A DNA stretch of 64,000 nt from Pontederia crassipes (lineage: Eukaryota; Streptophyta; Magnoliopsida; Commelinales; Pontederiaceae), in NCBI GenBank assembly GCA_030549335.1, contig CM060196.1, forward strand, positions 11,981,501-12,045,500, in the 5' to 3' direction. Position numbers and translations under genes: made by a program. How positions within the stretch are numbered: position 1 is the first letter of the stretch; each line of letters begins with the position of its first letter. This document shows, piece by piece, positions 1-64,000 of this stretch. The notes below the pieces were generated by a model, which was given only the letters and a program-made list of their open reading frames with translations, was not told the DNA's origin and made no database searches.

Positions 1-410
1 GAAAAGGAACATTTTTTTAAGAATGAGAAAAAAGAAAGGATGATGCCTTGATTTTACCAATATAGTGCTTCTGCCCAAATGAACGAAAACGACGTAAATA
101 CTAGAAAATTCTAAAAACGACATAAATTGGTCCCCTTTGCTTCGCCCAAAAAATCGAAAACCCCAACAGATTTCCCAATACTGGAAACTGGAAAGCCAAA
201 ACCCTTTTGTTAATCACTTCAAAGCACAATTGCACCCCAACTCAGATCCGATCAACGCACTCCTAAAATAAACTCGGTCGACTAAAAACCCAACCTTTAG
301 CGAAAATTCTTCCAAAAAATAGAAAAAAATCGCGATCCAGATGGAACGTAAGGAAAAAAAAAACAGTTCAATCAACCACCCAAAGCAGAAGGGACTCTAG
401 GAACCCATAC

Positions 411-648
411 GCTTGCCGCCGCCGAGGACATGGTGGACGGGCCTCTCCCTGCCAAAGAGGCGATACACCTTGTCTTTCAGAGACGTCTCAGGCGATTTCG
501 CGGCCGGCTTCTCGTTGTCGGAATCCGATGATGACGAGTCGTGCCCGCCGTGGAGGTGCTCCTCGATCTTCTCCTTCAACCCGCGATCCTTCACCTCCTC
601 CGCCTCCACATGTTGCGGCAGCACGTCCGGCTGCTGCTCCTCCGCCAT
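411..648 (-). CDS. Reticulon-like protein B (RTNLB), first coding exon, partial gene
   Basis: Encodes the cytosolic N-terminus of a plant reticulon; the family bends and tubulates the endoplasmic reticulum through a C-terminal reticulon domain with hairpin membrane segments. Seen here are 79 codons plus one base: an acidic N-terminus (Glu-rich, residues 1-34), a Ser/Asp tract (38-44), then [22 protein letters not shown] at about 58-79, the hallmark block just before the reticulon domain in RTNLB1-type proteins. The frame runs only four more codons before a stop at 397-399, and a GT donor (409-410, context AAGC|GTATGG) sits exactly where RTNLB genes usually have their first intron. The membrane domain should therefore lie in exons beyond the left edge. 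The ATG at 646-648 opens the conserved MAEE start. A TATA box lies 138 bp upstream. Family is clear; the paralogue number is not. Confidence 0.85.
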
Positions 649-785
649 GTCTTTCCGCAGCCCGGTGATCCCGAAACCCTCGCGCTGCGCCGCAGAAGAA
701 CCAAAACTCCTCGCGTCCCTCTCGCTCGTTGCCTTGCGCTCTCACGGTTGCCTTGTTTGGGCCTCGAATACGACTCGAGGAGGTG

Positions 786-793
786 TTTATATA
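786..793 (-). promoter_or_regulatory. TATA box of the reticulon-like gene
   Basis: TATATAAA on the minus strand, about 140 bp upstream of the ATG. A start site about 30 bp downstream, near 755, would give a leader of about 110 bases. This is the only good TATA match in the proximal upstream DNA. Confidence 0.6.
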
Positions 794-869
794 CGTACCG
801 AAATGAGGAGAGATCTCGACCGTCCATTTGGGACACGCGTCAAGATCGGATGCGAAGTTGTCCGGCATA

Positions 870-926
870 GACGGCCGTCAAGATATTTGACGGCGAAGTG
901 TGTCCGCGGAAACGGACGTCAACGTG
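870..926 (-). promoter_or_regulatory. Palindrome and ACGT-core cluster upstream of the reticulon-like gene
   Basis: Within 57 bp there is a 10-bp palindrome GACGGCCGTC (870-879), an overlapping perfect inverted repeat CGTCAA-GATAT-TTGACG (876-892), and GGACGTCAACGTG (914-926) with two ACGT cores of the kind bound by plant bZIP factors. The cluster sits about 80-135 bp upstream of the TATA box. Function is inferred from motif and position only. Confidence 0.35.
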
Positions 927-999
927 TCGACACCGTCTAAGCGTCGTGGGCCGCACCATCTTCCGCCACCTTTTTTTCCCTTCATTAAAAAATATATAT

Positions 1000-3911
1000 A
1001 AATAAAAGGGTTCTTTAATGTAATATTTTTTTGACCCCTTAAAATCCAAGTAATTTAAATAAATGTGAATAAAGTTAACAAGTTAAAATTACAATGTTTA
1101 TAATATTAAATTCAGAATTTATTATTAATCAAGTAAAATATATAAAATTTTTAAAGAAATATGCATATGGATATGTTTGCTTTGTGGCAGGAAGGGGAGA
1201 TGGAGGCATGTGGTGCGATGGTGACACGTATAGAGCAACGAGGTGCTTGTGGGGGTCCTGTGGATTGTGGAATCTAAATCTATTTGTTTGAATCCTCTTT
1301 TTATTTTTTTTATTTTATCTTTTTTAGTACAACAAGATTTTCTTTTATAATATTACCAAATAAACTCTATCAAACGAGCTGAGCCAAATGGCAAAATCAT
1401 TTCTGAATTTATGTATGTTCAGAAACTTGTAATTTAAATTTAATAAATATTAATTGCGCCAATTAAAATCTTAGAAAAGTATGCTTTATTTTCTTTTTGT
1501 ATTATAGTTAATATTACGTAATCATAAACTGATAGTTCCCAATTTTAGTTTTTTGTTATGACATTCGTAATATTTTTTTCTAGTTGTTTATCGGTTTGTT
1601 GATTTATAAGCAATTCGTAATATTGTTTATTTCCCTTATTAATTGGAAAATTAGAATTGCAAATTAATAGTTCACGTTCCGGAACAATATTGGAAACGTG
1701 ACGATTTTATTTTAAACATATTCTTTTTAATAATTATTATTTATGAGCGAATTATCTAAAAAGGTGTGAAATTGTTTACACTTAATATTTGAAGTTAATA
1801 AATGATTTAACATAAATTTTAACACACACGATAGAAAATATTGTATACTATATTAACAATTGGAATCCCAAAAGACCCCAAAAATATGTCCCATTAGATT
1901 TAATTTAAAAATACGAAAGTTGTTCTAAGATCTAAATTAAAAATATACCAAACTTTTTTTTTCTTCTAAAAGGGCCGGTGCCTTTTCTCTTATGTGTGTG
2001 ATCTCAAATGGAGAAAGAAAAAAAAAATAGGATGAGGTCGGTCTGCCGAAAGCATGCGAGGTCCTCCGTGTTTGATATGACTTTGCTGTTTGTACACATC
2101 TCGTCACATTTTTTTAATTGTTACGAAGGAGCCAAAAAAACAAGTACTTAGACATATTTATATTTATTATATGAAAAAGGAGGCAATTTGTTCTAGTACA
2201 ATTCAGAAAGAAAGGTATTTGCTAATCAGCCTATTTTTTTCTCTGATCCAACGGGTTTGATTTGTTTTCTTTAATTGTTTGTAATTTGTATACGTGTGAG
2301 TGAAATTATAAATTAATTTTTAAAAGGATATAAAGAGCTCGGGTATTTTTTTATTATTGTACTAACAGGTGAAAATGATTTATCCTGATTTCTACCCGAA
2401 AAAAAGAATAATTATGATTTGAAATAAATGAAAGAATACATTACTCTTCCTTTATTTTAAGCAAATATCATTAGATCTCATTCCACCCACAGATTCTTCT
2501 TTTTTTTAGTCACCCTCCGTATAGAGAAAGCGGTGCTGACGATTTAATTCGTGTGACATTAAAGAGCGTATTATTCATAGGTCATTGAGTCAACTAATCT
2601 TATCAAGTTATTCCGAATCACATACCTGACAATGAAACTCCCAATAAAAATTTTTTATATCTAAAAAAATCTTACTTAAATGATGAAGAGCCACTTACCC
2701 GTCCACCCGTATCCTTATTGGTAATGCACACTCCACAAAATGATCAATGCACACTCCATCAATAAATTAGCAAACTAAACAAATGGCCGTTTTTTTCTTA
2801 ACCTCGATGTTCTAGTAACAATTCTAAATTATTACAACTAATTTAATCGGTTGAATAGAAATTGCTTTCAACATAATATCTGTGCAAACTTCAAATTGAG
2901 TATTTTTATTTGAAATTTGATCGACTCTATGCATGCATATTATAATATTAAGATATCTTTGAAAAGGATCATTTACCTTGTCTCATAAACTCAGGTTTTT
3001 TTTATTATTAAGTAGGTGAATTATTTCTTTAATAGGATTAAAATTTATGTAGGCTTAAAACGGATCAATGATCCATATATATAAATTATCATTGATCCTT
3101 AAATTAATAATAACTTTAAATTCGTTATAATTTTATTTTTTTAAAAAATAGCATAATCAACGAATAAATCGGCATTATTTTGTCGTATTTGGATTTTATA
3201 ATTAGAAATATTTATGAATTAATAAGTTTGAGCCAAATTATGATGTGTTTAAAGATGGTGTCATGGGCTGCGTTTTTATTGTAAAATTAACTCATTTCCT
3301 TATTGAAAACAAAAACAAAATCGAGAACATGTATATAAGGCAAAATTATATATGTTATTGAATCATTGATCGTACAACAATAAACAAAATATAATGCAAG
3401 TAGGGAATAATTTTTGTCCAACTTTTGCTTTGAAAAAGATTACCTTGCCAAATTAATCATTTTCTTTCTTAATGTGACATCGTAAATAATATATTGGAAG
3501 TGGTCAAGGAAACAATCCTTTTTTTTAAAAGTCAAACACAAATTATGGTGACTTCAATGTGTAAAATTATATGAAAAATATACAAATGGAGGAGACGCAC
3601 TCTTCTTGTATATAACCAATTGTAATTCGAGTAAGCAGACATTAGGCCCCATTTCTTAAACATGGGATTGAATTTTATTGTTCTTTTTTATTTTTAATTT
3701 TTTGTTAATATGTCATTTAAACATATGAAAGTTGTATGGAGTACATTATGAAATTCCCATGGAACTAATCTCGCAAACCAACGTTAAAACATAACTTGAT
3801 TACAACATTATTAAGTATACACTAATTATGAGCCCAAGAAATGCATAAAAACACATTTGACTTATAAATCGAGGTTGGGAAGATTATTCGCAACTCAATA
3901 TTGGAAACTCA
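1000..3911. other. AT-rich intergenic DNA, no gene seen
   Basis: Very AT-rich sequence with short A/T runs and no open frame resembling a protein. A small GC-richer island (about 1186-1275) has no recognisable coding content. Old transposon remnants are likely but none has ends I can define. Confidence 0.5.
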
Positions 3912-4453
3912 TGTCACGGAGTCGTTTTTCGCTCGACCGATCCGTGCGGCGCCTAGACGTGCTCAACGTCTAGGCAACCTCTTTTGAGCGCTTTGCGAAA
4001 GTTTGCTTATGCCACTTTTTATATGCCACAACTTTTGGGACGCACGGTCCCAAGCGGACGCTTCTTCGATAGAGGCGTTTGTGAATAAACGGGCACCTCG
4101 ACGTAACGCTCGATCGCTTGGGACACTTTGGGACGCTCTTTTGTGGGTTGTCACCCCACGCTTGAGGTACGATGCTAAATTTAGGGAAGCTTGAAATCTT
4201 CGTTGAGTAAATAGGAATGATTACAACGCTTCGGGGGAGCACTAGCGGATCTCCCCTACTATATCACCATTTCGGGTGGTAGGTTTGTAACGTGTGGTGT
4301 GGATGACCATCTCCGGGGGTGCACTTTTTTAGAGTGCAATTTACAAAACTGCCACCACCACACTTAGAAAATAAACTAAGTACAAAAGTGAGTTGAAAAG
4401 AAAAATACATGGTAAGATAACTCGACGTGCTCCGGGGAGAAGCCCTCGGGACA
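3912..4453 (-). repeat. Ty3/gypsy 3' LTR
   Basis: On the minus strand it begins TGTCCC and ends GTGACA, with the short TGTC/GACA terminal inverted repeat. It aligns along its whole length with 9075-9611. It contains a 10-bp-stem hairpin at 3951-3975 and a smaller stem-loop near 4320-4340. Confidence 0.9.
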
Positions 4454-4466
4454 TTCTCCCCCACTC
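4454..4466 (-). other. Polypurine tract of the Ty3/gypsy element
   Basis: GAGTGGGGGAGAA directly abuts the 3' LTR on the element's sense (minus) strand, the standard position of the plus-strand primer for reverse transcription. Confidence 0.8.
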
Positions 4467-4479
4467 AAGTCAGCGACGT

Positions 4480-5870
4480 CCCTGGAGTTGCAGTTTGGTA
4501 TTCTTCAATCTTCTGCTTGAACTGCCACATATCTTTGGCTGTCTCCCAACTTGTGTCGGCGTCCGATCTTCCGCTCCATCGAACAAGATACTCCTTCTTC
4601 CGATTCTTCGTGCGGATGGCGAGTACTTCTTCAACTTGATCAGTGAACTGCTGACGGATGGCCGACGGGGCGCGGTCTGAAACCCCAAGTCCGGGATCTT
4701 CGGTGTCTTCGACGAAAGGCTTGAGCAGGCTGACATGGAAGATGGGGTGCTGCTGCATCTGAGGCGGGAGCTCCAACTTGTAGGCCACCTTGCCTATCTA
4801 TTTTAGGATCTTAAAGGGGCCCTCGTAACGCCTAACGAGGCCCTTGTACAGATTCTTCTCACTTAGCCGAAGATGTCGGACCAGCTTCACTAGGATCAAG
4901 TCTCCGACTTCAAAGTTGACATCCCGTCGGACGGTGTCCGCCCACTTCTTTATGCCCTTCGATGCCTTGTGTAAACATGCTCTCGTCATGTCGTTCTGCT
5001 CATGCCATTTTCTCGTCATGCGGTGAGCGGCGGGGACTTTGCCAACAAAAGAAGTGGCGCCGATCTGGGGCGTCAGAGATTGCTGCCTCGTCACTATCTC
5101 GAAAGGACTTCGACTTGTCGACTCGCTCCGCAGCAAGTTGTAAGAAAATTGTGCGATGTCGAGTAGCTTTGCCCAGTCCTTCTGATTGGTACTCGCATAG
5201 TGTCACAGGTAGATCTCCAAGATACAATTTACCCTCTCAGTTTGGTCATCGGTTTGAGGATGAAGTGATGTCAAGAAATGCAAGTTGGAGCCCATCATCT
5301 TGAACAATTCCTTCTAGAAGTTGCCAACGAATCGCCTATCTCGATCGCTGACGATGCTTTGTAGTAGGCCCCAATACTTCACTACATGCTTCATGAATAA
5401 CTCTGCAGCTTCTGTAGTAGGACAACTTGCGGAGCCAGCGGCGAAAATGACGTACTTGGAGAACCGATCGACGACCACCATGATGGTACCCCGCCCCTTC
5501 AGACTTGGGTAGGTCCGTGATGAAGTCCATGGAAATATCTTTCCATGGTCGCTCTGGAATAGGCAGGGGTTCCAGAAGTACGTCGGACGCTTGATTGAGA
5601 TTCTTGTCTTGCTGACAAACAAGGCATGTCTTTACGAAAGCTTCAACATCATCCTCCATCCTTGGCCAGAAGTAGTTGTCTTCGATAAGTGTCAAAGTGC
5701 GATGGATGCATGGATGTCCCGCCCACTTGGAGTCATGGCACTCTTGCATAATAGTGCACCGCAAGTTATCGAAGAGTGGAACGTAGATGCGACGTTCCTT
5801 GGTGAAGATCAGTCCATCTTCCACCCAAAAGCGGCGTGTCTTGCCCTCCGTCGCTTGCTCAAACAAATTC
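4480..5870 (-). pseudogene. Ty3/gypsy integrase with chromodomain (fossil part)
   Basis: Fragments match the H-H-C-C zinc domain of integrase (CIHRTL ... CLVCQQDK), the catalytic core and the C-terminal HPIFHVSLLKP block. They are followed by a chromodomain (EYLVRWSGRSDADTSWE). Chromodomains steer chromoviral integration toward particular chromatin. The frame is broken. Extents are approximate. Confidence 0.8.
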
Positions 5871-6039
5871 TTCGCCGTGGGATCTGACTTCAATCCCTTC
5901 TTGATCCTCTCGATGAGGTCGGCCTGAGAGAAGCTCATGGCCACCAATTCTGCGCGTCGGCTGAGGGCGTCGGCAATGACATTCGTCTTACCAGACTTGT
6001 ACTCCATGACGTAGTCGAACTTCGCCATAAAATCTTGTC

Positions 6040-7130
6040 ATCTTGCTTACTTCGGCGAGAGCTTCTTCTGTGTCTCGAAGTAATTTGTCGCGGCGTTGTC
6101 TGTCTTGATGTGAAATCATGACCCGAGAAGGTAGTGCCGTCATGTTCTAAGGCAATGAATCATCGCGGTCATCTCCTTCTCCTAGACGGCGTAGCGCCAC
6201 TCTGTGTCGTTGAGTTTGCGACTCTCGAATGCCACGGGATGCCCCTCCTGCATAAGAACTCCTCCAATGGCATAGTCAGAAGCATCTGTCTGTACCTCAT
6301 AGGGCTTGGTGTGGTCTGGCAGGACGAGCACATGTTCCTCCGTCATGGCCTTCTTGAGGGTGTCGAACGCTTCCTGGCATATCGGCGTCCACTCCCACTT
6401 CACATTCTTCCGGAGGAGATTCGTCAAAGGGGTCGTCACGTGTGAATACCCTTTGACGAACCGCCTATAGTAGTTCGTCAGACCAAGGAACGAACGCATA
6501 TTGGGAACCCGTCCAGATGACTCTCACTCCATGATGACCCAAATCTTCGCGCCATCCATCTTCAGCTTTCCACTTCCGACAACATGTCCCAAGAAGTGCA
6601 CTTCCGGTTGAGCGAAGACACACTTCTCCCGCTTGACGTAGAACTCGTTCTGCTGCAACACCTCGAACACTTGTCGAATGTGCTCGATATGCTCTTTCAA
6701 GGTGCGGCTGTAGATCACGATGTCGTCGAAGTAGACAACCACGAACCTGTCAAGGAATGGTTGCAATACCTTATTCATAAGAGTGCAGAAGTTCGTTGGG
6801 GCGTTGGTGAGGCCGAAAGGCATCATGAGGAACTCGTAGGAGCCATATCTTGTGACACACGACGTCTTCTGCACATCGTCTTCTGCGATCCAGACTTGCC
6901 AATAGCCTGAACGAAGATCCAACTTGGTAAACCATCTTGCACCACCAAGTTGGTTGAACAAGTCCGCCACCAAGAGGATGGGGTACTTGTTCTTCATCGT
7001 AAGCTTGTTGAGCGTCGGGTAGTCGATGCACATTCGGAGGGAACCGTCATGCTTCTTCTGGAAGAGAACTAGGGCACCATATGGAGACTTTGAAGGCCGA
7101 ACATATCCTGCATCTAATTGTTCGGTAAGT
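6040..7130 (-). pseudogene. Ty3/gypsy reverse transcriptase and RNase H (fossil part)
   Basis: Contains MPFGLTNAP, VVYFDDIVIYS (the catalytic YFDD box) and [16 protein letters not shown], all diagnostic of Ty3 reverse transcriptase and its connection to RNase H, followed by RNase H motifs ([14 protein letters not shown]). The reading frame is interrupted. Extents are approximate. Confidence 0.85.
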
Positions 7131-9040
7131 TACTTACGGAGTTCTGCGAGTTTCGGAGGGGCGAGCCGATAGGGGACTCCATGTAGGGCTTTCGATTCTG
7201 GGACCAAGTCGATGACATGGTCCACTTCACGCTTCGGCGGCAATCGTTTTGGGAGTTCCGGGGGCATGACGTCCGCAAACTCCTCAAGAGCTTCAAGGAC
7301 TTTGGGAGGTGTTGGAGTGGAGGGCCCTGGATCTTTCAAGATGGCGGTCACCAAGAAGGTGTGATCCTGTTTGCACAATCCCTTCGTCACTTGCATAACG
7401 GAGAGGGTCTTCTGCTTAAGATCTCCGCCTGACCTCACAGGGACGTTGTAAGGTCCCTTGGGGTCGAAGATGACCATCGAGTTGGTGAGCGGGATGACAC
7501 ATGCAGCGATGCATCGCAGGAAAGATATGTCCGCCACCACTTCGTAGTCGTTCACTGGTGACACCGTCACGTCGAAGCTTCCCGACCACTTGTCGATGCG
7601 GACCTTCACTCCAGGAGAAATTCCTGTGGTCGAGATAGAGTTCGAGTTCACCGTTTTGAACGTGGCATTAGTCTTCTGTAGTGGCAGCTTTAACTTCTTG
7701 GCGACCACTTCTGACACGAACAACTCCGATACTCCACTGTCTATGAGGGCATTGAAGACTTGCCTATTCAACTCGATGTCCGCATAAAGCCGAGCAGCCG
7801 TTGAAGGACCCTTCGAGGCGTTGATGGCGCTGAGGACGTGTATCGAACTGAGACGCGCATTCTCCTTCTCCTTCTTGTCGGGGCAATACATTGCGTTGAC
7901 TGTCGCCTTCTGCGGACAATCGCTTATCCAATGTGAACTCTTGCAAATGTAGCAAGGCTTCAGCAGCTTTTCGTCCCTCTTGAACCTTTCATTGTTCGGC
8001 TTCTTGTCTTGGTGTCCTTTGCCTTTGTCTTGATAGTGCGGTTTGCCTCCTTGCGACTTCTCTCCCCCACCATTGTCCTTGTCCGAGGGCTTTGGTGATG
8101 GAGCGCTCGCTTTGGTGTATTCCACGAGCGACTCGGTAGCGGCGACTAGCGAGCGGATGTTGGGACAATCTCGTCGCTCCAACTCCGTCCTAGCATATGA
8201 CTTCAAACCCTTCACGAAGATCGCCAGCAACATGTCTTCGTCCACTTAGAAATTCTGTAGGTGGAGCTCGGTGAACTCTTTCACGTACTTCTTCAACGTG
8301 CCCTTCTGGCAAATGTTGAACAATGCAATCTTGGCCTCCAATTCCGACTTGGCAGGGCAGAAGTATATGGTAAGCTGCCTCTTGAAGTCATCTCATTTCT
8401 CAATGGGATCAACGATGCCACGCTCCACGTCATCGCAATGACACCGCCACCACAGACTCGCCGCATCTTGCAAGTAGAAGGATGCGGTCTTCACCATCCT
8501 GGCTTCAGACGACATGTCCAAGGCCTTCATATACCTTCGAACGTTCCACAAGAAGTCATTGATCTCTTTTGCCGATCGCTCGCCTTTGTAGGGCCTCGAC
8601 TTTGGCACATCAATCCTTGCCTCATGTAGGGCGGGCGTCTCGAGACGCCGCCCATCTCCATAGCGTCGTTTGAGTTCTTCCCGCATGGTTTTGAACTCTT
8701 GCTCAATCTCGAACCGCATGTTTGAGAGATCATTGTCCAAGGTCTCCCGCATGTCCATGATCGTCGCCTCCATGAACTCGAGCCGTGTATACAACGATGC
8801 CATCTCTTCCCGCACCGTTGTGAGAACCACTGTCTTTTCCAACTCTCGCTCGTGCATTGCGAGTTGGTCTTGCATCTCGCCCACGTCCAATTGGAATTGG
8901 CTGAGACGTTGCTCGAAGGCGGACATGGTGTCCTTCGAGCGGGCGCGCCCTCTCTCCCGGCGGCCCTTCTCCAGTGCGACGAGTTCATGCGTCATTTTCG
9001 AGTTCGACGTAATTTCACCTTGATCGTCGAACGCCAACTT
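7130..9040 (-). pseudogene. Ty3/gypsy Gag and protease (fossil part)
   Basis: The N-terminal part carries a heptad-rich stretch (about 8650-8950) and the Gag core (KSRPYKGERSAKEINDFLWN). A CCHC-type knuckle CYICKSSHWISDC follows near 7920-7960, then the aspartic protease signature ALIDSGVSELF near 7740. Gag would package the RNA and the protease would process the polyprotein. Broken; extents are approximate. Confidence 0.8.
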
Positions 9041-9057
9041 GAGCGGTGCCAGAAACG

Positions 9058-9071
9058 CTGCTCTGATACTA
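9058..9071 (-). other. Primer binding site of the Ty3/gypsy element
   Basis: TAGTATCAGAGCAG on the minus strand, three bases inside the 5' LTR. It closely matches the TGGTATCAGAGC complement of initiator tRNA-Met used by most plant LTR elements. Confidence 0.8.
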
Positions 9072-9074
9072 AAT

Positions 9075-9611
9075 TGTCACGGGTCGTTTTTCGCTCGACC
9101 GACTCGTGCGGCGCCTAAACGTGCCCAACGTTTAGGCAAGCTCTTTTGAGCGCTTTGCGGAAGTTTGCTTATGCCACTTTTTGTATGCCACAATTTTTGG
9201 GACGCACGGTCCCGAGCGGACGCTTCTTCAGTGGAGGCGTTTGTGAACAAACGGGCACCTCGGCGTAACGCTCGATCGCTTGGGACGCTTTGGGACGCTT
9301 TTTTGTGGGTTGCCACCCACGCTTGAGGCACGATGTTAAATTTAGGGAAGCTTGAAATCTTTGTTGAGTAAATAGAAATGATTACAACGCTTCGGATGAG
9401 CACTAGCGGGTCTCCCCTACTATATCACCGTTTCGGGTGGTAGGTTTGCAACGTGTGGTGTGAAAGATCATCTCCGGGGGTGCACTTTTTTGAAGTGCAA
9501 ATTACAAAACTGCCACCACCACACTTAAAAAATAAACTAAGTACAAAAATAAGTTGAAAAAAATACATGATGAGATAATTCGACGTGTCCCCGAGAGAAG
9601 CCTCTGGGACA
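9075..9611 (-). repeat. Ty3/gypsy 5' LTR
   Basis: Full-length partner of 3912-4453, about 91% identical by eye. It carries the same hairpin at 9113-9137 close to the primer binding site, but with both stem arms changed in step. Confidence 0.9.
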
Positions 9612-10768
9612 TTCACATGGCGATTTTATCAAATTAATTAAACTCGATAAAATCGTGAATTATGAGTATACTTGTTGCTTCTAAGAGTTGGCCCAAAAAA
9701 TAGGGGTTCACCTACCCACGTATCACTAATTCATACTATGCCTTTTTTATCACCGAAAAAAATACTCTTTCAATCGAGATATACACTCTTCAAGTTTGCA
9801 CCACATATCACTAAATTTTTTATTTTATTATATTTTTTATTATACTAAGTTAAAGTTCATCCCAATGATAAAAGCAAAATAATTTATAAAAAAGTAGTAA
9901 AAATAATTTATTTACTCATTATCAACCATAATTATTGACATAATATTTCAAGACTTAAACCATATCAATCAAACAATGAAAATTAACATTTAAAAAATCA
10001 TTAGCACAGCAAATCAAAACTCAAATAAAGTTTCATGTTCAAAATGTAGAATTCATTTTTTATATACTCAAACTCTCACTAGTCGGACATATAATTTAAA
10101 ACAAAATAGTTGTAATATGATAACTGAAAAAGATATACACCCGGAATCCCGATAAAGAAATATTTATAAAAAGTTTTTTTTTCATCTTACTATCACGTCG
10201 AATATTTTCTGTAGCAAAATGCTTTTTTACAAACTTAATCCTTGAATCTCATCTAAATATTCTTACTATCAGTGCATAAAATAAATTGTTATTATAATAT
10301 AACAGTGTCTTGTTATATTTATTGTTACTATATTATAAATAGCAATTTAATAAATGACCTTAAGAATCTATCACTCCAAATGGTGATAGATGAATAAGAA
10401 ATATAACGCTTTTATTTGCTGGTTTACGTGGACTCGATCATGTTTTAGGGCTATCCAACTTAATTAATAATTGAATTAGTGACAGTGGACACTTTATCGA
10501 AAGAGAATATTAGAAATAAACTAGCAAAAATAGATACAAGACTCCTGTCACTCCCATTGATGTCTTCTCTTCTTCTTGGGATAGTTTTTTAACATAAAAT
10601 TATCCGAAAACTATGTGGACCTAAAAAAATTAACATGTTATCGTAACGTGGACCTTTGATCGGGAAAAAAAATATCATATTTGCTCGTGCTATTAATTCC
10701 GCAAAAGACTATATGGTTGTGCTTGGAAATATTTTCGAAAATTAGTACATGATAGGTAAGTACTCTAT
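9612..10768. other. AT-rich intergenic DNA, no gene seen
   Basis: Low-complexity AT-rich sequence between two transposon blocks. No coding frame, RNA gene or element end could be supported. Confidence 0.5.
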
Positions 10769-11518
10769 GATTGTGTTTGGCATGAGAATTTATAATTCTA
10801 GTTAATTTTCAAGAACTAATTAATTTAATAGAAAAAATTAGGTTCAGTGTTTTGATAAAAAATGTAATGATGCAAATTTGTAAAGTTAATTTGATAAATA
10901 AATTTTAATAGGTGTTTGAATAAAAATTAAGAACTAAAAATATAATTTATTATTTTATGAAATATAAAAATATAGTAAATTAAAATATTATATCTTTATT
11001 TAGTTAAAATAATAATTTATGAAAATATTTATATTAATTATGTAATTTATAATTTACAAAATATTCATATTAATATTATAATTTATGAAAAATAATAACA
11101 TTATAATTTATTATTTTCATATGTTATTAACATTATAATTTACAAAAAATAATATATTAAGTTTAAAAAATATTTTATAAGCAAAATGACAATATATTAA
11201 TAAATAAAATATTATAATTGATTATTATTTAAGTTAATATAAAAATAGTTTACTTAATAATATTAATATTAAATAGTAAATAGTAATATTTTGGTAATTA
11301 AAATATAATAAAGAATCGAAAACAAACAAACAACAACAACAAAAAAGATGACAAACAACAACAACAAAAAAATTTCCTGCTCAAAGTTCTCGCTTCCGGC
11401 GAAAAGTCTCTCCGAGTTGAAGAACTTTGGTCACGTGATGAGAACCTCGTCACATTGACTGGTTGACAAAAAAATTCAGAACTTGGGCAAGCCCAAGTCT
11501 TGAATGCCAAACACAGCC
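10769..11518. mobile_element. TIR element, copy A (PIF/Harbinger-like MITE)
   Basis: The ends are inverted: the left reads GATTGTGTTTGGCAT and the right, reversed, reads GGCTGTGTTTGGCATT. TAT flanks both sides, fitting a 3-bp target duplication. The interior is mostly AT-rich with no transposase. The last 150 bp are GC-richer and repeat AGTTCT/AGAACTT motifs. It is homologous along its length to 12701-13386. Superfamily is inferred from the end sequence. Confidence 0.6.
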
Positions 11519-11629
11519 TATATGAGCGTTTAGCTAAAAATTCCCATCAACAAGAACTTGTGAAACTGATTTGATGGGTAAATCCCAAAAACCTTCTATT
11601 GATACCGAGTACTTCTCCAGCTCCTTGAT

Positions 11630-12070
11630 TGTAACATCCCCTTAGCTCCATCAAGATATTGTTCGCTTTGGACCGAAAGTCTGCACGAATTTAAAATACG
11701 TCTTGATAGGTAAAGAGGGATGACACTTATAAACTCATGATCACCTTCGTATTTTGTCCATGTGAGACCATTCTTTCACCTTGGGGCCTTACAGTCACCC
11801 CCTAAGGACTCAACGTCCTCGTTGAGTGGCCCGTAGGTGGAGTCCGTTCTCACATGGTTTAAGTGAGCACGCGACCCTGGCTCATATACCTTTTGTAACA
11901 CCTCGTTAGCTTCGTCAAGATATTATTCGCTTTGGGTCGAAGGTCTACACAAATTTAAAACGTGTCTTATAGATAAAGATGATGCAACTTATAAGTCCAT
12001 GACCACCTCCGTATTTTATTTATGTGGGACTATCTTTCATCCTTTAGTCATTTCATCTTGGGGCCTTACA
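11630..12070 (-). mobile_element. TRIM-like miniature LTR element
   Basis: Two direct repeats of about 170 bp (11630-11793 and 11894-12070), each bounded by TGTAAC and CCTTACA, enclose only about 100 bp. On the minus strand the interior begins with a degenerate primer-binding-like stretch (GGTATATGAGCCAGGG) and ends with a purine-rich tract (TTAGGGGGTGAC). Flanks TTGAT and ATGAT differ at one position and may be the 5-bp duplication. There is no coding capacity, as expected of a TRIM that relies on other elements' proteins. Confidence 0.65.
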
Positions 12071-12129
12071 ATGATATCATCCATCCCCACCTCAAGACAC
12101 TCCCATGCTACACTAGCCATAAGAACAAG

Positions 12130-12600
12130 AATAATGTGAACTTCAACAATGACGGACAGGGCCGCTAATGAAGAGTGCTTAACCGCGGCCGAGAGGAGGA
12201 GGAAGATGGCCTCACCCGCCGATCCATGTCTCAATGTCATACAAGTTGGAGCCTACCGAGGGCGGAGTAGGGTTGGGACGTGCGCGCCACGGATGTCGAA
12301 GGCGGCGCAGCGAGAATCGAGAAGGAGATACCTTGGAAATTCCCGAGAACGACCAAAAGGATGAGTGGGGACGAAGATGACAAGGTTGGCAAGGAAGATA
12401 ACAAGGTTGCCAAGGTTGCCAAGGTCGACGAGGCTGCCAGCGAGGTACTAGGAGGGGACGTTGACGATGAGGATGCCATGTCGAAGGCGGTGAAGGTATG
12501 AGCGGACGCTGAGACTAGAGCGAGGTCAGGCGACATGGAGGCGAAAGAGTGAGAGTGAGAGGGAACAAGGGAGAGAAAGATAAAAACTCGCATGAGCATC
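12130..12600. other. GC-rich fragment, possibly captured gene sequence
   Basis: A GC-rich island inside the transposon nest, open in several frames on both strands: a Lys/Asp/Glu-rich plus-strand reading and a Ser/Thr-rich minus-strand reading. A short tandem GTTGCCAAG repeat lies at about 12400-12425. No domain is recognisable, and neither reading has convincing start and stop context. It may be a transduplicated piece of a host gene. Confidence 0.35.
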
Positions 12601-12700
12601 GAGGAAGTTCAGACGCCTCGACATGAACCTGCAAAGTTCTCATCTTGGCTGTGTTGGCATCATGTGATTAGGAAAGTTCTCACCAGGGAAACTCTTGTCT

Positions 12701-13386
12701 GGCTGTGTTTGGTATGAAAACTTTTTAGTTTCTATTAGTTTTCGAGAATTAATCGATTTGATAAAAAAGTTTAAGTTTAATGTTCGGAGGAAAAATGTAA
12801 TGATAAAAATTTGAAAAATTGATTAGATAGATAAGTTTTAGTAGGTGTTTGGATAAAAAAATAAGAATTACGAATATAATTTATTATTTTATGAAGTATA
12901 GTACATTAAAATATCATATATTTATTTAGCTAAAATAATAATTTGCAAAAAACATTTATATTAATATTGTAATTTATAATTTACAAAAAAAATATTTATA
13001 TAATATTATAATTTATTATTTTCGTATTTTATTAAATATTATAATTTATGAAAAATATTTATATCAAGTTAAATAATTTTTTTATAAGCATAATGATAAT
13101 ATATTAATAAATAAAATATTATAATTAATTATTATTTAAGATAATATAAATAGTTTACTTAATAATATTAAAATTAAATAGTAATTAATAATACTTTACC
13201 AATTAAAATATAATAAATAAGAAAAAAAAAGATGCCAACAAAATAAAAAAATAGACGTCTCGTCAGAAGCGAGAACTTTTAGTTCTTCGAGATGGAGAAC
13301 TTCGGTCACGTTCACATTGATCGTTTGCCAAAAGTTTCCAGAAGTTAAGCAAGTTCTGACCCAAGTTTTGAAAGACAAATACAGTA
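12701..13386. mobile_element. TIR element, copy B (PIF/Harbinger-like MITE)
   Basis: Second copy of the 10769-11518 family in the same orientation, beginning GGCTGTGTTTGGTATG and aligning through the AT-rich body to a GC-richer tail. The right end is degraded (CAAATACAGTA) and no target duplication is visible. No transposase. Confidence 0.55.
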
Positions 13387-13944
13387 AAAAAGTTCTTCTG
13401 GCCATCACGTGATAAAAATTGGGAAAGTTCCCATCTTAGCATAACTTTGCAAAGTTTTGAAAAAAGGTTATGAGGAGAGTGTTTGGATTAGAACTTGTTT
13501 CCCTGATCCGTGGGAACTTTGGTTCTAGTCAAACCAACAAATTTCATTTTGTTATCGTAGAAAAGTTTCGCTGATTAGCGAGAACTTGTAAGTTCTAGCA
13601 TAGGCGTCCAGATTTCCTCGATGTCCATGCAACTCATCGATGCCCAGCATCCGGCAACCGCTCATGGGTATACCTCACAAAGCTCCGTAGATCGTCGCAC
13701 TCTCAATGGACAACAACAAGCTCAACTCCACGGACTTCCCTGACTTCGGCTCCCCGTGTCACCAGTTGTACCGCGGGGCACGTCCACCGCTCGAACCAAT
13801 AGCCGCCTTTAAATGAAGTGTCTAGGTGTGTCAAAGTTCTTCCTCCTCTGTCTCCATGTCCTCCTCCTCGTCCTCTAACTATTGCTGCTGCAGCAGGTTC
13901 TGTTGCTTAGGCCTTGCCGTCTTCCTCCTTTTCGGGGAGGAGGA
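13387..13944. other. Unassigned, partly GC-rich segment
   Basis: Begins with AGTTCTC/GAGAACTT-type motifs like the tails of the TIR copies. From about 13610 it has exon-like composition, including a 37-codon plus-strand reading (MDNNKLNSTDFPDFGSPCHQ...) and CTC-rich tracts. Nothing is recognised. It may be a captured gene fragment or the disturbed flank of the next LTR element. Confidence 0.3.
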
Positions 13945-14249
13945 TGTTGAAATATATGGTCCGTCGGTGAACATCCACATAGCAGAGCTCACCTTATGAA
14001 GATGTTGTTGCCTTCCATGTCTTTCAAGTTTATGGAGTTTGTAGCGTTTTCTTGTAGCAGGTCTTAATGTTTTAATCTCTTTTGTATCAGTCTGCAACTA
14101 ATATAAATAAGTAGTATAGTGTGTGAGTTTGTGGCGGATGTCGTCTTGTAATCTTTTTTCATTTTGATTAGGATAGATATTTTCTTTCTTTCCTCTGCAA
14201 CTCATCGCACCCTCTTTCTTCCTTCCGTCTTTTTCTCCGACGAGCTTTC

Positions 14250-14689
14250 TGATGGAAAAAGTCGAGAACAAGGAGAGAAGATCACAGAGAGATTGCAGAA
14301 AAATAGAGGAGACACACGAATTTACCCAAGTTCATCCTTGAGATGAGGGCTACGTCCTGCAAAGAGGTTCCACTATATCGTTTAGGTTTACAGTCGTCAC
14401 ACAAATTACATCAGAAATTAGGCTATTAATAGCCTCTCCAAACCGAGTTTAAAACCCAAACAAACAGAGAAAAAACCTAATCCGAACCACACGGGCCGGC
14501 TAAACAAAAGCCCAAAACCCGATAAACAAAAGCGGGACCGCCGTCGGGGGGCGGGACCCCCCGAACCCTCCCCCTTCTTTCGTACGCCAGCAGTACTGCT
14601 AATTGGGTAATACTCAGGTTCCCCTAAGCTCACGTGGACGAATCCAGTGTGAGAAACAGGGGGTCCTGAAGTATTCACGAACTCTAACA
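14250..14689 (-). repeat. Ty1/copia 3' LTR
   Basis: On the minus strand it starts TGTTAGAG and ends CCATCA. It aligns along its whole length with 18773-19193 apart from a small indel, and is flanked outside by CTTTC. Confidence 0.9.
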
Positions 14690-14702
14690 TTCTCTCACTT
14701 GG
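14690..14702 (-). other. Polypurine tract of the Ty1/copia element
   Basis: CCAAGTGAGAGAA immediately upstream of the 3' LTR on the sense strand. Confidence 0.7.
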
Positions 14703-14759
14703 TGGATACTTCACACCAATGAGAGCGTTGCCAGTAACATTCTTCTTCAATCCGATAAC

Positions 14760-16330
14760 AGTAGAGCACCACTCGAACTTTGCACCTGTAACTGCTTTAG
14801 TCAGAAAATCAGAACTATTATATGTTGTATGAACCTTTTCAAGCTGAACCTCTTTCTTTTCCACCTTTTCCCGAATGAAATGGTATTGAATGTCAATATG
14901 CTTTGTGCGTGAGTGAAATGCAGGATTCTTAGCTAACTGAATAGTACCTTGATTATCACATCTCACATCTATGACACCTTGCTCAAATCCGAGCTCCAAG
15001 CACAATCGCCGTAGCCATATGGCCTCCTTTGCAGCATGAGTAAGAGCCATATATTCAGCTTCTGTAGAAGAAAGTGCTACCACGCTTTGTCTCTTGCTCA
15101 TCCAACTTAGTGCAGCCTCAAATAATGTAAAAACATATCCGCTAGTGTCTCCACCCCAATCAGCATCTACATTGCCTACAAATATCAAGCCTCTTTCCTT
15201 TTCCCGCACCTTCAAAGCACAAAGCAAAATCTGAAGTTCCACGAAGGTACCTGAAAACTCTCTTGATAGCATTCCAATGTTCCCTGCCTGAGTTAGACAT
15301 ATACCGACTCAAGACTCCCACGACTTGGGCTATATCTGGACGTGTGCATATCATGGCATACATCAAGCTGCATACTGCACTTGCATATGGCACACGGTCC
15401 ATCTCTTCGACTTCTTCATCTATCTTCGGGCATTGTTCTGCAGAAAGTTTGATTCCTAGAGATATAGGAGTATCCACTGACCTGCAGTCCGACATGTTAA
15501 ATTTTTTCAACACTTCTTTTACGTACTTCTCTTGTCCTAGCCACAACTTTCACTTCTGACGATCCCTTCTAATATGCATACACAAAATAAAATTCGTTGA
15601 TCCCAAGTCTTTCATCTCAAACTTCTTGGCCAACAAATCCTTCACTGAATTCACCATCTTCATACTGTTTCCAATCAGCAACATGTCATCCACAACAGTG
15701 TAAGAATGACAAATTGATCTCCAACTCTCTTCACATAAACATAATAATCTGAACGTACAAATTTGAGTTCGAGCATGTACGTATCAAACTTCCGGTACCA
15801 CATCCTTGGCGACTGCTTCAATCCATATAAAGACTTTTTCAATTTGCATACCAGCTTCTTTTTACCTTGAACTTCAAAGCCTTCCAGTTGCCTCATATAT
15901 ATCTCTTCCTCCAAGTCTCCATGAAGGAATGTCGTCTTCAGATCCATCTGCTCTACCTCAAGATTATATACTGCTGTCAGAGATAGAACAAATATGATTG
16001 AAGTCATTTTCGCCACGAGAGAAAAAATCTCATCATAGTCGACTCTCTCAATCTGAGAGTACCCTTTAGCTATCAGTCTCGCCTTGTACTTCTCTACAGA
16101 CCCATCCGGTTTCATCTTTCGCTTGAACACCCATTTACAACTAATTGCATTTCTATCCTTAGGCAATTTACACAAGCTCCACGTTTCATTCTCATCCAGT
16201 GACTGTATCTCATCTGCCATAGCAAGCTCCCATTGATTTGCATCATACATACACCTTACATCTTTTACAGAACTAGGTTCTTCTCCGATGATGCTCAAAG
16301 CATGAAACGAACTCAGAGCACTAAGAGAAT
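14760..16330 (-). pseudogene. Ty1/copia reverse transcriptase and RNase H (fossil part)
   Basis: Motifs include WVFKRKMKPDGSVEKYKARL, KKSLYGLKQSPRMWY and, in RNase H, SKRQSVVALSSTEAEYMAL and the KHIDIQYHFIRE block, all characteristic of Copia pol. The frame is interrupted. Extents are approximate. Confidence 0.85.
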
Positions 16331-16559
16331 ATCTAAGAGGTGCTCTTCTTTCTCGTGTCGATCTCCAAAGAACTGGTATGATAGTACTAATATCTGGGTC
16401 TTTATTTGAATCTGCATCTTCAACTTCATTAACCGAGTCCTCTTGATCCGGTTCTGGAGCAGACTCAACTGAAGTATCTTGTGCAACCACCTCTGAAGTT
16501 TCAGAATCAGAATCTTCTTCAAGCACTACCACTTTCTTAGGTTCATCACTTTTTTGAAC

Positions 16560-17460
16560 TTCAACTTGGGAACGTGATTAACGAAAAATAATATCCCTAC
16601 TGTAGACAATAGTCCTTGACTTTGGATTCCACAGTTTATAACCCTTGACCCCTTCCTTGTATCCGACAAATATGTTCTTTTTAGACTTACTGTCAAGCTT
16701 ACCCCGTTTTTCCTTGGGTATATGAACATATGCGTCACATCTGAACACCCAAACATGAGACAGATTCGGCTTCTTTCCAAACATTGCCTCATAAGACGTC
16801 TGATCCTTCACTGATGAGGTCGGTGAGCGATTCTTCAAATAGTTTGCTGTGACAACAACTTCTGCCCAGAACTCTTGCTCTAATCCAGCCCAACTCAGCA
16901 TACATCTCGCCTTCTCTATGAGTGACCGATTTAACATTTCAGCTACTCCATTCTGCTCAGGTGTATATGGAGTTATCTTCTGCCTTGCAATACCATTGTC
17001 CACGCAAAACTGTTCAAACTTCTCTGAACAAAATTCGCCTCCGTTATCTGTACGAAGGACCTTGATCTTGCTGTTCAATTGATTTTCCACCAAAACTTTA
17101 AATTCTCGAAACATATCGAATACATCTGACTTATTTTTGATAAAATAAATCCAACTGTATCTCGAAAAATCATCTATGAAAGAGACATAGTACCTGGACC
17201 CTCCAGTAGAGGGAGTCGGAGTTGGTCCAAAAATATCACTATGGATCAGTTCGAGAATCTTGGTTGCTCTTGAACCTGTGTGTTAAAAACTGACTCGGTT
17301 CTGTTTTCCATGAAGGCAATGTTCACAGAACCCAAAGCCCACAGAACAATCCGGAACTCCTTCTATCATCTGACTTGATGCTATGGTAGAAAGTCTTTTC
17401 TCACTGATATGACCTAATCTCTGATGCCACAGCATAAATGTGTTGTTTTCATCTTCTTTG
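16560..17460 (-). pseudogene. Ty1/copia integrase (fossil part)
   Basis: Contains the pre-integrase zinc region (MLWHQRLGHISEKRL ... FCEHCLHGKQ) and the catalytic core with VLRTDNGGEFCSE and TPEQNGVAEMLNR, holding the conserved Asp and Glu of the DDE triad. The frame is interrupted. Extents are approximate. Confidence 0.85.
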
Positions 17461-17779
17461 GCCTCTTCAGAAATAAATCCGCAGCCCACAGATATAATCT
17501 CTCCGAGCAACTTGTACAATGTGCCATAGCGAACTCCTCGCGCAATCACAATAGACCCTCTGATCATCTTGCACGAATCCTTGTCGCAACTGAATATAAC
17601 ACCCGAATAAGCCATTGTACCAACAGATAACAAATTTCTGCTCATAAGTGGTATATGCATCATATCTGGTAGAGTCTTCACCGTGTCATCATTCATCCTC
17701 GGCTTCACCCTGCCACGTCCAATAATCTGAACCGTAGTGTCATCTCCGAGCATGACATCCCCACCATTATACTCCTCAT

Positions 17780-18725
17780 ATTCATAAAACCAGTGTTTAT
17801 GAAGTATCATATGGTATGAAGCACCAGTATCGATGAGCCATACATCTTTATCTGACTGTGCCATACATGCAGAAGTCACATACATATCTTCTGCCACAGC
17901 CTCCTTTTTGTCCGAGGTTGACTCAGCTTCTTTCTTGTGAACCGGCTTATTTTTGCAATCACGTTTCAAATGGCCCCACTCTTGACATCTCCAGCATTGC
18001 ACCTTCTTATCTCTACTCTTCGAACGCCCACGAGATTTGGATCTGGACCCTCTCTGATTTTGATTCCTTTCTGGTTGCCTTCCTCTGGCCGCCAGTGCCT
18101 TTTTACTAGAACTTGCCGATCCCTTTCTTCGTGTTTCCTCTGATAACAAGGTAGCACATACATTTTCATACGAAAGTTCTTTATCCCCGCCACCAATCAC
18201 GACAATCAGATTATCTCATGAATCCGACAGCGAATAGAGCAATGCTATTGTCTTATCATCATCTTGAAAATTTACACCGATCGATACAAGTTGACTGATA
18301 ATCGTATTAAAGTTATAAAGATGAGTAGAGAATGAGTCACCCTCATGCATCCAAAGATTGTACAGTTTCTTCCTCAGAAATAACTTGTTAACCAGCGACT
18401 TACTTTGATATAGGGATTCCAACTTCCTCCATAGATCTCTGGTTGTAGGTTCGTTCATCACATTCGTAAGAATTGAATCCGCGAGACAAAGCCGAATCAA
18501 ACCCTTCGCCTTTCTATCGATCCGATCTCATTCTTCGATCGCCTTTGGATCTGCCTGACTAGAGGATGCCCCATCCGCGACCTTCGCCGCTTCCACGCCT
18601 GGCCTCTCCTTCTCGATTGTCATCCAAAGATCTCGATCACAGAGGAGATCCTCCATCTTCATCTTCCAGAGATCAAATCGTGTTCCATCAAATTTTTCTA
18701 TCTCAATTCGCGATCCTCCTGACAT
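17780..18725 (-). pseudogene. Ty1/copia Gag and protease (fossil part)
   Basis: Starts with MSGGSRIEIEKFDGTRFDLW, the usual Copia Gag opening, followed by UBN2-type Gag, a basic tract, the zinc knuckle CWRCQEWGHLKRDC and the protease signature WLIDTGASYHM. Broken; extents are approximate. Confidence 0.85.
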
Positions 18726-18756
18726 CTCGAATAAATCTTAATTCCTCGAACAACTT

Positions 18757-18770
18757 GTGCTCTGATACTA
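18757..18770 (-). other. Primer binding site of the Ty1/copia element
   Basis: TAGTATCAGAGCAC on the minus strand, two bases inside the 5' LTR; close to the initiator tRNA-Met complement. Confidence 0.8.
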
Positions 18771-18772
18771 AT

Positions 18773-19193
18773 TGATGGGAAAAGACGAGAACAAGGAGAG
18801 AATATCGCAGAGAGATTGTAGAAAAATAGAGGAGACACACGAATTTACCCAGTTTCACCCTTGAGATGAGAGCTACGTCCTACAAAGAAGTTCCATTATA
18901 TCGTTAGGTTTACAGCCGCCACACAGATTATATAAGAAATTATGCTATTAATAACCTCTCCAAACCGGGTTTAAAATCCAAACAAACAGAGAAAAAATAT
19001 AATTCGAACCACACGGGCCGGTTAAACAAAAGTCCAAAACTCGTCGTCGGGGGGCGGGACCCCCCCGAACCCCCTCCTTTCGTTCGTACGCCAGCATCAC
19101 TGCTAATTGGGTAATACTCAGATTCCTCTAAGCTCACGTGGGCGAACCCGGTGTGAGAAATAAGTGGTCCTGAAGTATTCACCAACTCTAACA
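18773..19193 (-). repeat. Ty1/copia 5' LTR
   Basis: Partner of 14250-14689; ends TGTTAGAG...CCATCA on the minus strand, flanked outside by CTTTC. Confidence 0.9.
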
Positions 19194-19227
19194 CTTTCAG
19201 CGAGACATTGGAGCTTGGTTTTTGACA

Positions 19228-19240
19228 TGGTATCAGAGCC
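19228..19240 (+). other. Primer binding site of the outer Copia-type element
   Basis: TGGTATCAGAGCC, a full match to the tRNA-Met complement, directly after the TTTTTGACA end of the left LTR. It sets the plus-strand orientation of the outer element. Confidence 0.85.
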
Positions 19241-20757
19241 GAATTATCGGCGATCCACCTGAGCTCCACATCGTCGCCTGTCGCCAGATTTGGAGTCTTG
19301 TCGGCGTCCATGGCTCTTGAAAGTTCGAGAGACGTAGATCTGGCCGGATCTGCACAAGTCGCGAGGTCCTCATCTTTTCTTTCTTTTTTTTCTGGATCTT
19401 CTTCTTCACTTTCATCTATTGTTCTTCTTCACTTCGATCTATCCGGATCTTCTTCTTTCTTCGTTTTTTGTCATCGTTTCTTGTTGTTGATCTATGATTG
19501 TCAATCTCCTCTTTGCTATTTTACTTCAACATTGATCTTCTCCAATTGTTCTCTCCGTTTTCCCTCATTTCTCCAATATTATTCCTATGGTTCTTCGTTT
19601 GCAATCCTGATCATCTCTGTTTTCTCTAATTCCATGGTGCTATGTTGTTGCTGATCAAATTCTTCTTGGATTCGACATCATCGTTTGCAATTCTCGACGT
19701 TGTCGTCGGAGGGGTAGGAGCCTTCTCTCCTTGTTGCTGTTATCGACATTTCTCCGGCGTTGTCGTCGGACGCTTTCGGTGGCGATCGCCGAATCGGAGC
19801 TTAACCTCCGTATTGCTATCGTTTGTCGACGATCTATTTTTGTTTTGTCTCTTATCACAATGTGTTTGCGTATGTATTAGAATGTCTTGAAGTTTATGTC
19901 CTCTGATTCATCAAGGTCGGGGAGGCACTTATTGCCTCTGATCATCCTCTAATATGTTGGTTCTTCTGTCTTAGTGCTTTCATATGTTTTCTTAGCTCTT
20001 CGTATGTTAGTTCTCATGTTTCATCTTGTCTGCTGGTGCATGTTGGCCTCTCCAGAAACCATGAGTAGCAGGTGTTCGATGATATGTATCTTGGCTTGTA
20101 GAGTGATCCTTCTCCAGCTGGGGTTCTTCAGTTTCGATACTATGGGTTCTTCATCGACATTTTCTAGCTGATGGATGAGTTGTTGGCTTCAACGATGAGT
20201 TGTAGCAAGTTGCCATTCCAGTTTCTTCATGGCATTTAAGGAGTTATGCTCTCGTTGCTGAAGTGTTACTTGCTGCCAATCCAATCCTGCATTTTTTACA
20301 TTTGAAGTTCTCATAATTTCCGCTGCTATCCACAGCTTGATTTCAAGTGATCTATAGATCTAATCTTCAGCTTATCGACAGCATTTCCAGCTGTCCTTCG
20401 CGCCTCTCTTTGCCAGTTGCAGAGTTCTTTTTTTACAGGTGCCCGCGAGTAGATAATTCGTGCTACCAACTTGAGTTTGATGTCTTCATCTCATATATAC
20501 GTAGAACATCATTGGCAGCCGCATCTATCTTCTGTACGTGCCAACTTTGGTTGCCTTCCTTTGCTTTGGAGGCCTTTGGATGATGGTATCCTGCTTGTGC
20601 ATTTGTTCACAGCACATCAAACAAACACAGCAAGAAGAATTCCTATGTTCGTCCAGTTCTTCTCACATGTGTTCGATGAATTGTCGTAGCCGATGTATTT
20701 TACCGACGATGATGATAACTTCAAATTGTCGCCGTTCAATTTCTTCTCGGCGTCGAC
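19241..20757 (+). other. Non-coding interior of the outer Copia-type element
   Basis: T-rich sequence with many TTCTTC and TCTTCG runs and no gag or pol homology. Short open stretches here look like chance. It ends in the polypurine tract at 20758-20768. Confidence 0.6.
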
Positions 20758-20768
20758 TTGAGGGGGCA
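20758..20768 (+). other. Polypurine tract of the outer Copia-type element
   Basis: TTGAGGGGGCA immediately before the right LTR, a classic Copia 3' end. Confidence 0.8.
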
Positions 20769-20846
20769 TGTTGAAATATATGGTCGTCGGTGAACATCCA
20801 CTTCATCCACATAGCAGAGCTCACCTTATGAAGACGCTGTTGTTGT

Positions 20847-21487
20847 TAGGGGTGTTCACGGGTCGGGTTGGACCCGACCCGTGAACAAATTTGACCCGAC
20901 TCGACCAAATTTGATCGGGTCGGATCGGGTCGGGTCAAGCCCCTTGGGGGCAAAAAATCCGACCCAACCCAACCAATTTAGTTCGGGTCAGGTCGGGTTG
21001 GGTTGGATTTATTCACGAGTCACCCAACCCGACCAATTTGGTTCGGATCGGGTTGGGTTGGGTCGGGTCACCCGACTACCCTTTTTTCTTTTTCTTTTTT
21101 TAATTTTTATCTTATTTTTTTATATTTATTTTAATATTAAAAATATTTAATAATTATTATAAAATATAAAATATGCTTTTTTGAATATTTGAGAATTATT
21201 TTCATAATTTAAATATTTTATTTTAATATTTTTTCATTTTAAATAAATTATAGGACTAAAAATAAGTAAAAAAAATTAAAAAAATAATAATAAAAGTCGG
21301 ATCATCAGGTCGGGTCGGGTCGACTCGGATTGAGATTTTCTAATCCGTATCCGACCCGAACCCTCGTCGGGTTGGGTTCGGGTTGGGTCGGGTCCAACCC
21401 GACCAAGACCCGACCCGACCCAAACTAGTTTGGGTCGGGTCGGATTGTCGGGTTTACTGGGTCGGCCCGATCCGGTGAACACCTCTA
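20847..21487. mobile_element. hAT-type non-autonomous element, copy 1
   Basis: 641 bp inserted in the right LTR of the outer Copia-type element. The perfect 8-bp target duplication GTTGTTGT (20839-20846 and 21488-21495) is confirmed by the uninterrupted left LTR. TIRs are TAGGGGTGTTCAC and, reversed, TAGAGGTGTTCAC. Subterminal DNA is packed with GGGTCGGGTTGG-type motifs on the left and their complements on the right; the centre is AT-rich. No transposase. The 8-bp duplication and TIR style define hAT. Confidence 0.88.
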
Positions 21488-21761
21488 GTTGTTGTCTTCC
21501 ATGTCTTCCAAGTTTATGGAGTTTGTAACATTTCCTTATAGCAGGTCTTAATGTTTTAATCTCTTTTGTATCAGTCTGCAACTAATATAAATAAGTAGTA
21601 TAGTGTGTGAGTTGGTGGCAGATGTCGTCTTGTAATTTTTTTTCATTTTGATTAGAATAGATATTTTCTTTCTTTCCTCTGCAACTCATCGCACCCTCTT
21701 TCTTCCTTCCGTCTTTTCTCCGGCGAGCTTTCGACGAAATATCGGAGCTTGGTTTTTGACA

Positions 21762-22110
21762 AAGCTCACTGTCGGCGAGCCAGCGGGTCTGGTGGTGGAG
21801 CAATGGCTCGGGAGGGGTGACGTAGAGGCTCTGGTCGGCGGCGAGGGAGGAGAGGCTGCTGCTTGGGTTGAGGCGCCTCCTCTTGGTCATGGCCTTGGCC
21901 GGGTCTGGCAGAGGCTTGCGGACTGGAAGGCTGCTGCGGGGGAGGGTCTCAGGACGGTGCGGTCAAGCTCTTCTGGCGATGAGTGTAGGCGATCGTCGGG
22001 AGACGAAGTAGGTCGGGGTGGTTGTGAGGCAATCCTCCACGTATATGGACAACCATTCAAGGCTTCCATCCTCCCCTCCTTCCTGCATACGACAAAATTT
22101 GAGATGTGCA
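21762..22110. other. GC-rich segment flanking the LTR element
   Basis: About 300 bp of exon-like GC content, readable on the plus strand as a Gly/Ala/Glu-rich peptide continuing from the LTR. No domain is recognised and there is no start of its own. It may be a fragment of a host gene into which the outer element inserted, or captured DNA. Confidence 0.3.
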
Positions 22111-23343
22111 ATTAGAACAATTCCGACACTAAAATGAAGTAGACATGTCACTGAGCATGAAGAGGAGCACAGATTGTCTGTAAAAATAATGTTGGATACC
22201 TAATGATACTACAATTAAAGGTAATGGAAAGAAGAATGGTACTAAAATTCTGTCTGCTATAGTAAAATAGCTGTTTTTTTTTTTTTGCTCTATAAAGGCT
22301 GCACCTCGCAAACAGTCGAAATTCTGATGCCACTCCACCAAACACCAGGCAGAACTAATAGAAAGATATGCATCTTGTCAGTCGTTTAAGTTCTGCCTGC
22401 ACCCGAATTATATCCAAATATCACACATGAACTTCTGTATCACAATCAAAGAAGTTCCAGGAATAAAGTTATGAAGTTCCCCAATAACCAAACACAAGCA
22501 TAAGAAAAATATAAAGGCAATGAGTGTTTTGGTAAATTTTGAGAGCCAAAATTCATAGTAAAATATTTATATAGATTTAATGTCATAGTCACTCTACCTT
22601 AATCTTTATTTTTTTATCAGGTGTGATCCCCAAACGAGAATATTAAATTTGAAAAAGGGAAATATACAAAAAAAAAAACATACCTCCCATGCTTAAGTCT
22701 TTAAAAAAGTATTAAGTACATATGAAACATAGAATTAACCAAATATGACATTTTTTTTATAAAATCATGCGACCTCAGAATACATATAACAATTATAGTC
22801 TTAAATGCATAAGAAATGAGAGTACTGACCAAGTATAAAGGAAACAATCATCTTAACTAACTAAACCCAAAATTATTTCGCTGAACCTATGTATAATGAT
22901 GACACTTTAAGGTATTATAAAAGTTAAATAATAATAATAATACAATTTATCTTAAGAAAATATTACTTATAATATTATGACTAAAATATAGAAGTTAACA
23001 CTTAAGTTTTAATTATATCCCATATAATAAAAACTGTGTGCCCCTTCTATTTTCATATTTATCTTTTTGCCTGTGAAATACTTATGTCTTCCTTCACAAT
23101 TGAAATATATAACAATAAATTAATAGAAGTTTATTATGCCAATAAAAAAAGAGACTGCCTACAAAAGGAGAATAAATGGATGGATTAATTGATTTTCCGA
23201 GTGGACCTTAATTGTTGCACATTAAAAATTTATTTTTATTAAAATTATTCTTAAATTTAAAATACATTTTTTTATTCTAATATATAAAACTTTTAATTGT
23301 ATTTTTTTCTATTTGATAGTTATTTTTCAGTTGCTGCATAATT
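22111..23343. other. AT-rich intergenic DNA, no gene seen
   Basis: No coding frame, RNA gene or definable element. Short homopolymer tracts only. Confidence 0.5.
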
Positions 23344-24582
23344 AGGTGTGTAAGAAAAATCGACCATTTCGAAAAACTTATTAGACTCGAAAAAGTCGAA
23401 TCGAAAAAATAAAAAAATTAGGGACCCAAATATGATTTAGAGTGATTTTTAATAAATTAAAATTCATCCGATAAAATTAAGGCCCCACCCGAAAAAAATC
23501 GAAAAGACCTGTGGAGCCTGTTTTCTTATTTATAAAATTTTATTTATATAATTAACAAATATTTTATAATTCTTTTATTATAGATATAATATTTTTTTTA
23601 ATATTTTTATAATCGGACCGGCGACCGGATCAGATTCCTTACCGAGTCACGGTTGGACCGGTTCGATCGGGTTCAACCGGATTGAACCAAATTTTATTAA
23701 AATAATATTATTTATAATAATCATAAAGATATAATATAAATTACATGATATAGTATATGAATATTGTATTAATAACTTATTAATAATATTAAAATCTAAT
23801 ATAAAATATTTTTTATTTATTAAAAGTTTAATAATAATTAACATATAAATATAAATAGATTATTATTAATTTAATATCTACTATTTATTGATGATAGATG
23901 CTATATTAATAAATTTGATCTTAAATTACTCTTATTTCTTTAACACTTTCCTTTTTATCTCCTTTATTTATGCTCTTTAATGATTTCCATTTTAATGTTA
24001 TTCAATTTTAAATACTTAGCTTTTTTATTTTAATTTCTAATTTATTTTATACATGTCATATTCCTTCTTTTTTTTACCTTTCTTATATTTCTTTCTTTTT
24101 TCCTTTTTTAACTTTCCTATTTTCACCATTTTTTAATATTATTTTTCAAAACAGCGTTGAACCGGTTCAACCACCCCGATTCAATCAGTTTTTCTCGGTT
24201 CAATGTCAAAAATGATTTTACCATCAAATCGAATCGGATTTTCGGACGATTCACGGTTAAACCGATTGAACCGATCGATCCGGTCCGATTTTGATAACAT
24301 TGATTTTTTTAATAAAATTTGATTTATCACATTATCAAACACTAATTTAATAACTTTAAAATTTTAGTAGTAAACTTTATATTTAATATAAAATTAAATA
24401 TTTTTATATTAATTTTAAAATATAATTATATAAAAGTAAAGCTCCCAAAATACTAACTCGCTAAAGGATGATTTTTATTTTTTAAAAATAATTTTAGAAT
24501 AATTTTTTAAATTTTAAAAATTGATTAAAAAATAATTATTAATTATTTTAGACCGAAACTCAATCCGACTACTTTCACACCT
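23344..24582. mobile_element. TIR element of the AGGTGTGTAAG family, copy 1 (hAT-like)
   Basis: Ends AGGTGTGTAAGAAAAATCG on the left and, reversed, AGGTGTGAAAGTAGTCGG on the right. The same family appears at 40609-41127. AT-rich, no transposase, and it encloses a second inverted-repeat element (23601-24300). No clear 8-bp duplication, so the superfamily is tentative. Confidence 0.45.
23601..24300. mobile_element. Inverted-repeat element rich in GAACCGGTT-type motifs
   Basis: The left end (ATAATCGGACCGG ... GGTTCAACCGGATTGAACC) and the right end, read reversed (TCAAAATCGGACCGGATC ... GGTTCAATCGG), form long imperfect inverted repeats around an AT-rich core. No transposase. It sits inside 23344-24582, so it is the younger of the two. 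Confidence 0.5.
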
Positions 24583-24679
24583 GGATGCATTCTTTTCCAA
24601 CACTTTTTTTTCATATCCTTCTCACTCGTCCAAAGTACAACTTATGGACGCAAACTTTATTTTCCTGGTACCACTGTTT

Positions 24680-25029
24680 AAAAAAAAAACATTAATTCTC
24701 TCTCTCGTGGCCACCACCTCTCCTCAACAAAATTTTCAAAAAACATACATCCTCTCACCCCCCCTCCAATTTTCCAAAGAAACATAAAACATCTCTTTCT
24801 CTCACCTCCCCCTCCTCTTGGAGTCCTCCCCACTCCTTTTGCGCCCTGTAAATATGCAACGCACCTCCCCTCGCCCTCATTTAATGCACACCTTCTTCCG
24901 AAGCCCAAACCCAACCACCTTCTCCCATACAAACCAACCCCAACCCCCTCTTCCTCCTCTTTTCCTCAGCCACCTCTTCTTCGCCATGCCCTTAAACCCC
25001 TCCTCCGCCTCCGCCACCATCTCCTCCTC
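24680..25029 (+). promoter_or_regulatory. Pyrimidine-rich upstream region of the ATL67-like gene
   Basis: The 350 bp before the ATG are dominated by CTC/CTT tracts on the plus strand, the Y-patch type of plant core promoter. I see no convincing TATA box close to the ATG. Confidence 0.4.
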
Positions 25030-25617
25030 ATGTCCGCCGCCGCCGCCGCCGCCTCCTCCCCCTCCTCCTCCATCTTCACTTCCCTCAGCCTCCCCATCGC
25101 CATCTCCATCGCCGTCGTCCTCCTCCTCCTCCTCTCCGCGCTCCTCGCTCTCTACTTCTACTGCCGCCCCTCCCTCCGCCGCCCGCCGCCGCGCTCCTCC
25201 CCCGCCGCCGCCTCCGCAGGCGGCGTCGTTCTCCCCCGCATCATATTCGTCGCCGAGGACGACGACGATGACGGCGGCGACCCCGCGGCCGCCGACGGCC
25301 GTAGCCCCTCCCCCGGCCTCGACCCAGCGGCCATCAGCTCCTACCCCAAGTTCCCCTACGCCGGCGCCAAGTCCGGGGGCGACACCGGATGCCCCATCTG
25401 CCTGTGCGAGTACAAGGAGGGGGAGATGCTACGGATGATACCCGACTGCCGGCACTGCTTCCACCTGTTGTGCGTTGACGTCTGGCTCCGGCTCAACGCC
25501 TCCTGCCCCCTCTGCCGGACTTCCCCACTGCCCACTCCGGTTTCCACCCCGATCTCCACGCCGCTTTCCGAGCTCGTGCCGCTCTCCCAGTTTGCTGCCG
25601 ATAGGCGGAGACGATGA
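25030..25617 (+). CDS. ATL67: RING-H2 finger E3 ubiquitin ligase, ATL67-like
   Basis: An intact, intronless 195-residue protein of the ATL family, predicted to be membrane-anchored and to transfer ubiquitin from E2 enzymes to unknown substrates. Layout: Ala/Ser-rich N-terminus (1-20); hydrophobic membrane segment (about 22-44); basic/proline stretch (46-57); IIFVAEDDDDDGG (71-83), as in ATL67; GLD motif (96-98); RING-H2 with zinc ligands C121, C124, C140, H142, H145, C148, C159 and C162, spacing exactly right and the conserved Trp at 152. The tail, with repeated Pro-Thr/Ser-Thr-Pro and ending VPLSQFAADRRRR, matches ATL67 closely. Coding DNA is strongly GC-rich against AT-rich flanks. Lack of introns is usual for ATLs. 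No substrate can be inferred. Confidence 0.93.
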   Translation: MSAAAAAASSPSSSIFTSLSLPIAISIAVVLLLLLSALLALYFYCRPSLRRPPPRSSPAAASAGGVVLPRIIFVAEDDDDDGGDPAAADGRSPSPGLDPAAISSYPKFPYAGAKSGGDTGCPICLCEYKEGEMLRMIPDCRHCFHLLCVDVWLRLNASCPLCRTSPLPTPVSTPISTPLSELVPLSQFAADRRRR

Positions 25618-28168
25618 CATGCATGCGTTTGGCCCACCAGGTGCTTGCGTCTTTTACCTTTGACTGGAGGACTCGTCTAGTCTACTTAGACGATCCATAC
25701 GCAGCCAAAATGCTAGACGTACATTCTATTTTCTCTTCTTCTGTCTTGGTTGCATGATGATGACAAGTGCGAAAAAAAAAATATACTTAGGCGTCGTTGT
25801 TCTACATGAAACGTGAGTGCAAAAAGGTTCATTGTTTTGCTAGCGTAGGGGACAAAACGAATATATTTAACTGCTTCTTATGGTGGACCTCTGTTGCAGG
25901 TATATCTCGTTTTTAAGAATGCCCTTTTCAATATGGTGCTATATTCTTTTTGTCTTCTATTTCGTAACAATTAGCTCCACGATATGCTGTTAGCTCTAGT
26001 TGCGAGAAGATCAATTATCTGTTCTGTTAAGTGAATGGAAGTTTGCCAGGAATTGTGATTATTCCAGGCATTTTTTTAGCGTAAATGATGATTTTGTTTG
26101 ACAAAGCAAATGATGATTGTGCGGACTTTTTAGACTGAATTCCTTTTTTAAGCTTCCTCATGGGAACTGTAACTAGTTGGGATGTTCATGTGGTTGAATA
26201 AAATATTATAAACCTGGTAAAACTGATGTAGCATGCTTTGAACTGCATTAAGTGGTGTTATCAAATTTGTTCTCCCAAAACCCAAACTCTGCTATTTTGG
26301 TATGGGGCTTTAAACTTGGAACCCATACTTTTGTACCAATTTAGGGAAATCCATTTTTATACTAACATAATAGATCACCTTGCACATTTGGATGGAGATC
26401 AATCTCCATTTTTACGCATTAAAGCATATATGCACATTTTAAAATAGAATACAAACATGGAAGAAAAGGATTGTGACTACCCAAACCAGCCTGATTACTA
26501 TGGACTTGCCTCAGTTTGAGTGTGAATGCTTAAATTATCCAAACTTGATTAGACCTAACCTTATCATCTCCATTGGTTTCTCCCCAACACAACCTATGAA
26601 TAGTTGTATTTGCTATTGATTTGCTTTACTGATTATCATGACATCATGGCCTATGGCAAGATCAAGAGTTCATATAGACGTGTTACAATGAGCTATGTTC
26701 TAGAAAAACTTCTCACTATGATCGAGAACCTATCTGAAAGAAGAATGATTTAGGATGTGATCCTGAGGCAGAAACATAAGTCTATGCTGGTTTTAGATGA
26801 GACACCTTGTTTTGTTGCTTATGGATATGCAAGGGAAAAGTAAATACAGTGTTGCAATCTCCGTTGTTGGCATGTTGATGTTTAATATTTGACATGAGCA
26901 TACTTGGTTGTAAGTCGTTATCTGCAAGTATAAGAAACTGGTCGCCTGGAGTGTACCAAATAAATTAGAAAATCACAGAAGCGTATTGGAACGCAAGAAG
27001 ATAGTTTGAAGACATCTGACATTAGAAGAAGGGCCTACAAGTCTTCAATGTTAGAAGAGATGGCTTTTTTGTTCTATTGTTTTTGGTTAGCTTGGACAAC
27101 TGTGTTAATGCAACAAGCTAAAAAACCTTGGGTCTAACCCATGAATTAATGTCCTGTACATCATGAAGTTATGCTACATTATGCAACGTGTCTGAAATGA
27201 TAAGGATCCACTTGTCTGTCAATTTCTTCTTCCTGACTAATAGTCTTGACATGTATGATTATTGATTAGCATCAACTATCTCATGTCCACTGTATATTGT
27301 GATGTTTGCTTATTTTCTGAGCATAGTTGCCAGCTACTTTTTTCTTTTCCTTGTAATTTCTTTATACATTTTTTTCCATTCATCTTACAAGGGAGCTCCA
27401 AAAAAAAAGGCATGATGATGTACGAGCATGTATGGGAGAGCTCCAAAAAAATAAAATCAGCGGGATGGTACACACAAAAAAACTAGTATCCCACTCACTT
27501 TCTGGTGAAAACAAAAAGATATGACGTGCAATAGGCCCCCAAATGGTTCATGTTTTAGATAAAGATATGACCGTTTGTGGATTTTCCATCCTATCTCCCA
27601 TGTACATCGTGTTCTCTAAGTGAGCACCAAATGACTAATGATGATGGATGCGTCTTGCCCCTGTCACTAGACTGTGGGACACTAAAAAAAACACATGGGT
27701 GATATCCTCATATATTTTCATACAAAGCACATGTGGTGTTCATGCTCGGTGCTAATCAAACCTTGTAAAGTCCAGTGAGGATCTTGTTGTGCATCAAAAG
27801 GCATGCAAAAATTTGGAATTTGAGGGGGGATCAATTGTGATTGCAGTCCGATTGGAGAATGCTTGATGTGGTGCTTCCTGGAAGTGAGTAGGTGTATCCT
27901 CCTTGTTGAAAGGCCAGAGGACCACACATAGCCATCTTCTATAGAGCTATGCTACAGTATCTCAAAACCTAGTAGAGTAAGAAGAGCAATTCACTGAACG
28001 AAACTAGTGTCGTCAGAAGCTGTCCAAAATTTTACTATTGAAGCATCCCGATCTGATGACAATGCTGCTAGTTTTTATAGCCCCAGAGCAGTTGTCATTT
28101 TTCTCTTTAGCTTCTGTTTTATGGTATTTTCCGCGCTATGTGCTTTGACAAACACAAAGAAAAGAAAT
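25618..28168. other. 3' flank of the ATL67-like gene, no further gene seen
   Basis: Moderately AT-rich sequence with no recognisable protein or RNA gene. An AATAAA (26197-26202) could end the ATL67-like transcript, but it lies about 580 bp past the stop codon. The composition is less AT-extreme than other gaps, so untranslated or non-coding transcript is possible. Confidence 0.4.
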
Positions 28169-28176
28169 GCAGTAAT

Positions 28177-28756
28177 CAAGGTTATCAAAATCGTGATCTT
28201 GATCTCAACTTTGAGATCGTTTTTGTAGGATCGGTAGGATCGTAATAGCAAGATCGTAAGATCGTACCGATCCTACTAATCCAATTTTTTTTTAAATTTT
28301 TTGTTTTGTTTTTTAAATTTTCACCAATTGCAACATGATTTTTTTGAGAAATAAAATTAAGAAAAACGTTATTGGTTATAATTAAAATTTTAAAAATATT
28401 TTTTGCACAAAATAACTCTATTATAAATGTATATTAAGAATTATTATATAATGCTATTTCATATTCACCATATTATTGCCATTTTTTGTCAATCTATATT
28501 AAATTATTATTATTATTATATAAATAGTATATATATCATTTGTAACAAGTCTTAATAGGATAGTACTCAAAATAACATTATTTATAATTTAAAATATTAC
28601 ACATTTATTTAAAAAATATTATTTTACATAATTTTATATATTCAACTATTATTTTAATATATAGGTAGGATCTTACGATTCTCGATCCGATCTTACGATC
28701 TTCGATCTTACGGACCCCTTCCGATCTTACATAATATCCCGATCTTGACTACCTTG
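28177..28756. mobile_element. hAT-like MITE rich in GATCTTA/TAAGATC motifs
   Basis: 580 bp with ends CAAGGTTATCAAAATCG and, reversed, CAAGGTAGTCAAGATCG. The perfect 8-bp target duplication GCAGTAAT lies at 28169-28176 and 28757-28764. Subterminal arms repeat AGATCGTAAGATCG-type motifs in opposite orientation; the centre is AT-rich. No transposase. The 8-bp duplication supports hAT. Confidence 0.8.
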
Positions 28757-28874
28757 GCAGTAATGTTATTGTGGTTTAATGTGACCAAGTTGCTGAATTT
28801 GTTTTTTGAAAGTTAGTTGCTGAAAAATGGAAAGTCAGTTTTAAAAATTATTGCTAACTAATATCTCTTATGAC

Positions 28875-29276
28875 TAGGGGTGTTCACCAGGTCGAACTTG
28901 GAAATCTGACCCGACCCGACCAAGACCCAAGGGTTGGGTTGGTGGTCGGGTCGACTCGGCCAAGGGTCGGGTCGGGTTTGGGTTGGAAAATTCCAACCCG
29001 ACCCTTTTTTCTTTTTTTTAAAAAATTTTAAATTATTTTTTAGTTAAATGTATAGTTTTATATCATTTAAAATTAAAAAAGTATGAAATAAATTATTTTA
29101 AATGTAGGAAAGTATATAGATGTTTAAAACAATATTTTTGGTATTTAAAAATACTTTATTTTGTATTAAAAATAAAATAAAAAATACTTTTTCATATTAA
29201 AAAATAAACGAAAATAAAAAAAAAAAAAAGAAAAAGGGTGGTCGGGTTTGTTTAACCCGACCCGTGAACACCCCTA
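28875..29276. mobile_element. hAT-type non-autonomous element, copy 2
   Basis: 402-bp copy of the 20847-21487 family. Ends TAGGGGTGTTCAC and, reversed, TAGGGGTGTTCACGGG. 8-bp flanks CTTATGAC and TTTATGAC match at seven of eight positions. Same GGGTCGGGTTGG subterminal motifs and AT-rich centre. No transposase. Confidence 0.85.
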
Positions 29277-29284
29277 TTTATGAC

Positions 29285-32009
29285 ATTGATTCCTATACTA
29301 TATGACAAAGTGAGCTCTGGCATCCATTGCCCGGATGGACCGATTGGAGGACTCCCGCCACCTCTCAGATTTTGAGATTGCTGAGCGTTGAGACCATTCA
29401 GTTAGAGGACCGGATAGTGGAAACCTAGTGAAGGTAGCGTTCTCGACAGACCTGACTTGTAGAGGGAGATGCCAACATTAGGTCTTCCACTTATATGCGA
29501 GCTCTCAGCGGAGGGCTAACAGGATCGAGTAGATCGAGGTGCAGGGCAGGTCACTGACCAGCAGGACGTCGGGGGTTCCATCACCTCATACTTCTGAGAC
29601 ACATATCGACGTCGACCATTGGACCTGGCGGTGGACCCTTGGAGATATTCCCTGACTTACTGATGCACAGTCTTCATTGTTGGTACAATCAGTCTCATTG
29701 GACGAGGTCTTTGAGGCCCTTCAGGATCTCAATGCAGATGCAGCTCCAGGCCCTCATGGTTTTTCGGTCTTCTTCTATCGGGAGTTTTGGCCTCTTGTGA
29801 GAGATGATGTATGGGCAGTTGTTCAGGAGTTCACTGATATTCCTACTCCCGAAGCGCACTCCAACCGAGCGAGTCGATGATTTCAGGCTGATCGTCTTAT
29901 CCAATGCCATCTACCTGTTGGTGGCTCGGGTTTTGACAAATCGGCTACGTGAGGTTCTACCACATCTTATACACCCAGCATTTATTCGGGGCAGGACCAT
30001 CACTGACAGTTGTACCATTGCAGTAGATCATTGCCCGTTGGCGAAGGACGAGCTGCCAGGCCTTCCCATGGAAGGTTGACTTCGCCAAAGCTTACGATTC
30101 TCTATCATGGTCCTTTATATGGCATGCCCTAGAAGTTAGAGGCTTCCCAGTGACTTTGATCGCATGGATGAAGCTGCTTCTTTCTCGGTCTTGGTCAACA
30201 GGGTGATGGTGGGTGAGTGGGTACAGCCACAAAGAGGTGTTCGGCAGGGCTGCCCTCTGGTCCCCATGTTTTTTGTGCTAGCCGTTGATGCTCTCGCCAG
30301 ATGCACTCAGGCCTCCTGCGATGTTGGCCTTTTCATCGGTTTTGCCACGAGCCTCGTCCCCCTCCTGCAGTATGCGGACAACACAGTGTTCTTCGTCGAG
30401 GGCTCATAGCAAGAGGCTCGTCGAGTCACGATATTTTTGGATCTATTCAGCACGACGACAGGACTCCATCAACCATGCCAAATCTTCATTAATCCCTTTT
30501 GGCATAGTTCCGGAGGAGGCAGGCCGTTGTGCATCACAGCTTCGTACCCCGATCAGCACTCTTCCGATCACCTACTTGGGACTTTCGCTTTCGGATCGCC
30601 ACATTACTTCCAGGGGTTGGATGCCAGTCATCGAACGCATGGAACATAGACTGCACGGCTGGAGTGCTCGTTTATTATCACGTGGGGGCCGACTCGTTCT
30701 GCTATGGTCGGTGCTATTGGCACTCCCGACTTATTATGTGTCTGTCCTGCCTCTCCCAGCTCAGGTCCTCAGATGCTTAGACGCACTCAGGAGCAATTTT
30801 TCGTACCACGGAGTTCACTTGGTCGGCTGGACCAGCATCTGACGGCCTACCTCTCTGGAGGCCTGGGGTAGGTGACTTGCGGTACGCCAATTGGGCTCTC
30901 TTAGCCCGTTGGCTTAGACATATTATGGGGCCGGAGGATAGTCCCTGGCGATCAATTTTTGATACTTGTTATGGCCGGGATTTGTCTTGGGATTTGAGAT
31001 TCATATTACCCTGAGGGGCTTCATCTTTCTGGCGGGGTGTTGCAGCCATGGCCCCGTGAGTTTGGTTATGGTCCCATCCCTTGGCTCGGGGTTTGATTTC
31101 TCCTTTTGGCGGCACACTTGGACTGCCAGCGGCTCATTGACAGAGGCATTTCCCTGCCTTTGGGCCCTCTTGACTTTTCGAGCCCTCTCGACTTTTTGAG
31201 AGGCGACAGTTGCGGACACTTGGTCCATGGTGGGAGAGCAGGGCTCTGGCACATGGTCCCCCCCTATTCAAAGCACATCTGTTGGATCAGCGCTTCACAG
31301 AGCTACTAGCCCTTCATCAGTGGTTGGTGGGGATTCGTCCGGACTAGTGCAAGTCTAGGTCCGATGGATGGGTTTGACTGTTAGAGTCTTCTCGGTGTGC
31401 AGCCTCTACACTCATTTTCTTCCTACCAACACTCTATCTGAAGACTTCAGGATGGACTGCAGACTCATCTGGCGTACTTGGGTGCCGCTAAAAGTCAAGA
31501 TCTTTGCTTGACTTTTACGACGCGGATGGCTTCTTACCAGGACATACAAGGCTTGGTGGGCACCACACAGTGACACTTCCTGTGTTTTTTGTAGCGAGTC
31601 AGTGGAGGACATCACCCACATGTTCTTTTACTGCCACATCGCGGGGCATATGGCAGCAGACTATCATTGTGTCCACTTTGACGGCAGATCTTGAGTCCAT
31701 GTGGCAGACCTTCAGAGACACGTTGCGTCAGAGATAGAGTTGGCGAGTGTCATTGACGACCTTTTTGGCCGGTGCCTAGGCCATCTCGCTACAGCGCAAC
31801 CGCATTATTTTTTGTGGGGAGCAATGTCAATCTGAGCATGTTGTACACCACACCTCTTTTCTTATTAGGGAGTCGGGTTTTGGCTAGCCATTTCTTTTCA
31901 TGACCTTGGTCACCTTTTTCCGCTCTCCCTGAGAGCACATTTCTTCACAGTTCTATATATTGCTGGACAACCATAACTCTGGTGGTCATTCTTTTTCTCC
32001 TAAAAAAAA
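29285..32009 (+). pseudogene. L1-type LINE remnant, 5'-truncated and frameshifted
   Basis: Reverse transcriptase pieces appear in order on the plus strand in shifting frames: DLNADAAPGPHGFSVFFYREFW (29740s), VRQGCPLVPMFFVLAVDAL (30236 on), a YADN box (about 30370), then a C-terminal zinc region CVFCSESVEDITHMFFYC (about 31578-31635). It ends in an eight-A tail (32002-32009), as L1-type elements do. The catalytic YADD reads YADN, so the second metal-binding Asp is lost. At least four frame changes and several in-frame stops (e.g. near 29880, 30079, 30409 and 30842) interrupt it. No endonuclease domain or ORF1 is seen, so the 5' part is missing. The 5' boundary is uncertain; it begins just after a hAT copy. 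No target duplication found. Confidence 0.8.
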
Positions 32010-35000
32010 GCGAGAAGTTCGAATAGTCGCTGATAAAACATGAATATATGAAACATTAGTTCTTCAATCTACCTTTTTCCTACTTTTATTTCATCATCTT
32101 ATGTAGTGTGACTACTGGAAATTTTCAAATGGAAACTATACACCGATAGGGGATTCCTTTTGGGATGTGCATCTTTGTTATTACTTATCTAAAATTGAAA
32201 TATAAAGTGCTATGATTCTATGACATTTCTTCAAAGGTTTACCTCCATTTTGTTTTTCCATGCTGGTGTGTTTGTTTGAGCATTATGATTGGGCAATGAT
32301 ACCTTCTCGTTTTACCCTTCGATTGCTAGCCAAGCATTTATAGTTTTGTCATGTTAAATCAAACCAGGGAAGACTTGGAGATCATATGTAACTGAATGCA
32401 TAAAACTGAGTCTGTTGAGCCATTCTTTGCATGGTTTTCTTATTACAAATTACGATGTGTCTCTAGTCTTGCAAGCATGTGTTTGTTACATCTACCATGC
32501 ACACTGATGGTGCTTCAATTAGCAAATGGAATGTGATTTTAAAAGTGGTGTCATATGTCTATTTAGTTTGCAGCGTGAAGTTTGTATTCAATAAGTCTCC
32601 TATTAAATGCTAACTCCTCATCTTGCTGTTATCTTTTATACACGTGGCTGATTTTTTTTTATACACCTGGCTCATATCTATATTCAATAACCATCTCTTC
32701 TATTAAATGTTAACTCCTCACTGGTATCCTTGATATACCATAAAAGTCGCCCAATGTCTGGGTGTCATTAAACTTTAAAGTGTTTGAAATCCCCACAAGC
32801 TTATTGTATAATGAATGTTCATGGCGAGATGCTAAACAGCTAGATCTCTGAGAATTAGGGCATGCTTGCTTGTCAAAGGCATGTTTATTTTTTTCCTTGT
32901 CTCTCACAATCGTGAGTTCCTTCAAAATTTTAGCATATAAATATGGTAGAAGACTTTTTTGGTTCCCTGAAATCTTTGTTGGTTTGTTTTTGCATCATGA
33001 ATGTGGATGCCTTCTCATTTACACACACTTTCATTCCACAGGTTTTGTAAAAATAAAATAAAATACAGGATATCACAATTAATTTTGTAAACTATCCATT
33101 TGCTTACAGTAGTTGGCATTTTCTTGCAGTTCAATACGGTGTGCTTATATTTTAAAGTTATTATATGCATGCTAACTGTCCAAAGCATTCCTTTTGAACA
33201 GGAGCACACAGGCGTTTCATTCCTGCAGTATGGCCTGCAAACAGAGCTGGGGGCCATGGCTGAAGCTTTGAAGTTGTTTCTTAAAGTTGTCTATCCTTCA
33301 ACCTCCTTATCCTGGACCCATCATTCATGCCTTGCCTTTATTGTCCGAGATCCAAACCCATTCGCACAGGATACCCTGCAAGATTTGGAGTGGAAACAAA
33401 TGGAAATTATATTAGAGAAAAAAAGAGAATAGTCATACAATGTTCTTAAATTTAGGAGTTGTTATTCAATAGTGTTGAGTTATTGCCAGAAGTCCCTGAC
33501 TACCATGAAAATTGGAATGTCGTCCCTCTCAAATGCTTGTCTGTCAGTATTTATGTCATACATAATTTTGATAGAAATTTGAGTCCACAATTTATGATAT
33601 TTGTACCATATTTTGATCCATCTGCTTTGGAAGAAATAGGATATTGAATAAAATAGTTTTAAGTGAAAGAAACGGGTGAAGTCCAAATGATTTGTGTTAT
33701 AAACAAAGTTTCCTAGGGGTGCAACTCAGATATATTCTTGGTGGAAGGCTGGAAACCCTGGTGCATCTAAAATTATGATTAACATGAAACTCCCATTTTT
33801 CACGGTTATTTTCTCTGACACTATTTGAGTTATAATTATTTTAATTTTATATTTACGATTTTTACTCAAACTTGTTTTTGATTTCTCACTCGAGTTCAAA
33901 AAGCATTACATATAAAATAACAAATTAGTGATAACAATACTAAATAATATATGTTTTGCAATAATCCCGAAAGTTTCATGAATTTATCTTTTTGTTTTAA
34001 TATTCGTGCCGAAAACTTATTACGTGACCTTGCAATTGTCGGATTTTTTAAACTCACATTAATTAAGATTGTGAAGTCCTACGTAACTAAAAAAAGGAAA
34101 AAAAAAATGTCTATGATAACATTTTTTTCTCCTGATTATGATGCATAAAGGAAAAGGAATTTTATAAGTGTTTAGCATAAAAGACAAGTAAATATCCATA
34201 TTGACAAGCTAATATATATAATATGTCATTGACAACAAAGCTTATAATGCAGATTAAAATGATGATTTTAAGGGACCATTTGGTTGTGATTATAAGTTGG
34301 AATATCTTAATAATTTTAAGAATATAGTCAGATCAAATTTCGATTTTATGTAAAATCGTTTTTAAAAAAGTAAAATCATCATTTTGAATTTATTCATCAG
34401 AACATCTCTATTCTTTTGAAATAACAGAATAGAGATATTCTATTTTTTATATTATTTAACCATTATAATATAATAATAAATGTAAACTATTTATAATAAA
34501 ATATAAGATTTATTTTTTTAACCAAACAAAACATATTTTATAAAATAAAATTTATTATTCCTTAAAAAAATATGTATGAAGGATATTCAATTGCAAATAA
34601 TTACAATTTTATTTTGGGTGGCCAGTAAGGACTCAAAGTCAAAATTTTATTTTAACAAAAATAAATCGCTTGTCATTTCACCTCAACCTTTTCAAATTTT
34701 AGTTATAATTATAGACTAATTAAATAATGATTATCTTTCACTATGGAATCTTAAGCCTAATTAGCAAAAAAAAATGATTTATTTTAGAAGAACTATTTTT
34801 TGGACATGGCACGACACCTCTTTTATTGCCTTACACAATAATTTTTTGGCCATGCAGGAGGATGAAAGTGGCACAGAATCTCCACAAAAGATCTGCGCAG
34901 CTTTTAAAAGAAATAATCGAAAGTTGACATTGAAAGCTGAACAAAACAAGGAAGGAAACTGATTAAAAAAAAAAAGAAAAACAACAACATTTCCTTCCAA

Positions 35001-35384
35001 ATTGCACGAGGAATGGATGAAAAGAGTGCAAGCAAACGGAAAGGTGAATTATTGCAAGCTACTACTACAACTACTACATGCTACAAGGCGTTATGTTATT
35101 ATTTGTAAGGGGCATTAAAAGAGGTGCCATGTCTCGTCTCGTATCGTCTGATGTTGATCGGACGTATCGCACGGGTACGCTTGCAACGTGTTTTTTTACT
35201 CGCCGTCTCCATCATCAACACCACCATCGCCAACTATTTAATTTTTTTTATTTCCATAAAGTATTTAATATTTAGGGCAATTATTTATTTTTTGTACAAC
35301 CCATATTTATAAACTTCACCCCCCTATGTAGAAAACTTTTCCAATTCTATTTCAACTTTCGAGTAGAGGAAAATATACGACTAA
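32010..35384. other. Intergenic DNA, no supported gene
   Basis: Mixed composition. An open stretch at about 33199-33432 follows an acceptor-like TTTTGAACAG, but its product is unrecognised and no partner exons are visible. The remainder is AT-rich. Confidence 0.4.
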
Positions 35385-35566
35385 GGGCTTGTTTGGGTAA
35401 AAATTATATTTTTCATAGGATGTAAGATTCTATGGTATATTATTTTTTTATAAGTGACAAACTGCAGGGGAAAGAAAGAAATTCGATTATGTGTTTGGCG
35501 TGAAAGGATTTTAGAAGAAAGAAATGTGAAAAGGGAGGTCAAAGTAAAGTAGTCATAAGAATGTGG

Positions 35567-36419
35567 TAAATTATATCAAATGTCTTTCAATTTTTAAGTT
35601 TGCTCAACGATATTTTCCAATTTTACTTTGTAACAGTGATGTCCTTCATCTTTAAACTTATTGTATAGAATGCTCTTTCAATCAGGAATATCTAATTTTT
35701 CGGTCAGTCTACTAACGTGGCAATGCACTCTCTCTGCCACGCAGGAGAGTCATTCGACGTGACGTCGCCACATCAATAAATTAATAAAAAAATAATCATA
35801 AAAAATATTAAAAAATACTTCCCCTTCGCTATTCGCCGACGCGGACCTCCGACGAGGTCACAGAGAAGGGCGAGACCCCCCCTTTATTATTCGGAGGTGG
35901 GGGGGCCTTGCCTGCGTTGGTGAACAACAAAAGAGGGGGCCTCGCCCCCTCCCTTTGCCTGCGCTGATGAACAACAAAAAGGGGGGCCTCGCCCTCTCCC
36001 TTTGCCTGCATCGGTGAACAACAAAAGGGGGGGGGGGGGGGGGGGTCTCGCCCCCACTTCTGCAACTGGTCACAGAAGGGGGGGGGGGGGGGGGGGGGGG
36101 GGGGAGCCCCCCTCCATTGTTGTTTGTCGGCGCGGGCTCATCGGCTCTTTGTCGGTCTCCTCTCTTCCCTCCGACGAGGACGTCGAAGAAAGGGGAAGTA
36201 TTTTTTTAATATTTATTATTATTTTTTAATTTGTTGACGTGACGGTGTCACGTCGAATGACTCGCCACATCAACAGACTGATCGAAAAATCGAATATTTT
36301 CAATCGGGAGGGCATTCCATGCAATAAATTTGAAGATGAAGAGCATTATTATTATAAAGTGAAGTTAGAGGACATCGCTGAGCAAATTTGAAAGTTAGAG
36401 GACATTTGATGTAATTTTG
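35567..36419. mobile_element. Mutator-like long-TIR element nested in the Harbinger-like element
   Basis: The left arm (from GGTAAATTATATCAAATGTC) and the right arm, reversed (from CAAAATTACATCAAATGTCC), stay alignable for close to 200 bp, down to shared GTCATTCGACGTGAC. Such long arms are typical of Mutator-like elements. The interior is GC-rich, non-coding and carries a 47-bp minisatellite and long G runs. No 9-bp duplication is evident. Confidence 0.6.
35910..36104. repeat. 47-bp minisatellite with G19 and G27 runs
   Basis: Units beginning GCCTGCNTYGGTGAACAAC start at 35910, 35957 and 36004, exactly 47 bp apart. Each contains a G run that lengthens along the array: GGGGG, GGGGGG, then 19 G (36027-36045). 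A further run of 27 G (36078-36104) follows in a degenerate unit. Such runs can form G-quadruplexes and are also prone to length error in assembly. Confidence 0.8.
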
Positions 36420-36541
36420 TTTGGTGCGCATTTTCTCCTTCCCGCTGATAGAAAAAAATTACGGAGCTCAGACATCCTAATTTTTTTACCTTGGTTTCAA
36501 CCTCAAACCATGATTTTACGTTGCTCCCAAACAGGGCCTAA

Positions 36542-38271
36542 ATGCATCATACAAAATAACGAAAATATGGCACAATTTTATTTAACATTTATAGTGCAAC
36601 CAAGAAAAAATGGCATGAATGATAATAACAAATTTAAGGTTATTTTCTTAAACATCATTTTAACGATATCGATTGTAAAGTTATTGTACGGCATCCTAAA
36701 TTTTATTATAATTTATATTTATTAAAAGATTAAAATCTCCTTTTACGAACTATTCTTTTTTTTTAGGTTTAAAATAAAATATTTTAACAAGTCAATAATG
36801 TTAAAAATCCTTTTTTTAATATATTTAGTTTTTATTCTTTAATATTTTCTTATTATTATTAAATATTAAAATAGATGATAGTTCATAGAAAAGTACTTGT
36901 CTTTTTATAAATAAAAATTTAAAAATAAGAAAAATTAACAAAATCATATGAAAGGTCTAAAGTGAAAATTGCAGTAAAGTTTAGAAATGTCATACATAAG
37001 TTCGTAGTTCAAAGTTAAACATAAAAAATTATTATAGTTTAGAGAGTATTTAAAGAAATAACTCATAAATTTAAATGAGGATTAAGTTACAAGGGGCATG
37101 ATACAATGCATCAATCAACTTATTATATAGTATATAGTATATATATTAAATTTATATATAATATAATATAATTCTAAGACTCGATGACATTTTTGTAATT
37201 AGTTGTCATGTATTATTCTTTCTCCATTTACATTTATCTTTTTTTTTTGTAAAAAAAGATGATTTAATAATTACAACTTAAACTATTTTCATTTCTCTTC
37301 AATATATTCATAACTTCCTCTAAACTTCTTCCCATAATTTCTTTTAACCTCCCCCTCTTTTTGGTATTTATTATTTTTTCTGATTTTTTATATAAACATT
37401 ATATTATTTTATTCACTCTTCCATATCTTCATAACTTCCTTTGATCTTCCCATATTCTATATGACTTCCCCCCACTCTCTGACCTCCCTCCTCATATGAT
37501 GATTTTCTTATATAACCTTCCACTATCCATAATCTCTTCCCCTTAACTACTTATTATAAATGTTAACCTCCATCCATAAAACTACTTATAATGATCAACA
37601 ACTTGTGTTGGAGATTTTTCTCATCGGGTACAGGTTCGGTGCACCCTTCTCTTTGTTATGCTCCTATCTTGCATTGACTACCTCTTGATTTTGTTAGGCA
37701 TGCTCGACTCACTCTAGACCATGTTTCATAATTATCGGCATCTACACCTCTGCTCTTCTTCAAAAAAATCTTGATCTCGATGCATAAGATTTTCCTATTT
37801 GAGGAGGCTCACAATGGTGCTATTTGTGATGTTTGTGTTAAGTTTGTAACATATGAAAAAAAGTTGTAATGTTCTAAGTTTACATATTATAATTTTTAAT
37901 TACTGTCTATCCTAACACAAGTTGTAACTTTGTCCATTTTATTACTTCACCATGATCAATTGTAATCTCCATCTTCTCATCCTTTTTCCTTTATGTAACC
38001 TCTTCTCATGACCTTGTGTATGTTGCCCCATAGATAAATTAGGATAATTTTTGTAAATTCATGATCCTCTCATCCATGAGAGGAAATAGTATTGTGCATA
38101 ATGTAGTGATATTTTGCAAAGTTAATTCCATAAAGAAAATTTTCAAGTGACTATATAATTTTGTATTAAGAAGGAGAGTGCCAAACGAGATACTACATGC
38201 ATTTTTTATTTAAAAATTATCTTTCATTCATCAAAGACACATATCTCAATTTTATTTATTTTTCTTTCTTG

Positions 38272-38273
<2 letters not shown>
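36542..38273. other. AT-rich intergenic DNA, no gene seen
   Basis: AT-rich sequence with pyrimidine-rich stretches near 37200-37550. A patch of more balanced composition at about 37610-37860 has no recognisable coding content. Confidence 0.45.

Positions 38274-38318
<45 letters not shown>
38274..38318. repeat. (AT)n microsatellite
   Basis: About 45 bp of uninterrupted AT dinucleotides. Confidence 0.95.
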
Positions 38319-38319
<1 letters not shown>

Positions 38320-38767
38320 CCTTATATTGATAACAAAGAAGCCAATTCGACTCAATTTGTTGTCTATATTCTACTTTTTATTTCATTTCAATAAGGTGAT
38401 TTTAACATTAATACTTCCAAATTCACTTTGATGGACAATAAAACTATATTTTTTTTAACAAGTTGCATTATGATTCTACAATACACTAATCATTATTGCC
38501 TCCCAATCTTCAAGTTATGGTTATGCATGCATAATATAATTTAGGTGTTCAACAATCATCAAACAATATTTTGATAGAATAAATGAAAATATAATCATGA
38601 AATGGATGAGAATGACATTTCAATTCGTTTGTTAATCATAACTATTATTCTAATCATATAAGTACATCTCAATTACTCACAAGCATGAATAGTTTCTTCA
38701 AGTTCGTGAGCAGTTGTTGTGAGTATGGACTTTTATCACACTCATTCATAGTCATAATACATATGCT

Positions 38768-38925
38768 GGATAAATTTTACTAAATATCCTCAAACTTTAT
38801 CATTTTTGTCATCAAATTTTATTCTGTAGCGAGATTGTCTTCCAACTATTAATGAACTTATTTGATGACAGAGTTAAGAAAGAAGATAAAATTTGAAAGT
38901 ATTTAGTGAAATTTATCCCTTACGT
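38768..38925. mobile_element. Small inverted-repeat MITE
   Basis: The left arm GATAAATTTTACTAAATA and the right arm, reversed, GATAAATTTCACTAAATA continue as inverted repeats into a short centre containing ATCAAAT/ATTTGATGACA. About 160 bp, no coding, no clear duplication. Confidence 0.5.
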
Positions 38926-40608
38926 GGTAGATTATAACTTGTTTGCATTATGAATGTGAAATAGCGTTTAATGATCACGAAGGAAATCCAATTCTTTTTC
39001 CTATAAATGTAAGTTCACTCATGACAATGACACAATAGGAAGATCCGTGAATCAAAACTTTATGATTTCATGATTTTGAGCTCACATAATTTGTTTTCAT
39101 CCCAAATTTTTATCTCCTCATTATCATGACTTAATAAAAAAAAGTTCATTTGATAAAAAAAAATGAATATATGTACCAAAAGATTGATCGTTGCAAGCGT
39201 GGAAAAAATAAAGGATAACAATTTTACATGGATAACATAATTAAAAAAATCCAAACATCATACGAGCCACGTTTGGATCAAAAGAAAAATTATCAGAAAT
39301 AAGCTTCTTATAATCTAGCTTTCAGTACATGTTCGGATAAAATTATAAGAATAAAGTGATCATTTTTATTTTGTTCTCACGGCCAAGATTTTGACCATAG
39401 TAGCTGATTCTCACACGCGTTACAACACTTGATAAAAAAAAGCATATTATTTTTATGCTTCTCAATTCAAGAATGCAATCAAGGGATGAGAGAGGTCAAG
39501 AAAGTACATATTTTTAAAATTTAAATTTAAAACACATTTTTTAGTCTTCTTTTGTCTTTCTTTTTTATTTGAAATAGTGCCATATCCTTGATCCCCTTCT
39601 TATGTACATTTTGCAGGACAATCATCATGAAGAAAATAATGATATTCTTAAATATTCCAAGATCTTTTTGGTGGAGAAAATAAAAAATAGAAAGGGAGGT
39701 GGAGTACAGTTTGACGACTAGATTGGAAGAAAATGCAAGAAGAATTAGACTAGATTTTTAAGTTTTATAAGTATATCGTGGCAAGATTTCCTATAACTTA
39801 TTATGGAGAAGACGAGGAAACAATGTCAAATAGGATAATTATAACAAAATTAGTACGGAGATACATATACGAATTATGTATATATATAATATAATATACT
39901 CGTAACTTTTATGATAGAATTCGTGTTTTATTAAAAAAAGACAATAATAAATGCCCCATTTTATGAAAAGTACTTCGAAGTCAATAAAATTCCATTTTTT
40001 AAAAAAAACAAGATAAAGTTTTACGAGAGTGACCAATATGTAATAAAAAGTAAAATCTCCATCCATCCGGATAAATCCGTGAGTAAATGTTACATTTTTT
40101 GCCGGGAGTAAAAAAAATGTTTTTGGAAGGTTATCTGCTTTGGATTCCAATGATGACAAAAACAGGACATAATAGAAACAATTCAATGCGTGCCAAATTC
40201 CAAGCCATGGCATTTGTTCCAATTGAAGCCATGTCGCCTTGTACACTAGTAGATGCATTACCAATACTACCAATTTTTATTATTTAAAATTTTAACACTT
40301 TTTATTCTATGAAATAATTAAAATTAGCCATAAATCTTAGCAGTTTATGCCACATGGAATTATATATTTGAAATAATAAGTAATTTTTAACGAGACATTC
40401 TATATACACTATATTAAGTTCAAATATATTTTTCCCATTAAAACTCATCAGTTTCTAATATTATTAACATTTGCTTAATCCGATGTTAGCAGGCGCACCA
40501 TAAAAAATAAATCCTGTGATGATTTTGGATTTTTAACATGGGACAATCCTGCTAATTAATTGTACCAACTAATTATATTTTAAATACCATTTGTACTCGG
40601 TCAATATA
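38926..40608. other. AT-rich intergenic DNA, no gene seen
   Basis: No supportable coding frame or RNA gene. Open stretches are low-complexity Phe/Ile/Tyr/Leu readings expected from AT-rich DNA. Confidence 0.45.
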
Positions 40609-41127
40609 AGGGGGTGTAAGAAAAAACTTATGCCATCTGAAAAACCTAACAAACCAAAAAAATCGATCCAAAAACTCTTTAAATTTTCACTATGATTAGG
40701 ACTCCTAGTCAAAAAAATTCGGATGGGCTCGCCCGAACCAAATATATTTTATAAAAATATTATAATTAAAATGTTATCTCAACTTTCTTTATTAAATTAA
40801 GTATGTTGTTGACTTATTATGTTATAGTTAAACTTGAATATCATCAAGTTATTAATCCATTTTAATAAATTTTGTATAAAATTGGTTATAATATTTTAAA
40901 TTATAATGTGATAGTTTAGTTTTTTTATGAACATAGAGTTAAATATTAATTTTGTAAACATAGTTTGTGATGTATTTAATATCTATTTAAAAAAATATTA
41001 TTTTAAGTAGGTACTTGATCCAAAGTTGATTTTTTTCTTTGAAAATTTTTTTACGGTGGTCTTTTATGTTCTAAAAAACTCAAAATTTAAAAAACGTAAA
41101 AATCATCCAACCCAACCACTTTCCCCT
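40609..41127. mobile_element. TIR element of the AGGTGTGTAAG family, copy 2 (hAT-like)
   Basis: Left end AGGGGGTGTAAGAAAAAAC and right end, reversed, AGGGGAAAGTGGTTGGG. Both ends align with those of 23344-24582. AT-rich, non-coding, no target duplication found. Confidence 0.4.
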
Positions 41128-42948
41128 TTATTACAAACTCAATTTTAGCATTTATGTTTTAAATGCCGCCATCTCGATTAGTCCAATTTAACCCGATACC
41201 ATCGATTCTACATCAGTTATAACAATAAGATTAAAATTGCCACTATGACTACTATTAGTTTTAGTATATTATTTCCAATGATTTAATTTACTCGCAGAAA
41301 TAATTAAACTATATATCTTACTCAAGTAAAAAAATATATCATTTAACATTTGAACTAACTTTCGTTGGTGGGGATTGTTTTGTCATATAAAATCTTATAT
41401 CCTAAATAAAATTCGAAAATTTCATCTATCCGATAAAAAATGTTGACTTCTTACAATAAATATTTTATTAATTTATGTACCTCACATTTATTTAATGCGA
41501 GTTTGTTGCATCCAATAAAAGTCGTTATTAATAAAGTTGTAATTGATGGAGGATTACAATAATCGATTAATAAGTTTTGATAAAAATGACCTTAATTATC
41601 AAACTTAATTATATATATATATATAATTTAACTAGTTCCAACGTCACAATTTCAATGTTTTATTTAAAAATAAAAATATTTACAGTGAAGTTAAAATTCA
41701 AGAGATTGTCATTAAGATATTTTTTATGTAAATTACTTATATATTGATAAAGGCACCCGAAACATCATCGTACAATAAGCCAAGGAGCGTCAAGAGCGAA
41801 TTTTCCTTCCAAAAAAGGTCAAAAGATGAATTCCGACCGAGATTAATTAGAAAATTTGTAATAGAGTTGGCTTCTCTATAATAATGGGTACATTTGAAAA
41901 AAATATGAAAGATGCAATTATTTGCTTTATTTCGTCAATGAGATTTCATAAGTTCTATTTTGATTATTGATGATCTAAACCAGTTTGAGAGAGTTCAGAC
42001 ATATTTTTAGCCTTCCTAGAAGGCTTCAGTGTGAATCATCGAGTAAGCATGAAAATTTAAAACACATGCAAAAAGTAAATGTCCATTAGAAGATCGAATA
42101 GTATATGAGGGGCTTCGAAAGAGTAGAGATATTTAAAACATTTTTAACTATCGCATGTTATATCATAATTATGCTTGACCCTTTGGAAAATTAACAATGT
42201 GCACCATATTCCTTGGTCACTATTGTGTGGAAGTCTTTTGCAAATTTCAATTCAAAATACCTTTTTGAACCTGAAAAGAAAAAGAAGGACAGATAAAACA
42301 ATAAAGAAACATAGCTGAAAATGGAAGCTAAAATGTTTTATTTTAAGATGCCTTGTGGTCACTGCACACAACTTACTTCCTCAAATTTAGGGATCTTATG
42401 GATCAATTTTCTCCGGTGGTCCGTGCCAAAACATGTGATGAGCTTGGTCGCGTCCTCTTTATTAGAATAATAAATAAAAATATTATTATTGTTGTTATTA
42501 TTAAATATTCTTTTGGTTTTACGTCATAATCTAGTAATTCTCTTTTTCGTCAACTCTTTCTTTTGATAAATATTATTATTTTTCGAAGTGAAAAAAGTGT
42601 AGAGATTTTGAAAAGAAGAAAAAGATGTTGGATTTTCTACCAAATCATTATATGTGCTTTGTTATCCTTTTAAAAATCATGAACTAGGAATGATAAGGCA
42701 ATCTCAAGATGATCCACACACAATAGATATGAACCTAATGATGAGCATCCCCATGCGCTCTTTCTCTCTCCTATTTTCTCTCTCCGTCTCTCTCGCAAAC
42801 ATTTTTGCAAGCAGACACCGAAGCTGATATGATGAACAAAAATTTCAAAAACTTCTTCTTGCGCTGCATTGCCCCCCTTTGATCCTTCATTTCTCTCTCC
42901 TCCCCCCTACTGCTGCTCCTGAGCTATCCCAGTCTTTGTCTCGTCCTC
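41128..42948. other. AT-rich intergenic DNA upstream of the MAKR2-like gene
   Basis: No gene seen. From about 42760 it becomes rich in TCTCTC tracts that lead into the promoter of the MAKR2-like gene. Confidence 0.45.
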
Positions 42949-43008
42949 TCTTCCTCTCTCTCTCTCTCTCCCTGTCACACACACACTCTCCCTCTCCAGA
43001 TATAAAAG
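42949..43008 (+). promoter_or_regulatory. Core promoter of the MAKR2-like gene
   Basis: A TATAAAAG box at 43001-43008, 315 bp before the ATG, preceded by a CT-repeat (GAGA-type) tract and a short CA run. A start near 43035 would give a CT-rich leader of about 290 bases. Confidence 0.65.
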
Positions 43009-43322
43009 GCTTTTTGTTTCCTTCGCCACTGCCACCACCCACTACCCTCTTCTCCTCTCTGCTCCCCACCTCACCCCACCATTAACTCTCCCCCCTCTTA
43101 TCTCTCTTCTGTCTCTCTCTCTGTCCTTTTTACCTCCAAATCCTCCAATATTTTCTCTCACCTTCTCTTCTTCTTCCGCTTTGTTCGCTTCCTCCCTCCT
43201 CAAAAGGTGAAAAAAAAGACAGTAAAAAGCGGTAAAGAGTGCTTACTCGTGGTACTATTACCAGGAGTACCAGGTCCAGCAGTATACAAAGAGCTCCATC
43301 TCTCTCTCTGGCTCTCCCAACC

Positions 43323-44819
43323 ATGGAATCCTTCAGCCTGCTCAAGTATTGGCGCGGCGGTGGAGGTGCCGCGGCAGCCGCCGCAATGCGCTCCAACGCC
43401 TCCACCCCCGCCTCCACCGCCACCACCATCGCCACCTCCGTCCTCCGCTCGGCCTCCGAGACAGACGAGGACGACCTCTGCAGCGACGTCGACGACGACG
43501 AGGGGCCCTTCTTCGACCTCGAGTTCGCCGCCGTCCACGATGACGGCGTCGAGGCGAAGGAGGACGAGGACGACGGCGGCAGCTCTGCTCGGGGGCCGGA
43601 CGAGGACGACGAGGAGCACAGGGAGTTCAACTTCGCCGTGAGCTCGGACGGGAGCGCCGAGCACGGGGCCGTGCAGTCCGAGGCGTTCTCTCCCTCCGAC
43701 GATCTCTTCTTCAAGGGGAAGTTCGTGCCTTTGGAGCCGTCTTCCATCGTCATTGCCGCCGCGGCCACGGCTGCGAACGCGTCGTCCAATCCCAAGTACC
43801 TGCCGGCCGTTTCCTTCCTCAAGTCCGCCACCAAGCTCCGGGTGTTCATGCTCGGCCTTCGCAAGCATAAAGGCCTCACATTTGAACCCCATGCCCCCGC
43901 TTCCGCCGCCGCTGCCACAACGCCGGCAACAGCCGCGACCGCGTCCCCTAAGCAGCAGCACCAGCAGCAGACGACGGGCCTCCACAACAAATTCTTCATC
44001 AAGTTCAAGGTGGAGGAGGTGCCCATCATGTCTCTCTTCACGCGCGACCACAGCTCTGGGAACTCGTCTTCTTCCGCTGCCGACGTCGCAAAGGCCGTTC
44101 CGGCACCAGCGACCAAGACGCCTCCAGGAGAGGAGGCGCCGGCCGGCGTCGACGTTGCACCCGCCACGGCGGAGGAAAAGAAGTTCGCCAAGGAGGTCGT
44201 GCAGAAATATCTAAGCAAGATCAAGCCGCTGTACGTGCGGGTTTCAAAGCGGTACGCTGAGAAGCTACGGCACGCCGGTCACCTGACAACCGGGGACGAC
44301 GCGGCCGCGACCGTAGGTCAAGGAGGAGAGGACGTGGCAGAGGTGGCGGAACCGGCGTCCGTTCCAGCCCAGCAGGTCCCGGCCCCCGCCCCCGCCGCCC
44401 CAGCTGCTGCTGCTCCGACGACGTCAGCGGCTGGGGTCGTCAAGGGACTCCCGGCGGGGCTGAGGGTGGTGCGGAAGCGCCTGGGGAAGAGCCGGTCGGC
44501 ATCGGCCGCGGTGGCGGCGGCGCCTCCGCCGGTGCCGCAGCGGAGGGACGACTCGCTCCTTCAGCAGCAGGATGGGATCCAGAGCGCCATCGCGCACTGC
44601 AAGCGATCGTTCACCGCCGCGGATAAAGGTGAGGACGAGAGAAATTAAGACTCAATCGCTGCCGGTGATCGAAGTTTACCATCACCGCATCTTCTATTTT
44701 TTTAAAAAACTAAAACATCTTATTTTTTGTTTTTTTAAATTATTGCAGGAAACGAGTCGCCATTAGTGAGATCGATGAGCGATCCCGGCGAGGGCATGAC
44801 GGAGACCGGCTGCGTTTGA
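43323..44819 (+). CDS. MAKR2: Membrane-associated kinase regulator, MAKR2-like (exons 43323-44628 and 44749-44819)
   Basis: Joining the exons gives 458 residues related to BKI1. MAKR proteins sit on the plasma membrane through basic/hydrophobic regions and modulate receptor kinases in hormone and root signalling. Conserved blocks: MESFSLLKYWRGG at the start; FFDLEF (63-68); FSPSDDLFFKGKFVPLE (122-138); KLRVFMLGLRKHK (171-183); FFIKFKVEEVPIMSLFTRD (224-242); a basic helix KYLSKIKPLYVRVSKRYAEK (295-314); GLRVVRKRLGKSRSAS (379-394); DGIQSAIAHCKRSF (417-430); tail PLVRSMSDPGEGMTETGCV. Acidic and Ala/Pro-rich linkers separate them. An in-frame ATG exists 84 bp upstream, but the family start is the ATG at 43323 with ACCATGG context. 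The intron uses AAAG|GTGAGG and TTGCAG|GAAA. Coding DNA is strongly GC-rich. MAKR2 rather than a close paralogue is a best guess. Confidence 0.88.
44629..44748 (+). other. Intron of the MAKR2-like gene
   Basis: 120 bp, GT...AG, T-rich before the acceptor. If retained, translation adds GEDERN and stops, losing the conserved C-terminal tail. Confidence 0.8.
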
Positions 44820-44831
44820 TCCTGTCCGTCC

Positions 44832-44837
44832 AATAAA
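44832..44837 (+). terminator. Polyadenylation signal of the MAKR2-like gene
   Basis: AATAAA 12 bp after the stop codon, followed by a T-rich stretch. A short 3' end is possible; T-rich sequence farther downstream could also be used. Confidence 0.4.
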
Positions 44838-46454
44838 ATGCTTAGAAAAAAGGAGCAATTTAGGTTGTTAAATTATATGTTTAGTTCATGTTTTCTAATA
44901 TTTTTCTCTATTTTTCCCCCTTAATGTTGTGACCTGCAGCATATGTAATGTATGTAATGTATGTACGTATGTACATTGAGGCGGTGGCAGTAACTTTGTG
45001 TGAGTTCTTCTACTTTGTTGGAGTAAATAGTGGCAGTCATCTCTGATGTGATCTTTCTTCACAGACTTGAGTGAGGTGAAATGGCGACCGTGAAAGAGCC
45101 GAGGGAACTTTCTCTCTCATTATTCTTTTTAGTTCTTGCATGAGAGAGGGGTAGGAAGGGTGGAGGGTACGTGAAGTCAGAGGGATGTGAAAGATTCCTT
45201 CTCTCTCCTCTCCCTGTTCTTCCTCTCCCATGGGCATCGGGAAAGCTGCTGCCGTTGAGAACTTTGTTCTTCTCAATCTCCTAGTAATACATTGTTCATT
45301 GATGGCTACAGCCTTGCTGTTGCAGGTGGGAGGCTTTTCAGCTCCTGCATGCCATTGCAGGGCTATGATGCTGCGCTCTGCCACTTCCAGCATCTTTAGC
45401 TTGTGTTCTTCTTTTTAGCTCTTCGACATGTGTGCTTGTAGCGTGTGTGTGTCAGTGTGTGGGAGAGAGAGAGAGGGGCAAGGCAAGGCGATCTGGTTTC
45501 GTCAGGTACCTTAAAATAAGCTAGTCTTTTTTAGGGACCCGGGCGCAAGAGGCACAGCAGCAGGCAGCGTTCCTAAGACCACTCCCTAAAGTCACAGGTG
45601 AAAAAGCTAATGACAAAAGTCAGTGGAAGAAAGGGGAAAAGTTCGAACATATATTGAAAGAAGAATTGGCGAGATAAAGCCCTTTCTTCTCTCTTCCCAT
45701 CTCAACTTTTTCTTGCTACATAGCTCAAAGTCCAAACTCCAAACCTGTTGACGCCTAATTGCCTGTTCATCTAACTTCTTAGCACTTGGTTGGTTGGTTG
45801 CAGTCGACATGCGTTTTCTCTCTCCTTGCAGATGCTTAAATGATGCGTATGCTCTGTATGCTGATGCAAATTGTTTGCATGTTTGGTGCCACGGGCCTGC
45901 ACGAGCTGCAGAGGAAGCATATGCTGCAGGGCAGGCACTGATCACTGATCAGGGGCCAAATAAAAATAAAAATGGGTTCCTTGTCTGCAGCTACTGCTGT
46001 CTGGGTTGAATTTGAAAGAAGAAAAAAAAAAGTAGAGGAGGAATCCGATGCTCGATGCGGGTTTTCACTCGATTCACTGATCCCCACGTGAATGCATCCA
46101 GCAAATACAAACGCATCTGACATCCATGTTTCGTTGTTCTGCGAGGGCCTCTGCATTTTTTGCTGCACTTTCAAGTAGAATACAGGACTCCATCATTGTC
46201 TTAAATGGCCTCTGTAACTGTGAATCAAGTCTAACTTAAAGGGGAGCTCTGAAGATCTTGTGATCGTTATTGGCACATTTTTGTTTCAGTAATTGATGAT
46301 TTTGTCGTTCAGCTTTTTGATACTATACTCCTGATTCAAATTAAGCACAGAGTGACAAATATCTTTGATCCATCAGCTAATAGAGGGGAGGCAAGGTTCA
46401 TTCTGTAATATATGTTGTTCACCTTGGACTACATATGTAGATCACCTGGGCAAC

Positions 46455-46456
<2 letters not shown>
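44838..46456. other. 3' flank of the MAKR2-like gene, no further gene seen
   Basis: Balanced composition but no recognisable protein. It contains a perfect inverted repeat ATGCAAA-TTG-TTTGCAT near 45863-45879. Open stretches on both strands are short and unlike known families. Confidence 0.4.
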
Positions 46457-46504
<48 letters not shown>

Positions 46505-46536
46505 GTGGGAGAGTTGTGGGAGAGTTGTGGGAATGG
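46457..46536. repeat. (AG)n microsatellite followed by a 12-bp tandem repeat
   Basis: About 46 bp of AG repeats run into three tandem copies of GAGTTGTGGGAG-type units, probably grown from the same slippage-prone tract. Confidence 0.9.
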
Positions 46537-48296
46537 AAGTAGAGGTGGGGCATCATTTTAAATCCAATTCAAACCTTGTTGATGGAACCATCTAACATGG
46601 GGAATAGTTTGGTGCATGGAGACAGTGATGCTTCTTATGGTCCATATTTAATAAAGAAGCTTGCAATTTTGTCAGATTTGCATTTGAAATATTTTTTTTC
46701 CTACTACTTGAGTTTTTGTGTAGTGTATGGAGAAGTTGTCATTGGGATATTGCTAACAATTTTGGTAGTAGTGTTGGACCTGGGAAGTTCTATTGGTCTT
46801 ATTATCTTATGAGATAATGAGAGTCTCTCATTTGACTTGGCAAAAATGAGAAAAAGGGACCAAGGCAACAATGAATGCTCATGAAGCCCCTCCTCTTCAC
46901 ATGCTAGGCATGTGTGTGCTCAAGAATAGTAATCAATATTTAAAATAAGGATTAGGTATTGATATAAAGATGTGCCATGGAATTTTATTTTTTCCATTAA
47001 ATTTTTAATTGTGGTTGTGCTGTCACACGTGTATAGTTTCATATATGGATTGATTCACTTTGTTTTTGGTTTGCCACTTCACAGAAGGAATGTTAATTAT
47101 TTGATTCAAGTGACGCTAAAAATTATGCGCACTATTCATAGAATTAATAGAATTAATATCAATCAATCATCGAGGTCTTATATCTCGGATTATAACATTG
47201 AAATTAAGATTCAATGGTTAGAATTAAGCGTCTTTTTTTCCATTTTTCCATTTCAGCATATGAAAGTTTTAATTATTAGCCTACTTTTTTTTATAATCCC
47301 ACAACTAACTATGATGAATAAAATTTTTGTGGAGGATATTTTACGAATTTTATTTAAGTAAAAATAAAATCGTTGATGTTGTCTTTCTAAAGGATTTAAA
47401 TTTTTAGAAATATTAGTTAACACATCCACGATTGAGAATGTAAAAAAAAAAATATTTTTTTCATCTCAATTTCAGCATATCATCTAACTCTTGCGTCCTA
47501 ATGGTTGTTGGAATTAATCATGAGTTGAAATTTTTAAGCCTATGATATTTGTGTTTACTTGGATCAACATTTTTAAGCCTCCAATAGAAAGAAAGAAAGC
47601 TAGAATAATAACTGAAATGAAAATACAAATAGCAGCTAAATATAATTGTCATATAAATTTTCCAAATTACAGCTCACGTCCTGACAAATTAAATAACCAT
47701 AGAAATATGGATAGCACATATGCATAAATTACTTCATGCTATTTTTTTATTTTTATTTTTCCAAATTTCAACATGGAGAGAGTAAGAAAATACCAATAGT
47801 TATGAGTGATACAAAGAGTATTCTTTTCCGGTCGACACTCATCGTTATCCAGGATTAGTAGCATATGATTAATTTAATTCTTATCAAAGTAATAACAGAC
47901 TACTATCACCAAACAGTATTTTTTTGAATTTGAAATTATGCTTATGTGAATTATCATTGAGAGTTTATTATAGTCAGACGTATATTTCGTAACGAAATAA
48001 ATTAGGTTATGTAATGATCTTTTTGAAATAATATAGTGATGGCAGAAAAAAAAAACTCCAAATGATTATTTGATATTTGTGCAGTCATTAATATGAGTGT
48101 CATTAAGGTTTTAATACTTAAACCTTTGAACTCGTGGAAAATATTATTCATCTTTCTCTATATGTATACCTTATTAAAGTGGGTGTTCCTTTCAAGGTAA
48201 TGAATCAAGCGTTCGATTTAGAAAATAAAACATGATGGTGTCCTTGACATCACTCCTCTAATTCTTATTGTGATTCTAAACTCACGATTTTACTCT
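46537..48296. other. AT-rich intergenic DNA, no gene seen
   Basis: Open stretches such as 46972-47361 are low-complexity hydrophobic readings without family resemblance. Confidence 0.45.
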
Positions 48297-48305
48297 TTAT
48301 TTTAT

Positions 48306-48786
48306 GAGTTTTTTTTTCTAACCTCCTCTGAGCTATAATTTTTAACCTCCTCTGAGCTATAATTTTTTTCGCCGATTTTCAAATGTTCCATGGACCTCCA
48401 TTGAACTATTCCACTTTTTTCATTTAAGTCCATCCATCTTTTTTTATTAATTTTTATTTTTTTAATTATGAAATAACTAAAATACCCTCACAAAGTTCAA
48501 ATAAGTGTGCTTAAAAAATGGTGGTGGAGGGGTCGCTGGCGATGTCCTTGTGCGGGCCGACGAGATGGGGGGAGTTTTTTTATTTTAAGCTCACTTATCT
48601 AAATTTTGCGAAGGTATTTTGATCATTTCATAATTTAAAAATATGAAAAATAATAGAAAAATTAACAGATATTGATGGATGGAACTAAGTGAAAAAATGG
48701 CACAGTTCAGAGGAGGTTTGCGAAATATTTAAAATTCGTTGATAAGAAAAAAATTATAATTCAAAGGAGGTGAGAGGAAAAAACTT
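48306..48786. mobile_element. Mutator-like non-autonomous element with 9-bp target duplication
   Basis: 481 bp. The perfect 9-bp duplication TTATTTTAT (48297-48305 and 48787-48795) is diagnostic of Mutator-like elements. TIRs of about 110 bp begin GAGTTTTTTTTTCTAACCTCC and, reversed, AAGTTTTTTCCTCTCACCTCC. A GAGCTATAATTTTTAACCTCCTCT segment is duplicated in tandem in the left arm. The centre (about 48515-48575) is GC-rich. No transposase. Confidence 0.85.
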
Positions 48787-48795
48787 TTATTTTAT

Positions 48796-51550
48796 TTACT
48801 TTATTTGTTATTCTCTTTTTCATAATCCCTTCAATTTTCACCAAACTTTTCTTGTTTAATCATCACGTACATTCTCTCTATATTCTCATGATGTTATTGG
48901 TTATTTGGCTAATGATATAAATTAAACTATTGGGTAAACATATTAATTTGATTAATATGAAAATCACAATAAGATTAGACACACAAATTAGAAATATATT
49001 TATTTCTTAAGATTATTAAGTTTCTGAATAGTGTCTATCATTTTTTTATTTTCTAAAAACTAATAATACATTTTCAAAGCAATTTGTTCAATAAATTACT
49101 TGTAATTAAACAAATATTTTTTAAGGGGTGATGAGGAATTGGATTGGATCTAACACACTAATTAAAAACGTTTGAATCAACTTGATAATTAGAATTTTCT
49201 TAACAAAAAAAAAACAATGGACAATACTTATTTTGAGAAACAATTACTTTAAAAAATAAAATTTCTAATATTTTTTTCACTCTTCCTATTTTCACTTTAT
49301 TTTATATATTCATAAGATAATTTTATATGTTTAATTTTGTTGTAATTTATATATTAATTAAATTAATATTTTGTTCAATAATCTGAATTATACTATTAAC
49401 CAAAAAAATTAAGATGGTAAAAAGTTAATGAGTGTGAGATTATTTAATAAGCACGAGAGAGTGAAAATCGAAGAGATTCAAAAAAAGAATAACAAATAAA
49501 GTAAAATAAAATGAAGAATAAAATGATGAGTTTGAAGTGTAATAAATATTGGAGTAGTGACATTAAAAACATCCAAAACTTGAAACAACAGTTTGATGGA
49601 AAGTATTTTGTCTTATTGGTTGTTATCAAACATTAAGGTAAGATTAATGAAAATGCAAAAAAATGAAATGGTGTGCATAATTAATTTTTTATTCACGATC
49701 TATGGAGAAATTATTTGCTTTTTTTTTTCTACTTTAGCTCATCGGACCACTCCAAAAATGAAAATAAAGATGATTGACTTCAAGATTCTTGACTATCTAT
49801 CGGTACTTGACTACTTTGATATTGGGACGAGAATAAAATATTAACATGAATGAATTTCCAAAATTAATATTTTAAAAGTAAATTTGAGATTGCTAACAAA
49901 TCATTTTGGTAATTAATTATGCTAATCAAATTTTGTACGAATAATATTTTTTGCTTCAGAAATTTTCTTCTATGCATAAATCTTTCGTAAACTGAGATAA
50001 CGGAGAGGGGAGAGAGGGAGTCGTGTGCGAGAGAGAGGAGAATAGTGTGGCTGGCATGGCATGTGAATGCTTTGAATGAGAGCACATGCCAGTGGTAAAC
50101 CTAGAACCAAACCATGCAGTTTACGCTGCCTCAATTATATATGTATACTAACCAAACGAGAGTTGGTTAACAGGATTGAGTTTCAAGCGACGTTGGCTCA
50201 GTGTTAGTAATTTCATATTTAAACTTTTAAGTTATCTTTTAGTTAAAAAATTAATATTCGTTATTTTATTTTTTTCGATTTCGAATTAGTCAAGTGCTAA
50301 TAATTTTAAACATAAAAAACCTTCCGTATATCTAGGCCGACATTCAAAAAATAATAATATATGTATACATACAATCGATAGTGTTCATAAACTTTGCATT
50401 TTGTACTAATTTTGGGTAATGCTATCATTTTCAAGTGGACACGTGCGGACAAAATTTATACATATCAAAGTTCCTCTTATTTCGGATAAAAAATACATGA
50501 ACAATTAAAAGTCCTTAAAAAAATCAAATATGATCTATAACTTTTTAATTCAACCACTAAAAAGATACCGACACGATGCTCCTTCTTTAAAAAGAGAGAC
50601 ATCTCCATTTTTTTCATATATTAAAAATGTTTAATATTTATGCTACCCCTTATAAGATATAACACCTATTAATCATAATTAATTGAATTTATGATGAATG
50701 ATAAATTTATTAATTAAATATTTTTTTGTCTACCATTATGTTTGAGAATGTTGATTCTTAAAAAGGTAGCACAAAAATCTTTTTACATATTAAAATGAAA
50801 ATCATATCATATTGGTCTTACTGTTAAAAATAAAACGTTATCATATAGATGGCAAAACTCAATTTACTAGCTGTCACCACCTTTCATTTTATGTCAATCG
50901 AATCGAGTTGATTTGGTGCCTAAAAGAAATTAAATTATAATGCAATGTACAATTCTTTTACTTGCGAATCATTCAATAGATTCAACCTACGCCTATACAA
51001 ATAAAATAGCTTCTAAACGAATTATTTTTATAATCACAAAAAACATAGAATGATTAATTAATGAGATTCGCATTTAGATTAGTAAGTTTCTTATCTATCA
51101 ATCAATGTTCAACGTCCATATCCAATTGAATCAACCAACTTATGACATGGCCTCACTCTAAAACCTAACAAAAGTAAATTAAATGTGGAGCTCTAATGAT
51201 GTTGTTACGTGCAGAATCTTGAAAAGAGAAGACAAGAAAAGAGAGCCAATTAAGTGCCCTAATTAGCCCCATGGTGCATCGATCACCATCTCGAATAAAT
51301 AGGCTCTTTGAGCCAAATCTTTGGATGTGCATATCCCAATATGGCCATTGACATGTACATGCACCGGGTGAAATTGTTTCAAATCAAACAATGAATTCCA
51401 TGGATGAACTTTAAGGTTCATGAACCCATCAATGCCAACACAAGATATAAGACAGCGGAAAAGTCACTAGAGATTTATGTTGCTAGATTCACAGACAAAT
51501 CTAATCGCATTTCAGGAATGTCTTATGCTACATCAATTGCTTTGCACATT
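48796..51550. other. AT-rich intergenic DNA, no gene seen
   Basis: No coding or RNA gene supported. A small hairpin GGCATGTG/CACATGCC lies at about 50062-50089. TTGGCTCAGTGTTAG near 50192 resembles a tRNA A box, hinting at a decayed SINE, but no clear B box or tail confirms it. Confidence 0.4.
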
Positions 51551-51612
51551 GTTTTGATTGGGAAGCACAAACCAAGTTGAAACATTGGAATCCCAGTCAC
51601 TCCCTCAGGCCA

Positions 51613-51779
<167 letters not shown>

Positions 51780-52676
51780 GTGCAACTTTGAATTGCCTCT
51801 TTGTTAGGAGTTATAGCCATCACTCCCTTGTCCTTTATCAACATTTGAATGAGTGCAGTTTAAATAAGAGCAATTTTGGGAAGCATTGGCCTTGGCAAAA
51901 GTTTAACATTTAAAATGATTTGTTCCGCTATTGAGGTCTTTGTTTGTTGGAGTCATGGTACTTGGCGTGGTCCAATGGAACCTTGTGTGATCAATGCGAT
52001 TGTCTTCAAATGAGTCCATGGTTCGAGACAATGTTGCATGCATCCGAAGTATGATGTAATTTCCATTTTATATCCATAAAAATCGAATCCTAAACTATTA
52101 GATATTGTGACAATCGAAACTACATCAGAATAAAATATACATTTAAAATTGCTATATCTTTTTAATTAAAGTTCCTTATGATTATTTTACTCGATATTTT
52201 ATATTATTATTATTTATATTAGGTTTCCATTTCTTATGAGATGATAAGACTTGAGAAATATATATATTTTGGCTTCCCGAGATGTATAGATGTTTAGGTC
52301 AAGTCATAACATAATGGCTAGGGTTACTGTATAGGCATTGAATAATCACAATCCCCTTAATTAAGCTCTATAGCACTTTGGGAAACTTGACATAGTAGGA
52401 GAAGGCTTACGTAGATTAGGTCACTGTTACCTCTTTGGTTCCTAATTTAACGTAGGAATGCTTAAGTTAAAAGCCATGTGGTCATAATTATCTTATATAT
52501 TCCAACCTAATATTTTCATGTTTCAAGTTCCAAGCATAACTATTTTATCACTTTTTTTTCTGATTGTACCAAAAGTCGAAGTAAAAGTTCAACTAAGTCC
52601 ACATGAATTGCCCAAAACCATCGAAGTGTAAGAGTTAGCTTTTAGTTTCAGCGTGGACTATGGAGAGCTAGGGCTA
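51780..52676. other. Intergenic DNA, no gene seen
   Basis: AT-rich to mixed composition with no coding frame or element ends identified. Confidence 0.45.
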
Positions 52677-52684
52677 TAGAGAAT

Positions 52685-53139
52685 TACGGATGTTCACCGG
52701 ATCGAATCGACTTGTTGAATCCATTGATTCGTGAGTCGGGTCGGATCCGACTCGATCCCAACTTGAAGAGTGGTTGGGTCGAGTACGAGTTGGAAAATCT
52801 CAACTCAAGTGGATTTGACCTAACCTAAAGATCCGATCATTTATTTATTTTTAATTTTTTTACATTTTTAATTAATTTTAAGGCTATATTCAATTTTAAA
52901 TATTAAAATAAAATATTTTAAATATGAAAATAATATTTAAATATTTGGAAAACATATTTTATATTTCAAAATAAATATTAAATAATATAAAAATAGTAAG
53001 AAAAAAATAGTAGTCGGGTCAGATCGGATTTACCTCTTAAAAGAGACTCAACCTGACCCGATCCGATCCGACCAAATTTGGTCAGGTCAGGTCGAATTGG
53101 TTTGTCGGTCGAGTCCAACCCGACCCGTGAACACTCCTA
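52685..53139. mobile_element. hAT-type non-autonomous element, copy 3
   Basis: 455-bp diverged copy of the 20847-21487 family. Left end TACGGATGTTCACCGG, right end reversed TAGGAGTGTTCACGGG. 8-bp flanks TAGAGAAT and TAGAGAGC match at six of eight. Subterminal GGGTCGGATC-type motifs, AT-rich centre, no transposase. Divergence suggests it is the oldest of the three. Confidence 0.75.
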
Positions 53140-53147
53140 TAGAGAGC

Positions 53148-55328
53148 CATGTTCAAGTTTTTTGTACAATTTTTTTTTACTTCGAAAAAAAATATTCAGA
53201 TACAAATAATTACGCTGATTAGTATAACAAGTAGGTTAAAGAAAAGCAAGTTTCTAACCTATGGCACGTGTAAATCATAAAGCATTTACACATATAGTCC
53301 GATTAAAGCTTGATTGTGAATTTTAATATATAAAAAGTTAAGATAACTTTAGTCATTTGACGTCATAATTAAATATTATCAAATAATTTAAATGAATTTA
53401 TGCATATAAACAGTTTTAAAATTTAGGCCTTCATGCATGGCTAGAATTTTAATCACTCATACTTGATAAACTTATAAAGTATATAGAAAAGGCTTTGGAC
53501 TATAAGAGATCAAATGGGCCTTTTCGTTACCTTTCAAATGAGACTATAACATGAGGAATAATGATGGAGTTGTTTTGTTATGTATATGACGTTTTAGTCA
53601 CGTTTTCAATGGAGTTATTATTATGATGCAATTTCACCATATTGAAATGTGATTAAAAGCAAAGGCATTTAATCAATGGGTTTGTGCCCAAATATGAATG
53701 GAAGCCAATCATTTTATATTTTATTATAAAATTGTTAATTTTCTTATAATTTATATTTTTTTCCTCTCGTCAAACGTAGGGTTAGATCGCAAAGAATCTG
53801 GCTAAAACAATGCCCAATGCCCAGTGCATATATTTTTTTATTTATATAATTTTAAGCCATGAAATATCCTTTAATTAATGGTAATATATTTTCGAAGAGG
53901 ACTCCAACCTCCACAGTCTAAAAAAAAATAATAAACCTTAACATGAATTATTTTCGCAATACGGAGGACATGGAGCAGTTAAATACTTCCGTTCTTTCCT
54001 AAAAAAATCGTTTAATAGTAATGAACAAGATTTTTAATACCGCGAGGTAAAAAATCAAATCAACTCTTATCAATCGAAAATAAAGCTAAACTCCAGTTGA
54101 CTCACGCTAAATTTGATGAACTCTTAAGAGTCTATTTGTAGAATCTTATAGTATATATTTCAAGTGAAAAAATGATGAAATAAGTTTGAACTTAAAAATA
54201 TTAATTGTTAAATATGAACATAATTGCTTCTCTCCTTAACATTATTCTTAAATCTCACTTCAATTATTCTGAATTATAATCCTTAATTTTTCTACCCCGT
54301 CAAAACCTTTAGGACCATTTGATGTATTATCGATTTAATTAATCGATAATTTACATCATCATTTAAATATAACATTATTATTTAAATTATCAATAATATC
54401 ACATTATAATATTTGACAAATATTAGTAATGTAAATAATGACTAAAATAATTAGAGTGTAAATTACCAAAATATCTCTAAAAATTATTTTACATATTCAT
54501 CATATATCATAAATAAACGAAGCAAAACTAAGAATTTTTTGTAAAAGATTTAAAGTAATAAAAATATGCAGTTAAATTTTAATTATTTATTAATAAAATA
54601 TTTAAATTAAATTTTTTTATAGAATAAATATTTTTGTTAAAATATATTTCAAACATTGATAATTTGAAAAGCCACATCTCATGTTTGCTATATGAATTAT
54701 CAGTGAGATGAGAATTAAGATTACTAGTATAATTAAAATTATTCGCAGGTGGACCTTAAAATTTTAAATAAAATAACTCATATTATATCTAAATTATCTC
54801 GAGTGACCCTTAATAAACAATCAAATAAGACAATTTTTCTCAATAAATTAAAAGGATCCAAATTTAAATTAAAAAAAATCAACGAACTCCTCTTAATTTA
54901 TGTCGCGTGTAATTGTTATATTTTCTTAAGAGTTAATTTCATTTTTCCTTTTCTAAATTGTTTCATATTTCAAATTTATTTTTTTAAAACTTTATTATTA
55001 TCCATCTATCTTTGTCCAACTTTTCAAACACATTTACTTATTCTCAAATGCCTAAATGATATTTACTTTAATCATACATTTACCTTTATTAAATTATATT
55101 ATGAAATACAAATACAAAATAAAAAAATCAAGTGAGACCCACGCTCACCTCGTATTCTTGGTGGCCACATTTTATCTATTTATTCAAATATGTTTTAGTC
55201 ATTTGTGAAAAAGTAGAGGTGTTTTGAAAGGTTAATAGAGTAAAGTGGATAATATTAAACTTAGGAGAAAAAATATAATATAATATAGTTTCCATGAGAA
55301 AAATAACTCTATTTATATTTCAAAATGG

Positions 55329-55331
<3 letters not shown>
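53148..55331. other. AT-rich intergenic DNA, no gene seen
   Basis: Strongly AT-rich. The open stretch at 54749-55135 is a low-complexity Phe/Leu/Ile/Lys reading and not a supportable gene. Confidence 0.45.

Positions 55332-55381
<50 letters not shown>
55332..55381. repeat. (AT)n microsatellite
   Basis: About 50 bp of uninterrupted AT dinucleotides, just before the first of two related segments. Confidence 0.95.
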
Positions 55382-55382
<1 letters not shown>

Positions 55383-55625
55383 CAGAGGTAGAAAGTGACA
55401 TGTTTCGAGCACTCATAAATTAAATATATAAAGTAATAATATTATAATTATATAATCATGAATACTCAAATGTTAGTTATTAGGACTTATCTCTATCTCT
55501 CTCTCTCTCTATATATATATATATTGAAAGTGTCACATGTCGAGCTCTCGTAAATTGAATGTATAAAAGAATAATATTTTAATTATATAATCATGAAAAC
55601 TCAAAAGTTAGTTATTAAAAATATA
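55382..55625. repeat. Two direct copies of an approximately 100-bp segment
   Basis: 55382-55485 and about 55523-55625 share GTGACATGT-type, CGAGC, and ATTATATAATCATGAA-ACTCAAA-GTTAGTTATTA blocks in the same order. Each is preceded by an AT/CT tract. They look like two related element starts in tandem. Confidence 0.7.
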
Positions 55626-55674
55626 TATGATTCTATTTATTTATATTTTAAAATTATATATTTATAATTATAAA

Positions 55675-56186
55675 TAGAGGGATTTTCAATTTTATTTGCG
55701 TACTTCGTGCCTTCTTTTGAAGAAAAAAGTTCATACGGATCTTAAAATATAGGTCTGTGAATGATAAAAAAAATATTTATATATAATTTTCTCTCCTATA
55801 ATAAAAATATTAAATGTTATATAGAATTTTTAATTTACATTTGTATACTCGACGCCTTCTTTGAAGGCAAAGAGTATGCGAGGACCCACAAATATAAATT
55901 TGTGCACAATACAAAAATACTCTTATATAATTTCTCTTTGTCTAATAAAAAATAAATATTATAATTTTTATATAAGAAAAGACAAATTTTATAAAGTTCG
56001 AGTAACAATATGCATTTCATACTCTAAGAATGATATCTATTGATGATTAACATAAGTATCATCAAAGTTTTTCAATATATATGATACAGATAAGTAGTCA
56101 TATATGCAGATATATATATCTACATCTTATATATACAAATAAATATAAGCATATATGTATCTGCATCTTATACATCTCCTTATCTT

Positions 56187-56218
<32 letters not shown>

Positions 56219-57570
56219 CGTGAAAGATTTTTTCTATAGCCAATGATATATGAAATAAATCATATATTATTGTATTAATAATATTTATTCTCATATATTA
56301 TTTATACTAATAATTATGAATTGTATATATTATTTTTTTATTGTTATCAGGTTGTTATGCTATGAAGGCGATAGAAGATTTATATATATCAATCATTTTA
56401 AATATCAAACAACTAAGATTTGTAATCATGTTGTTACTATTGGATAGTTTGTTATAAACTAATATAAGATGCATAATTAGTTAATAATAAAATAATCAAC
56501 TAAACTTAATCATTTTATTAGTATAATTAATATGTGAAATAATTCATATATTTTTGTGTTAATAATATTTAATATCCTATATTATTTTTATTGATAATTT
56601 TTAGTCGTATATAGTTATTTTTTAATGTTATGAAGTTGGTGTTGTATAAAGGAGATAGAAGATTTATGTACATCAATTATTTTAAAATATCAAACAACTA
56701 ATAGTTGTGATCATTTTATTATTGCTGAATAATTTGTTATAAACTATTATAGGATACATAATATGCTAATAATAAAATAATTAGCTAGACTTAATCATTA
56801 TTTTAATATTATTAATAGATTTTAAATTTATTATTATATGTATATCCATATGTCATAGTTCATTATAAACAAATGCATAATACGTAATCAGCTAATAACA
56901 AAAAAAATCAACCAAATTTAATCATTTTGTTATTTGTTATTTTACAAGATAGAAGATTTATGCATATCAATCATTTTAGAATATCAAACAAAATAATAAT
57001 TTTATTATTATTGGATAGTTAGTTTAATCACCTATAATAAAAGTTAGTTATTATTTAAATTCTTATTTAATTATATTACTTATGATAAAATTTTATATTG
57101 TAAATAAGTATAATATCTATAAAAGTTTATTATTGAGCGATTTCTAATTTAATTATTATTTCTTATATATTATCAACATTAACTATAAATATCGTGATGT
57201 ATATGATGCTATGGTGCATATTGCAAAAGCAAGTTATACATTTTATTATGTGTGCATGTTTTCTTTCAAGAATAAGAAATATTTATTTTACAAATTGTGT
57301 ATTGTACACCATGTACAAATAGAGGGGCTCTCAATTTTTATTTACATATTCGACCGCCTTTTTAAAAGCAAAGAGTACGTGCGGGCATACGAATATACAC
57401 ATGTGCATGATAAAAAAATATTTTATTATAATATCTTCATGATATTCAAAAATTCATTATGAAATATATATATCTTTATTCATATTTTTAAATTCAATAT
57501 TTGTAACTATGGATAGGTGATGCTTCCAAATTGTATACTTGACGTCTTTTATGATATAGAATATCATGTG
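55675..57570. repeat. Dispersed degenerate repeat with an internal palindrome
   Basis: Related segments at about 55675-55800, 55820-55960, 57315-57460 and 57500-57570 share AATAGAGGG-TTTTCAATTT, TACTCGACGCCTTCTTT and AAAGAGTACG-G blocks. One contains the perfect inverted repeat GCCTTC-TTT-GAAGGC (about 55851-55865). Function unknown. Confidence 0.5.
56220..57060. repeat. Tandem array, unit about 290 bp, three copies
   Basis: The marker GATAGAAGATTTAT starts at 56370, 56654 and 56948, giving periods of 284 and 294 bp. Flanking blocks (ATATCAAACAA, CATTTTATTATTATTGGATAGTTTGTTATAAAC, CTAATAATAAAATAATCA) repeat in register. Non-coding, AT-rich. Confidence 0.75.
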
Positions 57571-60164
57571 TAGCTCTCTAAGTGTATGTCTCTATATGCT
57601 AACAAAATGTTGTATGCATATGAAGATATTTAAGTCAAAAACTTACATATTTGATCTTATAATAATAATAATTATTAATAATAAAAAATCATAATTATTT
57701 ATTATTATTATGATAATAATCCTAATGAATTAATATTCATAAAATCATTACTATGGTAAACTTAATGATATCAATGAGTATCACATCATTTAGTGCTAAA
57801 ATCCTTTTTTTGTTGGTTATTGAAGTTTACACATTTATATCTACATTTATTTATTTATATAAAAGAAAAAATAGAAGACGCTAAGTATCATTATTTCATT
57901 AAGCAGTGTATCATTAAAATTATTTTTAAATGAAAGTTTATAAAGTATGTTAGTTATGTTATAATAATAAATAAAATAATTTATATTCATAATTAATATA
58001 TATCATGATGATATTATAAAATTAATATTGAGTAAATATCTATGTTCCCTATATAATATAATTATAATATTAAAAATTATATTTCCTTTATAATAAAAAA
58101 ATAAAATATTATAAAATTTATAGTTATATATTTATATTCACGCGTGTCTATGTATAATAATTATATGATGCCACATATGAAATAAAATTATTACGATGCC
58201 ACATATGAAATAAAATTATATTCAATAATTATATTTTTCTAAAAAAACTATTATGAACGAGAATTGATCATATACAATAAAATTAGTATTTTTTGTATCT
58301 ATCTATCAAATATGATTTTTATCCCACATTCAAAGGTTTTCAAATATAAATGAAAAATGGTATCACTATCTTTCCGGATTAAGTTAAGTGGAAGATAAAT
58401 ATAAATAAATTCTAATGTTAAGTTATACAGAAGATAAATATAACAAACATATTTCATATTTATATTGTATTTATATTGTATCATATTCCAGTGAGAACAA
58501 CCCAAATGATGAATAAAAAAATTATGTATTAATAATAATGCACATTATATTTGACAGGTGGAAGTGATAAATGCTACCTGGCACACACAAAATAATCTTT
58601 TAAAATTTATTTTTAAATAATATATTATGTATATCTATAATGACAACATGAATAAATTAAATATTATTTATATAATATATCATATATTTTTTACTTCCTC
58701 ATGTAAATATTATCAAACATTAAGAAGTAAAATATATATAAAAAAGTATAACCAAGGTGAGGATTTGCATGGAATTAACTTATGATCATCTTAAAAATTT
58801 GACACCTATACTCAAATAATAATATTAAAAAAATATTACTTATATTTCTTATTAAAATAAATGTTGTCAACACCATATATAAACTTTTAGTTATATTAGA
58901 TAAACTATTTAACTTCAATCATCATTTATATTTAATACATACATAACATGCATATACACACACCTTAAAAAGAGTTAAAAGTTGGATGTAACCCTATCAT
59001 GAAGCCATTTAATATGATCTAGATAATTGAATTCTTAACGTTAGATTGTGTACGATAAAAAATAACATTAATTAATTTTTAAGAATGAAAAACATATAAT
59101 TGTTTATATAGATTGTTGGAAAAAAGTTATAACAATTAAGTATATATTTTAAAATAAATTATTATAAAAAAAACTCAATTAAGAAGTGAATGCATTGTGG
59201 TGGACATTTTTTAAAAAATAGACAAGAAAATATAATTTGCTATGAATTATAAAAAAATATAAGTAATAAAATAATTTACATATAATTATCCTCTTTACCA
59301 TTTCATCATCAATCTCTCCATATAAATATAGCATATATAATTAAATGGAAAGGTAGAAATTAACATATGGCACTATTTCATTAAGTTACATATAATGCTT
59401 AAAATATTTAAATAATTTTAACAGTTATTTTAGTATGATACATAATATTTTAATTTATTTATGTTATATATCTTTACATACATATAGCATGTCAAATATG
59501 ACATTTTTACATTGTCACATAGAAAATAAAATAGATAAAATAACAAATAATAGACATTGTTAAAAATACTAAAATAAATAGTATTTACTTAATTCTAAAC
59601 ATGATATTATTTTAAAATATATAGATATCAATTGTTATTTATACCTATATTATATCGAAATTAAAAAGATATATAATTTGAAAGGAGAAATCATGGTGTT
59701 TCTGTATTGTTATATGTAAATTAACATTAATAAAATAAAAAAATTTAAATATAGATGTTGACAAAGTAACAAAGTTAAGGGGGAAAAGATAGAGTAAAAC
59801 ATAATTAAAAATGAAAGAGAATGTAATAGAATTAAAAAATAATTATAAATAAATTTAATTTATTATAACATATTTACATATATAAGTTTCTAAGGTGAGA
59901 AAATGATTATATAATCTATAAAATTTATATTAAAATAAATTTTCTTATTTTATAATTAAAATTTGTGTTTAATTCTGTGTACTCCGCGCATCGCGAGAGT
60001 CGTGATACTAGTAATCTATATTACCAAGAAGGTGGCAAGTGAATAATTCTCCACAAATATTGAAAGCAAATTGCAATAAATAACTAGGTATCAAATTAAC
60101 CATACAATGTAAAAAAACACAAAAAATAGGAAAAAAAAACACGCACAAATGGAAAAAAAATGCA

Positions 60165-60776
60165 CTAAATGATGACAACATCTAGCCGAACTGTCGGGTC
60201 GCAGCTCTGGTCAGTGACGGCGCGGCTCGCGAGCGCCACCGTGACGCTGCAGTTCACCTGCACGTCCACGTGCTTCCTGAACACCCCGAACACCTTCACC
60301 GTCCCGCTCACCGCCGTCGACGTGATCCTCCCGGCCGCCACGTCCCCGGCGAGGCCCGCGTCCCCCGCGACGCTGTCGGCCATGACGTCCACGGTCACGT
60401 CGAACCTGGCCTCCCCCGGGGGCGCGTACGCCACCGCCACGGACCGCTGCCGGTAGTAGACCGTGGTGGCCGTGGCGGAGTACTCGAACGCCGCGGCGTT
60501 GGGGTTGTCGACGGTGACGGCGGCGACGGCGGTCACGTTGATGGAGATGGGAGTGGACGGCGGGGCGGGGACGGCGGGGGAGACGGAGAGGTTCCTGACG
60601 GCGACGGAGGAGACGGTCAACGTGGGCTTCTTGACCTTGAAGGCGGTGAAGGAGAGGATGAGTAGGATGAGGAAGGCGAGGGCGAGGGCGGAGCAGCAGA
60701 AGCCGGCCGACATGAGGCAGAGGCGCCGGCGGCGAGGCCCGGCGGGGAAGGGGTTGGCCATGTCTTCGGAGGTCAT
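60165..60776 (-). CDS. LEA_2 / NDR1-HIN1-like membrane protein
   Basis: Intact single-exon protein of 203 residues in the late embryogenesis abundant group 2 family, which includes NDR1/HIN1-like proteins of plant defence and stress; biochemical function is mostly unknown. Layout: short cytosolic N-terminus with RRRR (15-18); Cys pair (27-28); one membrane segment (about 24-46) as signal anchor; then an extracytosolic beta-rich LEA_2 domain (about 74-185) with the conserved NPN-type turn DNPNAAAFEY (90-99) and YYRQRSVAVAY (107-117). Possible N-glycosylation sites are N62, N80 and N175. Cys176 and Cys192 could pair. Coding DNA is very GC-rich in AT-rich surroundings. The first ATG is 60776; a second in-frame ATG at 60761 (MANPF) may be the true start given the TATA position. 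Confidence 0.88.
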   Translation of the reverse strand: MTSEDMANPFPAGPRRRRLCLMSAGFCCSALALAFLILLILSFTAFKVKKPTLTVSSVAVRNLSVSPAVPAPPSTPISINVTAVAAVTVDNPNAAAFEYSATATTVYYRQRSVAVAYAPPGEARFDVTVDVMADSVAGDAGLAGDVAAGRITSTAVSGTVKVFGVFRKHVDVQVNCSVTVALASRAVTDQSCDPTVRLDVVII

Positions 60777-60803
60777 GGTGCAGAGTTTTAGCTACGGCGA
60801 GGA

Positions 60804-60813
60804 ATATATATAT
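60804..60813 (-). promoter_or_regulatory. TATA box of the LEA_2 gene
   Basis: TATATATATT on the minus strand, only about 27 bp upstream of the first ATG. The usual 25-35 bp spacing would put transcription start at or just past that ATG, favouring the second ATG or an extremely short leader. Confidence 0.45.
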
Positions 60814-60859
60814 GAAGAACTGGAGAACAGTAAGAAGTGTAATAATGGACGAGAATGTT

Positions 60860-61734
60860 AGAGGATGCTGCCATTAGAACAATATTTTTAGTAAGTGAAG
60901 GGAACTGAGAAATGTGGAAGTAATTGACAATTTAACGCATTTGTTTAGTTTTTTTTTTTCGATGATAATTCGACAGTCAAAAGTCATTCTAGAAGTATAT
61001 TTTTCTGACATTTTATTTTACTGTCCAAACATTTGGTTAGTACTTTAAATCGCCACTTGATTCTCTGGAAATTACTTTTCAATGTGAATTTGATGTTTCT
61101 CCACCTCAAAAAAAAAAAAAACATCCAAACACTCATAAAGAACCTTCATAAAAATTCAAGAAAACTGTATGAACGGGGCCTCATTATTAATTATTTGGTG
61201 AATGCATTCTGTTTAGACGGCACTGCAAGGACTAGAGTAAATTGATAGACCTATCATTCAATTGCAGTATACTACATCATATAAACAAACAATATACTTA
61301 TTTCACCCTTTTAATTAGTACTACACAATTCATGTGGTTTACCCGTCTTGGACATTAAGCTGGTCATCTTAGATGAGTACCCATCACAATATTTTCTCAT
61401 GTACTGTGATTTGTACTTAATTAAAGCGAAAGAGGGAAACAGGGAAAAAGAAACTTTCAAAAAATGTACTTGAAGCTGATTTTTCAATTGGTATCAGTTG
61501 ACCATCAATTGAGTCCCATGCATGGATTGATTTTAGCGATGCAAATTAATGAAATAATTCATCATGTGGGAGCTCCAGCTACTTGAGCTTAATAAGTTTC
61601 TTTTTTTCTTTTGGTGCTAAATCCGTACTTTACTTTTGCTCACACAACAAATATTTATATTGGGCAAAGCATAGAACATCCGATGATCTCGAAGGGGGAA
61701 GTGCAGATAGAACAACAATTGTCAAAACCTTTTT
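60860..61734. other. Upstream region of the LEA_2 gene, no further gene seen
   Basis: AT-rich to mixed, with TTGAC-type sequences (for example near 60925 and 61498) that resemble W-box cores; no coding frame supported. Confidence 0.4.
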
Positions 61735-62035
61735 TTTAAGGGTTAGTTTCATAAATTATTCCTAAACTATCACAATTTTTTACGTCTTTTCACGTCTAAC
61801 TCTCAATTAAGAACTTTTTTACCCCTAAAATACCATGATTTCTTCAATTTGATCATTCCGTCAAATTTTTTATTAACTTCGATGTGAAAAGTCGAAGCTA
61901 TCCTCTAATAACACATCAAATAAAAAAATAAAAAGAATAAATCACCGTCGACAACGGAAAAGGGGTGGGGGAGGGGGCACTGCCGTCGGCGGGGGCCTCA
62001 CAAGCGACGACCAGCGACGTGGGGGAGGGGGGCTG
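61735..62035. mobile_element. Truncated MITE-like segment cut by an LTR element
   Basis: Begins AAGGGTTAGTTTCATAAATTATTCC and passes into a GC-rich stretch (61943-62035) of the kind found in the centres of the Mutator-like elements here. The matching right arm is absent; the sequence stops where TGTAACGCCCCC begins. Tentative. Confidence 0.35.
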
Positions 62036-62959
62036 TAACGCCCCCAAAATGTATTAAAATTTTTGCCGAACTCTGGACGGCATTACATCGATCTTAACTT
62101 TGACCTAATTTCATAAACCTTTGCAGCGGAAACATAATATATTAACTTAAAACTTAATCATCAATAACAGCGGAAGACTTTATGGATAATTAAAATAAAA
62201 ATGCAAGATAACATAATCTGGCCCATAGGCCTAGTAGGCTCTAACGTATACCCAACAATAAGTTCTTACAACATAATGAGTTCAAGTAAATTGCATGACT
62301 CCATAAGGCCCATAAGTCATACATAACAGACTCTTACAAGAGTTCAACATATGACATAACATAAGAAAGATAACTTGGGCCATAGTCCGACTCGTCCATG
62401 TGCAATGTTTTCGTCAAGAGACCTTCATCGCCGAACCTAAACCTCGTCCATACCTGCACGGATCCATGGGGTGCAGGGGATTTCTCCCGTTAGAGTGTGT
62501 TGAGGCCCATGCATGCTATGACCTTATAACATAATCTCTATATGTTATGACATATGCATATCATCATCATGGAACATAAATCATATGCATACTATGAGCT
62601 ACTTATGCATATTACATGGCATGTGATCATATCATCATGACAATATAAGATAACAAGTAACATCATAATCTTTATGTCGCACATATCATAACTTATCATC
62701 ATGCTAATGCATACTATAATCTTATCTTACTTTACTTTAGCATCTTTCATCATATCATGATATAATGTGACAAGTGGACATTTACATGGCATTCTCATAG
62801 GTGCATACTTCTTTAATATCTTTACTTTATATCCCAAGTCATTCATCATTCATCTTTACTTAAATACTTTCTTATTTTGTTTAATTGGGAAGACCATGTT
62901 GAAGCTCAAGGGAAAAATGACTAGCTAGGCCAATACATTGGGGTCGCGGGAAGCCAATA

Positions 62960-63121
62960 GAGACGCCACACTAGGGGTGGAACTCGCCTCCTGGGACCGC
63001 GGATGCTTAATTTGAGACGCCACACTAGGGGTGGAACTCGCCTCAACTTATGGAAACGCCACACTAGGGGTGGAACTAGTTTCCCCGAGAAATGCCGCCA
63101 CTAGGGGGCGGAACTCATTTC
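62960..63121. repeat. Four hairpin units with co-varying stems
   Basis: Units at 62960-62990, 63014-63044, 63052-63084 and 63089-63121 share the core CCACACTAGGGGTGGAAC. Outer arms are GAGACG/CGCCTC in units 1 and 2 (one mismatch), GGAAAC/GTTTCC in unit 3 and GAAATG/CATTTC in unit 4. The inner arm changes from CCAC/GTGG to CCGCC/GGCGG in unit 4. Loop ACTAGG is constant. Confidence 0.85.
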
Positions 63122-63289
63122 CCCTTTCCTTAATTGCAACAAGTCACCTTCACGCCAATCCGTCTTTTACTTATTTTCATCAATACATACAATCAGTCAC
63201 ACATGTTGCTTGTTTTAATTCTATTTAAGGTCATACATACTTCAAATCATACTATGTGTGATCATTCAAATATCGCAAATCAACCTTCA

Positions 63290-63870
63290 GAACGGACGAC
63301 CGTTTTGGGTAATGGTCGACCATTGGTAGAGTATCGGTCGACCGGTCGGGTTATCAGTCGACCGTTATGGTCCATTCGGACGACCGAAATCAGATTTCGA
63401 TTCGTCCGCTAATCACAGAATGTGACACTCTTCTATATCAAACGACCGTTATTAAATCGGTCGACCGCTCATGGGTCCTTCGGACGACCGAAAATGGATT
63501 TCAGTTCGACCGCTAATCACAGAATGTGACCTTCTCTTAAATCGGACGATCGCTCGATAATCGGTCGACCGATACTGGTCCTTTCGGACGTCCGAAAATG
63601 AATTTCGGATCGTCCGTTAATCACAGAATGCGTTGAACATTTCGACGACACGTATCGGACGACCGTTATTACATCGGTCGACTATTATATTGCTATCGGG
63701 CGACCGAGACAGGGTGTCTGGTCGATCGCTATTCACAGAATGTTCCGACCATTCTAAAACGGGCGACCATTATAGAACCGATTGACCATTGGGCAGAGTT
63801 TTATACTATGATGATCTCCAGAACGGTCGACCGATACATTATCGGTCGCCCGTTATGGACCGACAGATAC
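63290..63870. repeat. Tandem array of about 104-bp units packed with palindromes
   Basis: The marker AATCACAGAATG starts at 63411, 63515 and 63619, and a variant ATTCACAGAATG at 63731, giving periods of 104, 104 and 112 bp. Each unit has sites built on GGTCGACC or GGACG(A/T)CC, including perfect palindromes AATGGTCGACCATT (63311-63324), ATCGGTCGACCGAT (63560-63573) and TTTCGGACGTCCGAAA (63582-63597). Confidence 0.85.
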
Positions 63871-64000
63871 ACGATTTTTATACTATTTCACTCTAAATCT
63901 TTCATACAATAAGATATTGAACACATACATGATTCCAAACATCATATAAGGCATTTTTTAGCATTCTTGGCAATTTAATCATGAATATAATAAGGTTTTC

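Follow-up and report, generated by a model that had tools for sequence, protein, structure and literature searches.

A tandem hairpin array in the LTR of a chromovirus-like retrotransposon family of Pontederia crassipes, with a possible role as a leader RNA element

Four adjacent hairpin units were confirmed at positions 62960-63121 of the window (the whole 64,000-nucleotide stretch of Pontederia crassipes DNA analysed here), within an LTR of a Ty3/gypsy chromovirus-like family. The stems of these hairpins are constrained among copies, both sides of individual pairs have changed between subfamilies, and some related LTRs carry a different hairpin array at the same place. The best reading of this pattern appears to be a slot, downstream of a presumed promoter, in which the letters of the hairpins turn over while pairing largely stays. 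We consider it quite possible, though short of probable, that the array supplies cis-acting leader RNA hairpins for dimerisation or packaging of the genomic RNA; the structure is fairly well supported, and the function we infer.

The array and its carrier element

On the minus strand, each unit opens with a 6-nt arm and AGTT, continues with one side of the inner stem (4 or 5 nt) and, after the loop CCCTAGT, closes with the other side of the inner stem and the second arm. H4 (63089-63121, minus strand), the first unit in the sense direction, has a 6-bp arm, the AGTT bulge, a 5-bp inner stem CCGCC/GGCGG and the 7-nt loop CCCTAGT, and is followed by H3 (63052-63084, minus strand; arms GGAAAC/GTTTCC), H2 (63014-63044) and H1 (62960-62990), the last two, also on the minus strand, being identical in sequence, so that the array holds three distinct arm sets. 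A preliminary description had placed four such units here, in a probable retroelement terminus, with arms that differ by paired changes and an altered inner stem in the fourth unit; these points were borne out, with two corrections to the arms. Its pair GAGACG/CGCCTC carries A.C at arm pair 4 on the plus strand; read on the minus strand this pair becomes G.U, the only one in the H2 arms, GAGGCG/CGTCTC. Its H3 arms hold in most copies but have lost the innermost pair in the window copy (AGTTTC, against CGTTTC in most copies).

The 15-base core CCACACTAGGGGTGG occurs three times in the window, against 0.42 expected with up to 3 mismatches and a count of three reached in 0 of 100 shuffles, and 155 times (90 + 65) in the 1.13 Gb genome, where the core read backwards, as a control, gave none. 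Relative to shuffles, the stability of the whole array was unremarkable whichever strand was folded (z -0.28 and -0.51), and the single units gave z of -1.34, -1.34, -1.36 and -2.71 on the sense strand and -0.06, -0.11, -1.07 and -2.62 on the plus strand. The best predicted folds of the window array, and of the arrays in the related LTRs L084-L086, pair neighbouring units with each other. Rfam 15 gave no match at curated score anywhere in the window, and its six weak matches within 61900-64000 were all at E 3 or worse, none of them on the array; likewise, the core extended to CCACACTAGGGGTGGAACT had no matches in viral contigs, and the array had none in plasmids.

The surrounding LTR (62035-64000, minus strand) ends in the sense direction in GGGGGCGTTACA at 62035, about 925 nt beyond the sense end of the array, and continues past the window edge; homology of the window copy to the LTR of locus L016 ends about 0.7 kb before the far end. 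Loci L001-L065 comprise the surroundings of 100 among the 155 core occurrences together with the window's own copy. Many core occurrences lie in same-strand pairs, and self-comparison delimited LTR pairs in 13 loci, spaced 4.8-7.3 kb apart and 84.6-99.7% identical over the main aligned part, with an LTR of about 3.36 kb and about 2.1 kb between LTRs in L016. In 9 of these 13 loci one LTR is adjoined by TCTGATACCA, the reverse complement of the TGGTATCAGA primer site, which we take to be that of the initiator-Met tRNA; a search for the exact 8-mer TGATACCA was negative in L016, L033, L036 and L047. Paired LTRs, one with an adjoining primer site, identify an LTR retrotransposon, and its sense strand is the window minus strand because the primer-site complement adjoins the LTR. 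In L040 the LTRs are 99.7% alike and the primer-site complement lies beside both, which suggests a recent or tandem arrangement.

Coding capacity was surveyed in the same 13 loci as stop-free frames of at least 70 aa, with Pfam run on only three frames. In loci with a spacing of 7.0-7.3 kb (L025, L033, L034 and L047) there are frames for gag, for RT and RNase H, both on our own reading, and for an integrase-like product. Those with a spacing of 4.8-5.4 kb (L016, L036, L060, L064, L055 and L030) have a gag of another kind, with no pol frame visible; this second gag is accompanied by RNase H/integrase pieces in L040 and L045, and the first gag by RT pieces in L012. The L016 gag frame is of Ty3 type, matching Retrotrans_gag (E 3e-18) and Ty3_capsid (4e-13); two short L025 pieces gave matches to SH3_Tf2-1 above the cut-off (E 2e-26) and, short of the curated cut-off, to rve (2e-6) and Chromo (1e-4). 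Array units are present in 13 of the 13 loci, in pol-bearing copies and those in which only gag was seen alike. With its gag and SH3 matches, its integrase and chromodomain matches below the cut-off and its long LTRs, the carrier resembles the plant Tekay/Del-type chromoviruses, to which it may belong; we know of no hairpin array described for these elements, and the portion of the literature consulted under the Tekay name held no such description.

About 100 nt upstream of H4 lies a TATA-like TTAAATA box (63222-63228, minus strand), whose commonest base at each position reaches 97% or more in an alignment of 77 copies, counting those that have a base at that position; we read it as a probable TATA box with a putative promoter role, and the presumed transcription start is a guess from its position. 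The same LTR contains a second repeat block (63290-63870, minus strand) built of tandem repeats of about 104 bp in which palindromes abound (CGGTCGACCG, CGGACGA..TCGTCCG); on both strands, several 100-nt segments of it have more stable folds than their shuffles (z to about -3). Longer inverted repeats are also found in this block, followed by TAATCACAGAATGTGAC. Palindromes are common as protein sites, and the adjoining palindrome-rich block would fit a reading of the array itself as palindromes acting in DNA, either as binding sites or as cruciforms within the promoter region of the LTR, which we consider quite improbable in view of the pairing evidence given below.

Decay and stem constraint among copies and units

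Change among copies was counted in the 77 copies whose alignment to the window LTR exceeds 700 bp, the window's own copy (L065) included. Counts were placed on a tree derived from the flanking sequence, with a few other kinds of change left out. Differences within the family are mostly single transitions, C>T or G>A, equal on both strands, probably reflecting methylation-type decay. At the tree tips, 219 single changes led away from Watson-Crick pairing (98 to a wobble in sense, 99 to a wobble in antisense and 22 to a mismatch), compared with 20 double changes that kept it; a further 3 doubles lost it, and 34 changes took a wobble to Watson-Crick. Branches leading to two copies had 11 sense-wobble, 12 antisense-wobble and 6 mismatch singles, 3 keeping doubles and 10 wobbles back, and deeper branches had 11, 8 and 1 singles respectively, 1 keeping and 1 losing double, and 12 wobbles back. 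The preliminary description had taken covariation as a mark of selection on pairing, and had allowed that unpaired substitutions as frequent as paired ones would speak against it; for recent change, those that do not keep the pair far outnumber the paired doubles, so that this part of the description could not be sustained. Within-family covariation was accordingly rejected as proof of pairing, doubles being near independence at most pairs. Such decay cannot show pairing selection, because C>T on one arm with G>A on the other restores the pair automatically, and recent copies are uninformative on sense RNA, because the decay at the tips has no strand preference.

Taken over all columns, the array was no more conserved than its flanks in the 77 copies, and a contrast between stems and flanks was visible only once C>T and G>A were set aside. 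At A/T sites, 0.3% of arm cells (n = 1480) and 0.7% of inner-stem cells (n = 437) were changed, compared with 4.1-6.9% in three flank stretches, 4.4% in the bulge, 10.4% in the loops, a figure that includes one common A/T switch (CTAG to CTTG), and 13% in the spacers, whose alignment is less sure than that of the flanks. C>T and G>A changes at C/G sites affected 9.7% of arm, 10.0% of inner-stem, 5.8% of loop, 2.4% of bulge, 8.2% of spacer and 7.8-9.9% of flank cells. The low change at A/T sites relative to flanks and spacers demonstrates constraint on the stems. It also counts against an array of no function, in which template switching or snap-back copying would make and re-match hairpins, and C>T decay would give the differences between units. 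This explanation accounts for the near independence of doubles within the family, and we nonetheless consider it unlikely.

Units across the genome were collected from 344 loop matches, reduced to 298 by limits on loop, inner-stem and arm mismatches, with H1 and H2 merged; because these limits were applied, the set is skewed to well-kept units. Unit classes differ on both sides of a pair at arm pair 3 (G-C/A-U), arm pair 5 (C-G/U-A) and inner pair 3 (A-U/G-C), and the H4 inner stem has 5 bp in 52 units and 4 bp (CCAC/GTGG) in 16. Among 70 sampled units, 92.7% of cells were paired, compared with 87.3% in shuffles (0 of 500 as high) and 37-60% in slid controls, and pair numbers and pair-type numbers were not above those of shuffles, 381 and 409 of 500 of which reached them. 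A search with a 4-bp unit pattern in which both sides of inner pair 3 were changed gave one match, as did its control.

The paired arm changes among H1/H2, H3 and H4 are all transitions, as an origin by decay would predict. Random transitions give full pairing in 10 of 220 outcomes for the three changes from H1/H2 to H3 and in 6 of 66 for the two from H3 to H4, and if only C/G sites decay the fully paired outcomes are 4 of 84 and 3 of 15. Pairing between units is thus suggestive rather than proof, because these chance counts permit a fully paired outcome. At the variable arm pair of H1/H2, 117 of 152 units keep A.C in DNA, and the same pair in sense is A-U or G-U in 148 of the 152 and in 70 of the 70 sampled units. 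A mismatch that is kept in DNA and pairs only as G.U in sense RNA argues against DNA palindromes, and a cruciform looks less likely than an RNA structure; the common G.U weakly favours action of the sense RNA, as judged from sequence.

Related LTRs and replacement of the array

A search with the primer site and LTR end gave 68 matches, and short stretches at the array position were examined in 20 related LTRs, the first of which were picked for variety in the two bases preceding the LTR. Ten have this array, four another hairpin array, two small hairpins, and four no hairpins in the stretch examined (L069, L078, L079 and L087). Three to four units are visible in those with this array type (L070, L071, L073, L074, L075, L080, L081, L084, L085 and L086), and their loops, of 8-9 nt compared with 7 nt in the family, include CTTAAG (L071, L073, L074, L075 and L081), CTCGAG (one L075 unit), CTCAAG, and GCTTGGG (L080 and L084-L086). 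The H2 arms are GAGATG/CATCTC, fully paired, in L073 and L074, as opposed to GAGACG/CGCCTC in the window family, and AAGATG/CATCTC in L075; the H4 inner stem of L071 is CCACC/GGTGG, as opposed to CCGCC/GGCGG in most copies. Both sides of a pair have therefore changed in a sister subfamily.

In L072, L077, L082 and L088, recognisably similar flanks adjoin a different, type-2 array of 18-nt hairpins (e.g. CCTCATC-TTTA-GATGAGG, CCTCTTC-TTTA-GAAGAGG and CCTCATT-CGTC-AATGAGG) with TCTTAAC-like spacers. When 29 18-mers were chosen by spacer alone, not all of which are real units, own-arm pairing averaged 4.55 of 7, compared with 3.0 with the arms of other picks, a total reached in 0 of 20000 permutations, and at least 6 pairs were formed in 11 of 29 own and 113 of 812 other combinations. 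Another pick of 29 type-2 18-mers from three loci gave 4.07 and 2.42, respectively, again with 0 of 20000 permutations reaching the total. In ten distinct well-paired type-2 units, both partners have changed at three pairs (A-T/T-A in a single unit, T-A/C-G in two and C-G/T-A in four), four cells are mismatched, and a palindromic tetraloop occurs in 0 of the 10; L072, L077 and L088 also contain poorly paired units. By eye, L076 and L083 have small hairpins (GAAAG..CTTTC versus GGAAG..CTTCC, and CACAT..ATGTG).

Type-2 units resemble re-made inverted repeats, as expected of hairpins generated by copying errors without function; retention of a hairpin array in the slot in 14 of the 20 sampled LTRs speaks against that origin. 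A protein site in DNA is argued against because the hairpin sequence turns over, with pairing kept. Selection on pairing, as claimed in the preliminary description, thus draws no support from paired changes among the family copies and is instead supported by the A/T constraint of the stems, the paired changes in the sister subfamily and the other array in the slot.

Proposed role and comparison with known systems

Under the proposed leader role, the array would act from the window minus strand as a cis-acting RNA element of the LTR. Its place shortly after the presumed promoter would put it close to the genomic RNA 5' end, and, should R include the array, it would recur in the transcript of the 3' LTR. 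In each RNA unit an arm helix would be followed by an AGUU bulge that hardly varies and then by an inner helix closed by the loop; self-complementary loop centres (CUAG, and CUUAAG or CUCGAG in relatives) may kiss between two RNAs, and Gag may recognise the repeated bulged hairpins. Kissing-loop dimerisation, linked to packaging, is the first choice because the loop centres are self-complementary: a stem with a CTAG loop is present in 220 of the 298 units, in a presumed leader position judged from the TATA-like box. That palindromes are strictly required is argued against by the CAAG centres of 46 of the 298 units, which are not self-complementary, and by the type-2 loops, which lack a palindrome.

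Retroviral dimerisation and packaging stem-loops (HIV-1 SL1; MuLV SL-A to SL-D; RD-114) are short leader stem-loops with palindromic loops, several in a row, which the array would resemble in its presumed leader position; it differs from them in lying inside a plant Ty3/gypsy LTR, about 925 nt before its 3' end, and in consisting of tandem near-copies. Retroviral dimerisation sites work by kissing loops, linked to packaging, and MuLV SL-C and SL-D have the loop GACG that type-2 units of L072, L077 and L082 carry in sense (PMC5874298). A sense RNA structure with another job, such as nuclear export, leader translation or poly(A)/termination control in R, is possible if somewhat unlikely: the same anatomy fits, several copies carry the array in each of their two LTRs, and the export elements RTE and MTE of mouse LTR elements are RNA elements that act in cis (PMC12786077), but nothing singles this job out and it does not require palindromic loops. 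The MTE is described there as one complex fold with a pseudoknot and a kissing loop, unlike a tandem array (PMC12786077). In long R regions of LTRs residual conservation is tied to stem-loops, and the part of that source consulted describes no tandem array with swapped arms (PMC3601003).

Extending the dimerisation or packaging reading, a fixed LTR slot may always be occupied by tandem hairpins, the sequence of one subfamily giving way entirely to that of another with self-pairing kept, and loops and arms may form a fast-changing self-recognition code by which each subfamily, and its gag-only parasites, would dimerise or package their own RNA; we hold this idea to be rather doubtful. Titles and abstract openings in the open-licence literature described no such array, and part of the core letters had no match in the literature. 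LTR retrotransposons make up much of plant genomes, and to our knowledge their cis-acting RNA signals are little mapped in plants. A swapped-hairpin slot common to pol-bearing and gag-only copies is a candidate for how RNA is chosen in copying and for how parasitic copies keep up.

Other retroelement sequences were observed elsewhere in the window. Gypsy-like frames lie on the minus strand at 3912-9614, between two repeats of about 545 bp that are 90.6% alike, and frames that we read as Copia-like, also on the minus strand, lie at 14004-19428 and 21488-21732 among repeated segments, apparently broken or nested.
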